NCBI RefSeq assembly: GCF_003449035.1 | Contig: NZ_QRGB01000001.1 | Coordinates: 682,001 to 746,000 of the forward strand | Reading direction: 5' to 3' | DNA from: Pedobacter indicus | Lineage (GTDB): Bacteria > Bacteroidota > Bacteroidia > Sphingobacteriales > Sphingobacteriaceae | Length of the DNA: 64,000 nt | Shown here: positions 1 to 64,000 of the stretch, in pieces | How the letters are laid out: the number at the start of each line of letters is the position of its first letter | Position numbering within the stretch: position 1 is the first letter of the stretch | The notes under the pieces: model-generated | What the model was told of the DNA's origin: nothing | Database searches by the model: none | What the model saw: the letters and a program-made list of their open reading frames with translations, nothing else | Translations under genes and position numbers: made by a program

Positions 1-36
1 GCATTGAAGAACGATCGGTTTAATGGAAGCCCGTAA
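1..36 (+). other. possible 3' end of an upstream CDS
   Basis: The first frame is open from the window edge to a TAA at 34-36 and would encode only eleven residues ending NGSP. It may be the tail of a gene starting outside the window. In many Bacteroidetes a carboxy-terminal processing protease precedes the next gene, but eleven residues are too few to identify it. The call is weak because the other two frames also stop within about 25 bases. Confidence 0.25.
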
Positions 37-69
37 GTGAAAAGGAATCACAGCTGATTTTTATGAGCG

Positions 70-654
70 ATGAAAGATGCAAACAAAGAGGATCTGCGTC
101 GTATTTTTAAGCGAAAGAGAATTTCTTTAACTGTAGAAGAAGAGGAGAGTTTAAATTCCCGTTTATTCTATCAATTCAAGCAGTTTGTATGGGAGGGGTT
201 AAACTATGTACATACATTTCTTCCAATACGAAAATTTAAAGAACCAGATACTTATCGTATGGCAGATTGGCTTCGAGAAACTTATCCGGAAATCCAGCTG
301 GTTATATCGAAATCAGATTTAAAAAATAACCTGCTAGATCATTTTTTGTGGGAAAAGGATCAAATGCTTGAAGTAAATCCTTGGGGAATTGAAGAGCCAG
401 TAGGAGGTAAGATTATTGTACCATCCCAACTTGATGCTATTTTGGTGCCTCTACTAACTTTCGATCGTAGTGGGAACCGGGTTGGCTACGGTAAAGGTTT
501 CTATGATCGATTCTTGGCGTTATGTAGACCCGACTGCTTAATTGTGGGAATATCTTTCTTTGAGCCTGTCGAAAAAATATTGGATGTTGGGGAAACAGAT
601 ATTCCCCTCGATATCTGTATTACGGCTGAAAGAATATGGTATCTTCGTAACTAG
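70..654 (+). CDS. 5-formyltetrahydrofolate cyclo-ligase
   Basis: Predicted cytoplasmic enzyme that uses ATP to convert 5-formyl-THF to 5,10-methenyl-THF, returning the storage folate to one-carbon metabolism. The 194-residue length is normal for the family. The family signature GYGKGFYDRF lies at residues 139-148, preceded by a short hydrophobic strand with DAILVPLL. N-terminal Lys/Arg-rich helix fits the nucleotide-binding half. The ATG at 70 is chosen; an ATG at 63 is out of frame. The gene ends four bases into the convergent lipoprotein gene, so the two transcripts meet tail to tail. Confidence 0.93.
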   Translation: MKDANKEDLRRIFKRKRISLTVEEEESLNSRLFYQFKQFVWEGLNYVHTFLPIRKFKEPDTYRMADWLRETYPEIQLVISKSDLKNNLLDHFLWEKDQMLEVNPWGIEEPVGGKIIVPSQLDAILVPLLTFDRSGNRVGYGKGFYDRFLALCRPDCLIVGISFFEPVEKILDVGETDIPLDICITAERIWYLRN

Positions 655-1175
655 TATACTTTCTGCGGTATGCACCTCGTCGTTTTGGTTTTGCGTAGTT
701 GTACCGGATTATGGCTGAAGCGGTTTTCTAAATAGAGGGAGTCTGTTGTTTGTTTTACGATTTTAAACCGGGGTAAATATTGTCCAATATGATGACATCC
801 TGAAAGCTTTTGTCTCCAATTTTCATGCGTATAGGTGGCTTGTATGATCAAACTGTCTTTACGAACAGCATACGTTCCTCTGGCGTATTCAACCCACTCA
901 CCGCTTCCATAGCAGGAATCTAAATCCATTTTCGCTGCTGAGTGTGTCTTTATTTTAACAAAAACAGAGTCACAGTTAAATTTAAAATCAATTAGCTCGA
1001 ACCGAAGGAGTTGCTCTTGGTAAGGCACAGACTCCGCAGTCCATGAGCCTTGTAGAAAGACTTCTCCTTCACCTTGCATATCTGAGTTTTTCCGACATGA
1101 AACGAAAATCAAAACCAGCATACAGAATAAGATAATTCTGTATGCTGGTTGAATTCTGATATTGTTCTTTCTCAT
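651..1175 (-). CDS. small lipoprotein of unknown function, behind fumC
   Basis: 174 residues beginning with a basic stretch, a hydrophobic segment and the lipobox IFVSC, so it should be an exported lipoprotein. The mature part is mostly beta-prone (SWTAE, RFELIDFKFN, LIIQATYTHE) and resembles lipocalin-like or heat-shock lipoproteins only vaguely; no family is recognised. It starts one base after the fumC stop codon and is probably read from the fumC transcript. The coding region for residues 9-21 contains a perfect 16-bp inverted repeat (1113-1150) that could end or weaken transcription from fumC. Confidence 0.72.
   Translation of the reverse strand: MRKNNIRIQPAYRIILFCMLVLIFVSCRKNSDMQGEGEVFLQGSWTAESVPYQEQLLRFELIDFKFNCDSVFVKIKTHSAAKMDLDSCYGSGEWVEYARGTYAVRKDSLIIQATYTHENWRQKLSGCHHIGQYLPRFKIVKQTTDSLYLENRFSHNPVQLRKTKTTRCIPQKVY
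1113..1150 (-). terminator. 16-bp perfect stem-loop inside the lipoprotein signal-peptide codons
   Basis: Arms 1113-1128 and 1135-1150 pair perfectly around a 6-base loop. Read on the minus strand the hairpin begins 27 nt after the fumC stop and is followed by TTTTGATTTT, so it resembles an intrinsic terminator although the U tract is interrupted. It lies within the coding sequence of the next gene. Confidence 0.55.
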
Positions 1176-1176
1176 T

Positions 1177-2574
1177 TTATTTAAGGCCCCCGATCATGTC
1201 TTCCGGACGAACCCATTCATCAAACTGCTCATTAGTTAACAGTCCTAAGGCCAGCGCAGCCTCGCGCAGAGAAGTATTCTCTTTATGAGCCTTCTTAGCA
1301 ATCTTGGCTGCATTTTCATACCCAATATGTGGGTTAAGGGCAGTTACAAGCATAAGTGAATTGTCAAGATGCTTCTTTATCCCTTCATAATTTGGTTCGA
1401 TCCCCGTAGCACAATGGTCGGTGAAAGAAACGCAGGCTTCCCCAATTAAACGGGCGCTCTGTAAAAAGTTTGCTGCCATCATAGGCTTAAAAACGTTAAG
1501 CTCGTAATGGCCGTTTGAGCCTCCAACTGAGATTGCTACGTCGTTTCCTATCACTTGAGCTGCTACCATGGTTAGAGCCTCACATTGTGTTGGATTTACC
1601 TTGCCTGGCATGATCGAAGAACCGGGCTCATTTTCTGGGATGGTGATTTCTCCGATTCCTGAGCGTGGACCTGATGCGAGTAACCGCACATCGTTGGCAA
1701 TTTTCATCAATGAGACTGCTAACTGCTTTAATGCTCCGTGACTTTCTACAATAGCATCGTGTGCCGCGAGTGCCTCAAACTTGTTCTCCGCTGTTATGAA
1801 AGGTAATTGAGTGAAATCGGCAATATATTTTGCAACATTCACTGCGTAGTCTTTTGGTGTATTTATCCCTGTACCGACTGCGGTGCCCCCTAACGCAAGT
1901 TGAGAAAGATGGTCAAGGGTGTTTTTCAGTGCCTTTAAACCGAAGTTTAACTGAGCCGTATAACCAGAAAACTCTTGACCTAAAGTTAAAGGAGTGGCAT
2001 CCATAAGGTGTGTTCTTCCTATCTTCACTACATCTTTAAACTCTTCGGATTTCGTCTGTAACACATCGCGTAGTTTTTCCACACCGGGAATAGTTATCTC
2101 TATAATAGCTTTATAGGCTGCGATATGCATGGCTGTCGGAAAGGTGTCGTTAGAAGACTGAGACTTGTTAACATCATCATTTGGATGAATAAAGGGGGTT
2201 CCTTCACCAAGCTTATTGCCTTCAATGACGTGAGCACGGTTAGATACAACCTCGTTAACATTCATATTTGATTGAGTCCCCGACCCTGTTTGCCAAATAA
2301 CGAGAGGGAATTGATCATCAAGGGTTCCATCAAGGATTTCATCACAAACTTGCGCTATTAGATCGCGCTTTTTCGTCGGTAAAACGCCCGCATCAGCATT
2401 GGTAAATGCTGCGGCCTTCTTTAAATAAGCAAATGCCTCAATAATCTCTTTGGGCATCGACGCCGGAGCACCAATTTTAAAATTATTTCTAGATCGTTCG
2501 GTTTGTGCGCCCCAATATTTATCAGCAGGAACCTGTACTTCACCCATGGTATCATGCTCAATTCTGTATGACAT
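1177..2574 (-). CDS. fumC: class II fumarate hydratase
   Basis: Oxygen-stable, iron-free fumarase that interconverts fumarate and L-malate in the TCA cycle. 465 residues, as usual for FumC. The fumarase/aspartase signature [11 protein letters not shown] is at residues 318-328 and supplies the catalytic serine loop; [10 protein letters not shown] at 96-105 and [10 protein letters not shown] at 186-195 (with the active-site His) are also intact. No stop or frameshift. A Bacteroidetes-type -7 box lies 26 bp upstream of the ATG. The small lipoprotein gene follows after one base. Confidence 0.97.
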
Positions 2575-2599
2575 ATGACTAAGATTTAATTGTTTTAAA

Positions 2600-2607
2600 C
2601 AAAGTTA
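2600..2607 (-). promoter_or_regulatory. -7 promoter box of fumC
   Basis: On the minus strand the bases read TAACTTTG, an exact match to the Bacteroidetes TAnnTTTG element. The predicted start of transcription is near 2594, giving a leader of about 20 nt before the fumC ATG at 2574. No clear -33 TTG was found. Confidence 0.6.
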
Positions 2608-2733
2608 ACAATAGAAAACATTTAGGAGGAATTCGTATCAGTAAAATTGTATTTTAAATGATATATACTAGCGTTTTTAAAAATATTTACGCATTTTCGT
2701 CATTTAGAAAAAACATCAATTTTCCTCGTTTAC

Positions 2734-3915
2734 ATGTTAAGACAACTAAAGGTACTTATTTTTGTAATCCCATGTATTTACATCGCTTGCTCATCTGCTG
2801 AAAGTAAGCGAATCAAAGCAGAAAAAAAACAACAATTAACCGATAGCATACGCCTAGTTTATGATCCTGCTACGGCAGATAAGCGGATTGATGATTTTAT
2901 GCAGAATTTACATCAAAAATCTGGCTTTAATGGCAATGTCTTGATAGCGAAAAAGGGCAAAATAATATATCAAAATTCATTCGGTTGGGCTGACTATTTA
3001 CATCGTGACAGCCTTCAGATAGATTCCCAATTTGAGTTGGCATCTGTATCGAAGCCTTTTACAGCCACAGCGATTCTAAAATTAGTTGAGCAGGAGAAAA
3101 TACAGCTGAGCCAAACTGTAAATGAATTTATTCCTGATTTTCCTTATCCGGGGGTGACGATACAGCAGTTGTTGACTCATCGATCTGGCCTTCCTAACTA
3201 TATATATTTTATTGATGAAATTTGGAAAGATAAGACAAAAGGCGCTTCGAATAAAGACGTAATCGATCTACTTGTTGAAAAAAAACCGGCGAGGTACAAT
3301 GTGCCAGATGCTCGTTTTTTGTATAATAACAGTAACTATATGGTGCTGGCGGCAATTATTGAAATAGTTTCGAAGCAATCGTTTACTGTATTTATGCAAG
3401 AGAATATATTCCGGCCATTGGGACTAAAGAATACAGCAGTTTACTCGAAAGCTGATTATGATAAAATTCCTACCGATGTAATTGGGCACGACAGAGTTTT
3501 TAGGCGTTCCGTTGTTCAAAACTTCCTGGATGGCCCAGTTGGCGATAAAGGAATTTACAGCACGGTAGGTGACCTGTTTCTATTTGATCGTGCGCTTTCT
3601 GAGGGTAGAGTTGTTGATAAAGCTCTTTTAGATTCTGCATATACGGGATATAGTGATCCTGTTCGTGGAGTATTCAACTATGGGTTTGGTTGGCGCTTAT
3701 ATAAAAATGAGGGACATACTATTGCTTATCATACAGGTTGGTGGCATGGATTTAAAAACCTTTATGTCCGCGATCTAGATAACGATATAACGCTAGTATT
3801 TCTTTCTAATATGGTCAACGGCAGCTTAAACCATTTAGATGAGGTCTATAAAATATTGGATATGCCGGTCATTAGACAGGGTGCGTACAATAGTCGGGGA
3901 GAGTATATCGAATAA
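2734..3915 (+). CDS. serine hydrolase of the beta-lactamase / class C fold, lipoprotein
   Basis: 393 residues starting with a lipoprotein signal (IYIACS), so it acts in the periplasm or on the outer membrane. The beta-lactamase-family SxxK motif is S104-V-S-K107 and the YxN motif is Y197-N-N199; HTGWW near residue 332 fits the third motif region (HxG). Family members are D,D-peptidases, esterases or amidases, and true beta-lactam hydrolysis cannot be inferred. It stands alone between fumC, transcribed away from it, and ybaB 56 bp downstream. Confidence 0.85.
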   Translation: MLRQLKVLIFVIPCIYIACSSAESKRIKAEKKQQLTDSIRLVYDPATADKRIDDFMQNLHQKSGFNGNVLIAKKGKIIYQNSFGWADYLHRDSLQIDSQFELASVSKPFTATAILKLVEQEKIQLSQTVNEFIPDFPYPGVTIQQLLTHRSGLPNYIYFIDEIWKDKTKGASNKDVIDLLVEKKPARYNVPDARFLYNNSNYMVLAAIIEIVSKQSFTVFMQENIFRPLGLKNTAVYSKADYDKIPTDVIGHDRVFRRSVVQNFLDGPVGDKGIYSTVGDLFLFDRALSEGRVVDKALLDSAYTGYSDPVRGVFNYGFGWRLYKNEGHTIAYHTGWWHGFKNLYVRDLDNDITLVFLSNMVNGSLNHLDEVYKILDMPVIRQGAYNSRGEYIE

Positions 3916-3971
3916 ATTTCGAACAATTAATGCATATGGATCGTTGTATTTATATTAAAAACTAAAGAGGT

Positions 3972-4277
3972 ATGTTTGATAAATTAATGCAAGCACAGCA
4001 AAAAGCCGAGGAGATAAAAAAAAGATTAGAGACTATTAGTGTTTTCGGCGAAGTTGAATCGGGAAAGATAAAGGTGGTCGCCAATGCCAACAAACAGATT
4101 CAAGAAATCGTTATTGATCCGGAGTTCCTTAAGCTTGCTGATAAAGAAGAGTTAGAGGAATTATTGGTTACCGCAATTAATAAGGCTCTTACACAAGCCG
4201 ATCAGATCAGCCAAAGCGAGATGCAAGCGGTAACTCAAGATATGTTGGGAGGCTTGGGAGGAATGTTTGGTAAATAA
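3972..4277 (+). CDS. YbaB/EbfC nucleoid-associated protein
   Basis: 101-residue small DNA-binding protein of the YbaB/EbfC family, which forms dimers and binds DNA non-specifically. Typical features are the N-terminal MFDKLMQAQQKAEEIKKRL helix, the central beta region (GKIKVVANANKQIQEIVIDPE) and a glycine- and methionine-rich tail ending GGLGGMFGK. In many bacteria it is encoded beside dnaX/recR; here it precedes a metal-dependent hydrolase by 13 bases, so the two are probably co-transcribed. Confidence 0.93.
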   Translation: MFDKLMQAQQKAEEIKKRLETISVFGEVESGKIKVVANANKQIQEIVIDPEFLKLADKEELEELLVTAINKALTQADQISQSEMQAVTQDMLGGLGGMFGK

Positions 4278-4290
4278 AAATTAATCGAAA

Positions 4291-4974
4291 ATGAAAGCAA
4301 CATATTATGGTCATTCAACGGTTGAACTGGATCTTAATGGTACGAGTGTTTTGTTTGACCCCTTTATCACACCTAATAAACTCGCAAGCAATATCGAGTT
4401 GAAAAATATTCATCCAGAGTATATTTTTTTAAGTCACTGTCATGGTGATCATGTTCACGATATGGCAGAAATTCAACGGCAAAGTAATGCGGAGGTGATT
4501 GGAATTGTTGAAACCGGGGATTGGGTTCAAAAGCAAGGTGTGCCAGAGAATAAAATAACCGCGATGAACTTCGGAGGAACTTTTAAGGGTAATTTTGGGA
4601 CAGTTAAAATGGTTCACGCATTACATACAAACGCTGCTCCGGATGGAAGCTATGCAGGTGCTCCAGCTGGCTACTTGCTTAAATCAAACGGAAAAACGGT
4701 CTATTTTGCTGGAGATACTGCCTTAACTATCGAAATGCAACTATTAAAAGACGAACAAATAGATTGGGCCTTCCTCCCCATCGGTGGGTTCTTTACTATG
4801 GATATTGGTGACGCAATTAAAGCTGCAAAATTTATCAATTGCCAGAATATTATTGGAATACATTATAACACCTTCCCGCCTATAAAAATCAATGAAGGCG
4901 AGGCTGTAAAACAGTTTTCAGATGCTGGTTTAAATTTACAGCTTCTGGACATCGGGGCCTCTATAGATTTATAG
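4291..4974 (+). CDS. metal-dependent hydrolase, UPF0173 (metallo-beta-lactamase fold)
   Basis: 227 residues with the dinuclear metal motif HCHGDH at residues 49-54, later His in MVHALHTN, Asp in YFAGDTALT and His in IIGIHYNTFPP, the full set of metallo-beta-lactamase ligands. This is the UPF0173 (YtkL-like) subgroup, whose substrate is not established. It has no signal peptide and should be cytoplasmic. It is closely linked to ybaB and is followed by a very long hairpin that probably terminates transcription. Confidence 0.9.
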   Translation: MKATYYGHSTVELDLNGTSVLFDPFITPNKLASNIELKNIHPEYIFLSHCHGDHVHDMAEIQRQSNAEVIGIVETGDWVQKQGVPENKITAMNFGGTFKGNFGTVKMVHALHTNAAPDGSYAGAPAGYLLKSNGKTVYFAGDTALTIEMQLLKDEQIDWAFLPIGGFFTMDIGDAIKAAKFINCQNIIGIHYNTFPPIKINEGEAVKQFSDAGLNLQLLDIGASIDL

Positions 4975-4988
4975 CTCGTAGTGGATTA

Positions 4989-5050
4989 TATAAAGCAATT
5001 ATAAAAGGGCATATATGTATCATTATATGCCCTTTTATAATTGCTTTATA
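4989..5050. terminator. 27-bp perfect stem-loop between convergent genes
   Basis: Arms 4989-5015 and 5024-5050 pair without mismatch around an 8-base loop. It sits 15 bp after the stop of the metallo-hydrolase and 23 bp before the convergent DUF2911 stop. The centre GGGCATATA is G/C richest, with A/T flanks that give U-rich ends on either strand, so it can serve both genes as terminator. Confidence 0.75.
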
Positions 5051-5073
5051 ACAAAGGTAGCGAAGCCAAGTTT

Positions 5074-5583
5074 TTACTCAACCTTAAACGATAAGATCGC
5101 TTCCCCCCAGAGCAAGTTAACTTCCCCAGTATCGTCGGCCGTAATTGTGAATTGTTCTACCGTTGGGTTACCTAAACTCGTAGGTGCATCAACGCGCAAA
5201 ACATCATTCTTCTGGTCGTATTGGGTTCCCCATTGTTCCCAGGTTTTGTTAAAGATAATAGTCGATTGATTTTCCCCAGGAATAGTGTACAAGCTGTATT
5301 TGCCGGCTGGTAATTTCTTCCCATTCACTTTTACATCCTTATTGATTTCAAATGTAGTAGCTTCGTTAGCTCCGGTTCGCCAAACTTTTCCCGGAGGGGT
5401 TAATGTTGCGAGGTCACGGCCCTTTAGGTAGGGGCGACTGTAATGGATGCTTATTGTAACTCCACTTCCTGTTGTTACGGACACCGAGTCGGGTGGGCTC
5501 GCTCTTTTTGACTTGTCTTGTTGCGCATTAGAATTTAATGTAAATCCGATGGTTAGCGCCAATAAAAGAATAATCTTTTTCAT
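5074..5583 (-). CDS. DUF2911 exported protein
   Basis: 169 residues with a Sec signal peptide (LLALTIGFTLNSNAQQ). The mature part contains the DUF2911 features: IHYSRPYLKGRD, GKVWRTGANEATT and GKKLPAGKYSLYTIP, an all-beta domain that is common in Bacteroidetes and has no established function. Probably periplasmic. The gene is divergent from hisS with 115 bp between starts. Confidence 0.88.
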   Translation of the reverse strand: MKKIILLLALTIGFTLNSNAQQDKSKRASPPDSVSVTTGSGVTISIHYSRPYLKGRDLATLTPPGKVWRTGANEATTFEINKDVKVNGKKLPAGKYSLYTIPGENQSTIIFNKTWEQWGTQYDQKNDVLRVDAPTSLGNPTVEQFTITADDTGEVNLLWGEAILSFKVE

Positions 5584-5684
5584 AATCTGTTATTTTTTGA
5601 GAAACTAAAATACTAAAAGTAAAGCAAAAAGTACGAATTCATGACAATGGTATCAGGAAGTATTTTTCAATGGACGGTAATTAT

Positions 5685-5692
5685 TACCTTTG
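5685..5692 (+). promoter_or_regulatory. -7 promoter box of hisS
   Basis: TACCTTTG matches TAnnTTTG exactly and ends 6 bases before the hisS ATG at 5698. Transcription should start around 5696-5699, so the hisS mRNA would have no leader or almost none. It also rules out the longer reading frame from 5641 as the protein start. Confidence 0.6.
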
Positions 5693-5697
5693 TACTT

Positions 5698-7068
5698 ATG
5701 GCAAAACTTAAACCCTCAATTCCAAAAGGAACCCGTGATTTTTCACCGTTAGAGATGGAAAGGCGGAATTATATATTTGATACGATAAAAACAGTTTTTA
5801 GGAAGTACGGTTATAGCGAAATTCAAACTCCATCGTTTGAAAATTTAACAACATTAACGGGGAAGTATGGAGAGGAGGGGGACCAACTAATATTTAAAAT
5901 CTTAAATTCAGGTGATTATCTATCCAAGGTTCCGAATGACAGATTGTTGAATATAGACTCAAAAAGCTTAACACATATCATATCGGATCGAGCGCTCCGA
6001 TATGATTTAACCGTCCCTTTTGCCCGCTTTGTCGTAATGCATCAGAATGATATTGTTTTTCCGTTTAAGCGGTATCAAATACAGCCTGTATGGAGAGCGG
6101 ACCGTCCCCAGCGGGGTCGATATCGCGAGTTCTATCAGTGTGACGCGGATGTCGTGGGGTCGGATAGTTTACTTAATGAGGCGGAGTTTATTGCAATTTA
6201 TTTTGAGGTGCTCACGTCCCTGGGACTTTCGGATTTTGATATCAAGATCAACAATCGAAAGGTGCTGGCTGGCATTGCTGAAGAGCTTGAAGTATCGGAT
6301 CGACTTGTCGAGATGACGGTAGCAATTGACAAGTTAGACAAGATTGGGGTTGAGGGTGTAGTGCGCGAGTTGGAAAGTAAGGAATTTAGTAAAAATGCAA
6401 TCGAAAGACTATGTGTGCTTTTAAATTCATCAGGGGATACTCCTTCGCAGCTGCAGCTTTTGAAGGATTTTCTGAAAACTTCAACGACGGGCAGAAAAGG
6501 GATTGAAGAACTGGAGGAGCTTCTTGATTATGTTACGACTCTTGATGAGAATATTTTAAGATCATTGGAGTTGGATATTACCTTAGCTCGAGGGTTAAAC
6601 TATTATACTGGAACCATACTAGAAGTTAAAACGAATGAAGTTCAGATGGGGAGTATAGGCGGTGGAGGACGATACGATGATCTTACTGGAATGTTCGGAA
6701 CTCCGGGACTATCTGGGGTAGGAATTTCCTTTGGAGCTGATCGAATTTACGACGTGTTATTGGAGCTTGATATTTTTCCTAAAGAAACCAGCGTAGGCAC
6801 ACGTGTTTTGTTAAGTAATTTTGACAAAGAAGCAGAGCGATACGCACTGCCATTGCTAAATAGACTACGAGCTGAGGGAATTGCCGCCGAGCTGTATCCA
6901 TCAGCAGCGAAGTTGAAGAAGCAAATGTCTTATGCGAATGCTAAAAATATTCCTTTCGTCATCCTCATTGGGGACGATGAGATCAAAAATGGTTTTTATA
7001 CATTAAAAGATATGATCAACGGCACTCAGACACAAGTGTCTGAGGCCGATATTTTTAAATTGATTTAA
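5698..7068 (+). CDS. hisS: histidyl-tRNA synthetase
   Basis: Class II aminoacyl-tRNA synthetase that charges tRNA-His. The start is set at the ATG at 5698, giving 456 residues beginning MAKLKPSIPKGTRDFSP, the usual HisRS N-terminus; the frame is open upstream to 5641, but that extension is hydrophobic and overlaps a promoter box. Motif 2 (RPQRGRYREFYQCD), the His-A motif (ARGLNYYTG) and motif 3 (GVGISFGADRIYD) are intact, followed by an anticodon-binding domain (RVLLSNF to the C-terminus). The end overlaps the convergent CoA-transferase by 14 bp. Confidence 0.97.
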   Translation: MAKLKPSIPKGTRDFSPLEMERRNYIFDTIKTVFRKYGYSEIQTPSFENLTTLTGKYGEEGDQLIFKILNSGDYLSKVPNDRLLNIDSKSLTHIISDRALRYDLTVPFARFVVMHQNDIVFPFKRYQIQPVWRADRPQRGRYREFYQCDADVVGSDSLLNEAEFIAIYFEVLTSLGLSDFDIKINNRKVLAGIAEELEVSDRLVEMTVAIDKLDKIGVEGVVRELESKEFSKNAIERLCVLLNSSGDTPSQLQLLKDFLKTSTTGRKGIEELEELLDYVTTLDENILRSLELDITLARGLNYYTGTILEVKTNEVQMGSIGGGGRYDDLTGMFGTPGLSGVGISFGADRIYDVLLELDIFPKETSVGTRVLLSNFDKEAERYALPLLNRLRAEGIAAELYPSAAKLKKQMSYANAKNIPFVILIGDDEIKNGFYTLKDMINGTQTQVSEADIFKLI

Positions 7069-8326
7069 AAATAGAAAATGCTTCTTTTTCTATTTGCTCC
7101 CTATGGTCGGGGTGGGTAATACTAATCAATTCTTTCGCACGAGCGCGGAGGTTTTTACCGTGTAAATAAGCAATACCGTATTCTGTTACTACATAATGTA
7201 CATGCGCGCGAGTTGTTACTACTGAGGCACCGGGCTTCAATAAGGATACGATTCTCGATATTCCCTTATTGGTTATAGAAGGGATCGCTATGATGGGTTT
7301 GCCACCTTTTGATAAAGCTGCCCCTCGCATAAAATCGACTTGTCCGCCTACGCCACTGTATTGTCTGGTGCCGATAGAGTCCGCACATACCTGTCCGAAA
7401 ATATCGACCTCTATCGCACTATTTATTGCTGTAACTTTAGGGTTTTTGGAAATTGTTCCGGGGTCATTTACATACTCAATATCCAACATTCTCACCAAAG
7501 GGTTTCGATCTAGAAAATCATAAAGTTTTTTAGAGCCGATAGAAAAACTGGAAACGATCGCACCAGGGTGGCTTTTCTTTTCACGGTTGTTTATAACTCC
7601 TTTCTCAAATAATGGGATTACCCCATCAGAGAACATTTCTGTATGAATGCCCAGGTTCTTATGACCCATCAAACATTGAAGCACCGCATTGGGTATACCC
7701 CCGATCCCCATTTGTAATGTAGACCCATCTTCAATCAAAGTCGCTACATTTTCACCGATAGTTAATTCGACATCCGTTGGCTCCTTTAATTGCTGAGCAT
7801 AAATGGGGTAATCAACATCAATATAAGCATCGATCTCAGATATATGTATTATGCCATCTCCCATCACCACTGGCATATTGGGGTTTATTTCAGCAATAAT
7901 GGTTTTGGCCTTTTCAACAGCTGCACGCGAAATGTCACAGGAGACACCCATTGTACAATAACCGTTCTTGTCGGGCGGAGAGACAGAAATTAGCGCCACA
8001 TCAAGTGGTATGTGTCCACTTCTAAAAGCTTTCGGGATTTCACTTAAAAACATCGGGACATAGGCAGCCCGGCCTTCATTTATGGCCTTTCTGATGTTAG
8101 CTCCAACAAAAAAAGCATTAATGTCAAAAGAATCTGCATGCTCGGGATCGCCATACGGAGCATCCCATTCAGTATGCATACTGTAAATCTTAACATTCTT
8201 TATTTCCGAACTACGATGAGACATCGCTCTCACCAATTCACGAGGAGTAGCTGCCGCTGAGTGTATAAAAACACGATGGTCAGTTTGAATTAACCTAACG
8301 GCTTCTTCAGGACCCTGATACTTCAT
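7055..8326 (-). CDS. acetyl-CoA hydrolase/transferase family CoA-transferase
   Basis: 423-residue class I CoA-transferase of the succinyl-CoA:acetate / 4-hydroxybutyrate CoA-transferase group. GIGGIPNAV at 207-215, the presumed catalytic Glu in LGIHTEMFSDG (E230) and the oxyanion loop GVGGQVDFMRGA are present. Such enzymes move CoA between acetate, succinate, butyrate or 4-hydroxybutyrate; the pair used here cannot be read from sequence. It starts 6 bp after the argH stop and is likely the last gene of the arginine operon. Since that pathway appears to consume succinyl-CoA and release succinate, a role in regenerating succinyl-CoA is attractive but inferred. Confidence 0.88.
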   Translation of the reverse strand: MKYQGPEEAVRLIQTDHRVFIHSAAATPRELVRAMSHRSSEIKNVKIYSMHTEWDAPYGDPEHADSFDINAFFVGANIRKAINEGRAAYVPMFLSEIPKAFRSGHIPLDVALISVSPPDKNGYCTMGVSCDISRAAVEKAKTIIAEINPNMPVVMGDGIIHISEIDAYIDVDYPIYAQQLKEPTDVELTIGENVATLIEDGSTLQMGIGGIPNAVLQCLMGHKNLGIHTEMFSDGVIPLFEKGVINNREKKSHPGAIVSSFSIGSKKLYDFLDRNPLVRMLDIEYVNDPGTISKNPKVTAINSAIEVDIFGQVCADSIGTRQYSGVGGQVDFMRGAALSKGGKPIIAIPSITNKGISRIVSLLKPGASVVTTRAHVHYVVTEYGIAYLHGKNLRARAKELISITHPDHREQIEKEAFSIFKSI

Positions 8327-8332
8327 GATATA

Positions 8333-9664
8333 TTATTTTACAAGATTATTTACTGCATTTCGAACTTTATCAAAGTTAAAAGATTTATAGACTTCATCGA
8401 AGTTTTTCCTGATCTCTGCATTGCAAAGATTACCGATACTCCCTTCGTGAGTGTGTTTTACACTTCGGCTTGGTTGGAACGTGCCTGCCTCAATTGCTCT
8501 GCCAATATTTTTATATGCTTCGCGGAAGGGGACACCCTGTAATACTTCATTATTTACCACCTCTACACTAAATAGGTAATCATATTTAGGATCAGAAAGA
8601 ATATCATCTTTTATAGTAATATGCTCGAGCATATATTTGCATATCAGAAGGCACTCGTTAAGTGACTCAAAAGCTGGGAAGAGGTTTTCTTTTAATAGTT
8701 GCAAATCACGATGATATCCCGATGGAAGATTTGTCGTCATCATCGCAATTTCGTTGGGTAAAGCTTGAATTTTGTTGCAACGCGAACGTATTAATTCGAA
8801 AACATCCGGATTCTTTTTATGGGGCATAATGCTTGATCCTGTAGTCAATTCATCTGGGAATGATATAAAGCCGAAGTTTTGATTGATGTAAAGACAAACG
8901 TCCATCGAAAACTTCGCCAGTGTTGCAGCAATAGATGACATCCCCTGAGCAATAATTCGCTCCGTTTTGCCCCTCCCCATCTGTGCGTACACTACATTGT
9001 AGTTTAAGCTTTCAAAGCCTAGCAATTCGGTCGTAAGCGTTCGGTTCAACGGGAATGATGAACCATAACCCGCTGCGGAGCCTAAAGGGTTTTTGTTGCT
9101 AATTTTCCAAGCGGCCAGCATTAACTCCAGGTCATCAATTAAACTTTCAGCGTATGCCCCAAACCATAATCCGAATGACGAAGGCATAGCTATTTGTAAA
9201 TGCGTATAGCCGGGAATAAGAACATGCTGATACTTTTCACTTAGTTCATTTAATTGATCGAATAAGAGTCTACAGTTGTTAACAATTTTCTCTATTTCTG
9301 ATCGGAAGAAAATCTTTAGATCGACAAGAACCTGATCATTCCTGGAGCGTCCACTATGAATCTTCTTTCCAGCATCGCCTATTCGTTCAGTAAGAAGAAT
9401 CTCTATTTGGGAGTGGATATCCTCCACGTTTTCTTCAATCTTGAAATCACCTTCATCTATTTCCCGGTATATAGTTTTTAGTTCCTTGTGAATATGATCC
9501 AGCTCCTCTGAAGTAAGCAAGCCGATACTCTCCAACATTTGCGTGTGTGCTAGTGATCCTATAACGTCCGCACGGGCGAGCTGATGATCAAGTTCACGAT
9601 CCTTTCCTACCGTAAACTTTTCTACAATATTCTCAATTTGACTGTCCTTTTCCCAGAGTTTCAT
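8333..9664 (-). CDS. argH: argininosuccinate lyase
   Basis: Last enzyme of arginine synthesis: splits argininosuccinate into arginine and fumarate. 443 residues of the fumarase/aspartase superfamily, with the superfamily signature GSSIMPHKKNP at 276-286, HSGRSRNDQV at 103-112 and the catalytic His region GYTHLQIAMP at 152-161. N-terminal MKLWEKDSQIENIVEKFT is the typical ASL start. Located 30 bp after the M20 deacylase in the arginine operon. Confidence 0.96.
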   Translation of the reverse strand: MKLWEKDSQIENIVEKFTVGKDRELDHQLARADVIGSLAHTQMLESIGLLTSEELDHIHKELKTIYREIDEGDFKIEENVEDIHSQIEILLTERIGDAGKKIHSGRSRNDQVLVDLKIFFRSEIEKIVNNCRLLFDQLNELSEKYQHVLIPGYTHLQIAMPSSFGLWFGAYAESLIDDLELMLAAWKISNKNPLGSAAGYGSSFPLNRTLTTELLGFESLNYNVVYAQMGRGKTERIIAQGMSSIAATLAKFSMDVCLYINQNFGFISFPDELTTGSSIMPHKKNPDVFELIRSRCNKIQALPNEIAMMTTNLPSGYHRDLQLLKENLFPAFESLNECLLICKYMLEHITIKDDILSDPKYDYLFSVEVVNNEVLQGVPFREAYKNIGRAIEAGTFQPSRSVKHTHEGSIGNLCNAEIRKNFDEVYKSFNFDKVRNAVNNLVK

Positions 9665-9693
9665 TTTCTAATTTTATTTAAACGATCATTTTA

Positions 9694-10767
9694 TTAAATG
9701 AGGATTGACTTTAACATCTCAATGTATAAATTAATCCCATCCTCAATCTCATCGAGGTAAATATACTCATTTGCCATATGAGATCGGGCTGAATCTCCAG
9801 GTCCTAATTTCAGTGACGGAACATCTAATAATGCCTGATCACTCGTAGTTGGCGAACCATATGTCTTTCTGCCTAGGTCGAGGCCAGCCTGAACGATGGG
9901 GTGCTCCGGTGAGATAGACGACGGTTTGAGTCGCGTAGAGCGGGCTGAGGCATTAGATTTTATATTTGCCTTTATAATCTCCAATACCTCTTCATTTCGA
10001 TAAGCGTCAGTTACCCGAACATCAACGGTGAATTTGCAGCTCGCGGGTACAACATTGTGCTGAGATCCAGCTTCAATGATAGTCACGTTCATGGAGATCG
10101 GACCGAATAAGCTCGATTCTTTTGGAAATTTATAGCTTTTGAACCAGTTGATGTCTGCTATGGCATTGTATATTGCGTTTTCCCCTTCGTTTCGAGCCGC
10201 ATGTCCTGCCTTTCCCATAGCCTCACAGTCAATTACCATTAAGCCGCGCTCAGCAATAGCGAGTTGCATCAAGGTTGGTTCACCAACAATAGCAAAGTCG
10301 AGCTCGCCGATATCCCCCAAGATAGATTCAATGCCGTTTTTTCCTGATATTTCTTCTTCAGCAGTCGCTGCAAAGCAGAGATTGTACTTAAGGGTCCGGC
10401 AATCGTAGAAGTAAAGAAAGACAGTTAAAAGTGAAATAAGGGCTCCACCTGCGTCATTGCTTCCTAGACCATACAATTTTCCATTTTCGACGATGGGCTC
10501 AAAGGGATCATTGGTATACCCTGGATTGGGCTTTACAGTGTCGTGATGGGAATTGAGGAGGATCGTCGGCTTGTTTTTATCAAAATGTTCGTTATAACAC
10601 CAAATATTATTGCCTTTACGGTGTATGAGAACACCTTTAGCTGTTATATATTCAGCTATTTTATCAGCTGTTTCTTCTTCTTCTTTACTGAAAGACGGAA
10701 TGCTGATTAATTGTTTCAAGAGTTCAATGCTCTCATGTGTTAGTGTTTGCAGATCTTCCATCTCCAT
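9694..10767 (-). CDS. M20 family N-acylcitrulline/N-acylornithine deacylase (arginine synthesis)
   Basis: 357-residue di-zinc amidohydrolase of the ArgE/DapE group. Metal site residues are visible: H75-H-D77 in NSHHDTV, bridging D106 in GLGSNDAGG, and the catalytic Glu pair in TAEEEISG (138-140). A dimerisation domain occupies roughly residues 170-280. In operons with an N-acylornithine carbamoyltransferase the deacylase acts on N-acylcitrulline; here N-succinylcitrulline is predicted. The start is the ATG at 10767, which overlaps the proC stop as TGATG; a TTG at 10770 is less likely. Confidence 0.87.
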   Translation of the reverse strand: MEMEDLQTLTHESIELLKQLISIPSFSKEEEETADKIAEYITAKGVLIHRKGNNIWCYNEHFDKNKPTILLNSHHDTVKPNPGYTNDPFEPIVENGKLYGLGSNDAGGALISLLTVFLYFYDCRTLKYNLCFAATAEEEISGKNGIESILGDIGELDFAIVGEPTLMQLAIAERGLMVIDCEAMGKAGHAARNEGENAIYNAIADINWFKSYKFPKESSLFGPISMNVTIIEAGSQHNVVPASCKFTVDVRVTDAYRNEEVLEIIKANIKSNASARSTRLKPSSISPEHPIVQAGLDLGRKTYGSPTTSDQALLDVPSLKLGPGDSARSHMANEYIYLDEIEDGINLYIEMLKSILI

Positions 10768-11576
10768 CAATTTTCATCTTGATAAAGCCCTCCAGCTTTT
10801 CTAGCCGATAACTTTATCCCTTTGATCATGGACGAACTAAAACCATTATGTTCCATCTCATTGAGCCCCGCAATCGTACATCCTTTGGGCGAGGTAACTT
10901 TGTCAATTTCGCTCTCCGGGTGACTCTCCATTTGTAAAAGCAGGTCGGCGGCACCCTTAGCGGTCTGTATCGCCATTTTTAGCGCTTCATCGGCATGAAA
11001 CCCTACTTCCACACCCCCTTGTGATGCAGCTCTGATAGACCTTAAAAAGAAAGCGATTCCGCAAGCACACAAGGCAGTTGCTGCGGTCATAAGATCCTCG
11101 TTTATTCTAATGACTGAACCCACTGTTTCAAATAGACTGGTTACTTCTTTAATTGATTTTGGGTCGGCGTCATCTCCCGCAATACAGGTCATGGACTGCC
11201 CAATAGATATAGCAGTGTTAGGCATTGCGCGTACGACTTGCACTTTTTCACCCAAGCTATCTTTGATATTTTGACAGGTAACTCCAGACACAACCGATAC
11301 AACCAGCTGCTTTTCTGCGTCTATTTTTTTCAAAATTTGATCAATAACTTCATTCAGTTGTTGGGGCAGAACTGCCAATACAATAATGTCGGCATCTGTA
11401 ATGGCTTCGGCATTATCATCGCTTACCAAGTAACCTGCAGCGGCTTCTGAGGCCAGATTTTTAATGTTTCTTCGGGTAAGTGTGATTTCACCCGCTTTGC
11501 AATATGATTTATTTACCAGTCCATTGGCTAATGATCGTCCAATATTCCCCGTTCCGATAATAGTAATTTTTTTCAT
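10767..11576 (-). CDS. proC: pyrroline-5-carboxylate reductase
   Basis: 269 residues; reduces pyrroline-5-carboxylate to proline with NAD(P)H. The Rossmann motif GTGNIGRSLANG is at the N-terminus, VVRAMPNTA marks the family's central segment, and the C-terminal helical dimer domain holds VTSPKGCTIAGL. Its place inside the arginine operon is common in Bacteroidetes and would link proline formation, or recycling of ornithine-derived intermediates, to arginine synthesis. It overlaps the M20 deacylase gene as TGATG and begins 9 bp after argB. Confidence 0.95.
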   Translation of the reverse strand: MKKITIIGTGNIGRSLANGLVNKSYCKAGEITLTRRNIKNLASEAAAGYLVSDDNAEAITDADIIVLAVLPQQLNEVIDQILKKIDAEKQLVVSVVSGVTCQNIKDSLGEKVQVVRAMPNTAISIGQSMTCIAGDDADPKSIKEVTSLFETVGSVIRINEDLMTAATALCACGIAFFLRSIRAASQGGVEVGFHADEALKMAIQTAKGAADLLLQMESHPESEIDKVTSPKGCTIAGLNEMEHNGFSSSMIKGIKLSARKAGGLYQDEN

Positions 11577-11585
11577 TTTTAGATT

Positions 11586-12383
11586 TTATTTCATAATTCG
11601 TGTTCCAAATTGATTTTCGTGCAGAAGAGCTAAATCAGCCGCATGACCTATGAATACGTCCTTTACACCTTTGTTGATCGCATCAAAGGCATTTTGCAGT
11701 TTAGGGATCATTCCGCCTGCTACAGTACCATTCTTTTGAAGCGGAATAAAATCGGCTTGCTGAATTTCCCGAACTACTGATTCTTCATCGTTTACATCTT
11801 TTAATACACCCTTTTTTTCGAAACAATAAATGAGAGATACTGAATATTCAGCGGACAAGGCAACAGCAATACTGGCAGCAATGGTATCTGCGTTGGTATT
11901 TAAGAGCTGACCTTCCCCGTTATGTGTTATTGCGGAAAAAATAGGGGTGAATCCATTTTCAAGGAAAAGAGATAAGGCTTTCTCGTTTACTGAATCTTCG
12001 CTAAGGTCGCCAACCCACCCATAGTCGATTGCTGCTACCGGTCGCTTGACCGCTTTGATAGAATTTCCATCCGCCCCTGATAAGCCAATGGCATTGCAGT
12101 CTAGCGCTTGTAACTGTGCAACAACCCTTTTATTAACCAAGCCTGCATACACCATGGTTACAATGTCTAGCATGGGGTCATCTGTTATTCTTCTACCATC
12201 AACTAATTTGGCTTCAATGCCCATCTGCGAGGCAAAATCTGTAGCAATTTTTCCACCGCCATGAATCAAGATTTTTTTACCCTCAACAGTATTAAAATCT
12301 GCTAAAAATTTTGTTAATAGGGAAGGAGAGTCAATAATATTCCCACCAATTTTGATGATTCGCAGTTTACTCTTGTTATTCAT
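11586..12383 (-). CDS. argB: N-acylglutamate kinase
   Basis: 265-residue amino-acid kinase that phosphorylates the gamma-carboxylate of N-acetyl- (or here possibly N-succinyl-) glutamate. GGNIIDS and HGGGKIATDF near the N-terminus, and the C-terminal NTNADTIAAS plus GGMIPKL motifs, are those of ArgB. Located 3 bp after argF'. It lacks the N-terminal helix seen in arginine-inhibited hexameric ArgB enzymes, so direct feedback inhibition is less certain. Confidence 0.95.
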   Translation of the reverse strand: MNNKSKLRIIKIGGNIIDSPSLLTKFLADFNTVEGKKILIHGGGKIATDFASQMGIEAKLVDGRRITDDPMLDIVTMVYAGLVNKRVVAQLQALDCNAIGLSGADGNSIKAVKRPVAAIDYGWVGDLSEDSVNEKALSLFLENGFTPIFSAITHNGEGQLLNTNADTIAASIAVALSAEYSVSLIYCFEKKGVLKDVNDEESVVREIQQADFIPLQKNGTVAGGMIPKLQNAFDAINKGVKDVFIGHAADLALLHENQFGTRIMK

Positions 12384-12386
12384 AGG

Positions 12387-13337
12387 TTAAGAGCTTAATA
12401 TTTCCGTTAGTACCGTTTGGGCTGCCCACAGCCTGTTGCCAGCTTCTGCCTGGACAAGTGATTGCGGCCCATCAAGTATGCTCGAAGCAAGTTCAACATC
12501 TCTCCGAACAGGTAAACAGTGCATTACTTTTGTGCTTTTCGACAGTTGGTCGGGTTGGATCATCCATTTACTGTCAGTACTGATGACTTTTCCGTAATCT
12601 CTATAGCTCGACCAATTTTTAACATATACAAAATCAGCATCTTTGATCGCTTCTTCTTGATTATAGATGATCTCGCTGTCCTTGGTAAACTCTTCCGCCA
12701 GTTCATACCCTTCAGGGTGTGTAATACAGAAATCGATCATCTCTTCTTTTTCAGCTCGGTTCATCCATTCCGCAAATGAGTTAGGAACTGCCTGCGGAAG
12801 TGCTTTTACATGCGGAGCCCATGTGAGTACTACTTTTGGTTTTTTAACAGTTTTATGTTCCTCAATGGTTAGTAGATCCGCAAAACTCTGTAGTGGATGT
12901 CTTGTTGCACTTTCCAGACTTATCATTGGAACCTTACAAAATTCCATAAATTTGTTAAATAACTCCTCGCTATAATCTTCGTCACGGTTCTTTAATGATG
13001 GGAATGACCGAAAACCTACTACATCGCAATATTGACCGATAACTCCGGCCGCTTCTCTTATGTGCTCTACCGTATTTCCGTCCATTGCAATGCCATCTCG
13101 GGTTTCTAAAGCCCAACCCTCTTGTCCCATGTTCATCACCATAACCTGCATGCCCAAATTAAGCCCGGCTTTTTGTGTACTTAAACGGGTTCGAAGACTT
13201 GGATTCAAAAAGATTAAACCCAAGGTTTTATTCTCACCAAGTTGCTTGTCGCTGAAGGGTGAAGCTTTTATGTCCTTTGCTTTTAGAACAAGTTTTTTTA
13301 GATCGTGAACATCGTTAACAGAGAAGAATTTTTTCAT
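12387..13337 (-). CDS. argF': N-succinylornithine carbamoyltransferase (AOTCase/SOTCase family)
   Basis: 316-residue transcarbamylase. NPSLRTRLS at 45-53 binds carbamoyl phosphate and MHCLPVRRD near the C-terminus is the HCLP loop. It is not an ordinary ornithine transcarbamylase: the W75-containing 70s loop and KNWSSYRDYG belong to the N-acylornithine group. In the Xanthomonas enzyme Glu92 selects N-acetylornithine; published mutants with Pro, Ser, Val or Ala there use N-succinylornithine, as does the Bacteroides fragilis enzyme with Pro90. The aligned residue here, in GNTVEHI, is V90. Succinylornithine specificity is therefore predicted. The gene lies between argD and argB. Confidence 0.9.
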   Translation of the reverse strand: MKKFFSVNDVHDLKKLVLKAKDIKASPFSDKQLGENKTLGLIFLNPSLRTRLSTQKAGLNLGMQVMVMNMGQEGWALETRDGIAMDGNTVEHIREAAGVIGQYCDVVGFRSFPSLKNRDEDYSEELFNKFMEFCKVPMISLESATRHPLQSFADLLTIEEHKTVKKPKVVLTWAPHVKALPQAVPNSFAEWMNRAEKEEMIDFCITHPEGYELAEEFTKDSEIIYNQEEAIKDADFVYVKNWSSYRDYGKVISTDSKWMIQPDQLSKSTKVMHCLPVRRDVELASSILDGPQSLVQAEAGNRLWAAQTVLTEILSS

Positions 13338-13381
13338 TTTTATTGTTCTTAAAGGTTTCGAGGTGGTTTTGTATTTTAAAA

Positions 13382-14515
13382 TTAAGCTTTCTGTAGACGT
13401 TTTTTTAGCGCATCTAAAAAGAAATCAGCATCATCTTTGGTTATATTTAAAGCTGGGAGTAATCTAATAACATTCGGGCTAGCCACCCCAGTAAATATAT
13501 GATCGTCGAATAGAAGCTCCTTTCTGATCTGATTTAATTCTGCCGGAAGATCAATCCCTATCATTAATCCGCGACCTCTTACTTCTTGGATTTTATCTAA
13601 AGTTCGAAGCTCATTTAGCAAATAGGTTCCTATATTTTTCGCGTTTTCGATCAGGCCCTCCTTTTCCATGATTTCTAGAACAGCAATACCCGCAGCACAA
13701 GCTAGGTGGCTGCCACCGAAAGTTGTGCCGAGCATACCGTGCCACGGCTTAAATTTTGGAGATAAGGAAATTCCTGCAATGGGGAACCCGTTGCCCATTC
13801 CTTTTGCCATCGTATAGATGTCTGCTTCACAATGGGAATAGGCTTGCGCATAAAATTGACCTGAACGCCCGTATCCACATTGAACCTCATCGGCTATGAA
13901 GACGGCATCATACGCTGTAGTAAGCTCTCTGATTTTTGCTAAAAATAGTGGTGTCGCTTCTTGGATTCCCCCAACGCCTTGTATGCTTTCTACGATTACG
14001 GCCGAAACTGCGTCGCCATATTCGCTAAATGCCTTTTCAAGTGCATCTTCATCATTAAATGGTAGAAACACAACATCATGTTTATTTACCGCCGAGACAA
14101 TTTTTGGATTATCTGTACAAGCCACCGCCAAGGATGTTCGTCCGTGAAACGCACCTTTGAAAGCGATCACTTTTTTTCGCTTATTGTAAAATGAAGCAAC
14201 TTTAAGTGCATTTTCGTTTGCTTCAGCACCAGTTGAGCAAAGAAACAGCGAATAGTTTTGTTTGCCAGAAAGCTCGCCAAGTAAATCAGCTAATTTTTCT
14301 TGTAGTGGGTTGAGTACCGAATTGGAATAGAAAGCGACTTTGTTTAGTTGATTGGTAAGAGCATCAACATAATGGGGATGAGTATGGCCAATTGAAATAA
14401 CCGCATGGCCACCATATAGGTCAAGGTATTTTTGACCGTGCTTGTCCCAAACATTGAGGCCTGAGGCTCTCTCGATTTCAATTTCGTTTAATGGATATAC
14501 ATCAAAAAGTTTCAT
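13382..14515 (-). CDS. argD: N-acylornithine aminotransferase
   Basis: 377-residue PLP-dependent class III aminotransferase that converts N-acylglutamate semialdehyde to N-acylornithine with glutamate as amino donor. CSTGAEANENALK (93-105) grips the PLP phosphate, ADEVQCGYGRSG carries the PLP-pairing D209, and the Schiff-base lysine is K238 in TMAKGMGNGFPIAG. Position between argC and argF' supports the arginine role rather than GABA or ornithine catabolism. Confidence 0.95.
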   Translation of the reverse strand: MKLFDVYPLNEIEIERASGLNVWDKHGQKYLDLYGGHAVISIGHTHPHYVDALTNQLNKVAFYSNSVLNPLQEKLADLLGELSGKQNYSLFLCSTGAEANENALKVASFYNKRKKVIAFKGAFHGRTSLAVACTDNPKIVSAVNKHDVVFLPFNDEDALEKAFSEYGDAVSAVIVESIQGVGGIQEATPLFLAKIRELTTAYDAVFIADEVQCGYGRSGQFYAQAYSHCEADIYTMAKGMGNGFPIAGISLSPKFKPWHGMLGTTFGGSHLACAAGIAVLEIMEKEGLIENAKNIGTYLLNELRTLDKIQEVRGRGLMIGIDLPAELNQIRKELLFDDHIFTGVASPNVIRLLPALNITKDDADFFLDALKKRLQKA

Positions 14516-14522
14516 TTTATTT

Positions 14523-15506
14523 TTAGTATACGATAGATTTTAGATTTAAGCCTGCTTTTTCGTCCAGACCAAACATCAGATTCATGTTTTGTATTGCCTG
14601 GCCACTGGCTCCTTTTAGTAGGTTGTCTGTCATGCTAATAATAAGTAGAATATCTTGGTGTTTGACTAAATGTACTAGGGCTCGGTTAGTATTTACAACT
14701 TGCTTCAGGTCAATATTCTTCCTGCTGACATGGGTAAAAGGGTGTTCTGCATAGTATGATTCATAAATGCTATAAGCCTCTTCCAAGCTTAAATCACTTT
14801 TTAAATAGTTCGTAGCAAAGATCCCTCTGGGGTAATCACCCCGTTGAGGTATAAAATTAATCTGCGGTTGGACTCCAGATGACTGAGATAAAACCTCGCC
14901 GATTTCAGCAAGATGTCGATGTTGAAATATATTGTAAGCCGACAAATTATTGTTTCTCCAGCTAAAGTGTGTCGTTGCCGTCGGATTTTGTCCTGCACCG
15001 GTGGCTCCGGTTGTCGCATTCACGTGAACCTCGGTTTTTATCAGATCTTTTTGAGCCAAAGGCAATAGGGCAAGCTCAATAGTTGTTGCGAAGCAACCAG
15101 GATTGGCAATGTTTCTTGCAGATTTTATAGCTGCTCGTTGTAATTCGGGCAAGCCATAGACGAACTCACGGTTTTCAAAGCTTGCATTGGCTTCTAGCCT
15201 GAAATCCTGACTTAGATCAATAATACGAACAGTTTCCGCTATTTTGTGATTTGTTAAGAACTTCCGCGCATTTCCATGTCCTACGCACAAAAACAGGACA
15301 TCTATATCTTGCGTCAGGCTGTCGGAGAACCGAAGATCAGTCTCCCCCAATAAATCCAAATGTACATCGGATACCAGATTGCCACCATTGCTTTCGCTGT
15401 GAGCAAATACTATTTCCGCGGAAGGGTGGTTTAAAAGTAACCGGATTAGTTCTCCACCAGTATAGCCAGCGGAACCGATTATGCCTACTTTTACCGGTTG
15501 TTTCAC
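14523..15506 (-). CDS. argC: N-acyl-gamma-glutamyl-phosphate reductase
   Basis: 327 residues; NADPH-dependent reduction of N-acylglutamyl phosphate to the semialdehyde. The N-terminal GSAGYTGGEL motif (11-20) binds the cofactor and C138 in NPGCFATT is the catalytic cysteine. The gene begins with GTG at 15506, overlapping the argG stop as GTGA; no in-frame ATG lies in a sensible place, so translation is probably coupled to argG. Confidence 0.95.
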   Translation of the reverse strand: MKQPVKVGIIGSAGYTGGELIRLLLNHPSAEIVFAHSESNGGNLVSDVHLDLLGETDLRFSDSLTQDIDVLFLCVGHGNARKFLTNHKIAETVRIIDLSQDFRLEANASFENREFVYGLPELQRAAIKSARNIANPGCFATTIELALLPLAQKDLIKTEVHVNATTGATGAGQNPTATTHFSWRNNNLSAYNIFQHRHLAEIGEVLSQSSGVQPQINFIPQRGDYPRGIFATNYLKSDLSLEEAYSIYESYYAEHPFTHVSRKNIDLKQVVNTNRALVHLVKHQDILLIISMTDNLLKGASGQAIQNMNLMFGLDEKAGLNLKSIVY

Positions 15507-16699
15507 TGCTGACCTCCTTTATTCACTTTATGCCAGATCATAACCTGATTTCCAAATATTTTGGAGAAGCCTTTTACATCCTCACCAGTCCACGCGTTAT
15601 TCATTTCACCATAGCTTCCAAATTTATTAGACATTAAGTCGTTCTCAGATTGAACACCGACAATATGAAAACGGTACGGGTTTAACTCTACCGTCACTGT
15701 TCCGTTTACAAATTGTTGAGAACTGGTAAAAAAAGCTTCGATATCACGCATCACGGGATCATGGAACTGCCCTTCATGCAGCCAGTTCCCATAGAACGAG
15801 GCTAGCTGATCTTTCCAACTTAATTGCCATTTCGTGAGCGTATGTTTTTCTAAGGTATGATGGGCCTTTATAATAATAATAGGAGCTGCTGCTTCGAAAC
15901 CAACCCTGCCTTTAATCCCGATAATTGTATCCCCCACATGAATATCGCGACCAATACCATAGGGCTGAGCAATTTCTTGCAGCTTTTGAATTAAAGCAAC
16001 AGGTTTTAGTTGTTCCCCATCCAAAGCCATAGGTTCACCGTTCTTGAAATCAATCCGTACAGTTTTCTTTTCGGTAGCTGTTACTGGTGTTGGCCACGCT
16101 TCTTCAGGTAAAGTTTGATCAGAGGTGAGCGTCTCTTTCCCCCCGACAGATGTTCCCCAAATGCCTTTATTTATTGAATATTTAGCTTTTTCTGCATTAA
16201 GCTCTATCCCTTGTTGTTGTAAATAGGCTATTTCCTCTTCTCGGCTCAGTTTCATATCGCGGATGGGTGTTATAATCTGAACTTCAGGAATTAAGATATT
16301 AAAAATCATATCAAAGCGAACCTGATCATTTCCTGCCCCAGTACTCCCATGAGCTACATAATCAGCGTCTATCTCTTGAACATACTTTGCAATGGCTGTT
16401 GCCTGTGAGACCCTTTCGGCGCTCACAGAAAGAGGGTAAGTCGCATTTTTTAGAACATTGCCAAAAATTAAATACTTAATGCTGGACTCATAATAATTCT
16501 CAGATTCGTCAACCGTATGATGGGAAGTTACGCCCATGGCATAAGCACGCTCTTCAACCTGCTTTAATTCATCCTCGGTAAATCCGCCCGTATTGACCAA
16601 TACGGAATGTACTTCTAGATTTAACTCACGTGTTAGATAAACAACACAATACGAGGTGTCTAAGCCTCCGCTATATGCTAATACTACTTTTTTCTTCAT
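15503..16699 (-). CDS. argG: argininosuccinate synthase
   Basis: 398 residues; joins citrulline and aspartate with ATP to make argininosuccinate. AYSGGLDTSY at 8-17 is the N-type ATP pyrophosphatase loop, and HGSTGAGNDQVRFD and the C-terminal SDLM/SNKFG segments fit the family. The order GNAT-argG-argC-argD-argF'-argB is the standard Bacteroidetes arrangement. The stop codon overlaps the GTG start of argC. Confidence 0.96.
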   Translation of the reverse strand: MKKKVVLAYSGGLDTSYCVVYLTRELNLEVHSVLVNTGGFTEDELKQVEERAYAMGVTSHHTVDESENYYESSIKYLIFGNVLKNATYPLSVSAERVSQATAIAKYVQEIDADYVAHGSTGAGNDQVRFDMIFNILIPEVQIITPIRDMKLSREEEIAYLQQQGIELNAEKAKYSINKGIWGTSVGGKETLTSDQTLPEEAWPTPVTATEKKTVRIDFKNGEPMALDGEQLKPVALIQKLQEIAQPYGIGRDIHVGDTIIGIKGRVGFEAAAPIIIIKAHHTLEKHTLTKWQLSWKDQLASFYGNWLHEGQFHDPVMRDIEAFFTSSQQFVNGTVTVELNPYRFHIVGVQSENDLMSNKFGSYGEMNNAWTGEDVKGFSKIFGNQVMIWHKVNKGGQQ

Positions 16700-16715
16700 T
16701 GTTTATTTTTATATT

Positions 16716-17408
16716 TTAATACGGAATCATTGTAAAAAGCATTTTTGTTGAGCGTCTCAGTTTAATCCCAATCCTTTTTAAAAGAGAGGATTTCTTTGTA
16801 ATTTGTTTTAGCCTCTCTCTCGCGCGTGCTTTTTCTTCGATTTTGAGACGAATCTCCCTCTCCTTCTCAGTCGGGTCCCAAAGCATTGCGGTACAGAGGC
16901 AGTTCTTGCGCCCTTTACTTTGTAAAACATCGTAATTTACGCAGCTTTGGCAGCCTTTCCAAAATTCTTCATCCTGGGTCAGTTCAGAGTAAGGTACAGG
17001 CTCATATCCTAGGTCTGAATTGATTTTCATTACGGCAAAGCCCGTAGTAAGTCCAAAAATCTTTGACTTAGGATATTTTTCTCTCGAAAGATTGAAGATC
17101 CTCTTCTTGATGGCCTTCGCCAAACCGACATTGCGGTAGTCGGGGTTGACAATTAGGCCTGAATTCGCTACGTATTCGCCATGGCTAAATGTTTCTATGT
17201 AGCAAAAGCCTGCCCATTCGGCAGTTTCTTTCGTCAATGCAATGACGGCTTTGCCCTCACGCATTTTTTGACTTACATATTCTGGTTTCCTACGAGCTAT
17301 ACCGGTTCCTCGGGCTTTTGCCGATTCCGCCATTTCCTCACAAATTTGTTCAGCGTATATGACATGCTGTTCTGTTGCAGGGATCACAACAAAATCTGAA
17401 AGATTCAT
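16716..17408 (-). CDS. GNAT acyltransferase at the head of the arginine operon
   Basis: 230 residues from the ATG at 17408 (a TTG two codons earlier is possible). The GNAT acetyl/acyl-CoA loop is YRNVGLAKAIKK at 91-102. Residues 153-172 hold four cysteines spaced C-x2-C-x13-C-x-C, a possible metal site, and the C-terminal 45 residues are a charged helix and basic tail. As first gene of the operon it is the best candidate for the missing glutamate N-acyltransferase, presumably using succinyl-CoA given the carbamoyltransferase. Function is inferred from position. Confidence 0.85.
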   Translation of the reverse strand: MNLSDFVVIPATEQHVIYAEQICEEMAESAKARGTGIARRKPEYVSQKMREGKAVIALTKETAEWAGFCYIETFSHGEYVANSGLIVNPDYRNVGLAKAIKKRIFNLSREKYPKSKIFGLTTGFAVMKINSDLGYEPVPYSELTQDEEFWKGCQSCVNYDVLQSKGRKNCLCTAMLWDPTEKEREIRLKIEEKARARERLKQITKKSSLLKRIGIKLRRSTKMLFTMIPY

Positions 17409-17477
17409 TGACAAAGACTCATTAATTGTTTACTACAATTGTTAATTAATAATTTTAGTGGGTGCTTCCGCAAGATG

Positions 17478-17533
17478 GGGCTTATCTGAGGAAGAAGAAA
17501 GAAGATTGCCAAATACTAAGCCCTTGGCTTTAG
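17478..17533 (-). promoter_or_regulatory. two mutually exclusive RNA hairpins in the arg leader
   Basis: Hairpin A pairs AAGCC (17530-17526) with GGCTT (17522-17518) across a 3-base loop and extends past one bulge to 17533/17516. Hairpin B pairs GGGCTTA (17523-17517) with TAAGCCC (17484-17478). Both use the same GGCTT bases, which overlap the leader peptide's final codons. No U-tract terminator follows; a pyrimidine-rich run at 17490-17506 separates the arms. Confidence 0.5.
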
Positions 17534-17650
17534 CGGTCGTCGGACTCTAAAGATCAGATTATCAATAAAACGGAAATTACAAATATCAGCCTGCAGACGA
17601 TGCTCTGACGTCTGATTGGAGTGATATGTATCGTTTAATAATAATTCCAT
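17516..17650 (-). CDS. putative 44-residue arginine leader peptide
   Basis: An ATG at 17650 opens a 44-codon frame ending TAG at 17516. It begins about 20 nt after the predicted transcription start and ends 107 bp before the first arg gene. Six of 44 codons are Arg (CGT, CGT, AGA, CGA, CGA, AGG), four in the last ten, giving the tail RVRRPLKPRA. The last codons and stop form one arm of two competing hairpins. This is the layout of an amino-acid-sensing leader peptide. Conservation has not been tested, and the ORF could be fortuitous. Confidence 0.5.
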   Translation of the reverse strand: MELLLNDTYHSNQTSEHRLQADICNFRFIDNLIFRVRRPLKPRA

Positions 17651-17662
17651 TGTCTTTTTGAA

Positions 17663-17682
17663 GTGTCAAAGACACAAAGGTA
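17663..17682 (-). promoter_or_regulatory. promoter of the arg operon with palindrome at the start site
   Basis: On the minus strand TACCTTTG at 17682-17675 matches the Bacteroidetes -7 box, predicting a start near 17669 and a 5' leader of about 260 nt. GTGTC-N3-GACAC (17663-17675) overlaps the end of the box and the start site and could bind a repressor or form an mRNA 5' hairpin. The -33 element is weak. Confidence 0.5.
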
Positions 17683-17865
17683 TAAATTATTATTTATATA
17701 AGCGGTATAAAAAATAGTATCTTTTTAAAAATACATGATAAGCATTATTGAAATGCCATTTTTTTAGCGTATAAGCTGGGTTTTTCATATCGAAGTCCAG
17801 GTATCAGCATCAATATTATAACAGTTTTTCTCTAGGTTAATTCCGTTTTATTGACGTTTGCTTGC

Positions 17866-17873
17866 TATCTTTG
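17866..17873 (+). promoter_or_regulatory. -7 promoter box of the GH3 gene
   Basis: TATCTTTG matches TAnnTTTG. The predicted start is near 17879, 14 nt before the chosen ATG at 17893, which excludes translation from 17851. Confidence 0.55.
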
Positions 17874-17892
17874 GCGTCACTATGAAATTGTT

Positions 17893-19602
17893 ATGAGAAT
17901 AAGAATATTTTGTTTGATTGTTTTGTCCCTGTTGTTAGCGAACTTTTCGCACGCTCAACAGTGCTCAAATTTTATCAAATTTATCAATACCCAGCATGAA
18001 TGGGTAGATTCGGTTTATAATAAACTGAATAATAAGGAACGCATAGCACAATTGTTCATGGTAAGAGCGCATACGAACTTGGGGCAGCGTTATATCGACT
18101 CAGTTGCAAAGGTAATTGAAAATGAGGGCTTAGGGGGAGTAGTCCTGTTTCAAGGCGGACCCGTTAGGCATGCTAATTTGATTAACGAATATCAATCCGT
18201 TTCTAAAGTGCCCCTATTATTCGCTCTAGATGGTGAGTGGGGACTAGGAATGCGCTTGCCCGATTCAACCATCTCCTATCCTTATCAAATGGCTTTAGGC
18301 GCTATACAAAACAATGATTTGATTTATCAAATGGGTCGTGAGGTAGCGAAAGATTTCAAGCGACTCGGTCTTGGGGTAAACTTCGCACCCGTTGTCGATG
18401 TAAACAACAATCCGCGTAATCCGGTAATAAACTACCGTTCGTTTGGGGAAAATAAAGAGAACGTCGCCAGAAAAGGAAGTGCATATATGACAGGAATGAT
18501 GGATGAAGGTATAATTGTATCGTTAAAACATTTCCCTGGTCATGGAGATACCGACGTAGATTCACATCATGACCTGCCCGTACTTTCTTTCAGTCGCGCT
18601 CGACTTGATTCTCTCGAAATGTACCCCTTCCGGCAGTTGATTAATGAAGGAGCCTCCGGAGTGATGGTTGCCCATATGAACATCCCCAGTTTAGATAAAA
18701 CCCCAAACTTGCCCTCTTCATTATCGGAGAAAGTTATCACTGGGATATTGAAGGGTGAGATGGGTTTCAGAGGGCTGACCTTTACAGACGCGATGGACAT
18801 GAATGGAGTTGTCAAATATTTTAAAGATGGAGAGGCCGATGTCCGTGCGATCATAGCAGGCAATGATATTCTTGAACTATCCCAAAACAGTAAGCGGGCT
18901 ATCAAAGCGGTTCGTAAGGCTGTGCGGAAAAAGAGAATAGACAAGGAAGACCTTGAAAAACGAGTGAAGAAGGTGTTGGCGGCGAAGTATTGGTTGGGAT
19001 TACATACTGCAAAACCCGTTAGCCTGCAAAATCTGTATCGCGATCTCAATAAGCAAACTTCCCTGCAGTTGAATCAGCTATTGGCAGATAACGCCATTAC
19101 TGTACTGAAAGGAAGCCGGAGACTTGCAGACCTTTCTTTTACTAAAAAGACGGCTGTGATCAGTATAGGTACCCATGATATTAGTACTTTTCAGAAAATT
19201 ATCGATGATCGTTTTGATAATAGTCTTTCTTTTCTTCTTAGCGAGAACGCAACAGCTGACGATGTTTCAAGAGTAAGCTCTGCTTTGCGGAATTATGACC
19301 AAGTTATTGTCGCTTTGCATGATTCCCGGACAAGACCGGGGAGCACACTTCGTTACAATAGCACCATTAAATTATTTATAAGTCAGTTGGCAAGCACCAA
19401 TGCCCATTTCGTTTTATTCGGTAACCCTTACGCCTTGGCTTCCTTGCCGGGTGTTGAAGCCGCGAACTCGCTCATGGTATGCTATCAGAATGATGAACCT
19501 TTGCAACGCGCTGCTGCAAAGGCAGTTTTAAGAGAAATAAAAGCAACGGGCAAACTGCCTGTGACCGTCAATGCTTTTTTTAAATACGGTGACGGAGAAT
19601 AG
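17893..19602 (+). CDS. exported GH3 beta-N-acetylglucosaminidase, NagZ-like
   Basis: 569 residues with a Sec signal peptide (LIVLSLLLANFSHAQQ). The GH3 catalytic domain holds KHFPGHGDTDVDSHHDLP starting at K212; the DSHH loop supplies the His acid/base of the NagZ dyad and D299 in FTDAMDMNG is the nucleophile. Residues after about 390 form a GH3 C-terminal alpha/beta domain. The likely substrates are beta-N-acetylglucosaminides from peptidoglycan or glycans, cleaved in the periplasm. Many Bacteroidetes relatives are fused to a beta-lactamase-type domain, which is absent here. The ATG at 17893 is used because the preceding frame overlaps the promoter. Confidence 0.9.
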   Translation: MRIRIFCLIVLSLLLANFSHAQQCSNFIKFINTQHEWVDSVYNKLNNKERIAQLFMVRAHTNLGQRYIDSVAKVIENEGLGGVVLFQGGPVRHANLINEYQSVSKVPLLFALDGEWGLGMRLPDSTISYPYQMALGAIQNNDLIYQMGREVAKDFKRLGLGVNFAPVVDVNNNPRNPVINYRSFGENKENVARKGSAYMTGMMDEGIIVSLKHFPGHGDTDVDSHHDLPVLSFSRARLDSLEMYPFRQLINEGASGVMVAHMNIPSLDKTPNLPSSLSEKVITGILKGEMGFRGLTFTDAMDMNGVVKYFKDGEADVRAIIAGNDILELSQNSKRAIKAVRKAVRKKRIDKEDLEKRVKKVLAAKYWLGLHTAKPVSLQNLYRDLNKQTSLQLNQLLADNAITVLKGSRRLADLSFTKKTAVISIGTHDISTFQKIIDDRFDNSLSFLLSENATADDVSRVSSALRNYDQVIVALHDSRTRPGSTLRYNSTIKLFISQLASTNAHFVLFGNPYALASLPGVEAANSLMVCYQNDEPLQRAAAKAVLREIKATGKLPVTVNAFFKYGDGE

Positions 19603-19722
19603 TAACTGGGTTTAAATAGTCATCGAAATATTACCGTTTATTGAAATATAATTTTGCTCGTTTTTGTATTTATAGATATTTTTTGTGCATGTTTGTACTT
19701 TATTAATATTATATTTAAAATC

Positions 19723-19914
19723 ATGCAAGAAGGAGTAGTAAAATTCTTTAATGAAACAAAAGGTTTCGGTTTCATCATCCCTAACTCAGGAGAAAGTGAA
19801 ATCTTTGTTCATTCAACAGGTCTAATTGACAGCATCCGTGAAAACGACAATGTGAGTTTTGACGTAGAGCAAGGTAAGAAAGGACTTAATGCGGTAAATG
19901 TTAAAGTTATCTAA
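19723..19914 (+). CDS. cold-shock domain protein
   Basis: 63-residue single CSD protein that binds single-stranded RNA/DNA and acts as RNA chaperone. RNP1 is KGFGFI and RNP2 is IFVHST. The start at 19723 (MQEGVVKFFNETKG) is the family's normal N-terminus; the frame is open upstream to 19654 but that part is hydrophobic and unrelated. The 120-bp upstream stretch is A/T rich, with a strong terminator downstream, so it is a single-gene transcript. Confidence 0.95.
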   Translation: MQEGVVKFFNETKGFGFIIPNSGESEIFVHSTGLIDSIRENDNVSFDVEQGKKGLNAVNVKVI

Positions 19915-19932
19915 CTAAATCATAAATCGTTT

Positions 19933-19968
19933 AAAGAGGCCATCTATTTTAGGTGGCCTCTTTTTTTT
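19933..19968 (+). terminator. intrinsic terminator after the cold-shock gene
   Basis: Arms 19935-19944 and 19952-19961 pair over ten positions (one G-U) and are followed by eight or more T residues. A textbook Rho-independent terminator 20 bp after the stop codon. Confidence 0.92.
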
Positions 19969-20076
19969 ATTTAAAAAAGCGTTTTGGTAACGATTTTGGA
20001 TTTTCTGGCAAACAGTTTGTAATCATATTTGTAGTATTAAAAAAGATTATTTAACAAATTTCAAATAACAAACCGT

Positions 20077-20346
20077 ATGAATGATAATGCAAAAGTAGTT
20101 GCAGCATTATTAGCTGGCTTGGCCGCTGGGGCTGCAGTGGGCTTGCTTTTCGCACCAGAAAAGGGAGCTGACACAAGAGAAAAATTAAATGAATCACTAA
20201 AAGATCTGGGTGAGGCCATCAAAGAGCGTTCGGCAGAGCAAAAGGAGCACATTAATGAACTAAAAGATAAGCTCGTATCCACTATCAAAGGAAAAGTAAA
20301 TCGTGGAGTAGAGAACTTAGAAAGCGAGATAGACGAACACGCCTGA
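20077..20346 (+). CDS. YtxH-domain protein
   Basis: 89 residues with an N-terminal hydrophobic, Gly/Ala-rich helix (VAALLAGLAAGAAVGLLFAP) followed directly by EKGADTREKL, the YtxH family hallmark, and then a long charged helix. Members are general-stress or envelope-associated proteins of uncertain function. It starts a three-gene rightward group with a holin-like membrane protein and a Lys-rich protein. Confidence 0.9.
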   Translation: MNDNAKVVAALLAGLAAGAAVGLLFAPEKGADTREKLNESLKDLGEAIKERSAEQKEHINELKDKLVSTIKGKVNRGVENLESEIDEHA

Positions 20347-20355
20347 ATATAAACA

Positions 20356-20390
20356 AAGAGGGTTATACTCTATTTCAGTATGCCCCTCTT
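20356..20390 (+). other. intercistronic hairpin
   Basis: AAGAGGG (20356-20362) pairs with CCCTCTT (20384-20390), and the inner ATACT/AGTAT extends the stem past two imperfect positions. No T tract follows on the plus strand, so it is more likely an mRNA stabiliser or processing site than a terminator. Confidence 0.45.
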
Positions 20391-20402
20391 AAAAAATAGA
20401 CT

Positions 20403-20768
20403 ATGGAAGATCAAAAATTCTCCTTGCATGGAACTGTGCAGAAATTTAAAGAATACTTAGAGAATACAAAGAATGTTACTATTTTAAAGATTGTAGAGAA
20501 GATATCCGGTATTATTGCAGCCGTTGTTACCGACGGGCTTATGTTGATATTTGCTTTCTTTATTCTTCTGTTCGCTAGTATCGGTCTCGGTTTCTATTTC
20601 GGGGATTTATTTGATAGCAATGCGCTTGGCTTCCTTGCGTTGGCGGGTGTCTATCTTCTTCTAATTATTATACTCCTTATTTCAAAAGGGGGTATCGAAA
20701 AAGGCTTAATGAACCTTTCTATTCGGAAACTACTAAAAAAATGGAACGAAACAGATGGCGACAAATAG
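20403..20768 (+). CDS. phage-holin-like / actinobacterial holin-X type membrane protein
   Basis: 121 residues with two membrane helices (about residues 48-72 and 78-98) between charged ends, the pattern of the putative superfamily III holin-X proteins often annotated as phage holin family. In Bacteroidetes these are chromosomal genes next to YtxH proteins and not part of prophages. Its end overlaps the next gene by 14 bp, which suggests coupled translation. Confidence 0.75.
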   Translation: MEDQKFSLHGTVQKFKEYLENTKNVTILKIVEKISGIIAAVVTDGLMLIFAFFILLFASIGLGFYFGDLFDSNALGFLALAGVYLLLIIILLISKGGIEKGLMNLSIRKLLKKWNETDGDK

Positions 20769-21231
20769 AAATATAAATAATTTGGATGAACTTCGGGCCG
20801 AAATCGTACGCTTAGAATCCCTGAAAAAAGAGCAGGAAGTCTATTTGGGTGATCAGATGGGGTTATTACAGCATAAAATAGAAGCCCCGGTAAGATTCTT
20901 TAAAAGATTTACTTCATGGGCGCCGACATCAAGTAATATTAACCGAAACTTTAAAAGTAAAAGTGGTTCCGAAGACGCAGATTGGCTGACAAACTCTCTT
21001 CGTGTGGGACTGCCTGTTATTTTTAACCGAGTACTATTTAGAAAGGCAGGTTTCATTAAAAAGACCCTTTTATTGCTTGCATCGCAGAAAGCCGCCAGTG
21101 CGATCAATCAAGATCGTGTAACTGGTTTTATTAATAAACTAGCGTCCATTATTCGCCCTTCTGAGTCCAAAAAGAGGAAAAAGAAAAAGCACAAGGACTA
21201 TGGAATCCCTCCCGATAGTGAAACCTATTGA
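20755..21231 (+). CDS. hypothetical protein with Lys-rich tail, third gene of the YtxH group
   Basis: 158 residues, no recognised domain. The N-terminus ([21 protein letters not shown]) is a likely coiled coil; the middle has an amphipathic FFKRF segment and a weakly hydrophobic helix ([14 protein letters not shown]); the tail KKRKKKKHK is strongly basic. It overlaps the holin-like gene at its start and the convergent GDP-fucose synthase stop by 7 bp. By position it may associate with the envelope proteins encoded before it. Confidence 0.75.
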
Positions 21232-22151
21232 TCTTTTAAGAAATCCTGATAGGCATCTTTGATACCTTGTTCCAGATCAATAGAATGTTTCCATCCTAAT
21301 TTATTGAGTTTAGAAACATCCATTAATTTGCGAGGGGTGCCATCGGGTTTGCTATGATCGAAACGTATCGATCCATTATAGCCAATAATATCTTTAATTA
21401 AGTGAGCTAGGTCCGCGATAGAAATGTCTGTGCCGGTTCCAATATTAATAAAATCTTTCCCATCATAATTGCTCATCAAAAATGTACACGCGTCCGCCAT
21501 ATCATCTGCGTTAAGAAATTCGCGTAATGGTGTTCCCGTACCCCATATTATTACCTCCGGAGACTCGGTTACCTTTGCTTCATGAAAGCGACGAATAAGG
21601 GCTGGTAATACATGCGAATTTTCAGGGTGATAATTGTCATTTTTGCCATATAAATTAGTAGGCATAGCTGATATAAAATTACAACCATATTGGTCGCGAT
21701 AAGCTTCACAAAGCTTTATTCCCGCTATTTTAGCTATTGCATAAGGCTCATTGGTGGGCTCAAGTGTTCCAGTCAATAAGTACTCTTCTTTCAATGGTTG
21801 AGGAGCAAACTTCGGATATATACAACTTGATCCTAGGAATAACAGTTTTCTGACCCCTTGCATATATGCGTGATGGGTAACATTATTTTGTATGCATAAA
21901 TTATCATATAAGAACTCTGCTCTATAGGTGTTATTTGCATGTATACCACCTACTTTTGCCGCCGCCAAAAAAACGTATGCTGGCTTTTCTTTTTCGAAAA
22001 GATCTGCAACCTGTTGTTGGTTTCGTAAATCCAGCTCACTGGAAGAACGCAACAGGAAATTGGTATATCCTTTTTTTTGTAGATTGCGGTGAATAGCAGA
22101 ACCTACCATTCCTCGGTGTCCGGCTATATATATCTTAGCGTCTTTTTCCAT
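21225..22151 (-). CDS. fcl: GDP-L-fucose synthase
   Basis: 308 residues from the ATG at 22151; makes GDP-L-fucose from GDP-4-keto-6-deoxymannose with NADPH by epimerisation and reduction. GHRGMVG at 11-17 is the Rossmann loop; S108/C110 in LGSSCIYP and Y137-x3-K141 are the catalytic residues expected for the family. The frame extends upstream to 22220, but that part covers the divergent promoters and lacks homology to the family. No GDP-mannose dehydratase gene is adjacent. GDP-fucose feeds surface-glycan synthesis. Confidence 0.94.
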
Positions 22152-22168
22152 ATTTTGGATCGTATATT

Positions 22169-22188
22169 CAAAGATAAAATTAATTTTG
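22169..22188. promoter_or_regulatory. back-to-back promoters of fcl and trmB
   Basis: TATCTTTG on the minus strand (22176-22169) and TAATTTTG on the plus strand (22181-22188) both match TAnnTTTG and lie 4 bp apart, pointing away from each other. Predicted starts are near 22163 (fcl, about 12-nt leader) and 22195 (trmB, about 28-nt leader). A TTTTG at 22153-22157 lies 23 bp upstream of the trmB box and can act as its -33 element. Confidence 0.6.
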
Positions 22189-22222
22189 TCGCAATAATCA
22201 CTATTTAGGCACAATTGCAACT

Positions 22223-22873
22223 ATGGGCAAAGATAAATTAAGGAAATTTGCGGAGATAGGAACTTTCCCGAATGTCTATCAACTTGACGCTGGTATGGAA
22301 AATAAAGGCCGTTGGGCCGAAAGACATTTTGGGAATACAAATCCCGTTGTGTTAGAGTTGGCTTGTGGAAAAGGTGAATACTCGGTGAATATGGCAAAGC
22401 TTTTTCCTGAGAAAAACTTTATTGGCATTGATTACAAAGGTAACCGGATTTGGAGGGGGGCAAAAACAGCTCTTGAAGAGCAAATTTCAAATGTAGCCTT
22501 TCTTCGAATACAAATAGAGGATATCCTTTCCTATTTCTCTGAAGGAGAGATAGCAGAGATATGGATAACATTTCCTGATCCGCAACCTCAGTTAAGCCGT
22601 GAAAAAAAGCGTTTAACAGCCGACCGTTTTTTAGATAACTACAAGCGGATATTGAAAGAGGAAGGGGTGGTAAATTTGAAAACGGATAACGATGGGTTGT
22701 ACGAGTATACGGTGAATAAACTAAAGGAAAGAAATGAGCCGATTCTCGCTTCGACAACAGATCTCTACCACGATGAACTTCTTGACGATGTCCTCTCCAT
22801 TAAAACCTATTACGAGAAGAAGTATTTATTGGTAAGCAAGAATATCAATTACCTAAAGTGGATATTCCGGTAA
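22223..22873 (+). CDS. trmB: tRNA (guanine-N7-)-methyltransferase
   Basis: 216 residues; SAM-dependent methylation of G46 in tRNA. LELACGKGEYS near residue 50 is the SAM loop and EIWITFPDPQP near 113 is the TrmB signature. C-terminal YYEKKYLLVSKNINYLKW matches the family end. Monocistronic by the divergent promoter upstream and convergent OmpA gene downstream. Confidence 0.94.
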   Translation: MGKDKLRKFAEIGTFPNVYQLDAGMENKGRWAERHFGNTNPVVLELACGKGEYSVNMAKLFPEKNFIGIDYKGNRIWRGAKTALEEQISNVAFLRIQIEDILSYFSEGEIAEIWITFPDPQPQLSREKKRLTADRFLDNYKRILKEEGVVNLKTDNDGLYEYTVNKLKERNEPILASTTDLYHDELLDDVLSIKTYYEKKYLLVSKNINYLKWIFR

Positions 22874-22877
22874 ACAA

Positions 22878-22912
22878 AAGAAAGGCTCGCTGTACAAACT
22901 AGCCTCTCTTAT
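22878..22912. terminator. weak hairpin between trmB and the OmpA-family gene
   Basis: AGGCT and AGCCT arms are separated by 13 bases, with A-rich and T-rich flanks. It lies between two convergent genes and may serve both; the stem is short. Confidence 0.45.
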
Positions 22913-22930
22913 TTGCTTTATATATTTTAC

Positions 22931-23785
22931 CTACTTCTGTTGGGGAGTTTCCAACAGCTTAAAGAACTGATCTAATTCAGGAAGAATAACGATTCTTGTT
23001 CTTCTATTAGCAGCTTTGCCGCTTTCAGAATCGTTGCCAGCTACCGGGATATATTCACCCCTACCAGCAGCAGTCATTCTCGCCGGATCGAGATTATAAG
23101 TATCTTGAAGAACCCGAACGATTGTTGTTGCGCGTTTCACACTCAAATCCCAGTTGTCTAACAGTACACCCTTTCTGTAAGGTACATTATCTGTGTGCCC
23201 TTCGACCATGAATTCAATATGAGGCTGATTCGCTAGCACCTTAGCAACCTTTCCTAAAACCTCAGGAGCTCGCCCACTCAGTTCATAACTTCCGCTCTTA
23301 AATAGCAACTTATCGGAAATATCGATATAGACAACACCTTTGTCAACTTTGATATCTATATCCTGATCATCTAGATTCCCAATCGCACCTTTTAGATTCA
23401 TTACCAAAGCCATGTTTAACGAATCTTTTCTGGATATGGCAGATTGCAAATCTTGAATATAGGCGTCTTTGCTGCTGATATTCTCCAATGATTTGTTAAT
23501 ACTTTCAGCCTGTGAGCTAGAAATAACTGAAAGGTTCTTCAACTGTTCAACCATTTGGTTATTACTCGATTTTTGGTCTTGTAGCAGGTTCGAAAGGCGC
23601 TCATTCTCATTTCTGTATAGACTAACCGAGTCTTTGTATTGTGCTAATTCCTGTTGAGTCATTCGGAAATTACTATCCAAGCTGGAATAGCGGTTCTCTG
23701 CTTCCTGCAATTTCTTTTTGGCACCGCATGAACTTAAGACGATCATGAGGGCCGCTGTGAATAAGAACAAATATTTAGTTTTCAT
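22931..23785 (-). CDS. OmpA-family peptidoglycan-binding lipoprotein
   Basis: 284 residues from the ATG at 23785. Lipoprotein signal with LSSC; a long coiled coil at roughly residues 25-125 (heptad-rich RYSSLDSNFRMTQQELAQ); then a C-terminal OmpA domain with FMVEGHTDN and the R/D residues that hold diaminopimelate. Expected to tie the outer membrane to the cell wall. The upstream extension to 23857 has no signal-peptide character and is rejected. Confidence 0.9.
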   Translation of the reverse strand: MKTKYLFLFTAALMIVLSSCGAKKKLQEAENRYSSLDSNFRMTQQELAQYKDSVSLYRNENERLSNLLQDQKSSNNQMVEQLKNLSVISSSQAESINKSLENISSKDAYIQDLQSAISRKDSLNMALVMNLKGAIGNLDDQDIDIKVDKGVVYIDISDKLLFKSGSYELSGRAPEVLGKVAKVLANQPHIEFMVEGHTDNVPYRKGVLLDNWDLSVKRATTIVRVLQDTYNLDPARMTAAGRGEYIPVAGNDSESGKAANRRTRIVILPELDQFFKLLETPQQK

Positions 23786-23846
23786 ATCACTTTTTTTTGT
23801 TTTACAGACGAAGAACTGCAAAGACCGTGCAAAACTCATCAGATAC

Positions 23847-23880
23847 TTAAATAGCACCCCTGAAGTGAGGTGCTATTTAA
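23847..23880 (-). terminator. 12-bp perfect hairpin after the DUF937-like gene
   Basis: Arms 23847-23858 and 23869-23880 pair fully around a 10-base loop, 32 bp after the stop of the leftward gene. The arms end in A/T stretches but the following T run is short. Confidence 0.6.
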
Positions 23881-23911
23881 CAGTATTTAACAATGATGAA
23901 TGACAGCTGGT

Positions 23912-24427
23912 TTAGAACATATCTTTCATCTTGTCAATAAAACCACCGTCATTTTCTCCTTTTTGGTCGCCTGACGATGTTGTATCTCCACCTTTATTAT
24001 TAAAGAGATTCGTCAGATCTGATAATTGAAATTTACCGTCTGGCCCTGCAACCTGCGCTACAATATCTTGAAAGTCGAACGAGTTATCACTAGGGTCATT
24101 CGTTTTTTGATTAAATTTTGCCAATATGCCCGGTATAATAGAAGCCGCTACAGCTTTTGCAGACTCTAGGTTGATTCCCATGTCCTGTAATTTGGAGGTG
24201 AAATTATTTTCAACCTCATTACTCGTTGCACCTTGAGCCGAAGGGTCTTTAAAAGAGCTAATCAAGCCATTTATATCACCGGCGGCAATTTTCTGGCGTA
24301 AAACATCGATAATGGACGTAGATGCGGCTTCAATAGCTGCTTCATTCTTGTCATTTGGGATTTCGCTATTGTCAACAATAGCTGATTGTGCGTTTTCCCT
24401 AACTAGATTTTCTAAATTCTTTAACAT
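23912..24427 (-). CDS. DUF937/YidB-like protein
   Basis: 171 residues without signal peptide. The N-terminal half is helical and polar (IDVLRQKIAAGDINGLISSF), the middle VAASIIPGILAKF resembles the DUF937 repeat region, and the C-terminal third is Gly/Asp/Ser-rich and probably disordered, ending FIDKMKDMF. No established function. Family assignment is by general pattern only. Confidence 0.65.
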   Translation of the reverse strand: MLKNLENLVRENAQSAIVDNSEIPNDKNEAAIEAASTSIIDVLRQKIAAGDINGLISSFKDPSAQGATSNEVENNFTSKLQDMGINLESAKAVAASIIPGILAKFNQKTNDPSDNSFDFQDIVAQVAGPDGKFQLSDLTNLFNNKGGDTTSSGDQKGENDGGFIDKMKDMF

Positions 24428-24579
24428 GATACTTTATTTGATGTATTAAAAAGACAAATTAATTATTATAAAAGTTTTAAAATATTGCATAATATATTGA
24501 TTTATAGCGTGATGTACTGTATCTATCAGTCTAGAAGATACCGCAATCGCTGTCATTTATTAATTCCGTAATTTTATGC

Positions 24580-24587
24580 TACTTTTG
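24580..24587 (+). promoter_or_regulatory. -7 promoter box of the PhnA-like gene
   Basis: TACTTTTG matches TAnnTTTG; the predicted start is near 24593, about 30 nt before the ATG at 24623. Confidence 0.5.
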
Positions 24588-24622
24588 ATGGTAAATAATG
24601 TCAATTTAATAATAAGCTCGTA

Positions 24623-24832
24623 ATGGAAGTCAGAGATTGTAACGGTAATCCATTGAACGATGGGGATTCAGTTGTAGTAATAAAAAGCCTTAAAGTAAAA
24701 GGATCGCCATTGACCATAAAGAAAGGTACTGTAATTAAAAATATTCGTTTAACAGATGACGAAGAAGAGGTAGACTGCAAGGTCGACAAAATGAAAGTGG
24801 TACTGCGAACGGAATTTCTAAGAAAAGCATAA
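24623..24832 (+). CDS. PhnA-like domain protein without zinc ribbon
   Basis: 69 residues matching the C-terminal PhnA domain (VRDCNGNPLNDGDSVVVIK, LKVKGS, KKGTVIKNIRL, DCKVDKMKVVLRTEFLRK), a small SH3-like barrel. Full-length PhnA/YjdM proteins have an N-terminal zinc ribbon of about 40 residues, missing here with no trace upstream. Despite the name, the family is not shown to act in phosphonate breakdown. Own promoter; 26 bp before the DPP III gene. Confidence 0.85.
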   Translation: MEVRDCNGNPLNDGDSVVVIKSLKVKGSPLTIKKGTVIKNIRLTDDEEEVDCKVDKMKVVLRTEFLRKA

Positions 24833-24858
24833 CCTAATTTTAACCAAAACATAATTCA

Positions 24859-26904
24859 ATGAATAAGTTTTTTTCACTAACAGGAAGTATCCTTTGCTTT
24901 TTGTTCATTTTAACATCTTGCGAGGAAACATCTACGAACAATTCCTCGGCGACAACTGCGGGTGACCGGGAGTTTGCAGATCTTCAGGTTTTGAGCTATG
25001 AAGTGCCCGGCTGGGATAATTTGGATGATAAACAAAAAGAATTAGCGTATTATCTATACGAAGCATCATTGTCAGGGAGAGATATTATCTATGACCAACG
25101 TGGAAAATACAACCTGTTAATCCGAAAAACGATTGAAGGGATCTGGGAAAGCCCTGAGATAGATCACAACGATGAGGAGTGGGGTCTTTTCCGCGTCTAT
25201 GCAGGTCAAGTATGGTTTGCTAACGGTATTTATCATCATTACTCAAATGATAAGTTTTCACCAGGCTTCAGTAAAGAGTATTTTGTTAAACTCGTGAAAA
25301 CAGCTGACTCAACCCGTCTGCCACTTCAAAACGGAGAGACGGTTGATGACCTCGTTGCGAAATTAGAAACTATTATCTTTGATGCTACATTCATGCCCAA
25401 GATGGTAAACCTAACTGCGGGGATCGACAATGTTCGGGAGTCCGCAAATAATTTCTACGAGGGTGTTACTGCCGATGAGGTCGAAGCATTTTATGCCGGG
25501 TTTCCTCAAAGTGACCACGAACCCGAGTGGGGATTGAATAGCAAAGTGGTTAAAGAGAATGGAGAAGTTGTCGAGAAGGTATGGAAATCCGGAGGTATGT
25601 ACGGTGAAGCGATTGATAAGATGATTTTCTGGCTTGAAAAAGCAGTGAATGTTGCAGAGAATGACCAACAAAAGAATTCGTTGCAATTATTAATAGAATA
25701 TTATAAGACAGGCGACCTAAAGAAATGGGATGAATACAATATTTCTTGGGTAAAGGATACAACAAGTGTGATCGACTTTGCCAATGGTTTTATTGAAGTA
25801 TATAACGATGCGCTGGGTATCAAAGGGAGTTTCGAGAGTGTTTTATCCCTAAGAGACTTTGAGACTACCAAGCGTATCAAAGCAATAGCTGACGAAGCGC
25901 AATGGTTTGAAGATAATTCGCCCTTGATCCCGGAACACAAAAAGAAAGAAGTTAAAGGGATCAGCGCCAAAGCCATTACCGTTATTGTGGAGTCTGGCGA
26001 TGCTGCACCAAGCACACCAATCGGGATAAACTTGCCTAACTCAGACTGGATTCGAAAAGAATATGGATCAAAATCGGTATCTCTGAGCAATATCATTCAT
26101 GCTTATAATGAAAGCAGCGCCAGTAGTGGGTTTTTGGAAGAGTTCGTGAGTGACCAAGCGGTAATCGACCGAATGAAAAAACACGGCAACCTAGCGAGTG
26201 ACCTCCATACCGATATGCATGAATGTATCGGGCACGCTTCGGGACAGATCAATCCAGGCGTAGGGACACCTGATAAAACACTTAAAACTTACGCATCCAC
26301 GCTAGAAGAAGCGCGCGCAGATTTGGTGGCGTTGTACTACCTATTGGATGAGAAACTAATAGAAATCGGTGTGATGGAGTCTCTTGATGTCGGCAAAGCA
26401 GAATACGATAGCTATATGATGAATGGCTTAATGACCCAATTATCGCGTTTAAAACTTGGTGACAACATTGAGGAATCACATATGCGGAATCGTGCCCTCA
26501 ATGCCTACTGGGTATATGAAAAAGGGAAGGAAGATAATGTTGTCGAGTTCATAACCAAAGACAATAAAACCTATGTTCAGATCAATGACTACGAAAAATT
26601 GCGCGAGCTATTTGGTGAGTTGCTGCGAGAAATACAGCGTATTAAATCCGAAGGCGATTATGAAGCGGGCAAGGCTCTGGTTGAAACTTACGGGGTAAAA
26701 GTTGATCACGAATTGCATAAAGAAGTTTTAGATCGCTACGAAAGCCTGAACCTAAAACCTTATAAAGGCTTTATACAACCTCGATTAGTAGCAGAAACCC
26801 AAGACGGTAAGGTTGTCAATGTAAAATTGGAATACCCAAGCTCATTCTTCGATCAAATGATAGAGTACGGCAAAAACTATTCATTTTTGCCAGTAGCGAA
26901 CTAA
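24859..26904 (+). CDS. dipeptidyl-peptidase III (M49), lipoprotein
   Basis: 681 residues with a lipoprotein signal ending ILTSC. The M49 zinc motif HECIGH is at 454-459 and the second motif EEARAD at 483-488 gives the third zinc ligand. The enzyme removes dipeptides from short peptide N-termini; export predicts a role in using extracellular or periplasmic peptides. Most Bacteroidetes homologs are also exported. Followed by a good terminator. Confidence 0.95.
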   Translation: MNKFFSLTGSILCFLFILTSCEETSTNNSSATTAGDREFADLQVLSYEVPGWDNLDDKQKELAYYLYEASLSGRDIIYDQRGKYNLLIRKTIEGIWESPEIDHNDEEWGLFRVYAGQVWFANGIYHHYSNDKFSPGFSKEYFVKLVKTADSTRLPLQNGETVDDLVAKLETIIFDATFMPKMVNLTAGIDNVRESANNFYEGVTADEVEAFYAGFPQSDHEPEWGLNSKVVKENGEVVEKVWKSGGMYGEAIDKMIFWLEKAVNVAENDQQKNSLQLLIEYYKTGDLKKWDEYNISWVKDTTSVIDFANGFIEVYNDALGIKGSFESVLSLRDFETTKRIKAIADEAQWFEDNSPLIPEHKKKEVKGISAKAITVIVESGDAAPSTPIGINLPNSDWIRKEYGSKSVSLSNIIHAYNESSASSGFLEEFVSDQAVIDRMKKHGNLASDLHTDMHECIGHASGQINPGVGTPDKTLKTYASTLEEARADLVALYYLLDEKLIEIGVMESLDVGKAEYDSYMMNGLMTQLSRLKLGDNIEESHMRNRALNAYWVYEKGKEDNVVEFITKDNKTYVQINDYEKLRELFGELLREIQRIKSEGDYEAGKALVETYGVKVDHELHKEVLDRYESLNLKPYKGFIQPRLVAETQDGKVVNVKLEYPSSFFDQMIEYGKNYSFLPVAN

Positions 26905-26926
26905 TGCTTTAACAATATATCGTACG

Positions 26927-26968
26927 AAAAGACCATCCCGATAAATATAGGAGATGGTCTTTTTTTAT
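26927..26968 (+). terminator. intrinsic terminator after DPP III
   Basis: Arms 26927-26937 and 26953-26963 pair perfectly (AAAAGACCATC with GATGGTCTTTT) and run into a T tract. The xseA promoter box follows within 11 bp. Confidence 0.92.
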
Positions 26969-26973
26969 ATTCT

Positions 26974-26981
26974 TATCTTTG
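26974..26981 (+). promoter_or_regulatory. -7 promoter box of xseA
   Basis: TATCTTTG matches TAnnTTTG; predicted start near 26988, leaving a leader of about 12 nt before the ATG at 27000. Confidence 0.55.
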
Positions 26982-26999
26982 AGTTAAGATTGCCCTTAC

Positions 27000-28247
27000 A
27001 TGGAAGAGCCTTTACAACGAAAAATCTTTAGCTTGTCACAAGTAGCAACGAGTATCCAGAAGACGCTGGCGGCCAGATACCAGAGTGCTTATTGGGTAAA
27101 GGCAGAAATAAACAAACTGAACCATTATTCACATTCTGGTCATTGTTATCCTGATTTGGTTGAAAAAAAAGAAGGCAAGGTGATCGCTGAAATGCGGTCG
27201 ATATTATGGAAAAGTGATTTTTATATTATTAATCAACGCTTTCTTGACACCTTGCAAGAGCCTTTGAAAGACGGGATAATGGTCTTAATGTTGGTCAATA
27301 TTGCTTTTGACCCGGTTTACGGCATTAGCCTGCGGATTTTGGATATCGACCCCTCTTTTTCCTTGGGCGAGCTTGCCAAAGAAAAGCAAGCATCCATCGC
27401 CAGGCTACAAAAAGAAAATATCTTCAATGCAAATAAAGCATTAGTGTTTCCCGTACTGCCTAAGCGATTGGCCATTATTTCTGTTGAAACCAGTAAGGGT
27501 TATGCCGATTTTGTCAAAATCATCGACAATAACCCATATGCTTACAAGTTTGAATATCGATTGTTTCCCGCATTGCTGCAAGGGGATAAAGCAGTTCAAT
27601 CGATCGTCGACCAGCTCAAGAGTATTGAGAAGGTATTGGATCAGTTCGATGCCGTGGCGATCATACGTGGAGGTGGCGGAGAAATTGGTCTGGCCTGTTA
27701 TAATCATTATGAGCTAGCGAAAGCTATTGCAACTTTCCCGCTTCCTGTTCTTACTGGCATCGGACATTCTACAAACGAAACCGTGAGTGAAATGGTTGCA
27801 TTTAAAAACGCAATTACGCCCAGCGAATTAGCTGATATGTTGATCCAGCGTTTCCACGAATTTGCTGTGCCGGTCGTGGAGGCTGAAGAATATCTGAAAA
27901 CAGGCATTATAAACCTTCTGAAAGAAAAGAATACAGAGCTAGATCTGCTAGTTCGTCAGTTTCAGTTGACCAGTCAGCATTTAATAAGGCTCGAGAACAC
28001 CGCACTTTCTACTTTTAGTGCTTCCTTGCGGTTATTGGCAAAACAGCACATCTCCACAGCAGGCAAAACATTGGATTCTACAGAGGTTCAGGTTAAGCTC
28101 CTCAGTCCCGAAAATGTGCTAAAAAGAGGCTTTTCCCTGACTTATCAAAACGGGATAATTATTAAAAACCTAAGCGAATTAGATAGAACGGTGACATTAA
28201 CCACGAAACTTCATGATGGCGAAGTTGAGAGTACAATTATTTCTTAG
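27000..28247 (+). CDS. xseA: exodeoxyribonuclease VII large subunit
   Basis: 415 residues. N-terminal OB-fold (SLSQVATSIQKTLAARYQSAYWVKAEI) binds DNA; the catalytic domain contains AIIRGGGGEIGLACYNHYELAKA and PVLTGIGHSTNETVSEMVA, the XseA signatures; the C-terminal half is a long helical region that binds several XseB copies. The complex degrades single-stranded DNA in both directions. xseB follows after 11 bp. Confidence 0.95.
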   Translation: MEEPLQRKIFSLSQVATSIQKTLAARYQSAYWVKAEINKLNHYSHSGHCYPDLVEKKEGKVIAEMRSILWKSDFYIINQRFLDTLQEPLKDGIMVLMLVNIAFDPVYGISLRILDIDPSFSLGELAKEKQASIARLQKENIFNANKALVFPVLPKRLAIISVETSKGYADFVKIIDNNPYAYKFEYRLFPALLQGDKAVQSIVDQLKSIEKVLDQFDAVAIIRGGGGEIGLACYNHYELAKAIATFPLPVLTGIGHSTNETVSEMVAFKNAITPSELADMLIQRFHEFAVPVVEAEEYLKTGIINLLKEKNTELDLLVRQFQLTSQHLIRLENTALSTFSASLRLLAKQHISTAGKTLDSTEVQVKLLSPENVLKRGFSLTYQNGIIIKNLSELDRTVTLTTKLHDGEVESTIIS

Positions 28248-28258
28248 AAAGAATATAT

Positions 28259-28456
28259 ATGGCAGATAAAATTACATATACTGAAGCTTTTGATGAATTA
28301 CAGTCGATTATATCTCACCTGGAAAGAGGGGATATCCCTGTTGACGAATTGGCTGCTAAAGTAAAAAGAGCGTCCCTGTTAATCGAAGTATGCCGTACAA
28401 AACTTACGGCAACAGAAGAAGAGGTAAAGCGTGTTATAGACCAGTTGCCGGAATGA
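28259..28456 (+). CDS. xseB: exodeoxyribonuclease VII small subunit
   Basis: 65 residues, helical hairpin with the family's TYTEAFDELQSIISHLERGD start and the ERASLL-like segment KVKRASLLIEVCRTKL. It coats the XseA stalk. Same transcript as xseA. Confidence 0.94.
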   Translation: MADKITYTEAFDELQSIISHLERGDIPVDELAAKVKRASLLIEVCRTKLTATEEEVKRVIDQLPE

Positions 28457-28553
28457 ATCAACCGGATTAAGTTGATCTGAAAAACTAGTACCATTGGTTT
28501 AAACATGTTTCACCTGATGGAGGAAAACAAGCTAAACCGTTTCGTACTTTTAT

Positions 28554-28576
28554 CGCATTTTTCATCGAAAAATGCG
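28554..28576. repeat. 10-bp perfect inverted repeat with 3-base loop
   Basis: CGCATTTTTC (28554-28563) and its complement (28567-28576) lie between xseB and the convergent lactonase gene. No good T tract follows in either direction, so terminator function is uncertain. The remaining 190 bp between the genes show nothing else. Confidence 0.5.
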
Positions 28577-28648
28577 GATGTAATGCGGGAGCGTTCCACT
28601 AACATTCCGCAATGGACTATACCAAGTTATCACCAATTTATCCGGAAA

Positions 28649-29788
28649 TTAATGGGCAAATTTTAAGCATACCGGTTTGTGGATGCTGATTTTTTCTGAG
28701 GTCTCGCTCAATAGTCCCGTCTCTTGGTCACGGAGAAAAACAGTTATGTCATTTGTGTTTTGATTAGCCACCAACAAAAACTTGCCGGAGGGATCGATCG
28801 CGAAATTTCTTGGTGTTTCGCCTCCCGAAGATTGGCGACCGACATAACTAAGTTGCCCATCTGTTGGGTTAACTTTAAAGATAATAATTTCATTTAACTC
28901 CAGCCGGTTTGATCCATAGAGAAACTTTCCATCGGGGGATACATGAATATCTGCAGCCGCGAACTTGCCGGCGAAATCGTCGGGAACGATTGATTCTTTT
29001 TGTTTTTCAGTCAGTACCCCGTCTTCATAATCAAACACTGTAATGTCGCCATTTAATTCGTTGATGAAATAGGCATGCTGCCCATTCGGGTGAAAAGTGA
29101 AATGACGGGGACCGCTATTTTCAGGTAACGTGGAAACCTTCAGGTTGTTGGTGTCCAATGGAAAAGATTCCTGGTTGACATTTAATGGATAACCTGTTAT
29201 TTCGCTGGTTCCCAAATTTGTAACGAACAGGGTGTTGTTGTCCGGGGATACAGCAGCAGCGTGCATTCGTGTTGGGCCTTCCTTGCCGTTGACTATATTT
29301 CCTTTATGGTAAATGGCTTGTATATCGTTGCTTAATGAGCCATCTTCCAAGATTGGAACTGCGGCTAAACTCCCGCTTCCGTAGTTTGCTGTAAAGACAT
29401 AAGTCCCGGTTGAGTCGATTGATATATAGCAGGGGCCGTCACCGCCGGAAGATACCTTGTTCAAGAACTCCATTTTTCCAGATTTCTGATCGAAATTGTA
29501 TGCGTAAACCGTGCCTATGGAATCTTTACCCCATTCTGATACTGCATACACTTGTTTCAAATCAGGTGAAAGTGTGAGGAAAGATGGGTTGTCGATGCCG
29601 GTTAATTCGTTTTTGTAAGTAAGCGTCCCGCTATCAGTATCAAAAGTATAAACGTAAATGTCTGCATGGTCACCCGAGCCGGTATATGTCCCGATAAGCA
29701 AGGTGAGTTTCCCTTGTGATGGGTCGGTGGAAGTAGTCGCCATATTACAAGACGAAAGTAAAATACAAACAACAATAAGAGTTCTCAT
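28649..29788 (-). CDS. lactonase-family beta-propeller lipoprotein
   Basis: 379 residues from the ATG at 29788. Lipoprotein signal VCILLSSC, then a seven-bladed propeller of the YbhE/Pgl type (LLIGTYTGSGDHADIYVY; GPRHFTFHPNGQHAYFINE; ISPDGKFLY-like repeats). Cytoplasmic relatives hydrolyse 6-phosphogluconolactone; an exported one must act on a different lactone or have another role such as binding. The longer frame begins with TTG inside the promoter box and is rejected. Confidence 0.88.
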   Translation of the reverse strand: MRTLIVVCILLSSCNMATTSTDPSQGKLTLLIGTYTGSGDHADIYVYTFDTDSGTLTYKNELTGIDNPSFLTLSPDLKQVYAVSEWGKDSIGTVYAYNFDQKSGKMEFLNKVSSGGDGPCYISIDSTGTYVFTANYGSGSLAAVPILEDGSLSNDIQAIYHKGNIVNGKEGPTRMHAAAVSPDNNTLFVTNLGTSEITGYPLNVNQESFPLDTNNLKVSTLPENSGPRHFTFHPNGQHAYFINELNGDITVFDYEDGVLTEKQKESIVPDDFAGKFAAADIHVSPDGKFLYGSNRLELNEIIIFKVNPTDGQLSYVGRQSSGGETPRNFAIDPSGKFLLVANQNTNDITVFLRDQETGLLSETSEKISIHKPVCLKFAH

Positions 29789-29812
29789 AATCTTTTTATT
29801 ATGCTTCACAGT

Positions 29813-29844
29813 CAAACTTAGCTTTTTGACGTTAATTTCTGCAA
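29813..29844 (-). promoter_or_regulatory. promoter of the lactonase gene
   Basis: Minus-strand TAAGTTTG (29820-29813) with an upstream TTG (29844-29842) 21 bp away, within the usual -33/-7 spacing. The predicted start is near 29807, 19 nt before the ATG. Confidence 0.65.
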
Positions 29845-29973
29845 TTTTTCTTCGTTAAAATGAATGGTTTTCTTGTTTTATAACTACTACTTAATATTAA
29901 TATATTTTAATATAATACAAATATTACATTTTAATGGACTGATAATCAGATGTATGATTGCGATATAATAACT

Positions 29974-30026
29974 TATGTTTGTCAGCGTTATATGATATTA
30001 GATGCTAATAACTATATTAGTTATTA
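29974..30026 (+). promoter_or_regulatory. SusC promoter and leader with two overlapping hairpins
   Basis: TATGTTTG (29974-29981) is a -7 box, giving a leader of about 68 nt. In it, TATTAG-N3-CTAATA (29996-30010) and TAATAACTA-N3-TAGTTATTA (30006-30026) are both perfect, but share bases 30006-30010 and cannot form together. They may control susC mRNA or bind a regulator. Confidence 0.45.
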
Positions 30027-30055
30027 ATATTTTTAACCCTATAAAAAACTAAATT

Positions 30056-33000
30056 ATGGAAAAAAAGCTGCCGATTCAGGTTCACGTCATCCTGTTTTTT
30101 CTTTTAGCGTATTGCAATTCGCTGTTTGCACAAAACACCAATGTTGCAGGAAAAGTTACCGATGCTAGTGGTCAGGGTTTACAGGCCATTAGTGTCCAAG
30201 TTATAGGATCAACGACTGGAACAAGCACCGATGCCGATGGGAATTTTGCCATCAGTGCAGGTGCAACAGATTCTCTTTTGTTCTCTTCGGTAGGCTACGT
30301 TTCGCAAACGATCGGCATCAACAACCGAACGACTATCACCATACAGATGTCGGAAGACACAAAAGTTCTAAGTGATGTCGTCGTAACGGCGCTCGGTATT
30401 GAGCGTTCGGCAAAGAGTTTGTCTTATTCGACAACTAATATTTCGGCAGATGAGTTGACCGAGGTGAAAGGCCCTACCTTACTAAATTCTCTAGCCGGAA
30501 AGGCGGCGGGGGTCGTAGTTTCTCAGGGTGCGGGTGGACCTGGTTCAAACCCGAGGATCGTTCTGCGCGGGAACAAATCGATTGTCGGGGATAATCAGCC
30601 CCTTTATGTAGTTGACGGGGTTCCGATCGGTGGGTTTGCCGATTATAATCCAGAAGATATAGCCAGTTTGCAAGTGCTGCAGGGTGCATCTGCGGCGGCT
30701 CTGTATGGTAGCCAGGCGGCAAACGGGGTGATTTTGATTACCACCAAGAAAGGGCAGTTTGGGACGACTTCAGTCGATTTTTCATCGTCGACTATGTTCG
30801 ATAACCCATTGGTGCTGCCAGAACTGCAAACATCGTATGGGCAGGGTCTCGGAGGTGAGGCAGTAGAAGGCATTAACGATAGCTGGGGGCCGAAGATCAA
30901 TAATGGTAGCGATCGGCATATTAAAGAGTTTTTCGAGACAGGTCAGAACTTTATCAATAGCATCTCGATAAGTAGTGGCAATCAAGTAAGCAGAGCGTTC
31001 TTGTCCTATTCGAATACGAATTCAAAATCTGTAATACCAAACTATGGCTTTAAAAGGGATAATTTTACCGTTAGAGGGACGAGTGAGATTTTGGACGGTA
31101 AGGTTGAACTTGAGGCAGGCTTGAACTATATTAAGAGTAAAACGGAAAACCAAAATGCCTCTTCCTGGTACAATAGTCCGATGTTCGGGTTGTATTTATT
31201 CCCGATGGGAGATGATATGTCAAAATACTCTCCAAATGGGGGTGGTGTGTGGGATGAGCGCCGCCATATGTATGTGCAGAACTGGCCATACATTAAAAAC
31301 GAACATAGTTCTAATCAGAATCCTTATTGGATTACCAATCGTTTACAAAATGATCAATTGCGGGATCGGACGGTTTTTACGGCTTCCGCAAAATGGAATA
31401 TCACGGATTGGGTAAATGTACAAGCCAGAACAACCTTGAACCGGTATTCAGGGGACGTAGAATATCGTTATGCTGCTACTTCGGACCCAACCTCGATTGG
31501 AGCAAACGGTGCTTATACCAAAGAAGTTTCTAACGGCGAAGACCTGTATTCTGATCTTCTTATTTCTGCCAACCGATCGCTCAATGATGATTTAACATTG
31601 AATGCGGTGTTGGGGGCAAGCAATACAGTGGAGAGTTATCGAAGTTTTTATAACGGAACAGACGGTGCTCTGACGACTTTATCGTATCCGAACTACTTTT
31701 CAGTTTACGCATTAACAGGGAATTTTGTGAAGACGGAGTCTCAAAGAAAAGAAGTTTCAAGAGCCGTTTTTGCGACTGCTACTTTCGGTATCAAAGAAAC
31801 TCTCTATATTGATGCGACAGCTAGAAACGAATGGTCGTCGACTGTAGATGAGGCTTTCTTTTATCCATCGGTTGGTTTCTCATATATTCTTTCGGAAAAT
31901 TTAGCGCCAAGTGAAACGGTTAGTTTTATTAAGCTGCGAGCAACCTATGCTGAAGTTGGGAATAGTTTGCCTTTTGGCGCGGCGGAGCGTTCGCCAAATT
32001 ATAGTTTGAGCCCAGATGGGAACGTGATCGGCCGTCCAAACCTACCGTTCTTTAGTGGTACCGACACCACAAGCCTGAAACCTGAAAGAACAAAGTCGCT
32101 CGAATTTGGTGCTGAGATGCGCTTTTTTAATGATAAAGTGAATTTCAATATCACGTATTATGATGCAACGACACGAGATCAGGTGTTTACGATTACGGCA
32201 CCTTCGGGGGCTGGCGCCACAAGCTTCTGGATTAACGGCGGAACCATCCAAAACCGAGGTATCGAAGCTTATGCCAGCTATAATGGTAAATTTGGTGAGT
32301 TGCAATGGACACCAAGCCTAAACTTTACCAGAAACACCAACCGTATTAAGGAGCTTAGTGACTTATTAACTACCGACCGCTTTGTATTAGCGAGTGCCAA
32401 CAGGTTAACTAATTTGTACTTAGTACGTCCGGGAAGCGATTTGCTGGGCGACCGAGAATATGCTGCCTATCACGATATTTATGGGAAAAAGTACCTCTAT
32501 AACGAGGATGGATCCCATCAGGTCAACGCCGCCGGCTTGCCTTTGCTTTCTGCACAGGATAACCAGTATATTGGTAATGCCAATCCGGACTTTCTGTTAA
32601 ACTTTAATAACCAATTTAGGTACAAGAACTTCAATCTCTCGTTTTTGATTGATAGCCGGTTTGGAGGGTTGGTAGCTTCTTCAACTGAACAGTGGCTAGA
32701 CTATAAAGGGCTTTCAAAGCGGAGTGGGGAGGCCCGAGATAACGGCGGTGTGATGGTAAATGGGAATCTGATTGATGCTGAAACATACTATGGATACATT
32801 TCTGCCAAAGCAGACTATGGTGCAGCGGCCAGTGAGTATACGTACAGCTCGACGAACATTCGCCTTCGTGAGTTTTCAATTGGTTATACCTTCGATGATC
32901 TAGGCGACACGTTCAAAAATATCAACGTTTCGTTGGTCGGTCGTAATCTATTCTTTCTTCATAAGAAAGCGCCCTTCGATCCCGAGTTGGCGTTGGGAAC

Positions 33001-33082
33001 AGCTAATGGAAGTCAAGGGTTCGAATCGTTTCAGATCCCTTCGCTCCGGTCCTTTGGTCTAACATTAAGGGTAGGATTATAA
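30056..33082 (+). CDS. SusC/RagA TonB-linked outer-membrane transporter
   Basis: 1008 residues: signal peptide ending SLFAQ, a carboxypeptidase-like regulatory domain (VAGKVTDASGQGLQAISVQV) at about 25-105, then a TonB plug with the SusC signature VVVTALG and QPLYVVDGVPIGG, and a 22-strand barrel ending TLRVGL. Takes up glycans or peptides across the outer membrane with the SusD partner 29 bp downstream. No dedicated glycosidase is in the same transcript, so the ligand is unknown. The N-terminus lacks the STN signalling domain used with FecR-type anti-sigma factors. Confidence 0.95.
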   Translation: MEKKLPIQVHVILFFLLAYCNSLFAQNTNVAGKVTDASGQGLQAISVQVIGSTTGTSTDADGNFAISAGATDSLLFSSVGYVSQTIGINNRTTITIQMSEDTKVLSDVVVTALGIERSAKSLSYSTTNISADELTEVKGPTLLNSLAGKAAGVVVSQGAGGPGSNPRIVLRGNKSIVGDNQPLYVVDGVPIGGFADYNPEDIASLQVLQGASAAALYGSQAANGVILITTKKGQFGTTSVDFSSSTMFDNPLVLPELQTSYGQGLGGEAVEGINDSWGPKINNGSDRHIKEFFETGQNFINSISISSGNQVSRAFLSYSNTNSKSVIPNYGFKRDNFTVRGTSEILDGKVELEAGLNYIKSKTENQNASSWYNSPMFGLYLFPMGDDMSKYSPNGGGVWDERRHMYVQNWPYIKNEHSSNQNPYWITNRLQNDQLRDRTVFTASAKWNITDWVNVQARTTLNRYSGDVEYRYAATSDPTSIGANGAYTKEVSNGEDLYSDLLISANRSLNDDLTLNAVLGASNTVESYRSFYNGTDGALTTLSYPNYFSVYALTGNFVKTESQRKEVSRAVFATATFGIKETLYIDATARNEWSSTVDEAFFYPSVGFSYILSENLAPSETVSFIKLRATYAEVGNSLPFGAAERSPNYSLSPDGNVIGRPNLPFFSGTDTTSLKPERTKSLEFGAEMRFFNDKVNFNITYYDATTRDQVFTITAPSGAGATSFWINGGTIQNRGIEAYASYNGKFGELQWTPSLNFTRNTNRIKELSDLLTTDRFVLASANRLTNLYLVRPGSDLLGDREYAAYHDIYGKKYLYNEDGSHQVNAAGLPLLSAQDNQYIGNANPDFLLNFNNQFRYKNFNLSFLIDSRFGGLVASSTEQWLDYKGLSKRSGEARDNGGVMVNGNLIDAETYYGYISAKADYGAAASEYTYSSTNIRLREFSIGYTFDDLGDTFKNINVSLVGRNLFFLHKKAPFDPELALGTANGSQGFESFQIPSLRSFGLTLRVGL

Positions 33083-33111
33083 AATTGTCGGATTTTAAAT
33101 AAAATATAGCG

Positions 33112-34698
33112 ATGAACTATTTAATAAATAAAATAAATCTTAAAATGCTGGCGATTATAGCTTTTGTTCTTGTCGCCCAGTCGTGTACTGAAGATTTTGA
33201 AGGTTTGAATCAGGATCAAAAACTGATCTCTGATAAAGATTTGCAACAAGATGCCAATGATGGTGGATTTTTATTGCCAACGATGATGAATAATATCATC
33301 AGCACCACAACATCTGAACAGACACAGCAAAACCTGCAAGCCGAATCATATGCAAATTACTTAGAGGCACCCAGTAATTTTATTGGGAATGTTAACCCGA
33401 CCACTTATGTAACCCGAGGTATTTGGCCAGGGTCATGGACGGTAAGTACCAATGGGGTGATGAATAATTGGGTGCAGATGAAAAAGAAAGGGATCGATGA
33501 GAAATACCCAGATTTATATGCCATAGCATTGATTATTAAAGTCGCTGCTGGGCATCGGTTGGTTGACACCTTTGGGCCATATCCATACACCGAATATGGG
33601 TTAACAGCTGAACCGGAATGGGACTCGCCTGAGGCTTCTTATACGGCATTTTTTGAGGATCTTGATATTGCGGTAGCTAGTCTTCAAGCTGCCGAAGCTG
33701 AAGATCCCGCCAGAGATGACATCCGGTTTAAAAAATGGGATCGATCAAGTTTTCAAGGCAATTACCCTCGATGGATCAAGCTGGCAAATACCTTACGTCT
33801 GAGATTAGCGATTCGACTTTCTGAAATTGATCCTCAAAAAGCACGCGCAGAGGCGGAGAAGGCAGTTGATCCTGCGAACGGCGGCGTAATAGGAGAAGAT
33901 GAAGGATCTTTTTCGGTAAAAGGAGCAGCAAAGAATCCACATTTCGTAATGAGCAATGAATGGTCTGATACACGCGTGTCAGCCGCTGTAATCACCTATC
34001 TGCAAGGCTTTGGTGATCCGCGCTTGGAAGCGTATGCGCTGCCAGCAACTGATCCTGCGCTGAATGGAGCTTACCGAGGTATCCGTCCGGGAGTCGATAG
34101 GCCGACAAAGACGGTTTACGAAAACTATTCAAAGTACAATGTCCTGGAGTCAGACCCTATGAAAATTGTAGACGTTGCTGAAAGTTACTTTTTAAGAGCA
34201 GAAGGAGCATTGCGAGGTTGGAATATGGGAGGACAAACAGCTGATTTTTTCTATAAGGAAGGTATCCGCGTATCGTTTGCTGCAAATGAAGTGGCAGGGA
34301 TTGACGAATATTTGGAAAGCGTCAGTACGCAAATAGCCTATGTCGACCCAAAACGCAGTGACTATAACAGTCCGCCATTGACGGATGTGACGGTGAAATG
34401 GAACGAGGGCCTTTCTTTTGAGAAGAAGTTAGAGAAAATTATCACTCAGAAATGGATTGCCATGTTTCCAGAAGGTACGGAAGCTTGGTCCGAATTTCGT
34501 AGAACAGGCTATCCAAAACTATATCCAATCATGGCATCAAAGAATCCGTTGTTGCCTCAGGGCACATTTATTAAACGCTTAACATATCCCGTAGCGGTGG
34601 TTTCAAGCAGTCAGGCCGCTTACGATGCTGCCGTGGCTGCACATTTAGGTGGACGTGACGATGAAGACGTCACCTTTTATTGGATGAAAGACGAGTAA
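33112..34698 (+). CDS. SusD/RagB-type nutrient-binding lipoprotein (SusD-like 2 group)
   Basis: 528 residues, lipoprotein signal VLVAQSC. TPR-like helices and RWIKLANTLRLRLAIRLSE mark the SusD-like 2 subgroup (relatives often named starch-binding associating with outer membrane), which usually pairs with the VVVTALG type of SusC, as here. C-terminal QKWIAMFPEGTEAWSEFRRTGYP is the family's conserved end. It caps the SusC barrel and captures ligand. Followed by a strong terminator. Confidence 0.94.
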   Translation: MNYLINKINLKMLAIIAFVLVAQSCTEDFEGLNQDQKLISDKDLQQDANDGGFLLPTMMNNIISTTTSEQTQQNLQAESYANYLEAPSNFIGNVNPTTYVTRGIWPGSWTVSTNGVMNNWVQMKKKGIDEKYPDLYAIALIIKVAAGHRLVDTFGPYPYTEYGLTAEPEWDSPEASYTAFFEDLDIAVASLQAAEAEDPARDDIRFKKWDRSSFQGNYPRWIKLANTLRLRLAIRLSEIDPQKARAEAEKAVDPANGGVIGEDEGSFSVKGAAKNPHFVMSNEWSDTRVSAAVITYLQGFGDPRLEAYALPATDPALNGAYRGIRPGVDRPTKTVYENYSKYNVLESDPMKIVDVAESYFLRAEGALRGWNMGGQTADFFYKEGIRVSFAANEVAGIDEYLESVSTQIAYVDPKRSDYNSPPLTDVTVKWNEGLSFEKKLEKIITQKWIAMFPEGTEAWSEFRRTGYPKLYPIMASKNPLLPQGTFIKRLTYPVAVVSSSQAAYDAAVAAHLGGRDDEDVTFYWMKDE

Positions 34699-34707
34699 CA
34701 GAAAAAA

Positions 34708-34758
34708 AGAGGTCAATGGCCGTGGCTGTCTGTCAGGACCATTGACCTCTTTTCCTTC
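34708..34758 (+). terminator. intrinsic terminator after SusD
   Basis: AAGAGGTCAATGG pairs with CCATTGACCTCTT across a 19-base loop and is followed by TTTCCTTCTT. It isolates the SusCD transcript from kdgK. Confidence 0.9.
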
Positions 34759-34828
34759 TTGATTTTATCTTTTTTACTTTGAGCGTTATAGTTTGCAAAT
34801 CTGAAAATAATAGGTAACTTTAATCTCT

Positions 34829-34862
34829 CGATTATTTGGAATGTGATAATCGGGTACGTACC
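34829..34862 (+). promoter_or_regulatory. candidate operator before the sugar kinase
   Basis: CGATTAT-N10-ATAATCG (34829-34852) directly abuts the 10-base palindrome GGTACGTACC (34853-34862). Both lie 60-90 bp before the kinase ATG, where a sugar-responsive regulator could bind. No exact TAnnTTTG box was found in this 222-bp gap. Confidence 0.4.
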
Positions 34863-34920
34863 AAATATTGATAATAAATTATCTTACTAATCATATTCAT
34901 AAATTTAATTTTAATTTAAA

Positions 34921-35946
34921 ATGTCAAAAAAAGCAGTAACGCTGGGGGAAATTATGTTGCGATTATCGACTCCAGGATTTAAACGATTCGTTCAAAGTGA
35001 TAGTTTCGATGTAACTTACGGAGGTGGTGAAGCGAATGTGGCAGCTTCTTTATGTAATTATGGGTTAAACGGAGTTTTTGTGACAAGAGTTCCTGATAAC
35101 CCCATCGGTCAGTCTGCAATAAATCACCTGCGTCGTTATGGAGTAGATACCCAGTTTATTGCCAAAGGCGGAAAGCGACTTGGGATCTATTTCTTAGAGA
35201 CTGGTGCGTCGATGAGAGCTTCACAGGTTGTATACGATCGTGCTGATAGTGCGATTTCTGAGGCGGAGATCAGCGAATTTGATTTTGATAAAATATTTGA
35301 AGGTGCAGACTGGTTCCATACGACTGGCATTACTCCTGCGCTGAGCGACAAGGCGGCTGCGTTGACGGAAGCTGCTTTAAAAGCTGCAAAAGCGAAAGGG
35401 ATTACAACAAGTATTGATTTAAATTATCGCAAAAAATTGTGGAGCAAAGAAAAAGCGAGGGAAGTAATGACCCGTCTTTGTCAATATGTTGATGTTTGTA
35501 TCGGAAATGAAGAGGATGCTCATGACTCATTGGGTTTTGTAAGCGAAGGCACAGATGTAACGAAAGGCGAACTGAACCTCGATGGCTTTAAAGATGTGTG
35601 CCGGCAGATGGTTGAGAAATTTAATTTTAAATATGTTGCTTCCTCCCTACGTGAGAGTCACAGTGCCTCGGATAATGGCTGGTCGGCTTTGGTATATGAT
35701 GGTAAGGAGTTTTATCACACGAAAAAGTATGAAATACGAATTGTTGATCGCGTAGGCGGAGGGGATTCTTTTGCCAGCGGGTTAATTTATGGTTTGATGA
35801 CAGATAAATCTTTGCAAGATGCAGCGGAGTTTGCTGTGGCCGCCTCAGCTTTGAAACATACGATCCCTGGTGATATGAATCATGCCACACTATCAGATGT
35901 GGAAACTTTATTAAAAGGAGACGGGTCGGGGCGTGTTCAGCGCTAG
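34921..35946 (+). CDS. kdgK: PfkB-family sugar kinase, probably 2-keto-3-deoxygluconate kinase
   Basis: 341 residues. YGGGEANVAASL near residue 37 binds the sugar and VGGGDSFASGL with catalytic D282 is the PfkB C-terminal signature. The overall pattern (LGEIMLRLSTPG start, DLNYRKKLWSKE) matches KDG kinases, which phosphorylate 2-keto-3-deoxygluconate from uronate or pectin/alginate breakdown. No KDPG aldolase is adjacent, so substrate remains a family-based guess. The exported DUF5005-like gene follows 23 bp later. Confidence 0.85.
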   Translation: MSKKAVTLGEIMLRLSTPGFKRFVQSDSFDVTYGGGEANVAASLCNYGLNGVFVTRVPDNPIGQSAINHLRRYGVDTQFIAKGGKRLGIYFLETGASMRASQVVYDRADSAISEAEISEFDFDKIFEGADWFHTTGITPALSDKAAALTEAALKAAKAKGITTSIDLNYRKKLWSKEKAREVMTRLCQYVDVCIGNEEDAHDSLGFVSEGTDVTKGELNLDGFKDVCRQMVEKFNFKYVASSLRESHSASDNGWSALVYDGKEFYHTKKYEIRIVDRVGGGDSFASGLIYGLMTDKSLQDAAEFAVAASALKHTIPGDMNHATLSDVETLLKGDGSGRVQR

Positions 35947-35969
35947 CGAACACAGTCGCCAGATTAGAA

Positions 35970-37166
35970 ATGAGATATATTTTAGTATCAATTCTTTTAT
36001 GCAGGGTCTTTGTGGGTTTTTCACAAGACCCTGTTTTGCTTCATAAAGATTCGGCTGCCTTTCAATTGAACTATCGAGTTGAAGCTGCCGGGGATTGGGA
36101 TCTGCTTTTTAAGCGGAATCACGGCTGGTTTGGTGGTGACGGAATTTACAGCATTCCGATGAATGGAATTGAGACGCAGGGACGTGAAGAAGAAATTAAA
36201 ACCCTCTTCATATTTAGCGATACCATGTTTGGAGATATCAGAGAGGGAGAATTGCAGCCTGGATCGAAAATGGTGAATAACTCAGTGGCAATCTTGACGG
36301 GAAGACAGCCCCGGAATACCAATATGCTGTTTTACGGAGATGATCAGCCAGTCGATTCGACAAGCACGCTGTTTGCGCCGAAAACAGTTCAATCTAAGGA
36401 AGGAGAATACTATTGGCTGGGCGATGGTTTCGTAAATCAGGCGCTCGACTTTACTACGTATATTTTTGGCTACCGTATACGAAATACCGGTGCAAAGGTA
36501 TTTGGTTTTGAAGAAGTAGGCAATACCTTGATTGCTATTCCAAAGGGTAGTGCGCCCCCATTTAGTGACTATCGGCAATTTGATACCCCTTTATATGTCA
36601 GTAAGGATGATAATCAGCAAAAGGGATCCTTTGGGGCCGGCATCTTAGTCAATACCGAATTAGCTGGTGTCCCTAATCCTGATGGATTTATTTATGTCTA
36701 TGGCGTTATGGGATCTGAAAAGAAAGTCTTGGTTGCACGTGTGCGTCCAGAAGATTTTGAAGCCTTCGAGCAATGGAGGTATTGGGACGGAACAAAATGG
36801 GATGCTGATATAAACGGTGCTACTGAGATTGTCGACAGCGCTTCGAACGAGCTTAGTGTCAGTCCGCTTGATGATGGCCGTTACGTCATGGTTTTTCAGA
36901 AGGATGGCATTGGCTCTTCCGTTGGGCTGCGTGTAGGGCTTAGTCCGGTGGGGCCATTCGGTCCCATTCATGAGATCTGGCAATGCCCTGAGCCCGCAGC
37001 AAATAAAAATTATTTTGTATATAACGCAAAGGCTCATCCGCATTTATCGGAAAAAGGAGAGCTTCTTATCAGCTATAATGTAAATTCATTTGACTTTTTA
37101 AAGGACCTGAATTTAGATCCACAGCTATATCGACCTCGTTTTATTCGTATTAAATTTGATCAGTGA
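35970..37166 (+). CDS. exported DUF5005/DUF4185-like beta-propeller protein
   Basis: 398 residues with a Sec signal (LLCRVFVGFSQ). The mature chain has GGDGIYSIPMNG, LFIFSDTMFGDI, NSVAILTG and MVFQKDGIGSSVGLRVG, a five-bladed-propeller pattern shared with glycoside-hydrolase-like DUF4185/DUF5005 proteins. These may bind or cut carbohydrates. I cannot assign a substrate. Co-transcription with the KDG-kinase-like gene suggests sugar use. Overlaps the convergent DUF4954 gene by 7 bp. Confidence 0.75.
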   Translation: MRYILVSILLCRVFVGFSQDPVLLHKDSAAFQLNYRVEAAGDWDLLFKRNHGWFGGDGIYSIPMNGIETQGREEEIKTLFIFSDTMFGDIREGELQPGSKMVNNSVAILTGRQPRNTNMLFYGDDQPVDSTSTLFAPKTVQSKEGEYYWLGDGFVNQALDFTTYIFGYRIRNTGAKVFGFEEVGNTLIAIPKGSAPPFSDYRQFDTPLYVSKDDNQQKGSFGAGILVNTELAGVPNPDGFIYVYGVMGSEKKVLVARVRPEDFEAFEQWRYWDGTKWDADINGATEIVDSASNELSVSPLDDGRYVMVFQKDGIGSSVGLRVGLSPVGPFGPIHEIWQCPEPAANKNYFVYNAKAHPHLSEKGELLISYNVNSFDFLKDLNLDPQLYRPRFIRIKFDQ

Positions 37167-39385
37167 TTTAATTTTTTTTCAAAAGCATTCACCTTTTTAG
37201 TAAAGGTCTTAAGTTCCGATTTTTGATCCTTTATAAAAGAATTGTCTTCGAACCTGCCTAATACCTCATCAAGTTCTTCCTGCGTATCGTACATCATTTT
37301 CCGGAAAGGATTGGTATAATCTTTTTTACGAGAGTTTTCGACTGAGTCGACCATCCATTGTTTGGTCTTCTTGATTTCCTTACACCAGATGAGGATCTGT
37401 TCTTTGGTAATTTGTTTTACCTGAAGCTCCTCCAATTCAAGTAAGGAGGTTATGGCGTGTAGTTTCTTTTGAGAAGCATACTTTTCTCCTTCGGCGCGAT
37501 AGAAGTCATGAACATCATCCCAAGAATTTATGATACTCTTATGAACTCGATCTCGAAATGTAGCAATGGTCTTTTCACTTAATAGCTGTCCGCCCACATT
37601 TAGCCAATTTTCCCTCTTGAGTTTCGACTTCGTAAGTGATCCAACCAGCTCTTTAATGGAAGGCTTTTCTAATTCTTCAACATAGTTTATCAGATTGTTA
37701 ATGCCGTAAAAGCGTATGATGGTTTTAAAGATATCATAGGCTTGCTGGACTTTGATGATTCGTACAGCTCGTTTCGCATTCTCGAATCCTCTTGCTAAAA
37801 TATTCAATTCGGTAACTATTGGATCTCTTTCCTCTAATAGCTTTTTACCGATAGCTCGTGGCTTTTTGAGGTCATCTTTAGGATTAAACCCAACCTGCTC
37901 AGCGTGTTTTAGATAGGCTTCACCCACGAGTTCTTCGAAAAGTGCCAAGGAGGTAAATATTTCATTGATTGTATCTGGCGCCAGATAGTCATATTCGATC
38001 CGCTGAATCTTTTCGTAGCGCTTATCCCGGTCTTGATATTTGAAGGTATTTCGTTGTAAAGCGTACATGTTATACATGAACCAGTACCCTGGCATAATAA
38101 CAAGCGTGTTCGTATCTTCTTGGATGCTAACCAGTGAGAAAGGAATAGGGATGTTTAACTCATAATCATAATCCCCTTTGGCGAGGATCGTAAAGTTAGC
38201 AAACTTGGAGTTGTGCTTCAACGAAACGCATAAGCCCGGCCAAAAACCCCGCCCCGCAATGATTTCTCCATCGGCCCCGCGTGAGTTGTGATTCGAGCCA
38301 ATAGTTGCCCCTGCTGGAATGTTGCTTTGTCCCGAAACCACGGCAGCACATAAGAAGGAATTGTTGTGGTGTTGTTCGTGCGCAGGAAATATAAGTGAGT
38401 TTAAGACTTCACAACATGATATTGTCGCATTGCTACCGAGATAGGAATTGATCAGCCGTGCGCCATATTTGAGTTGTGAATTGGATGCTATTACAAAACG
38501 TACTGCTTTAACGCCGTAAAAAATTCGGCAGCCAAAGTCTATAATTCCGTTTACAAGCTCACAGCCTTCTCCAATTTGCGATTTGCCTTTGGCGTTGGAC
38601 TTTATCGTGAGGTTTTTAAGTTTATTCGCCCCTTTGATATAAGCATCCGATCCGATCCATACGTCGTTGATGATGTTTGTGTTTTTAATAACCGTGCGGT
38701 CCCCAACTTTTCCATAATATCCCGGTTCGGTTTTGTATTCTGTTTCAGTGAATTTGATAAATTGTTCCAGTAGTAGCGAGTCGTCGCGATATTTACTCCA
38801 CAGCCAGGCATCGCCCGGTTGCATACCATTGAAAGGGATCACTTTCCTTCCTCCGTTCTCATTGCAGATTTCTAGCCAGATCCGCGATGCCTCGTCTTCT
38901 CCATCTTTGAGAATGCCATTGCCAAATTTGGCGTTGACACTTGTCTTCATCTCATCTACTTGGACGATTACGACTTCTTTCCCTAGGATATAGTGTGAGA
39001 TATAATTAACGTGATTGATTGCTACATTATCGCCTAAATCACAGCTGATAATGGTAGAATTGTACAGGCCTACTTCGGCCTTTAGACCGTGGAATTCAAG
39101 GTAATAGGGTTCCAATTTCCCAATGCGTATCAGTCCGTAAAATTTGCAATTCTTGACTAATTCAGGATTGAAAGCATCCGATACGAGAATATTATTCCAG
39201 TTGTCTGTCGTGTTACCATTTTTAACCAATACTTCGATTTCAAAGGCCGAAAGGTTTCGATAATCAATTCCACTTCTGTTTTGTATATTTCTTAGGTAAT
39301 ATTCGTCTTTTCCTTCGGGAATAAACTCTTTACTGATGAAATCGTATCCTAACCTAGAAAGTGGGATTTTCTTTATATTGTTCAT
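37160..39385 (-). CDS. DUF4954 protein with left-handed beta-helix
   Basis: 741 residues, cytoplasmic by lack of signal. Residues about 90-400 contain hexapeptide-like repeats (VGLYNSTIISCDLGDNVAINHV, NDVWIGSDAYIKG, PAGATIGSNHNSRGADGEI), the left-handed beta-helix of sugar nucleotidyl- or acyltransferases. The C-terminal 300 residues are helical and unrecognised. This DUF4954 family is typical of Bacteroidetes and spirochaetes and has no established reaction; the GSNHNSRG segment resembles an active-site loop. Single gene. Confidence 0.88.
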   Translation of the reverse strand: MNNIKKIPLSRLGYDFISKEFIPEGKDEYYLRNIQNRSGIDYRNLSAFEIEVLVKNGNTTDNWNNILVSDAFNPELVKNCKFYGLIRIGKLEPYYLEFHGLKAEVGLYNSTIISCDLGDNVAINHVNYISHYILGKEVVIVQVDEMKTSVNAKFGNGILKDGEDEASRIWLEICNENGGRKVIPFNGMQPGDAWLWSKYRDDSLLLEQFIKFTETEYKTEPGYYGKVGDRTVIKNTNIINDVWIGSDAYIKGANKLKNLTIKSNAKGKSQIGEGCELVNGIIDFGCRIFYGVKAVRFVIASNSQLKYGARLINSYLGSNATISCCEVLNSLIFPAHEQHHNNSFLCAAVVSGQSNIPAGATIGSNHNSRGADGEIIAGRGFWPGLCVSLKHNSKFANFTILAKGDYDYELNIPIPFSLVSIQEDTNTLVIMPGYWFMYNMYALQRNTFKYQDRDKRYEKIQRIEYDYLAPDTINEIFTSLALFEELVGEAYLKHAEQVGFNPKDDLKKPRAIGKKLLEERDPIVTELNILARGFENAKRAVRIIKVQQAYDIFKTIIRFYGINNLINYVEELEKPSIKELVGSLTKSKLKRENWLNVGGQLLSEKTIATFRDRVHKSIINSWDDVHDFYRAEGEKYASQKKLHAITSLLELEELQVKQITKEQILIWCKEIKKTKQWMVDSVENSRKKDYTNPFRKMMYDTQEELDEVLGRFEDNSFIKDQKSELKTFTKKVNAFEKKLNH

Positions 39386-39526
39386 GAGCCTTTTATTACT
39401 ATTTTACATGCATATCTGTGTCAGGAGTTGAAATTACAAAAACACTATTATTTACCATGATTAATTCGAAAATTTTGTCGGGCATAATTTTTGTTGAGTC
39501 GAACTGGAAACCAATTAACATTGATT

Positions 39527-39985
39527 ATGAAAAGCGTGAGAAACCTTCTACCGTTTATATTCGCTTTATTATTTGTCGTTTCATTCGTTTCTTGTGACAA
39601 GGATGAAGATAAAATTGAAAAAGACAGAAATACCCTGATTCAGGGAACTTGGTTGTTATACGCAGCCGGTAAGGACGGAAATGGCGACGGACGTATAAGC
39701 GATGCCGAAAAAGAATACGCTAGGGACGGGCGTATATTTGAGCTTACACTAAGTGCCGACGGGAAAGGGGCGGTCTATGAAGACTATACCGACGAGGGGG
39801 CCGTTACGACGACCTTTAATTGGGAGTGGTCTGGAGACGATGTTATTGTCCTTACCGATACAGAAGGCGAGGAAGAATCGATTCGTATTAATATCTATAT
39901 GTTAACAGAGACCGAACTGGGTGTCTACGGTGGCCTTGATGAGTTCGATTCTGATACGGTTTTGTTTTTTAATAAAAAGTCGTAA
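39527..39985 (+). CDS. lipocalin-like lipoprotein with EF-hand-type loop
   Basis: 152 residues from the ATG at 39527; lipoprotein signal VSFVSC. The mature part begins TLIQGTWLLYAAG, usual for small lipocalin-like domains of Bacteroidetes. Residues 50-61 read DGNGDGRISDAE, a canonical Ca2+-binding EF-hand loop (D, N, D at 1/3/5, G at 6, I at 8, E at 12) placed between the first two strands. The frame upstream to 39491 is not signal-like. 19 bp before the oxidoreductase gene. Confidence 0.82.
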   Translation: MKSVRNLLPFIFALLFVVSFVSCDKDEDKIEKDRNTLIQGTWLLYAAGKDGNGDGRISDAEKEYARDGRIFELTLSADGKGAVYEDYTDEGAVTTTFNWEWSGDDVIVLTDTEGEEESIRINIYMLTETELGVYGGLDEFDSDTVLFFNKKS

Positions 39986-40004
39986 TCATTGAGTTCGTGC
40001 TATA

Positions 40005-41441
40005 ATGTATAAAACAGATTTTGATAGTGTTGTAGTAGGGTCTGGTCCTAACGGTCTGGCGGCTGCCATCACCTTACAACAACAAGGTAAATCTGTTTTG
40101 TTAATTGAAGCAAAGAAGCAGATTGGAGGGGGCTTAAGGAGTGAAGAACTAACCTTGCCTGGTTTTCTACATGATGTTTGCTCTGCTGTACACCCGATGG
40201 CGTCTGTTTCTCCCTTTTTAAACAGTCTTCCACTTGCTGATTTCGGTGTTGATTTTATATTTCCGGAAGTATCGGTAGCGCATCCTTTAGACGACGGAAG
40301 GGCTGCCGTTCTAACTAAATCACTCGAATATACAGCTTCCGGACTAGGAGCCGACAGTCATGCTTATTTGGATTTGATGAGGCCTATCTTGGAAGCTTGG
40401 TCAAAATTGTCTAAAGACATTTTAAGTCCCCTGCTCAAAATACCTTCTCATCCAAGTGCCATGGTTAAGTTTGGCTGGCTCGGACTTTCTTCAGCGCTCA
40501 GTTTATCACGTCGTTTTAAGACAACGGAAGCTAAAGCGCTATGGGCTGGGATGGCAGCACATTCAATGCAACCACTTTCTAAGTCTACTACCTCTGCGGT
40601 TGGGCTAGTTCTACAAGCTACTGGCCATATTAAAGGATGGCCCATAGTTATTGGTGGCTCTCAGCGAATTGCGGATGCCCTTTCCTCTTATTTTCTTTCT
40701 ATTGGCGGTAAGATTGAAACGGGCATCTACATAAAATCTTTATCGCAGCTTCCGTCCAGTAAGGTTGTGATGTTTGATGTTACGCCAAAGCAATTACTTG
40801 AAATTGCCGGCCATCGGTTTTCTAGCATCTATCAATGGCAATTAAAAAAATTCCGTTACGGAATGGGGATATTCAAAGTAGACTGGGCTTTGGATGCCCC
40901 CATACCTTTTATGTCTGCAGATGCCCGGAGAGCGGGAACACTTCATTTGGGGAATACCATTGACGAAATACGAATGAGTGAGCAATCCGCTTATAAAGGA
41001 CGGCATAGTGAAGCCCCTTTTGTTCTTTTGTCCCAACCTAGTTTGTTCGATTATCGCCGGGCACCGGTGGGTAAACACACTGCTTGGGCATATTGCCATG
41101 TGCCGAAAGGCAGTACCGTAGATATGAGGAATGTGATTGAGAAGCAGGTGGAGCGATTCGCACCGGGCTTTAAAGACCGGATTTTAGCAACTCATACCTT
41201 TAATACCGAACAGTTGGAAAAATACAATCCGAACTATATAGGAGGTGATATTGGTGGTGGGGTCATGGATATTAGGCAACTATTTAATCGTCCAGCTCTT
41301 TTTTCTCCATACCGAACAGGGGTGAAGGGAATTTACATGTGCTCTTCATCAACTCCGCCGGGAGGCGGCGTGCATGGAATGTGTGGTTATCATGCAGCTA
41401 GAAGGGCATTAAAAGATGTTTTTGGCATTAATTTAAAATAA
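40005..41441 (+). CDS. phytoene-desaturase-like FAD-dependent oxidoreductase
   Basis: 478 residues. VVVGSGPNGLAAAITL with a following acidic residue (LIEA) is the FAD-binding dinucleotide fold; the C-terminus has GGVHGMCGYHAARRAL, the second flavin motif of the CrtI/amine-oxidase group. No other carotenoid gene is nearby, and this subgroup is not proven to desaturate phytoene, so the substrate may be another hydrophobic compound. Cytoplasmic or membrane-peripheral. Likely co-transcribed with the lipoprotein upstream. Confidence 0.87.
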   Translation: MYKTDFDSVVVGSGPNGLAAAITLQQQGKSVLLIEAKKQIGGGLRSEELTLPGFLHDVCSAVHPMASVSPFLNSLPLADFGVDFIFPEVSVAHPLDDGRAAVLTKSLEYTASGLGADSHAYLDLMRPILEAWSKLSKDILSPLLKIPSHPSAMVKFGWLGLSSALSLSRRFKTTEAKALWAGMAAHSMQPLSKSTTSAVGLVLQATGHIKGWPIVIGGSQRIADALSSYFLSIGGKIETGIYIKSLSQLPSSKVVMFDVTPKQLLEIAGHRFSSIYQWQLKKFRYGMGIFKVDWALDAPIPFMSADARRAGTLHLGNTIDEIRMSEQSAYKGRHSEAPFVLLSQPSLFDYRRAPVGKHTAWAYCHVPKGSTVDMRNVIEKQVERFAPGFKDRILATHTFNTEQLEKYNPNYIGGDIGGGVMDIRQLFNRPALFSPYRTGVKGIYMCSSSTPPGGGVHGMCGYHAARRALKDVFGINLK

Positions 41442-41560
41442 AAGGCTGCTGTGGGCTATACAGCGAAAATGATCTCGAAATTTGCGAGCCAATTCCTTTT
41501 TATATATTATTGTTGATAAAGTAGGATATGCTTTGAAAATCACACACAGTAAATGAATTT

Positions 41561-43819
41561 ATGAAGAGATTCAATATTAGTCTTGTTTTTATATTTTTTT
41601 CTATTTATACAGCCGTAGCTCAATCTATTCCTAAAAAGACGCCTGTTGATTATGTAAATCCGACGATGGGGAATATTAGTCATTTGCTGGTGCCGACATA
41701 TCCTACTATCCATTTGCCGAATGGAATGTTGCGTGTTTATCCGGAACGGTCCGATTATACTTCTGATCAGATTAAAGGCTTGCCATTGATTATTTCCAGT
41801 CATCGTGGACGTTCGGCTTTTAATTTAAGTCCGGTACAAGGCCTGGACGAGAGCGAACTGCAAGCAGTATATCATTTTACTTATGATAATGAAGAGATTC
41901 GACCCTATCATTATCAAGTGACGTTAGATGAAAAAAACACCAAAATCGAATTCGCACCTTCAGCACAATCTGCATTTTATGAGATCCGATTTGCCGACGA
42001 TAAGCCGGCTTATCTTATTTTTAACACGATTGATGGGGATATTAGAATTGAAGGGAATAAGGTTTATGCTTCTCAGAAATTAGCGAACAACACAGTTGTG
42101 TATTTATTTGCTGAGACAGATGTTAAGCCAGAGAAAGCGGGGTTTCTAGAGCTAGGAGATGGAATTAATCCGAAACTCGTTGAGAAGAAAGGCGAAAATG
42201 TTGCGATGGCTTTTCGATTTGCAGAAGGAATTAAGGATGTGAAATTTCGTTATGGGGTTTCGTTTATTAGTGCCGATCAGGCTGAAAAGAATTTACGGAG
42301 AGAAATTCCAGACTTCAACCTTGATGCATTGGTTGCTAAGGGACGGTCAGCATGGAATGAAGCGTTGGGTAAGATTGCTGTAGAAGGCATCAGTGAAGAT
42401 GATAAAACTGTTTTCTATACGTCGCTTTATCGTTGCTTTGAACGTCCAGTCTCGATTACCGAAGACGGAAGATATTTTAGTGCGTTCGATGGGGAAGTTC
42501 ATCAAGACGATACCCCGTTCTATACCGATGATTGGATATGGGACACATATCGCGCTACCCACCCGCTAAGGATATTGATAGATCATGAAACAGAGTCGGA
42601 TATTATCAATTCTTTTTTGAGGATGGCTGAGCAAATGGAAAGCTTTTGGCTGCCGACATTTCCTGAAATAACGGGAGATTCCCGGAGGATGAACTCTAAT
42701 CATGGTATCGTAACGATTGCGGATGCATGGGCCAAAGGATTACGAAGCTTTGATTTGGAGAAAGCTTATGAAGCATCAAAGAATGCGGTTTTAGAGAAAA
42801 CGCTTGCGCCATGGTCTGCTGATTCAGCTGGCTGGTTGGATGAATTTTATCACACGAAAGGTTATATTCCGGCATTACACCCGGGCGAGGAAGAAACCGT
42901 TCCGGAAGTGCATTCTTTTGAAAAAAGACAGCCGGTTGCTGTAACCTTGGGAACTGCTTACGACGAATGGAGTCTAGCGCAGATTGCGACTATGTTAAAT
43001 AAGAAGGAGGACGCAGAGTATTTTTCTGAAAAAGCACTTAATTACCGAAATATCTTTAATGCGGAGACCGCGTTCTTTCATCCAAAAGACAAAGATGGAA
43101 ACTTCATCGAACCTTTTGATTACCGCTATTCAGGCGGACAGGGAGCCCGTGAATTTTATGGGGAAAATAATGCCTGGGTTTATCGATGGGATGTTCCTCA
43201 CAACGTTGCGGACCTGATTTCCTTAATGGGAGGCAGAGATCAGTTTAATAAGAACCTCGATCAGACATTTCGAGAACCTTTAGGGAAGAGTAAATTTGAC
43301 TTTTATAGCCAGCTTCCGGATCATACTGGAAATGTTGGTCAATTTTCAATGGCGAACGAACCTAGTTTGCACATACCGTACTTATATACCTATTCAGGGC
43401 AACCCTGGATGACTCAAAAGCGAATTCATACGCTCATGGACCAATGGTTTAGAAATGATCTAATGGGAGTTCCAGGTGATGAAGATGGGGGTGGCATGTC
43501 TGCCTTTGTTGTTTTTTCGATGATGGGCTTTTATCCGGTAACTCCAGGAATGCCGGTATATACCATTGGGTCTCCATTTTTTGAGAAAGCGACAATTCAC
43601 CTCAGCAATGGAAATGAATTTGTGGTAGTGGCGAAGAATTATTCTCCAAAAAACAAGTACATTCAATCGGCTTCGCTGAATGGCAGGAAGTTGGACAAGC
43701 CATGGTTTGCACATGAAGATCTAGAAAAAGGGGGTGTTTTGGAATTTGTGATGGGGGATACTGCTAATAAACAATGGGGTGCTTCTGAAGAGTCGGCTCC
43801 ACCGTCATTTCGATATTAA
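41561..43819 (+). CDS. exported GH92 family alpha-mannosidase-like enzyme
   Basis: 752 residues, signal peptide IYTAVAQS. GH92 hallmarks are present: VNPTMG start, the ENNAW segment that carries the general-acid Glu, VPHNVADLISLMGG, and GDEDGGGMSAF with the Asp/Glu base region followed by GFYPVTPG. GH92 enzymes are Ca2+-dependent inverting exo-alpha-mannosidases. The N-terminal region (NISHLLVPTYPTIHLPNG) departs from the common GHTFPGA type, so specificity may differ. The DUF4886 gene follows after 12 bp. Confidence 0.9.
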   Translation: MKRFNISLVFIFFSIYTAVAQSIPKKTPVDYVNPTMGNISHLLVPTYPTIHLPNGMLRVYPERSDYTSDQIKGLPLIISSHRGRSAFNLSPVQGLDESELQAVYHFTYDNEEIRPYHYQVTLDEKNTKIEFAPSAQSAFYEIRFADDKPAYLIFNTIDGDIRIEGNKVYASQKLANNTVVYLFAETDVKPEKAGFLELGDGINPKLVEKKGENVAMAFRFAEGIKDVKFRYGVSFISADQAEKNLRREIPDFNLDALVAKGRSAWNEALGKIAVEGISEDDKTVFYTSLYRCFERPVSITEDGRYFSAFDGEVHQDDTPFYTDDWIWDTYRATHPLRILIDHETESDIINSFLRMAEQMESFWLPTFPEITGDSRRMNSNHGIVTIADAWAKGLRSFDLEKAYEASKNAVLEKTLAPWSADSAGWLDEFYHTKGYIPALHPGEEETVPEVHSFEKRQPVAVTLGTAYDEWSLAQIATMLNKKEDAEYFSEKALNYRNIFNAETAFFHPKDKDGNFIEPFDYRYSGGQGAREFYGENNAWVYRWDVPHNVADLISLMGGRDQFNKNLDQTFREPLGKSKFDFYSQLPDHTGNVGQFSMANEPSLHIPYLYTYSGQPWMTQKRIHTLMDQWFRNDLMGVPGDEDGGGMSAFVVFSMMGFYPVTPGMPVYTIGSPFFEKATIHLSNGNEFVVVAKNYSPKNKYIQSASLNGRKLDKPWFAHEDLEKGGVLEFVMGDTANKQWGASEESAPPSFRY

Positions 43820-43831
43820 AACAATGTAATT

Positions 43832-44734
43832 ATGAAAATTAATAGAAAAGTCTTTTTAAGGTTATTTGTTCTTTCCCTGGCACTGAGCGCGGGTCTGCAG
43901 GTTAATATTGCTGCCACGTATTTTGATGTTAAAGGAGGAGATACAAATGGCGACGGAATTGTTAAGGTGCTGGCCATTGGCAATAGCTTTTCGGACGATG
44001 CCGTTGAGCATCATTTATATGGGTTAGCGCGAGCTGGGGGTAAAACGGTGATTATAGGTAATCTTTATATCGGCGGAGCTCCTTTGGAGAAACATTATAA
44101 TAATGCCCTCTCAGATGCCAAGGCATATAGTTATAGAAAAATTGACACAAATGGAGTAAAGGTTGTCACGAAAAATACGTCTATTTCCCAAGCTTTGGAT
44201 GATGAAGATTGGGATTATATCAGCTTTCAACAAGTTAGTTCGCTGTCAGGGAAGTTTGAAACGTTTAAAGAACATCTTCCTTTTGTTTTCAGCTATGTAA
44301 AGGAACGTGTGAAAAATCCCGATGTAGAGTATTTACTTCATCAGACTTGGGCTTATGAGCAGACCTCAACTCACAAAGGTTTTGCTAATTATGATAATGA
44401 CCAAATGAAAATGTATGAGGCTATTGTCAGTACCTATGCAAAAGTGAAGGATATGATTGGTGCAGATGCGGTTGTCCCGGCGGGAACAGCAATACAAAAT
44501 GCACGTACAAGTTCTATTGGTGATCATTTTACACGCGACGGATATCATCTCGATCTCAATATAGGACGGTATACTGCATCTAGCGCATGGTATGAAATCA
44601 TTTTCGGCGAAAGTGTTATTGGTAATTCTTACCGACCAGAGGCGATGTCTGAAAAGGAAGTGAAAATTGCCCAGAAAGCCGCTCATGCAGCAGTGAAGAA
44701 ACCAAAGAAAGTGACCAAACTGAAGAGATTGTAA
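43832..44734 (+). CDS. DUF4886 SGNH-hydrolase-like exported protein
   Basis: 300 residues with a signal peptide (FVLSLALSAGLQVNIAA). VLAIGNSFSDDAVEHHLYGLA holds the SGNH-like GNSFS block, GGAPLEKHY and a late GYHLD provide candidate Gly/Asn/His block residues. DUF4886 proteins are predicted esterases acting on acylated glycans; activity is unproven. Paired with GH92, it may remove an acyl group that blocks mannosidase action (inference). Its last codons are part of a 27-nt sequence repeated at 45450. Confidence 0.85.
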   Translation: MKINRKVFLRLFVLSLALSAGLQVNIAATYFDVKGGDTNGDGIVKVLAIGNSFSDDAVEHHLYGLARAGGKTVIIGNLYIGGAPLEKHYNNALSDAKAYSYRKIDTNGVKVVTKNTSISQALDDEDWDYISFQQVSSLSGKFETFKEHLPFVFSYVKERVKNPDVEYLLHQTWAYEQTSTHKGFANYDNDQMKMYEAIVSTYAKVKDMIGADAVVPAGTAIQNARTSSIGDHFTRDGYHLDLNIGRYTASSAWYEIIFGESVIGNSYRPEAMSEKEVKIAQKAAHAAVKKPKKVTKLKRL

Positions 44735-44743
44735 GCTCGTTAT
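44717..44743 (+). repeat. 27-nt direct repeat, copy 1
   Basis: Covers the last codons and stop of the DUF4886 gene; begins AAACTGAAGAGATT and ends GCTCGTTAT. 25 of 27 bases are identical with copy 2 at 45450-45476. Confidence 0.9.
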
Positions 44744-44793
44744 CCTTTTTGTAAGTATTTTAACCCGTTGTGCATTTTAAATAGTACTTAATT

Positions 44794-44997
44794 TCAATTT
44801 TCCGCAAAGAAAATTGAGTCGATCAATTTGTTTAAAACCAATTTGCCTTTATCAAAGATTTCTTCACCATAAGTTCGCCCGTCGAAGCGCTGAACGACAG
44901 AAAGGAAGATGAGTATATACAAGATCAATGCAAAAAGGGTAAAAAACAAAAAAACCTTAGAGTATCTTGGTAAAAACTTGTAAAGGGTATTTAGCAA
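44794..44997 (-). CDS. possible small membrane protein
   Basis: 67-codon frame, TTG start at 44997 and no internal ATG. It would encode a basic N-terminus, one strong membrane helix (KVFLFFTLFALILYILIFL) and a charged tail. Length and amphipathic layout look protein-like, but the non-ATG start and lack of a recognised family make it uncertain. It lies in the stretch between the two 27-nt repeats. Confidence 0.4.
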   Translation of the reverse strand: MLNTLYKFLPRYSKVFLFFTLFALILYILIFLSVVQRFDGRTYGEEIFDKGKLVLNKLIDSIFFAEN

Positions 44998-45472
44998 TTA
45001 ATTATCTATTAATTCCCTATTCCTCTCGTTCAAATCGACGAAAATAGGGATATATAAGCAAATAATTCGGTAAAAATTCGCCTGTGGATCCGAACAAGGT
45101 TGTAAGCGAATTCGGATAAAATACCATGCAAACGAGCATCGGTTTGGAGCATCCTTTATCCTAGTCTCGTTCTATGTCCCTCCCCTGTACCTCCCTATGA
45201 TCCCCGTGTGCGCCTCCTGATTTTCGGTATTTATGGGGAGGACAGGGAAGGAACCGGGGTTACTTTGCCAATTTCATCTTCTTCATGACTAGGAACAGGA
45301 TCGAAAGACTTGGCACAATTTCGCTTGATCATAAGCTGGTCGCACACCTGTTAGAATAGGTCTCAAATACGCATTATCGGAGAAATGAACAACTTTTTAC
45401 GCCCTATTATTAATCTGAATCATAAATCTTAAAATAGTACCATTACTATAAACTGAAGAGATTATAGGCTCG
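44998..45472. other. 475-bp stretch without recognisable gene; structured
   Basis: No convincing ORF. Two inverted repeats were found: ATCCGAA/TTCGGAT (45088-45094, 45111-45117) and CCCTGT-A-CCTCCC paired with GGGAGGACAGGG (45183-45195, 45236-45247). The second extends to about 16 pairs around a 40-base loop. Base composition at 45170-45260 is unusually rich in C on the left and G on the right compared with the A/T-rich surroundings. Confidence 0.7.
45183..45247. repeat. long imperfect inverted repeat
   Basis: Arms 45183-45195 and 45236-45247 pair with one bulged A; neighbouring CC and GG bases lengthen the stem. Could be a structured RNA, a palindromic interspersed element or a transposon remnant. 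Confidence 0.6.
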
Positions 45473-45476
45473 TTAT
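45450..45476 (+). repeat. 27-nt direct repeat, copy 2
   Basis: Differs from copy 1 (44717-44743) at two positions and overlaps the stop codon of the leftward acyltransferase gene. The two copies are in the same orientation, 733 bp apart. Confidence 0.9.
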
Positions 45477-46549
45477 TTCCGTCGTTTTGCATTTAGGTAC
45501 TTCCGAACTGGTTTGTCGTAGAACTTCATTACTATATAGGCAAAAATGAGCATCAGGAGTGTGCCGCCGATGACGATCCATGTAAGTTCCGTTGAATCCG
45601 GTTGGTAGTTCATAAAGTAATTTCCGAATATCCAAATGCCGGCATAATGAGTCATATACAAGGGGTAGGACATGTCACCGGAAAAGGTACAGAATCTCTT
45701 GGAAAAGCTATTTGTTACTGTTCCAGCACCGAGGGAAACGAGCAAAGGGAAAAAGAAGAGTACAATTAAGTATTCCAACAACCAGCTCCAATTAGGAGAG
45801 GGTGCTAGAAAAGCGGCAGCCAAGAGGATGCTTAATCCGAAAAAGCCCAAATTATTGCGGATAATCCAGTTAAAACGATAAATTAACAATCCTGCTGAGA
45901 ATGAATAAAAAATACGGGCGCCACCATGCCAGAAGGTATCTCCGTTCCATCCGCCCAGCAGATTGCCCGCATGAAAACTCACATAGAAGAGAATCCCAGC
46001 AGCTATCGCCGTAAGGACGATCAAAGCTTTCTTATTTAATCGGCAAAGGAAAAAAGCATAGATGATATTGGCAACGTATTCCCAGAACAGTGACCATGAT
46101 GGGGCGTTTAAACCAAAATTATTATAGGCCCTTTCTTCCATAGAAGGGAAAGGGATCAGGAAAGCAGAGCAGATAAAAAGTAAGATAATGCGCCCGGTGT
46201 TGTACAGTTCGGACTCTCCGCTAAAGGGGTCAAATAAAAAGGCTAGCAGTCCTAATACCGATCCAAAGATCACCAAAGGGTGCAGTCTGATTAGCCGGGA
46301 TTTGAAAAACTCCTTTATTCCCATAGTCTTGATCCGGTCATCATAGGCATAGCCAATTACGAATCCAGATAAGCAAAAGAAGAAGTCGACTGCCAAAAAT
46401 CCGTGTCCAATAAAATTCTGGCTTGGATCAGGATATATCCATTCCATAAAATGAAATATGACAATAGCTAGAGCTGCAATACCCCTTAATCCGTCTAATA
46501 CTTCAAAATGCTTCTTGCTTTTTAGGTATTCAGGCTTAGCATGCGACAT
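45473..46549 (-). CDS. acyltransferase 3 family integral membrane protein
   Basis: 358 residues with about ten membrane helices. FEVLDGLRGIAALAIVIFHF at the N-terminus is the acyltransferase 3 signature with the conserved Arg and His; FFCLSGFVIGY and LIRLHPLV follow. Such proteins O-acetylate exported or periplasmic sugars using cytoplasmic acyl-CoA. Last gene of a seven-gene leftward operon, 14 bp after the dehydrogenase-like gene. Acceptor unknown. Confidence 0.9.
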   Translation of the reverse strand: MSHAKPEYLKSKKHFEVLDGLRGIAALAIVIFHFMEWIYPDPSQNFIGHGFLAVDFFFCLSGFVIGYAYDDRIKTMGIKEFFKSRLIRLHPLVIFGSVLGLLAFLFDPFSGESELYNTGRIILLFICSAFLIPFPSMEERAYNNFGLNAPSWSLFWEYVANIIYAFFLCRLNKKALIVLTAIAAGILFYVSFHAGNLLGGWNGDTFWHGGARIFYSFSAGLLIYRFNWIIRNNLGFFGLSILLAAAFLAPSPNWSWLLEYLIVLFFFPLLVSLGAGTVTNSFSKRFCTFSGDMSYPLYMTHYAGIWIFGNYFMNYQPDSTELTWIVIGGTLLMLIFAYIVMKFYDKPVRKYLNAKRRK

Positions 46550-46563
46550 AAATATTTTACTTT

Positions 46564-48066
46564 TTAGTTTGGACTATTCGTATTCGTTGAAAGAAGTAAA
46601 TTATTTGCAGTATAACAAATTAAATTATTGACTAACGAGTCGCCTTTCTGGGAACTGATATTATTCAGGGTAAGTTCATATACATAACCCGCGTCAAGCT
46701 CTTCTAACTCTAACGAGATCTCGTCGTTTTCTATAATCGTTGCTTTTGTCACGGTCACTTCTTTTAAGTCCGTTTGCGGAGATCCGTACTTTTTATGATA
46801 TTGATAGCGATACCTGCGGACTTTATAATTAGCCACATTTTCCGCTGCTTCTTTATTGACATTTTGTGTAAACTTCAGGTTGAATCCTGTGTGACTCAAG
46901 TTCATCGAGTAGATATCCATTGGTGCCTTTCCTGTATAAACGATGCGTTGAATCCCTCTTGATCCCGCCCATCCATATTCAGCCTGACCCACCCATAAAC
47001 TGCCGTCAGGTGCAAAGGCGAGTCGATTATTGCCTTTCCTGAGGCTGTCACCATTTAGAAAAAATACACAAGCTCCTTGAATTGCCCCTTGAACTTCCTC
47101 TAGCATGACACGCACGATACGTCCGCTATTCATTTCGCCGACGAGAAGCTGTCCAGAGAAAGGACCAAACTTTCCATTCGTATTGTCAAGTAGCGGTTGA
47201 GTCGGAGAATTTGCGATGATTCCATGAGGAAAAAGAACAGCAGCTTTGGTCCTCATTTTATCTAATTCTTCTACAGGTCGGAGTAGGGGATTGTCTCCTT
47301 TCCATGAAGTTTTCCATACCAGACTAGAAGGATGTCCATAGAAATTCCCTTCTTCTATGTGATATAGAGCACTCGTTCCTACCCAGTCTCCCTGATTTTC
47401 TGTTACAAATAGATTTTGATCTGTATCAAACCCCATCCCATTTGGAGAACGCAATCCGCTAGCATAGGGTCGTAGTTCACCAGAATTATCCAATTTCATA
47501 ACCCAACCTCGGTAGGGTACTGCTGAATACATTTGACCCTTTTGGCCCATGGATACGGTGTCTAGGTCGCCACGAACATGGGCAATGTTGGATCCCCCTG
47601 ATGAAGCCGAATTGAGGCCAATAAATATATTTCCGTCTGCGTCGATAACAGGACCATAATTAAATTCATGATAGTTTCCCGTGATGCCGAAATCGTCCGT
47701 AACGGTTTCATACAGATCAGCATATCCATCACCATCGGTATCTTTTACCCTAGTAAGTTCGGGGCGTTGCATGACCAGTATTTCTGAGTCATTCACGATA
47801 TGAATTCCCAACGGTTCATGTAAACCCTCGGCAAACATTTTCCACTCTTTGGTCTGAGGATTGTAAATCATTATTTCCCCTCTTAGAAACCCAGCTATAA
47901 GTCTGCCGTCAGAGAAAAAGTCGAGGGCACCGACCTGTGCGTCTACATTTTCTGGTGAAGGGATGTTCTCAACAAGATAAGGGACATCCGCATTTGATAC
48001 ACTTTTATCCGAACAGCTGGAAAAGTATATTAATGCAATGGATAGTATAACAAATAGTTTTTTCAT
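46564..48066 (-). CDS. glucose/sorbosone-dehydrogenase-like propeller lipoprotein
   Basis: 500 residues, lipoprotein signal IYFSSC. Residues about 40-390 form a beta-propeller of the GDH/sorbosone dehydrogenase type (LHEPLGIHIVNDSEILVMQRPELTRV in part; LRSPNGMGFDTDQNLFVTENQGDW; GQLLVGEMNSGRIVRV), followed by an Ig-like C-terminal domain. A Ca2+-type DTDGDGYADLYE loop is present. Relatives bind PQQ or act as scaffold; the cofactor here is not certain. It follows an azurin-like gene by 7 bp, a natural electron acceptor. Confidence 0.8.
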   Translation of the reverse strand: MKKLFVILSIALIYFSSCSDKSVSNADVPYLVENIPSPENVDAQVGALDFFSDGRLIAGFLRGEIMIYNPQTKEWKMFAEGLHEPLGIHIVNDSEILVMQRPELTRVKDTDGDGYADLYETVTDDFGITGNYHEFNYGPVIDADGNIFIGLNSASSGGSNIAHVRGDLDTVSMGQKGQMYSAVPYRGWVMKLDNSGELRPYASGLRSPNGMGFDTDQNLFVTENQGDWVGTSALYHIEEGNFYGHPSSLVWKTSWKGDNPLLRPVEELDKMRTKAAVLFPHGIIANSPTQPLLDNTNGKFGPFSGQLLVGEMNSGRIVRVMLEEVQGAIQGACVFFLNGDSLRKGNNRLAFAPDGSLWVGQAEYGWAGSRGIQRIVYTGKAPMDIYSMNLSHTGFNLKFTQNVNKEAAENVANYKVRRYRYQYHKKYGSPQTDLKEVTVTKATIIENDEISLELEELDAGYVYELTLNNISSQKGDSLVNNLICYTANNLLLSTNTNSPN

Positions 48067-48073
48067 CGAAATG

Positions 48074-49129
48074 TTACTTTTTCTTAGTCATGATAATTTT
48101 GAAACTCCTAGCTTCCTCAGGGTTTAATTCAAGAAAACCTTTGGACCAATTTCCCTTATTAGAGTAATGGATTGTTTGATCGGCTGAAGCGTAGAACCAA
48201 ACTTTTTGCGAGGTATTCGGAATTCTGAAACTCCTTGTTAATTCACTTCCGTCCTTTGATTCTTTAATTAACTCGTAAACATCTACTCCATTTATCGTAT
48301 AATGGAATTCAGGGTAACGATCAACAAGTTTATATCCTTTAAATTTTACGTCGGGTATATTTCCTTGGGTGCCGACCCGCAAAGGGTAGTCACTTTCGTC
48401 CCATTTTTTCTTACCCAGGACGATTGCCGTAGCCTGCTTGTGACCTGCCCATAATTTATCCATATTCAGAAACTCTCCCGTCCACGCATACCGAAATCGG
48501 CATTCAGCTGCATCCCAAGCATAAGATAGGTTGTTCGTGAGTCTGACAGCTATTACGGCAGGCCCAATATCATCGATAAATGTACGGTACAAATAGGGTG
48601 TAGACTTTTCAATATGATCAGCATGGTCTTGAGTCTCTTTATGCATCTGAGGGATATTCGGATCATCCGCTAATGGCGGCATCTCGTCACTGGTTACATA
48701 CATGACGCCGAACATTACGAGCCCATGGCCGGGATAGGTACAAACGTATGGGTACGCACCCGTTTTAGATGGTGCAACAAAGTTAATAGACTGTTTTTCT
48801 CCAGGCGAAATAACCGGTATGGACCATAACACAGATTCTGATTGGGGGATGAAATCCATCTGGGGACCTTTGTCTTGTAAAGCATCGGCGGCTTTCACCA
48901 CTTCCTCTCGCTTACCGGGCGCAGTAATCAGAAGATTATGATCCATGTCATCATTATTGATTAAAGTCAGGCTGACAGATGTTCCTGGTTTTACGCTAAA
49001 CCTCAATTGATCAAACTTTAAACCTGGTACGGCACGCAATGTAATGTTGGTTTTTTCCGTTTCTTGTGCCATTCCTATTTGACAAAAAAATATTGTCAAT
49101 AATAGGAGTAAGGATTTTTTTATATACAC
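48074..49129 (-). CDS. azurin/plastocyanin-like copper protein with C-terminal domain
   Basis: 351 residues, signal peptide FFCQIGMAQ, GTG start at 49129. Residues about 28-147 form a cupredoxin with the complete type-1 copper set: H64 (DMDHNL), C130, H135 and M139 in CTYPGHGLVM, spaced exactly as in azurin. The C-terminal 200 residues are unrecognised; they contain AAECRFRYAWTGEF and FHYTINGVDVYELI and resemble domains fused to periplasmic dehydrogenases in planctomycetes and Bacteroidetes. Predicted periplasmic electron carrier or copper enzyme. Confidence 0.85.
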   Translation of the reverse strand: MYIKKSLLLLLTIFFCQIGMAQETEKTNITLRAVPGLKFDQLRFSVKPGTSVSLTLINNDDMDHNLLITAPGKREEVVKAADALQDKGPQMDFIPQSESVLWSIPVISPGEKQSINFVAPSKTGAYPYVCTYPGHGLVMFGVMYVTSDEMPPLADDPNIPQMHKETQDHADHIEKSTPYLYRTFIDDIGPAVIAVRLTNNLSYAWDAAECRFRYAWTGEFLNMDKLWAGHKQATAIVLGKKKWDESDYPLRVGTQGNIPDVKFKGYKLVDRYPEFHYTINGVDVYELIKESKDGSELTRSFRIPNTSQKVWFYASADQTIHYSNKGNWSKGFLELNPEEARSFKIIMTKKK

Positions 49130-49145
49130 GATAGTTAATATTGTA

Positions 49146-50537
49146 TTATGTAATCGGGTTGTTTAAAAGGTCTTGATAGTGGGTGGATGGGGTAAAAATA
49201 CCGCCGCTTTTTTCAAAAAAATCATCATTTAGCTCAAAAGTGCCATTTTTCACCTCTGTCCACGATGCATCTGCGTGTGGATGGTAATTTTTCATTCTGT
49301 TCCAATCTTCGTAATTAACATTCCCATTAGTTTCCAATAGTCCCATTCCTAAACCGGGAAATGGTGCGAGCCGGCTTGCGATATTTTTATTCCATTCCAA
49401 TAAAACAGGATTAACCGTTAAATCAGCACACGCACATGGGAGATTTCTATCATATGCCAATTTGGCTATCTTTAAAGTCTGGCTCAATGTTTTTGCTATT
49501 CCTTTGAGAACAAAACCACCATAACCTAATTCTATTTTTCGGAGCGCATCTTTCTCGTTATGAACACTTTCATCAGCTGCTACAAGGACACCTAGATCAC
49601 CGACATGTTCTGTGTTGGTTTCTGCTAAAGGCTCTTCACAGAGAATAATTTGGTCGAAGGCACCGATTGATTTAGCATGTTCCAAATATTTTACTAAGGT
49701 AGCCTTCTTTTCGTATCGACCATTCGCGTCCAACGTATAGATCAGCTTACCGTCTCTTGTCTGATCGGTACGGTAATTTTTTAAAGTTTGATGAATTTCG
49801 GTCAACTTTTTCATATCCGCTTCCACCATTTCCTCTTGTGTGCCCGGTGCACCTGTTTTTATTTTAATGACGAAATATCCGTCTTCCACTTCTTTCTTTA
49901 ATACCTCCATTGGAGTATTATAAGAAACCGCACACATGATTGCTATTTTCTTGTTCCGATGTGATAGTGTTTTTCTGTATGCTTCAGGAAGCATACTATC
50001 GAATGAGGAGAACTTATTTTCTTTAGCATATAGCAGCCAGACGGCGTTGTCCACGCTTACCAAAGCGTTATAAACGAAATTGATGTTTAAGTCAGTTTTT
50101 TGAGTAATTCGCTTAGCTTCAGAGTGTACTTCAGGAAGTATACGGTCCATTAATTCAATTGGATCCTTGAATGGATTTTCCTTTAAGATATGCAATGCTT
50201 TATTAACCGTTAGAAACATCAGCGCATTGCCTTCGGCTTCAGTGCAATCGACAAAAAGATCTGAGTCTGCATATAGAACGCTTTGCGTTGCAATACCTGT
50301 ACCCGTATTTCCTGTTGTCGATTTGATCTGTGATACAATCTGCCAAAGCTCGGACAGGAAATTCCCTTTAAATCCATAGGGTGATGCGAGCTTCTCACGT
50401 TGAAAGTTAGCATTTATATAATCTATTGAGATCTGTTTATTTGAATTTGTCATAAAAAGCTTTTCGCTCAATAGATCGAGACTTGAAGTGGAAGCTAAAA
50501 CGGCTGCTGATTTAAGGAAATCTCGTCTATCGATCAT
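49146..50537 (-). CDS. Tat-exported enolase-superfamily enzyme
   Basis: 463 residues. DRRDFLKSAAVLA at the N-terminus is a twin-arginine signal, unusual for this superfamily. The barrel carries KIKTG (Lys base), the metal Asp in YTLDANGRY, Glu in CEEPLAE and AADES, as in muconate-lactonising enzyme/dipeptide epimerase types. Reaction could be racemisation, epimerisation or dehydration of a carboxylate substrate, in the periplasm and with a metal acquired in folded form in the cytoplasm. 11 bp after the beta-helix gene. Confidence 0.85.
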   Translation of the reverse strand: MIDRRDFLKSAAVLASTSSLDLLSEKLFMTNSNKQISIDYINANFQREKLASPYGFKGNFLSELWQIVSQIKSTTGNTGTGIATQSVLYADSDLFVDCTEAEGNALMFLTVNKALHILKENPFKDPIELMDRILPEVHSEAKRITQKTDLNINFVYNALVSVDNAVWLLYAKENKFSSFDSMLPEAYRKTLSHRNKKIAIMCAVSYNTPMEVLKKEVEDGYFVIKIKTGAPGTQEEMVEADMKKLTEIHQTLKNYRTDQTRDGKLIYTLDANGRYEKKATLVKYLEHAKSIGAFDQIILCEEPLAETNTEHVGDLGVLVAADESVHNEKDALRKIELGYGGFVLKGIAKTLSQTLKIAKLAYDRNLPCACADLTVNPVLLEWNKNIASRLAPFPGLGMGLLETNGNVNYEDWNRMKNYHPHADASWTEVKNGTFELNDDFFEKSGGIFTPSTHYQDLLNNPIT

Positions 50538-50548
50538 TCAGTTATTGA

Positions 50549-52018
50549 TTAGTTGGTTGTAATAATATTTGATTCTAAAAGTACACTTTTTGCATTATTG
50601 TCAATCGCAGCCTTCGTTCCGGTTCGTATTGTATTTCCACGTACGACTGTTTCTGCACATTCTCCTTGAAGAGCAATTCCTGATATCATCCTTGGTTGTT
50701 TCAAATCCTCTGTAATGATACAGTCTGTAACCATAATGCCTTTGCTATCGATGACCTGTATCCCATGATACCGGGCATCTTTGATTTGGTTATTATTGAG
50801 ACTAATATACTTACTTTCTCTTACTAATACCGAACCTCCCACTTGTTCATCTCCTGCTTCAGAGCCCTCTACTATATTATTGTTAAAGATAATATTCTGT
50901 CCATGCTCGATCATTACGCCACCAGACTTGGATGGTTTAAGATAATAGTCTTCATTGCGGTCAATAATATTGTCACTCATAATGATATTTTTGCTGTTTT
51001 TGACTACGATATTCCGATCATAGCCTCGCATAAAAGTATTTCCAATAATACTGATACCTCTGCTCTGAACCAAATCAATATTAAAATCTTGATTCCCGAT
51101 ATGGTTCCCGGTAATGCTCCATAGACCTATTTTATTAGCGTTGCTAGCACTTCCTATAAATCGGATGTTGGCTCCTCCGGGACTGTAGATGGCCTGGATG
51201 GTATTGCCAGATATCGTCCCCTCCCTTACACTGCTCCCCTCTTGACTGCAATCAATCAAAATATCTGCGGATACAACACCTTCTGGATCACAGTTATATT
51301 CAATGTCATTTCCGGTAATCTGAAAATTTCGGATTGAACTACCAGAGACTTTAATTCCTCCCTTTTTACAATAACTTATGTGGCTGTCGCTGATAATAAA
51401 TTGGTGGATATCGACATCATCTAAAAAGACTCCGATACCGCTTGCGTTATAGATATGGCAATTATCGATGATAATGTTTCGATTTCGCGAAGTTAAGTGG
51501 ATACCATTTCGCACGTTCCTGATCAGGACACCACGTATCGTTGGTTGCATGGTATTTCTGAATTCCAGTCCGTCAGCTTTTTCGTTTAATCCCAAAATCT
51601 CAAGATCCGAGACCATCGGCATTCTTTCCTTTTCCCAAGTAATTGGCTTTACTGTTGAGGGCAGAGCCGAGCCTTTATCGTGCGAACCAATAAATCGAAA
51701 TGCTGGTCCTTCGCCTGCCATTAAAATTTTACCGGTGCCACCGTTTCCCGATACACTAAGTGTGCCATGTTCGGAAAGCCTAATTTCTATCGTGCGGGTA
51801 ATTTTATATTCACCTTTTGGAAACTCTATCTGCCCATTAACACTGTTCTGTATCGCTTTAAGAATCGCTTCCGTATCATCGGTTTTCCCATCCCCCTTTG
51901 CTCCGAATTCTTTGACATCTGCTGCCCAACTTGACAATGTTAAAAATAGAGTAAAAATTATCAGAGCAAGCCTGCAGGGAGAATAGTTTTTGTTTGTGTG
52001 TTTTAATATATTATTCAT
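50549..52018 (-). CDS. exported right-handed parallel beta-helix protein
   Basis: 489 residues from the ATG at 52018. Signal peptide ending LSSWAAD; then VKEFGAKGDGKTDDTEAI, the pectate-lyase-superfamily start, and many beta-helix rungs (NGIHLTSRNRNIIIDNCHIYN, IGIWSITGNHIGNQ-like). Typical for polysaccharide lyases and epimerases, but no catalytic residues can be named. It overlaps the nitrilase stop by 8 bp. The longer frame to 52057 would add a non-signal stretch inside the nitrilase gene. Confidence 0.85.
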   Translation of the reverse strand: MNNILKHTNKNYSPCRLALIIFTLFLTLSSWAADVKEFGAKGDGKTDDTEAILKAIQNSVNGQIEFPKGEYKITRTIEIRLSEHGTLSVSGNGGTGKILMAGEGPAFRFIGSHDKGSALPSTVKPITWEKERMPMVSDLEILGLNEKADGLEFRNTMQPTIRGVLIRNVRNGIHLTSRNRNIIIDNCHIYNASGIGVFLDDVDIHQFIISDSHISYCKKGGIKVSGSSIRNFQITGNDIEYNCDPEGVVSADILIDCSQEGSSVREGTISGNTIQAIYSPGGANIRFIGSASNANKIGLWSITGNHIGNQDFNIDLVQSRGISIIGNTFMRGYDRNIVVKNSKNIIMSDNIIDRNEDYYLKPSKSGGVMIEHGQNIIFNNNIVEGSEAGDEQVGGSVLVRESKYISLNNNQIKDARYHGIQVIDSKGIMVTDCIITEDLKQPRMISGIALQGECAETVVRGNTIRTGTKAAIDNNAKSVLLESNIITTN

Positions 52019-53033
52019 ATGATTTTTTCTTTTCGCGAGACCTTTGGAAGTAATCATCTACAAGCTCAATCTTAAACTCTTCGACCATCTGCTTTGCACT
52101 TACGTTATCATTTTCACTGGTAACAAGTACAACGCCAACTTCTCCGGGATCGGTAATTTCCACGGTGTTGTTGTACTTTTTCTTTAGTTGTCTCAGTTTT
52201 AGCCTATTGTAATCCAAGTGAGCTAATTCATAATCAAGATTTACGTCAGCGACAGTAAAATTAAAATAATTAGTTGAACTAGCTACGATTTCACCAATCG
52301 GGTTGCGTATTTGCGACGGGGCGCCGCGACCGCTAATTGATCCGACAAAATAAGCACGACAGGTATAGGCCCAATCACTTTGTACAAAGCCTCCATGATA
52401 GGCAGATGGGAACACAATCAGGTCAGGATCTAGTGCAATATACTTTTCACGTAGTTCATCGAAATTAAGGTCGTAACAGATAGCAATCGCTACTCTGCCA
52501 AAATCACATTCGAATACAGGTACCTCAGTGCTTGGCTTTATCCCTGCTTCCATCTCACCGATGGTCGGATAGTTCTTATCGTATATGCCTACAATTTCCC
52601 CTGCCCTGTCCAACAATACTCCAGAATTTCTTAGGTTCCCGTCACCATCAACTCTTCGCATCCCGAAAGCAAAGTAACTTTTGGTCGATTTAGCAACCGA
52701 AGCGAAATAGTCGATAATCTGGTTGCCGCGTACTCGGATATATTCATTTCTCTCCTCATTGGTCAATCCCCACGGGAAATCACAGTTCTCTGGTAAAACA
52801 ATCAAATCTGGTTTATCGTGGATTACCTGCTCTAATTCTTTCTTCCAGAAGGCTATCATTTGTTCGACCATCTTCTGATGCCCTTGGCTTTTATCTAAGG
52901 TTGGCGTTCTTGTGCCTATAGTCGCTATCCTGATACGTTCCGCAGCATTTACTTTGGTTAGTAGTGATGAACCCAACACGCTGATCAGTATGAAGACCAC
53001 TAAAAAACGAGTAGTTTTTAATTTTTTAATCAT
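52011..53033 (-). CDS. exported carbon-nitrogen hydrolase (nitrilase superfamily)
   Basis: 340 residues with a cleavable signal (VFILISVLGSSLLTKVNAA). The nitrilase catalytic triad is intact: E82 in VLPENCD, K153 in YDKNYPT, C186 in AIAICYDLNFDE. Members hydrolyse amides, carbamoyl groups or nitriles. Most are cytoplasmic, so an exported one, in an operon of exported enzymes, suggests an extracytoplasmic amide substrate. 19 bp after the esterase gene. Confidence 0.88.
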   Translation of the reverse strand: MIKKLKTTRFLVVFILISVLGSSLLTKVNAAERIRIATIGTRTPTLDKSQGHQKMVEQMIAFWKKELEQVIHDKPDLIVLPENCDFPWGLTNEERNEYIRVRGNQIIDYFASVAKSTKSYFAFGMRRVDGDGNLRNSGVLLDRAGEIVGIYDKNYPTIGEMEAGIKPSTEVPVFECDFGRVAIAICYDLNFDELREKYIALDPDLIVFPSAYHGGFVQSDWAYTCRAYFVGSISGRGAPSQIRNPIGEIVASSTNYFNFTVADVNLDYELAHLDYNRLKLRQLKKKYNNTVEITDPGEVGVVLVTSENDNVSAKQMVEEFKIELVDDYFQRSREKKKSYE

Positions 53034-53052
53034 AATTTTGGGATTTATTATG

Positions 53053-54351
53053 TTAGTTAATATGGCTCGTATAGTGGCTTGTTTTTAATTTTCCTTGGAA
53101 CCAGTTATTCATGATTTTTCGTTGTTGTGGAAAGTAAGCATGTCCAGCTTCTTTGATGATAAATACGTCTTTAGGTGCAGTGATTGAATTATACGCTGCC
53201 GAGATCGAAGTTGGCGGACACGTTTCGTCATTAAACCCCCAAGTGTACATACCCGGTATTGTTAATAACTTGGCGAAGTTAACTACATCGTAATAGCGTG
53301 TCGTCTGAATCAGCTCTGGTGTTGGTGTTTCTTTTTCGAGTGTATGCGGCCAACCTCCCGTTCGATCATGTAGCGGACCGGTCAGGTCGCAAAGCCCAGG
53401 GAAGTAAGAGGCTAGATATTTTACTCTCTTGTCTAAGGCAGCCGTAATAATCGTAAGTGCGCCTCCTTGGCTGCCGCCAGTTACCCCCAGAGTTTCTCCA
53501 TCATATTCTGGAAGGCTCGTCAAGTAATCTAAAGCTCGGATACATCCGATAATAACACGCTTGAAATAATACTTATCTCTGTCATTTGAGTTAAACGTCG
53601 GATATCCATATAAATCGCCTTTGGCTAATTCCGTGTAGTTCTCTTGTGCCATGGTTACTGGTATTCCGTGTATCCCCATTTTTACTACGATAAAGCCTTT
53701 AGCTGCGGTTGAAACATCTGGATTATAGGGTCTGACCCCAGCGCCCGGAACCATCAATATTCCCGGATATTTTCCCTTCTTCTTAGGAACAGCAACTGCA
53801 GCATAGATCAAAGTTCCATCAATATTTTGAATACTAACTTCATAAGCGTTAACCTCTTCCGTTGATTTGTCCTCTAATAATCGAACGTTAGGGTTAAGCG
53901 GAATTTTTTTTGCTTCCATTTTCAAACTGTCCCAAAATACTTCAAAATCTTCAGGCATCGTGGTCGTTGGCTCGATCGCTTCAGGCTCAAACGCTGCTGT
54001 TGCAAGTCCCCGGTAAACCTTTCCATCGCGTTCTACGGTTGCTATGCAACGCAAGAAACCGGGTTCGTTCAACGTTCCACCATCTATCTGGTGCACTCCA
54101 GCAGATAATTGAACGGAATCTTCTACAGAAGGCGTCATTCTTTCCAGACCAATTTGGTATTTAACAAGTACATCCTCAACAGGTTCCCCATCTTCTTTTA
54201 CCTGAATTGTGAAGTTCGCATTTTCTCCTCTTTGGTAGACCCAATCAGGATGGTCGGCTGTGACCTCAACTGTTAGCTCTGTGGTTTTGTCCTGAGCAAA
54301 AACGCAAAAAGAAGAGAATACAGCAAGAATTAGTAGATTGACTATTTTCAT
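53053..54351 (-). CDS. exported acetyl-xylan-esterase-like alpha/beta hydrolase
   Basis: 432 residues from the ATG at 54351, signal peptide VFSSFCVFAQD. Residues about 20-125 form an Ig-like beta domain (VTADHPDWVYQRGENANFTI). The hydrolase domain resembles AXE1/cephalosporin-C deacetylase, with the nucleophile S294 in TGGSQGGA, Asp in GFNDETCPP and His in EAGHAYFPQ. Predicted to remove an acyl, probably acetyl, group in the periplasm. First gene of the seven-gene leftward operon. Confidence 0.88.
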   Translation of the reverse strand: MKIVNLLILAVFSSFCVFAQDKTTELTVEVTADHPDWVYQRGENANFTIQVKEDGEPVEDVLVKYQIGLERMTPSVEDSVQLSAGVHQIDGGTLNEPGFLRCIATVERDGKVYRGLATAAFEPEAIEPTTTMPEDFEVFWDSLKMEAKKIPLNPNVRLLEDKSTEEVNAYEVSIQNIDGTLIYAAVAVPKKKGKYPGILMVPGAGVRPYNPDVSTAAKGFIVVKMGIHGIPVTMAQENYTELAKGDLYGYPTFNSNDRDKYYFKRVIIGCIRALDYLTSLPEYDGETLGVTGGSQGGALTIITAALDKRVKYLASYFPGLCDLTGPLHDRTGGWPHTLEKETPTPELIQTTRYYDVVNFAKLLTIPGMYTWGFNDETCPPTSISAAYNSITAPKDVFIIKEAGHAYFPQQRKIMNNWFQGKLKTSHYTSHIN

Positions 54352-54513
54352 AAAATAAGGTTGTTTTTTAGGATTAGTCTTTAAAACTAACACAAAATAT
54401 TTATAATTCGTAAAAATTATCGCTCAATAAATTGTTTTATTTTATATTTATGGTAACGTAACCAACGGAAAAAAATAATGCCTTCATGTAGGAGTGGAGG
54501 GAGCCTAAATATT
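54352..54513. promoter_or_regulatory. divergent promoter region of the two exported-enzyme operons
   Basis: 162 A/T-rich bases between the esterase and FAD oxidoreductase starts. Near-matches such as TATTTTG (minus strand, around 54390) are one base short of the -7 consensus. A GGAGGGAG stretch at 54495-54502 is a good ribosome-binding site for the ATG at 54514 and decides that start. Confidence 0.45.
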
Positions 54514-56175
54514 ATGTATAAAGAAAGAAATTTTTTACGCCTGATCTTAACCATCTGTGTCGTTTTCTCTTTAACTACCAATGTGAGTGCTGAAAATAAT
54601 GTGCACTATGAAGCCGATGTTATCATCTACGGTGGAACTTCTGCCGCAATCACCTCTGCGGTACAGGTCGTCCGTATGGGTAAATCGGTGCTTGTTGTAG
54701 CACCGGATAAGCACATTGGAGGTCTATCTTCGGGTGGTTTGGGTTTTACCGATACTGGTGATAAGTCCGTCATTGGAGGTCTGGCAAGAGAATTCTATCA
54801 TCGTGTATATATGCATTACCAAAAAGATGAAGCCTGGAAATGGCAAAAGCAGTCGGAATACGGTAATAAAGGGCAGGGTACGCCTGCAATTGATGGAGAC
54901 GAGCGAACTATGTGGATCTTTGAACCTCATGTTGCCGAAAGCGTATTTGAAGATTTGGTGAAAGAACACAACATCCAGATACATCGGGATGAATGGCTCG
55001 ATCGAGAAAAGGGAGTTAAGGTTAAAAATGGGGAGATTTTATCAATAATGACTTTAAGTGGAAAGGTTTATACGGGGGAAATGTTTATCGATGCTACCTA
55101 TGAAGGTGATTTAATGGCGGCTGCAGGTGTTAGTTATCATGTCGGACGTGAATCCAATGACACTTATGATGAAGAGTGGAATGGTGTTCAAGTGGGCACC
55201 TTACATCACCAACATTGGTTCCAGTCAGATATCAGTCCCTACAAAATCCCGGGCGACCCAAGCAGCGGACTTCTTCCGCGAATTTCTAAAGAATCGCCAG
55301 GAAAGAAAGGGGAGGGGGATCACCGTATTCAAGCTTACTGTTTTCGGATGTGTCTTACTAACCATCCGGACAACCGGGTCGAGTTTCCTAAACCAGACGG
55401 GTACGATCCGAATCAATATGAATTATTGCTAAGAATCTATGAAAGTGGATGGAATCAAACCTTCAATAAGTATGATCCGATTCCGAATAGAAAGACAGAC
55501 ACCAATAATCACGGTCCGTTCAGCACCGATAATATTGGTATGAACTATGATTACCCGGAAGCGTCATATGAAAGACGACGAGAAATCATTAAGGAACATG
55601 AAACCTACCAAAAAGGTCTGCTGTATTTCATGGCAAATGATGAGCGTATGCCTCCGGAAGTACAAAAACAGGTAAAAGAATGGGGCTTAGCCAAAGACGA
55701 GTTCGTTGACAACAGTAACTGGCCTCATCAATTGTATATCCGGGAGGCGCGACGAATGATTGGAGAGGAAGTAATGACTGAGCATGAAGTCCTTAACAAA
55801 CGCAACGTGGATAACTCCATAGGAATGGGATCTTATACATTGGATTCTCATAATGTACAACGGTATGTAAAAGAAGACGGATTTGTGCAAAACGAAGGGG
55901 ATATCGGAGTTTCAACGAAAAATCCATATAAAATATCGTTTGGATCTATTGTTCCAAAAAAAGAAGAATGTAAAAATCTTCTGGTTCCGGTTTGTGTATC
56001 CAGTTCGCATATCGCGTTTGGATCGATACGGATGGAGCCTGTATTTATGATATTGGGACAAAGTGCAGCTACCGTGGCGGTGCTGGCAATTGAAAGCCAG
56101 CAGGCGGTTCAGGATATTAATTATAAGGAACTAAAAGATCAATTAATTGCTGATAGTCAGGTTATCAGCCAATAA
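54514..56175 (+). CDS. exported FAD-dependent oxidoreductase
   Basis: 553 residues with signal peptide (LTICVVFSLTTNVSAE). ADVIIYGGTSAAITSAVQ is the flavin-binding fold; DATYEGDLMAAAGVSY and a C-terminal GQSAATVAVLAIE belong to the FAD-dependent oxidoreductase family PF12831 found in Bacteroidetes and planctomycetes, usually exported. Reaction unknown, probably oxidation of a sugar or related alcohol. The ATG at 54514 is preferred over 54478 because of the ribosome-binding site and signal peptide. 10 bp before cstA. Confidence 0.86.
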   Translation: MYKERNFLRLILTICVVFSLTTNVSAENNVHYEADVIIYGGTSAAITSAVQVVRMGKSVLVVAPDKHIGGLSSGGLGFTDTGDKSVIGGLAREFYHRVYMHYQKDEAWKWQKQSEYGNKGQGTPAIDGDERTMWIFEPHVAESVFEDLVKEHNIQIHRDEWLDREKGVKVKNGEILSIMTLSGKVYTGEMFIDATYEGDLMAAAGVSYHVGRESNDTYDEEWNGVQVGTLHHQHWFQSDISPYKIPGDPSSGLLPRISKESPGKKGEGDHRIQAYCFRMCLTNHPDNRVEFPKPDGYDPNQYELLLRIYESGWNQTFNKYDPIPNRKTDTNNHGPFSTDNIGMNYDYPEASYERRREIIKEHETYQKGLLYFMANDERMPPEVQKQVKEWGLAKDEFVDNSNWPHQLYIREARRMIGEEVMTEHEVLNKRNVDNSIGMGSYTLDSHNVQRYVKEDGFVQNEGDIGVSTKNPYKISFGSIVPKKEECKNLLVPVCVSSSHIAFGSIRMEPVFMILGQSAATVAVLAIESQQAVQDINYKELKDQLIADSQVISQ

Positions 56176-56185
56176 AAAATAAACT

Positions 56186-57664
56186 ATGATTTCTTTTGTA
56201 GTATGCGTTGTCGTGCTTATCGTAGGTTACTTTGTTTTATCCCGAATATCGGAACGGATTTTTGGAGCTGACTATAAACGACCTACACCCGCAGTGGAAA
56301 TGGCGGATGGGGTTGATTATGTTGCATTACCCGGATGGAAAATATTCCTTATTCAATTTTTAAATATCGCTGGTTTGGGGCCTATTTTCGGAGCCGTTGC
56401 TGGAGCCATGTGGGGGCCGGTCGCCTTCGTTTGGATTGTTATAGGTACCCTTGTAGCGGGCGGAGTACATGATTATTTTTCAGGAATGCTTTCTTTGCGA
56501 TTTAAAGGTCAAAGTATCGCAGAAATATCGGGTCATTATCTCGGCGCTACTGTTAAGCATATTATGCGTGTTTTCACGGTAATCCTACTCATCATGGTCG
56601 GTGCCGTTTTTGTGATGGGGCCAGCTAAAATACTGGCAGGTATAACCGGCGACTATGTCAGTTCTTCCATTTGGGTCATTGGTATTTTCGCATATTATAT
56701 TTTGTCGACTATTCTACCTATTGATAAAGTTATCGGCAAAATCTATCCAGTTTTCGGCGTGGCTCTCCTATTTATGGCTGTAGGGATCTTATTTATGATG
56801 TATTACAATCGGCTGCCGATACCTGAAATCACCATAAGCAACCTTACAAATATGCATCATGCAGCCAATGATTTTCCTATTTTCCCCTTTGTGTTTGTCA
56901 CAATTGCCTGTGGAGCAATCTCGGGATTTCATGCGACGCAATCGCCTTTAATGGCACGGTGTATGACTAATGAAAAGCAAGGGAAGCCCATATTTTTTGG
57001 CACGATGGTAACCGAAGGAATCGTAGCATTAATCTGGGCTGCTATAAGTATGTGTTTTTTTGGTTCGGTGGGGTCTTTAAATGACATTATGGCGAACAAC
57101 GGTGGTAATGCTGCGTTAATCGTTAATGAAGTATCTAACAATTTACTCGGCACCGCAGGCGGTGTATTGGCTATTTTGGGTGTTGTAGCTGCGCCAATAA
57201 CATCAGGAGATACGGCTTTCCGTGGAGCTCGGCTAATCATTGCTGATGCACTCAAGTTTAAACAAGGGCCTATAACAAATCGTATTTTGATCTCGGCTCC
57301 TTTATTCGTTATCGCAATGTTATTACTGACAATTGACTTTGCTATTATTTGGAGATACTTTGCGTGGACGAATCAGACTTTGGCTACGATCGTTTTATGG
57401 ACAATTACCGTATTTCTCATAAAATCGAAAAAGTTTTATTGGATTTCTCTTATACCGGCAGTTTTTATGACCGCGGTTGTGGTGACGTATATACTTATCG
57501 CTCCGGAAGGTCTGAGCCTATCTAAAAATATATCTTTTGGGATTGGTATTGCCGCCTCGATTTTGAGTCTTGTTGTTTCGCTATTTTATGTGAAGCGACA
57601 GCAATCTGGAGAAAGAATGAATAAAAATGCCGAAGTATTTGCGGATGAAATCACAACCCTTTAA
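56186..57664 (+). CDS. cstA: CstA-family carbon-starvation transporter
   Basis: 492 residues, about 13 membrane helices. FLNIAGLGPIFGAVAGAMWG and GGVHDYFSGM, then SGFHATQSPLMARCM and APITSGDTAFRGARL, are CstA signatures. E. coli CstA/BtsT move pyruvate and perhaps peptides; this one is the shorter type of about 490 residues. In this operon it is the only transporter, and probably imports the end product of the exported enzymes. Confidence 0.93.
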   Translation: MISFVVCVVVLIVGYFVLSRISERIFGADYKRPTPAVEMADGVDYVALPGWKIFLIQFLNIAGLGPIFGAVAGAMWGPVAFVWIVIGTLVAGGVHDYFSGMLSLRFKGQSIAEISGHYLGATVKHIMRVFTVILLIMVGAVFVMGPAKILAGITGDYVSSSIWVIGIFAYYILSTILPIDKVIGKIYPVFGVALLFMAVGILFMMYYNRLPIPEITISNLTNMHHAANDFPIFPFVFVTIACGAISGFHATQSPLMARCMTNEKQGKPIFFGTMVTEGIVALIWAAISMCFFGSVGSLNDIMANNGGNAALIVNEVSNNLLGTAGGVLAILGVVAAPITSGDTAFRGARLIIADALKFKQGPITNRILISAPLFVIAMLLLTIDFAIIWRYFAWTNQTLATIVLWTITVFLIKSKKFYWISLIPAVFMTAVVVTYILIAPEGLSLSKNISFGIGIAASILSLVVSLFYVKRQQSGERMNKNAEVFADEITTL

Positions 57665-57674
57665 CCTTTATATC

Positions 57675-58553
57675 ATGAAAATAAGCTTAAAATCATCTTT
57701 CCTTTTTTTAATTCTTTTTTGTTGCTTCTTTACTACAGTTAAAGGGCAGCAAAAAAAGATTACCGATTATCAAAACTATCCTGAAGAAAAGCTCGGTTGG
57801 CATCTTGGTACCCAAGCCTACAGTTTTCGTTTATTTACCTTTCACGATGCGCTATTGAAGACGGACAGTGCTAATCTTAAATTTATCGAATCTTACCCTG
57901 GCCAACCCATTGGTGGCGGAATAGAGGGTAAGATGGATTATACGATGAGCCCTGAAAAGCGTGAAGAAGTTTTGAAATTACTGAAGGAACAAGGTATCAC
58001 CCTTTATGCATACGGAGTGGTGAAAGCTGATTCAGAAGAATCCTGGCGGCAGCTTTTTGAATTCGCCAAAGCGATGGGGATTAAAAATATAAATTCAGAG
58101 CCTAATCGCGAAGATTTACCTCTTGTCGGACAATTAGCTAATGAATTTAAAATTAAGGTATCCATTCATAACCATCCAGAGCCGTCGATCTATTGGAGTC
58201 CCGATTCTGTGTTACAAGCCATTCAAATTGCGAATAGTAAATATGTGGGCGCTTGTGCTGATATCGGTCACTGGATACGTTCAGGTTTGGATCCTGTTGA
58301 GAGCTTGAAGAAATTGGATGGTCACGTTTATCATTTGCATTTTAAAGATTTAGGAGCAAAGGATCGGAAAGCAAAGGACGTTCACTGGGGAACCGGTGTA
58401 GCTAATGTGCCGGAATTGCTTAACGAACTAAAGCGGCAGAAGTTTAAAGGGATGTTTTCTGCAGAATACGAAACCAACTGGGAACACAATACACCGGATA
58501 TTACGGCGAGTGTCCAAAATTTTCGGGACATACTTCAAAGTTCGAAGCGTTAG
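57675..58553 (+). CDS. exported xylose-isomerase-like TIM-barrel epimerase
   Basis: 292 residues from the ATG at 57675 (the longer frame overlaps cstA). Signal peptide LFCCFFTTVKGQ. The sugar phosphate isomerase/epimerase barrel (PF01261) has its metal ligands in SIHNHPEP, CADIGHWIRSG, HLHFKDLG and SAEYETNW. Substrate unknown; because it is exported, it cannot work on cytoplasmic sugar phosphates and likely handles a free keto-sugar. Third gene of the operon. Confidence 0.87.
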   Translation: MKISLKSSFLFLILFCCFFTTVKGQQKKITDYQNYPEEKLGWHLGTQAYSFRLFTFHDALLKTDSANLKFIESYPGQPIGGGIEGKMDYTMSPEKREEVLKLLKEQGITLYAYGVVKADSEESWRQLFEFAKAMGIKNINSEPNREDLPLVGQLANEFKIKVSIHNHPEPSIYWSPDSVLQAIQIANSKYVGACADIGHWIRSGLDPVESLKKLDGHVYHLHFKDLGAKDRKAKDVHWGTGVANVPELLNELKRQKFKGMFSAEYETNWEHNTPDITASVQNFRDILQSSKR

Positions 58554-58660
58554 AAGATACTGTCCGACGGTTCGACCGAATTCGTTGAAGTAAAAAAGTG
58601 GCGTGAGTGCCTGCAATTGACTAAGAGGTCTAGAAGTGCATAATGGAAGGAAACTTATTG

Positions 58661-58699
58661 ATCTCTTAACATAGAGATTAAACATTCAGTCTACATTTG
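58661..58699 (+). promoter_or_regulatory. ECF-sigma promoter with palindrome
   Basis: TACATTTG (58692-58699) is an exact -7 box; start predicted near 58706, 19 nt before the ATG. ATCTCT-N6-AGAGAT (58661-58678) lies where the -33 element would be and may be an operator. Confidence 0.5.
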
Positions 58700-58724
58700 C
58701 TGCTGTTCGTTTGAATATAGAATC

Positions 58725-59267
58725 ATGATAGTTAATGACGACTATGAGCTATTAGAGGATCTTCGCGAAGGGTCGGCAGAAGCCTTTCTGGAGATTTATC
58801 AGCTTCATCACCAACGTTTATTTAGTTTCGCAAACAAGTACCTGCAGGATGAAGATTTAGCAGAAGATGCAGTACATGACACGTTTTTAAAGTTATGGGA
58901 GATTCGGTCACGTGTTAACCCTATGTTGCCTATTATAAATTACCTTTATCGGATCGTTAGGAACTTTGCGCTGAAGGCACTTAAAAAGAAGCAAGAACAG
59001 CAATGGATAAAGAAATCACTTTCCGAGGATGTTCCAACGCAGTGCTGCGTTCATACGACTTATCTTGAGAAAGAAAACAGATCGCTTTTTAATCAGGCTG
59101 TCAACATGCTTTCTAGTCAAAGGCAGCGAGTTTTTAGACTATGCAGGCAAGAGGGGTTAACCTATCAGGAGGCAGCCACACAATTGAAAATATCCCCATA
59201 CACCATCAAAGAGCATATGTCGTTGGCGATGCGGTTTGTGCAAACCTATATTAAACAGAATAGCTAA
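58725..59267 (+). CDS. ECF-type RNA polymerase sigma-70 factor
   Basis: 180 residues. Region 2 helices hold DEDLAEDAVHDTFLKLWE (about 45-62) and region 4 has LTYQEAATQLKISPYTIKEH, a helix-turn-helix. It belongs to the large Bacteroidetes ECF group usually followed by a FecR-type anti-sigma gene and SusC/D. Here no anti-sigma gene follows: a terminator and the convergent SusD gene do. It may control the neighbouring SusC/D or the operon upstream (inference). Confidence 0.92.
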   Translation: MIVNDDYELLEDLREGSAEAFLEIYQLHHQRLFSFANKYLQDEDLAEDAVHDTFLKLWEIRSRVNPMLPIINYLYRIVRNFALKALKKKQEQQWIKKSLSEDVPTQCCVHTTYLEKENRSLFNQAVNMLSSQRQRVFRLCRQEGLTYQEAATQLKISPYTIKEHMSLAMRFVQTYIKQNS

Positions 59268-59277
59268 AAACCTATAA

Positions 59278-59320
59278 TCAAACAAGAAGGGCTTCAATAA
59301 CAGAAACCCTTCTTGTTTGA
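59278..59320. terminator. bidirectional terminator between ECF sigma and SusD
   Basis: Perfect 14-bp arms (59278-59291 and 59307-59320) around a 15-base loop, A-rich on one side and T-rich on the other, between two convergent genes. Confidence 0.9.
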
Positions 59321-59333
59321 TAAAATTATCAAT

Positions 59334-61073
59334 TTATTCCCAACCCGGATTTTGAGTTAAGTTTTCATTTAACTGAAGTTCCTGAATTGGTATCGGATAG
59401 AAATAATCCTTTTTCTCATCAAACTTTTTGCTGATGTGTGGGTTGATAACAACATTTCCTCCGGCGGCACCATTTTCCAGTAGGATTTCTCCTCCTAATT
59501 TTAATAGTTGAACACCGTTGGCTGTTGGTTTTTGACCTTCATAAATCCAAACGTCAGTTTTGTCATCTCCATCTAAGTCATATTGCCCAGTTCCGGGGAA
59601 ATACATTCCTTTGAACTGACGAGTTAATAATTGGCCTTCTTTCCAGCGCATAATATCGTCCCAACGGAAAGACTCCATGACAAGCTCAATCCTTCGCTCT
59701 CTTCTTATTTCCAGAATAGCACCTTTCTGCGCGCCTGATACATTCTTATATTGATCAGCTAAATAAGGATCTGGATTTGCATTAGCTGCGGCTAGGTTCA
59801 AATTAGGCATGTTGACGCGGTCACGAAGTTTTTTGATCGATAAATCAATATCAGCCTGTACAATGTTCCCAAGCTCCGCTTTCGCTTCTGCATAATTTAG
59901 CAAAACCTCTCCCAGACGAAAAATAGGCATATCATTTTCAGAACGGTTATAGGAATCGTATTTCACATCACCTACGAACTTGATAAGCTGATAACCCGTA
60001 ACCGAGAACCCAAACTGAGGGACTTGAGGAGATGTACCTCCTATCCGGATATATCCCGGCGTACGGATCGTTTGAGAAAGTCGTGGGTCGCGATCTTGCA
60101 CTTCTTCAAAGTATTCGATTGATTGATAGTTGGGCTTATCAGTGAACCGGCTCCCATCAGCCATCAGATAGGAGTTGACAAGGTCTTTATTTAATCCTGG
60201 TCGTCCGTATGAAGCGGTTATCGTGTAATAATTGACATTATGCCAAACCTGCAAGGCGTCACTGAACTTCCTGCTCAGAATGACTTCTTCTTCAACAGCA
60301 TTTACAGATGAGAACAACTCAAGATAACCTTTGTCTGCACCGCTACCCATGTAAACAGTATATGGGCCGGCCTCTATTAACTCTTTGGCTGCGGAAGCAG
60401 CTTCTTCAAGAAAATATTCGTAGTTTGGAAGAGCGAGCTCGGTATGATATTTTCTGAACGTACCTTCGAAGAGGCCAATCCTCGACTTTAAAGCCAAAGC
60501 TGTCCACTTGGTGACCCGTTCTACATCTTTTGATGTTCCTAGATTCTCTATTGCATAATCAATATCAGCCATGATCGAATCCATCACCATGACCCTAGGG
60601 TCTCTTGGTCTAAATAATTCCTCATCGTCCGGATCGAGTGTTCTTGAGTACCAAGGGACATCGCCAAATCTTTTTACCTTATCGAAATAAAAATAGGCTC
60701 TAAAAAACCGTGCAACAGCTGCCCATTTTTTTGCTTGTTCTTCGGGTACGGTTCGGTTGTAATTTTCTAAGAAATAGTTGATGTTTCTTAAATCGCCCCA
60801 TGACCAACCGCTACCTGTTTGTGGTACAATTCGGTTCCCGATTACATTTTCAGGCAGCGATTGTTTGACGATATTGTCAATATCTTCGTTGTAAACCCCT
60901 TCAGCAGAAGGTAATACCCGATAAAAAGAATTTACATATAGCTCCAGGTCTCTTTCTGTTCTAAAAAAAGCATCGGGAGAAATGTCTGCTTCAGGCTGCT
61001 TATCTAGATACTCTTTGCTACAAGAGGCCAGAAGACCGGCAGCTATAAGCGTTAATATTATTTTGATTTTCAT
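59334..61073 (-). CDS. SusD/RagB-family nutrient-binding lipoprotein
   Basis: 579 residues, lipoprotein signal AAGLLASC. ARFFRAYFYFDKVKRFGDVPWYS is the classic SusD TPR segment and RRERRIELVMESFRWDDIMRW the C-terminal family motif. Partners the SusC gene 13 bp upstream in the same transcript. Ligand unknown. This is the main RagB/SusD group, different from the SusD-like 2 protein at 33112. Confidence 0.95.
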   Translation of the reverse strand: MKIKIILTLIAAGLLASCSKEYLDKQPEADISPDAFFRTERDLELYVNSFYRVLPSAEGVYNEDIDNIVKQSLPENVIGNRIVPQTGSGWSWGDLRNINYFLENYNRTVPEEQAKKWAAVARFFRAYFYFDKVKRFGDVPWYSRTLDPDDEELFRPRDPRVMVMDSIMADIDYAIENLGTSKDVERVTKWTALALKSRIGLFEGTFRKYHTELALPNYEYFLEEAASAAKELIEAGPYTVYMGSGADKGYLELFSSVNAVEEEVILSRKFSDALQVWHNVNYYTITASYGRPGLNKDLVNSYLMADGSRFTDKPNYQSIEYFEEVQDRDPRLSQTIRTPGYIRIGGTSPQVPQFGFSVTGYQLIKFVGDVKYDSYNRSENDMPIFRLGEVLLNYAEAKAELGNIVQADIDLSIKKLRDRVNMPNLNLAAANANPDPYLADQYKNVSGAQKGAILEIRRERRIELVMESFRWDDIMRWKEGQLLTRQFKGMYFPGTGQYDLDGDDKTDVWIYEGQKPTANGVQLLKLGGEILLENGAAGGNVVINPHISKKFDEKKDYFYPIPIQELQLNENLTQNPGWE

Positions 61074-61086
61074 GATCTTTTATTTT

Positions 61087-64000
61087 TTAGAATGTAATGT
61101 CAATACCCAATGAGAATGTTCTTGAGAACGGATATGCTCTTCCATTTGCCTCGTTTGCAGCTTGCTCAGGATCGATGTAATCCGAACGAAGTTTAGTAGC
61201 GGTAAACAAGTTTTCACCACTAACATATATACGTGCTCTTGATAACTTAGCTTTGGAGAGGAGGTCGGTCGGTAGCGTATAACCTACCGTCAGATTTTTG
61301 AGCCGGATATAAGCAAGATCTTGCAAATAACGATCATTTTTTACATTCAGCTCCCCTCTACTGTTCAAGGCTACATATCCTCTTAACAAAGGATAATAGG
61401 CATCGGGATTTTCGGGTGTCCAGATGTCATCTGTAAAGTTTTCTGGAATAAACGAGTAATACGGTCTTGAATAAGGACCCCAGAATTTATCGGCGTTATT
61501 TCCAGGATACCAGTGCTGGCGTCCGATTCCCTGGAAAAATGCAGAAACATCAAAACCATTCCAGTCTGCCCCTAAGTTGAACCCAAATGTATAGCGTGGC
61601 AGTGTATTACCGATCACAACCTGATCGCCAGGTTCAGACACCGTGTTTTTTCCATTATCTACGAGACCATCGCCGTTGACATCAACAAATTTAAGGTCTC
61701 CTGCCTGCAGTCTTGACCAGTCGCCGGGAGCCCGCAGACGTTGTTGGTTGACATAGTCTTGGTTGATCTGCCAATTGGCGGCTTCTTCGTCTGATTGGAA
61801 GAACCCGTCGACCTTATATCCCCAAATTTCCCCTAATTGCTGACCTACGTAATAGTTGTTGAGTAATTTATCTTTATTATCGAAGCGCGTAATTTCAGCT
61901 TTTGAGTCTGATAGACCGAAAGAAAAGCTATATCCAAAAGGTTTTCCTCCGACCGTTTCCTGATCGCGCCACGAAATAGCCAGCTCCCATCCAGTATTTC
62001 TAAGATCGCCGGCATTTTGACGCGGAGAAGCTGCACCAAACACAGCAGGAAGTGTTTTTCCGGGGATGAGCATATCCAGTGTTTCCCGCACATACCAGTC
62101 GAAAGTCGTGTTAAGTCGGTTGTTAAACAAGCCCAAATCAACACCAAAGTTTGCAGTGGTTGTTCTCTCCCAAGTGAGGCTTGGAGAAATAGGGACAGGT
62201 ACGGATAGGAATTCCGTTCTCCGTCCGTCCATTAGGTAAGGCGTATTTCCCCTAGCAAGCAACGGGATATATCCGTATATTCCTGCTTCTTGAGAGTTTC
62301 CTAGGGAGCCATACGATGCTCTGAATTTCAATTCACTAACAGTAGACTTTAACGGTTGGAAGAAGTTTTCTTCACTCAACCGCCATCCGGCAGAAACTGA
62401 AGGGAAGAAGCCAAAACGCTGATCATCCGGGAATTTCGATGTACCATCATAGCGGCCGTTGACCTCTAAAAGATATTTCCCCTGATAATCGTAGTTGATT
62501 CTTCCAAAGAAACCTTGAAGAGCCCACGTATTTGCGCCGCCGGTTACTTCCATATCACCTGACCCGAGATTTAAATCGTTCAAATCTTCCGACAACAAGT
62601 CGTTTCGTATACCCGTAATTCGTTTGTACGATCGCGACTCCTGGTTGTACCCTGCGGTTATTTTAAAATTATGATCATTAAAGCTCTTGGTATAGTCACC
62701 ATAAAGATTCACTGTATGGCCAATGTTGGTGGTGTGTATTTCGGTTAATCGGTCATTGCCTAAATAACTGATTTCTCCCGGATATACAGACCATGGTGCT
62801 TGTGTTCGACGGACAAATAAAAGGAGAGGATTGTGCGAGAATGTGTAATCTCCGGTGATGTGCAGACCCTCTGCTAACGTAAATTGAGCCTGGAATGTAT
62901 TGATGAATTCATACTCTCCATCTTCGCCTTTTGATTTTCCATGAAGCAAATCGGCAAAAATACCGTCGCCGATCGTATAATTGTTCAGCTCAGTCCGGTA
63001 AGTGGCTGTCCCATCGGGGTTGATTGGCAAATAGGACGGTAACGCATGCACAGTTGAAGAAATAAAGTTATTGTTCGCATTCGCGTTACCATTCCATCCT
63101 GGGAATGAATAGTTGTTGTAATTAAACTGAGTATTGTTATTGATTCGGAGCCACGGAGCAACTTCTCCTGATACCTTAGCCCTTAGGTTATATCCTTTAT
63201 ATTTATCTTGATTAACCTTCATGATACCATTTTTTTGATAGGCTCTTCCCGAAACGTAGAAATCAATTTTATCTGTTCCTCCAGTGAAACTCAATGAGTG
63301 CTCCATTGACGTTTGTGTGTCGCGGTAAAGAACATCCCACCAGTCTGTACTTCCATAGTACACATATTGATCTTTCCCATTTCGGTTCTGGATAACAACA
63401 TCGGGCAGCGATTTATCGGTCTTTCTTTTCAGTAGTTCCTCATAATCGGCATCTGAATATCCGGTATAGCTATTACCTGTTGCACGTATAAATGCTTCGT
63501 CGTTCAATATCGCCGCGTCGTATCCGTCAGTAATAAAATCGGTGCTTACGGTTGATCCAGCCCACCCGAAATTATTGCTGTAATTAATATTGATTTTTCC
63601 GCCCTTAGCGCTTTTTGTGGTCACTAGCATGACACCAAAAGCACCGCGAGACCCGTAAATTGCAGCTGCTGCCGCATCTTTTAAAACCGATATGCTCTCC
63701 ACGTCACGTGGATTGATGTTATTAATGTTGCCGGGTACTCCGTCAATCAAAATAAGGGGTGCTGCCCTCGAGCTGTTGATCGATGCATACCCACGTACGT
63801 TAACGCTTCCCTCTGTTCCCGGGCGACCATTACCAAAATTGATATTGACGTTTGGCATGGTACCTTGTATACCCTGAGTGATATTGGATATTGGACGGTC
63901 ATTAAGTACTTCCGAGTCGATTTGGGTAACCGCTCCGGTCAGATTTACCTTTTTCTGCGTACCGTAACCTACCACAATTACATTCTCGAGTAGTTGTTGA
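61087..64000 (-). CDS. SusC/RagA TonB-linked transporter, N-terminus beyond window
   Basis: The frame is open to the window end at 64000, so only about 970 C-terminal residues are seen. It starts within NVIVVGYGTQKKVNLTG, the SusC plug signature just after the carboxypeptidase-like domain, followed by LILIDGVPGNINNINP and ISVLKDAAAAAIYGSRGAFG, and ends with a barrel strand FSLGIDITF. An ATG at 63975 exists but begins mid-domain. SusD follows after 13 bp. Confidence 0.95.
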   Translation of the reverse strand, partial: QQLLENVIVVGYGTQKKVNLTGAVTQIDSEVLNDRPISNITQGIQGTMPNVNINFGNGRPGTEGSVNVRGYASINSSRAAPLILIDGVPGNINNINPRDVESISVLKDAAAAAIYGSRGAFGVMLVTTKSAKGGKININYSNNFGWAGSTVSTDFITDGYDAAILNDEAFIRATGNSYTGYSDADYEELLKRKTDKSLPDVVIQNRNGKDQYVYYGSTDWWDVLYRDTQTSMEHSLSFTGGTDKIDFYVSGRAYQKNGIMKVNQDKYKGYNLRAKVSGEVAPWLRINNNTQFNYNNYSFPGWNGNANANNNFISSTVHALPSYLPINPDGTATYRTELNNYTIGDGIFADLLHGKSKGEDGEYEFINTFQAQFTLAEGLHITGDYTFSHNPLLLFVRRTQAPWSVYPGEISYLGNDRLTEIHTTNIGHTVNLYGDYTKSFNDHNFKITAGYNQESRSYKRITGIRNDLLSEDLNDLNLGSGDMEVTGGANTWALQGFFGRINYDYQGKYLLEVNGRYDGTSKFPDDQRFGFFPSVSAGWRLSEENFFQPLKSTVSELKFRASYGSLGNSQEAGIYGYIPLLARGNTPYLMDGRRTEFLSVPVPISPSLTWERTTTANFGVDLGLFNNRLNTTFDWYVRETLDMLIPGKTLPAVFGAASPRQNAGDLRNTGWELAISWRDQETVGGKPFGYSFSFGLSDSKAEITRFDNKDKLLNNYYVGQQLGEIWGYKVDGFFQSDEEAANWQINQDYVNQQRLRAPGDWSRLQAGDLKFVDVNGDGLVDNGKNTVSEPGDQVVIGNTLPRYTFGFNLGADWNGFDVSAFFQGIGRQHWYPGNNADKFWGPYSRPYYSFIPENFTDDIWTPENPDAYYPLLRGYVALNSRGELNVKNDRYLQDLAYIRLKNLTVGYTLPTDLLSKAKLSRARIYVSGENLFTATKLRSDYIDPEQAANEANGRAYPFSRTFSLGIDITF

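Follow-up and report, generated by a model that had tools for sequence, protein, structure and literature searches.

A conserved arginine-codon leader before the arginine operon of Pedobacter indicus and its RNA pairings in sister genera

The arginine operon and its leader ORF

The window, the whole 64,000-nucleotide stretch of Pedobacter indicus DNA analysed here, carries on its minus strand an operon for arginine biosynthesis that opens with a GNAT-like gene and runs through argG, argC, an argD-like aminotransferase gene, an N-acetylornithine-type carbamoyltransferase gene and argB to an ArgE/DapE-type deacylase gene and argH (Table 1), with proC, named by eye, lying between argB and the deacylase gene. 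The GNAT-like protein may be the missing first enzyme of the pathway, an acyl-glutamate synthase. The GNAT-like gene was found in 374 of the 399 genomes of the family. It is also kept beside the arginine leader described below across the family, despite Pfam and NCBIfam matches that fall below the cut-offs.

Table 1. Features of the leader region and of the arginine operon in the window, with the basis of each assignment.
Feature	Position	Strand	Basis
Promoter -7 box TAnnTTTG, Bacteroidota type	17675..17682	-	sequence; enrichment upstream of related leaders
Leader ORF, 44 codons, C-terminus RVRRPLKPRA-stop	17516..17650	-	sequence; conservation in relatives
CGA-CGA-CCG (codons 37-39), probable stall site and, in sister genera, 5' strand of P3 as well	17534..17542	-	codon conservation; P3 of sister genera
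P1 5' arm GCCAA	17524..17528	-	P1 of relatives; P1 nested-fold probability 0.28 in the window
Kissing segment GGGCUU (Arg-Ala-stop region, P1 loop); 5' side of the second pairing first proposed	17518..17523	-	kiss of relatives
P1 3' arm UUGGC, stop codon in P1 loop	17508..17512	-	P1 of relatives
H2 hairpin AGAU-AAGCCCC-AUCU; 3' side of the second pairing first proposed	17473..17487	-	sequence
UUGUC by the GNAT start, weak possible P3 partner of GACGA (17541-17537)	17410..17414	-	nested fold
GNAT-like first operon gene, ATG at 17408 by homology	16716..17408	-	best Pfam and NCBIfam matches below cut-offs
argG	15503..16699	-	NCBIfam, above cut-off
argC	14523..15506	-	NCBIfam, above cut-off
argD-like aminotransferase	13382..14515	-	below cut-off
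N-acetylornithine-type carbamoyltransferase	12387..13337	-	below cut-off
argB	11586..12383	-	NCBIfam, above cut-off
ArgE/DapE-type deacylase	9694..10770	-	below cut-off
argH	8333..9664	-	NCBIfam, above cut-off

Directly before the operon stands a short, translated ORF that is rich in codons for the end product of the pathway. A first-pass annotation of the window, made from its letters alone, had described this ORF and a promoter box upstream of it, and both are present in the sequence. TAnnTTTG is the -7 box of Bacteroidota-type promoters, and it occurs at most 110 nt upstream of 82 of the 148 unique leaders collected in this study, against 11.9 expected from mononucleotide shuffles. A box of the TAnnTTTG type is also named for Bacteroidota in the available text of PMC9723704. 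The ORF contains six Arg codons, as had been claimed, four of them among the last ten, with AGA as codon 35 and AGG as codon 43; the stall site that had been proposed at Arg codons 35-38 holds for codons 35, 37 and 38, codon 36 being Val. The leader pattern occurs once in its own genome, at this locus, and across 41 genomes it occurs at most once per genome (8 genomes were positive), with no occurrence in the reversed control. The leader RNA of the window folds like shuffled sequence (z = 0.00), so that a 44-codon ORF together with short pairings is not beyond chance when taken alone, and the case therefore rests on conservation in relatives.

Conservation of the leader and of its CGA codons

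All of the 110 loci examined first (L002-L111) have an Arg-ended leader before this GNAT-like gene. A rule, namely an ORF that starts with ATG and has Arg close to its end, recovered 108 of them; the other two, L044 and L045, were read by eye, start with GTG and likewise have 44 codons. A second set of loci gave a leader in 59 of 60, the single miss being L161, where the GNAT start is as in L044. Because the two genome collections that supplied the loci overlap, the 110 loci do not stand for as many species. Of the 179 leader records 148 are unique, and the counts were made on unique rows. Exactly 44 residues are present in 73 of the 91 unique leaders of the RRP type, and in these 91 the distance between the leader's stop and the GNAT start ranges from 86 to 149 nt, in all three phases. 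The N-terminal 32 codons diverge widely among leaders, and among the codons of this part with a single difference 213 are synonymous against 136.2 expected, a count drawn from 58 overlapping and thus not independent leader pairs. The inspection of relatives' upstream regions that the first-pass annotation had suggested as a check thus bore out the ORF and its Arg-codon ending, and it also brought out compensatory changes, in sister genera. The comparisons show that the leader ORF is real, translated and conserved.

The codons at the end of the leader were then compared in the 91 unique RRP-type leaders. The first CGA is kept in 91 and the second in 89, the two Pro residues are kept in 90 and 91 with all four Pro codons in use, Arg stands two positions ahead of CGA-CGA in 85 and across them uses all six of its codons, and the ending PR[A/V/T/F]-stop is kept although its codons vary. 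Since CGA-CGA is almost invariant while the other Arg and Pro codons vary, selection acts on the amino acids and, separately, on the codon CGA. Among the 40 tRNA genes detected in the genome the only Arg anticodons are tct, acg, ccg and cct; CGA must therefore be read by the acg tRNA, as no other matching Arg anticodon is among them. An acg tRNA reads CGA by inosine-adenine wobble. CGA accounts for 19.7% of the Arg codons in the genes of the window, which rules it out as a rare codon. In the Salmonella his leader, the slow Arg-Arg pairs include CGA ones according to the available text of PMC4046918.

We also searched for the repressor through which arginine operons are usually controlled. The C-domain of ArgR (PF02863) was found in 0 of 60 genomes, the organism's own included, by a search that as a control recovered it in 8 of 14 well-known genomes; by this C-domain search the genome lacks the ArgR of an ArgR-controlled arginine operon.

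Outside the family, the GNAT gene is unusually similar (70-76%) in Flavobacteriaceae, namely Myroides, Paenimyroides and Flavobacterium sp. (loci L054, L055, L058, L067, L072, L079, L082, L083, L085 and L089-L093), where the leaders have 33-37 codons and other endings, for example SRSSRSRA or PIRARA; the similarity may reflect either transfer or shared descent of the GNAT and leader unit. In more distant Bacteroidota, 24 of 62 loci are preceded by an ORF in which Arg makes up three or more of the final nine residues, against 0.8 expected, and 38 of the 62 are without such an ORF by the same rule. The endings of these distant leaders are unrelated to one another and their Arg codons are lineage-typical. 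Loci L225-L273 use CGG runs, AGG, or CGC/CGU with CCG-UAA-GGG, as if each lineage watched one Arg tRNA.

RNA pairings in the sister genera and in the window

In the sister genera, which are Sphingobacterium, Parapedobacter, Olivibacter and one further genus (G019), the last nine leader codons join three pairings. In P1, UGCC(Y) pairs with (R)GGCA directly after the stop, with the stop codon in the P1 loop; in P2, CGRGCU in the P1 loop forms a kissing contact with the loop of hairpin H2, which lies further downstream; and in P3, CGACCY, which is part of CGA-CGA-CCN, pairs with RGGUC(G), ending 6-11 nt before the GNAT start. RGGUC is present at the GNAT start in 57 of the 60 unique leaders of the four genera, the exceptions being L005, L170 and L177, and the GTG-started L044 and L045 standing outside this count. 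As the group of 57 was selected by this motif, the presence of RGGUC is no test, and the covariation is.

The alignment used for this test comprises 59 rows, the 57 RGGUC leaders and two of the window's genus. Across it 89.5% of the cells are paired, with the kissing helix at 97.9%, and 138 cells are changed on both sides against 46.4 in shuffles, a value reached by 0 of 500 shuffles; sliding the pairing partners strongly lowers the both-side changes. The Parapedobacter partner of P3 is off by one column in the alignment, which lowers the P3 count. Compensatory changes occur at third codon positions in P3 (Pro CCU with AGG or CCC with GGG), in the kiss (Arg CGA with U or CGG with C) and in P1 (Pro CCU/CCC). 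In 52 of the 59 leaders the stop region can kiss a hairpin loop whose stem has 5 bp or more, against 5.0 expected when the segment is shuffled, and in a second control, with other stretches of the same leaders, loop contact was seen in 66 of 472. The nested-fold probability of P3 has a mean of 0.95 in the 57 RGGUC leaders and exceeds 0.5 in 56 of them, compared with 0.61 for random synonyms of the three codons, and in the four minimum-energy folds tried (L033, L040, L051 and L061) P3 encloses P1 and H2 every time. P3 is mismatched in L004 and in the two CCA leaders, L062 and L171. Changes were counted on a tree of the GNAT gene built from the 47 rows whose sequence sufficed. They number 5 for the pair at the Pro position of P3 and 4 for the kiss pair 24-85, so that few independent compensations underlie the long-range contacts; in H2, the four tested pairs have 4-12 changes per side.

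The comparison shows that CGA-CGA-CCN is almost invariant and that the last nine codons double as pairing RNA in the sister genera. P3 alone is an insufficient explanation for the invariance, because CGA-CGA is invariant also in genera without P3. Two further observations concern other hairpins in relatives. In many Sphingobacterium leaders (L046-L081) the GNAT start codon lies within a small hairpin right after the P3 strand, for example CAUC-UUA-GAUG in L051. The leaders of L010, L013, L015, L023, L030 and L111 end in Arg-Arg-stop and have a GACGC-UGAU-GCGUC or similar hairpin around the stop, which is another dual-coded end.

For the window, two pairings had been proposed, AAGCC with GGCTT (17530-17526 and 17522-17518) and GGGCTTA with TAAGCCC (17523-17517 and 17484-17478), and both are indeed complementary. 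The first has to be given up as a conserved stem: relatives outside the genus read UUGCC, AUGCC or CUGCC at this place, and their UGCC(Y) has its partner, (R)GGCA, beyond the stop; the AAGCC/GGCUU hairpin was rejected. The second coincides with the conserved kiss, in which the region of the stop codon contacts the downstream hairpin loop. The two had also been taken as alternatives, for which the relatives give no support: in them P1 and the kiss can form together, as the bases that kiss sit in the P1 loop. Both the window and the sister species L003 have P1 and, in a hairpin loop, a complement of the stop region; in the window this is the H2 loop (17483-17477, minus strand) with the kissing partner AAGCCC, and the H2 stem has 4 bp there versus 11 bp in L003. 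P3 is at best weak in the window, its nested-fold probability of 0.35 not being above that of synonymous versions of the window's leader, which reach 0.36, and in L003 the probability is 0.05. The pairing of a leader segment with the GNAT initiation region, which covaries in the sister genera, is thus at 0.35 here, and regulatory codons within pairing RNA segments, seen in the sister genera, are weakly represented in the window. Judged by these comparisons, the window has kept the sensing half, with a weak P1, a weak H2 and an unconvincing P3.

Output, mechanism and rival explanations

As the first-pass annotation had noted, no terminator is visible in the window: a search for terminator-like sites on this strand found none, neither the window nor L003 has a terminator-like hairpin before the GNAT gene, and the window is therefore without the intrinsic terminator between leader and first gene that marks the trp/his type. 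A terminator-like hairpin immediately precedes the GNAT gene in 18 of the 32 leaders that do not carry RGGUC, a group to which L005, L170, L177 and the window's genus belong; the expected number is 2.2. The counts are 8 of 19 for Mucilaginibacter-type leaders (1.2 expected) and 3 of 9 for leaders ending in RR (0.9 expected), and the remaining 59 leaders with CGACGACC give 20 against 8.1, a weaker excess on which we do not build. When the window's genus is left out, the 30 leaders without RGGUC have P1 at a probability above 0.5 in 21 cases and P3 above 0.5 only in L011 and L018, and the kiss, at 3 of 30 against 1.3 expected, is near chance and not supported in them. The same leader appears to be joined to different output parts, because terminator-like hairpins stand in for P3 and the kiss in other genera, and as they occupy the place of P3 in Pedobacter-like genera, output there is probably transcriptional.

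A transcriptional output may then be considered for the window itself, with the same leader acting through a Rho-dependent or weak intrinsic stop and the pairing at the GNAT start having no role. This reading, which we hold to be a real possibility although not the favoured one, draws on the unconvincing P3 of both the window and L003 and on the terminator-like hairpins of the leaders without RGGUC, but the window and L003 are themselves without such a hairpin, and both possess P1 and the kissing loop that are common to the translational genera. The first-pass annotation had left the outcome as Rho-dependent or translational, and of these the translational part stands as a possibility, suggested by the sister genera.

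Whatever the output, we consider it rather likely that the leader is a ribosome-mediated attenuator of the arginine operon that senses charged tRNA-Arg. The attenuation reading of the first-pass annotation holds as far as a conserved Arg-codon leader before the arginine operon and the absence of the ArgR C-domain from the genomes searched are concerned, and it is not supported in its first pairing and its alternative folds. The footprint of a stalled ribosome extends about a dozen bases beyond the stall codons. When arginyl-tRNA is scarce, the ribosome would slow or stop at CGA37/CGA38 and would cover CGA-CGA-CCN together with the dozen or so bases beyond it. Covering CGA-CGA-CCN would, in Sphingobacterium, Parapedobacter and Olivibacter, block P3 and free RGGUC by the GNAT start, and the operon would be translated. 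When arginine is plentiful, the ribosome would reach the stop and leave, whereupon P1 would form, its loop would kiss H2 and P3 would close the start region. Most likely, then, the leader serves to switch on arginine synthesis whenever the ribosomes have too little arginine. We are evenly divided on a more specific proposal, in which the Arg codons would be the RNA strand that locks the start region of the first gene, the loop with the stop codon would kiss a second loop and the ribosome awaiting arginyl-tRNA would be the key, with peptide and lock written in the same nine codons and co-evolving via third positions, and with the lock surviving only partly in the window's genus.

The conserved Pro residues and the constant length are not needed by plain codon sensing and count against this model. 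They point instead to the main rival, a ligand-sensing arrest peptide (transcriptional output comes second, for the window), in which free arginine or a related metabolite and the nascent RRPxxPR[A/V] tail would halt the ribosome at the stop and the place of arrest would set the RNA fold. SpeFL is an arrest peptide that responds to ornithine and, like the present leader, has conserved C-terminal residues beside its stop codon. TnaC, as described in the available text, shares this feature and gives the precedent with tryptophan. The leader does have the conserved C-terminal residues expected of an arrest peptide, both Pro residues and the final PR[A/V/T/F]-stop being kept despite codon variation at a length of nearly always 44 residues. 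Two findings speak against arrest and set the leader apart from TnaC and SpeFL: CGA-CGA is kept at the level of the codon, and other families end Arg-rich but unrelated (TRRRP, RRPLRRR, RRRRYFFRV), as expected of codon sensing. Because the distant leaders are Arg-rich with unrelated endings and lineage-typical Arg codons, the comparison speaks for arginyl-tRNA as the sensed signal rather than for a single fixed arrest peptide across the phylum, and we regard the arrest peptide as unlikely. A structured RNA, riboswitch-like or protein-binding and with an incidental ORF, would account for the strong covariation of P1, H2, the kiss and P3 in the sister genera but is highly improbable in view of the near-fixed ORF length with a divergent N-terminus, the GTG at the same distance in both ATG-less leaders, the synonymous excess with free codon choice at conserved Arg and Pro, and the Rfam 15 search of 16 related loci and of 2001 bases of the window, in which no family came close to its cut-off.

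Transcription attenuation by leader peptides of the trp/his type is well known for amino-acid operons. The arginyl-tRNA attenuator proposed here resembles these systems in its short ORF with end-product codons before a biosynthetic operon and, in Pedobacter-like genera, in the terminator-like hairpins before the first gene, whereas it differs in the amino acid, in using CGA-CGA and not a long run, in its conserved non-Arg residues, in the window's lack of a terminator and in the pairing partner that the sister genera have at the start of the first gene. With erm-type translational attenuation the sister genera would share a leader ORF that pairs with the start region of the next gene, which a stalled ribosome is to open, but the signal would be an amino acid and not a drug, the stall codons would themselves be the locking strand, and there are kissing loops. 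The available texts of PMC1183508 and PMC8274638 cover leader-peptide transcription attenuation of amino-acid operons and erm-type translational attenuation, respectively. Within the same phylum, strong clues of leader peptide attenuation upstream of amino-acid operons have been reported for Flavobacterium psychrophilum (PMC9723704), the available text of which names no arginine leader, codons or pairings, although its Table S7 may list one, and for Bacteroides thetaiotaomicron the available text of PMC7366714 mentions small ORFs that resemble leaders. We recognised no description of an arginine leader in Bacteroidota in the literature covered, which consisted of main texts and included few subscription journals. 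We rate the general kind, ribosome-mediated leader attenuation, as known, and an arginine leader with such pairings as new as a variant.

Taken together, the leader offers an answer to how arginine synthesis may be controlled in bacteria in which the ArgR C-domain is not found, and the idea reaches beyond the family, given the Arg-rich ORFs at distant Bacteroidota loci. Here selection on the peptide and selection on the RNA meet in nine codons, a compact case that lends itself to testing, and a single one of the synonymous Arg codons, CGA, is selected for without being rare in the genome.
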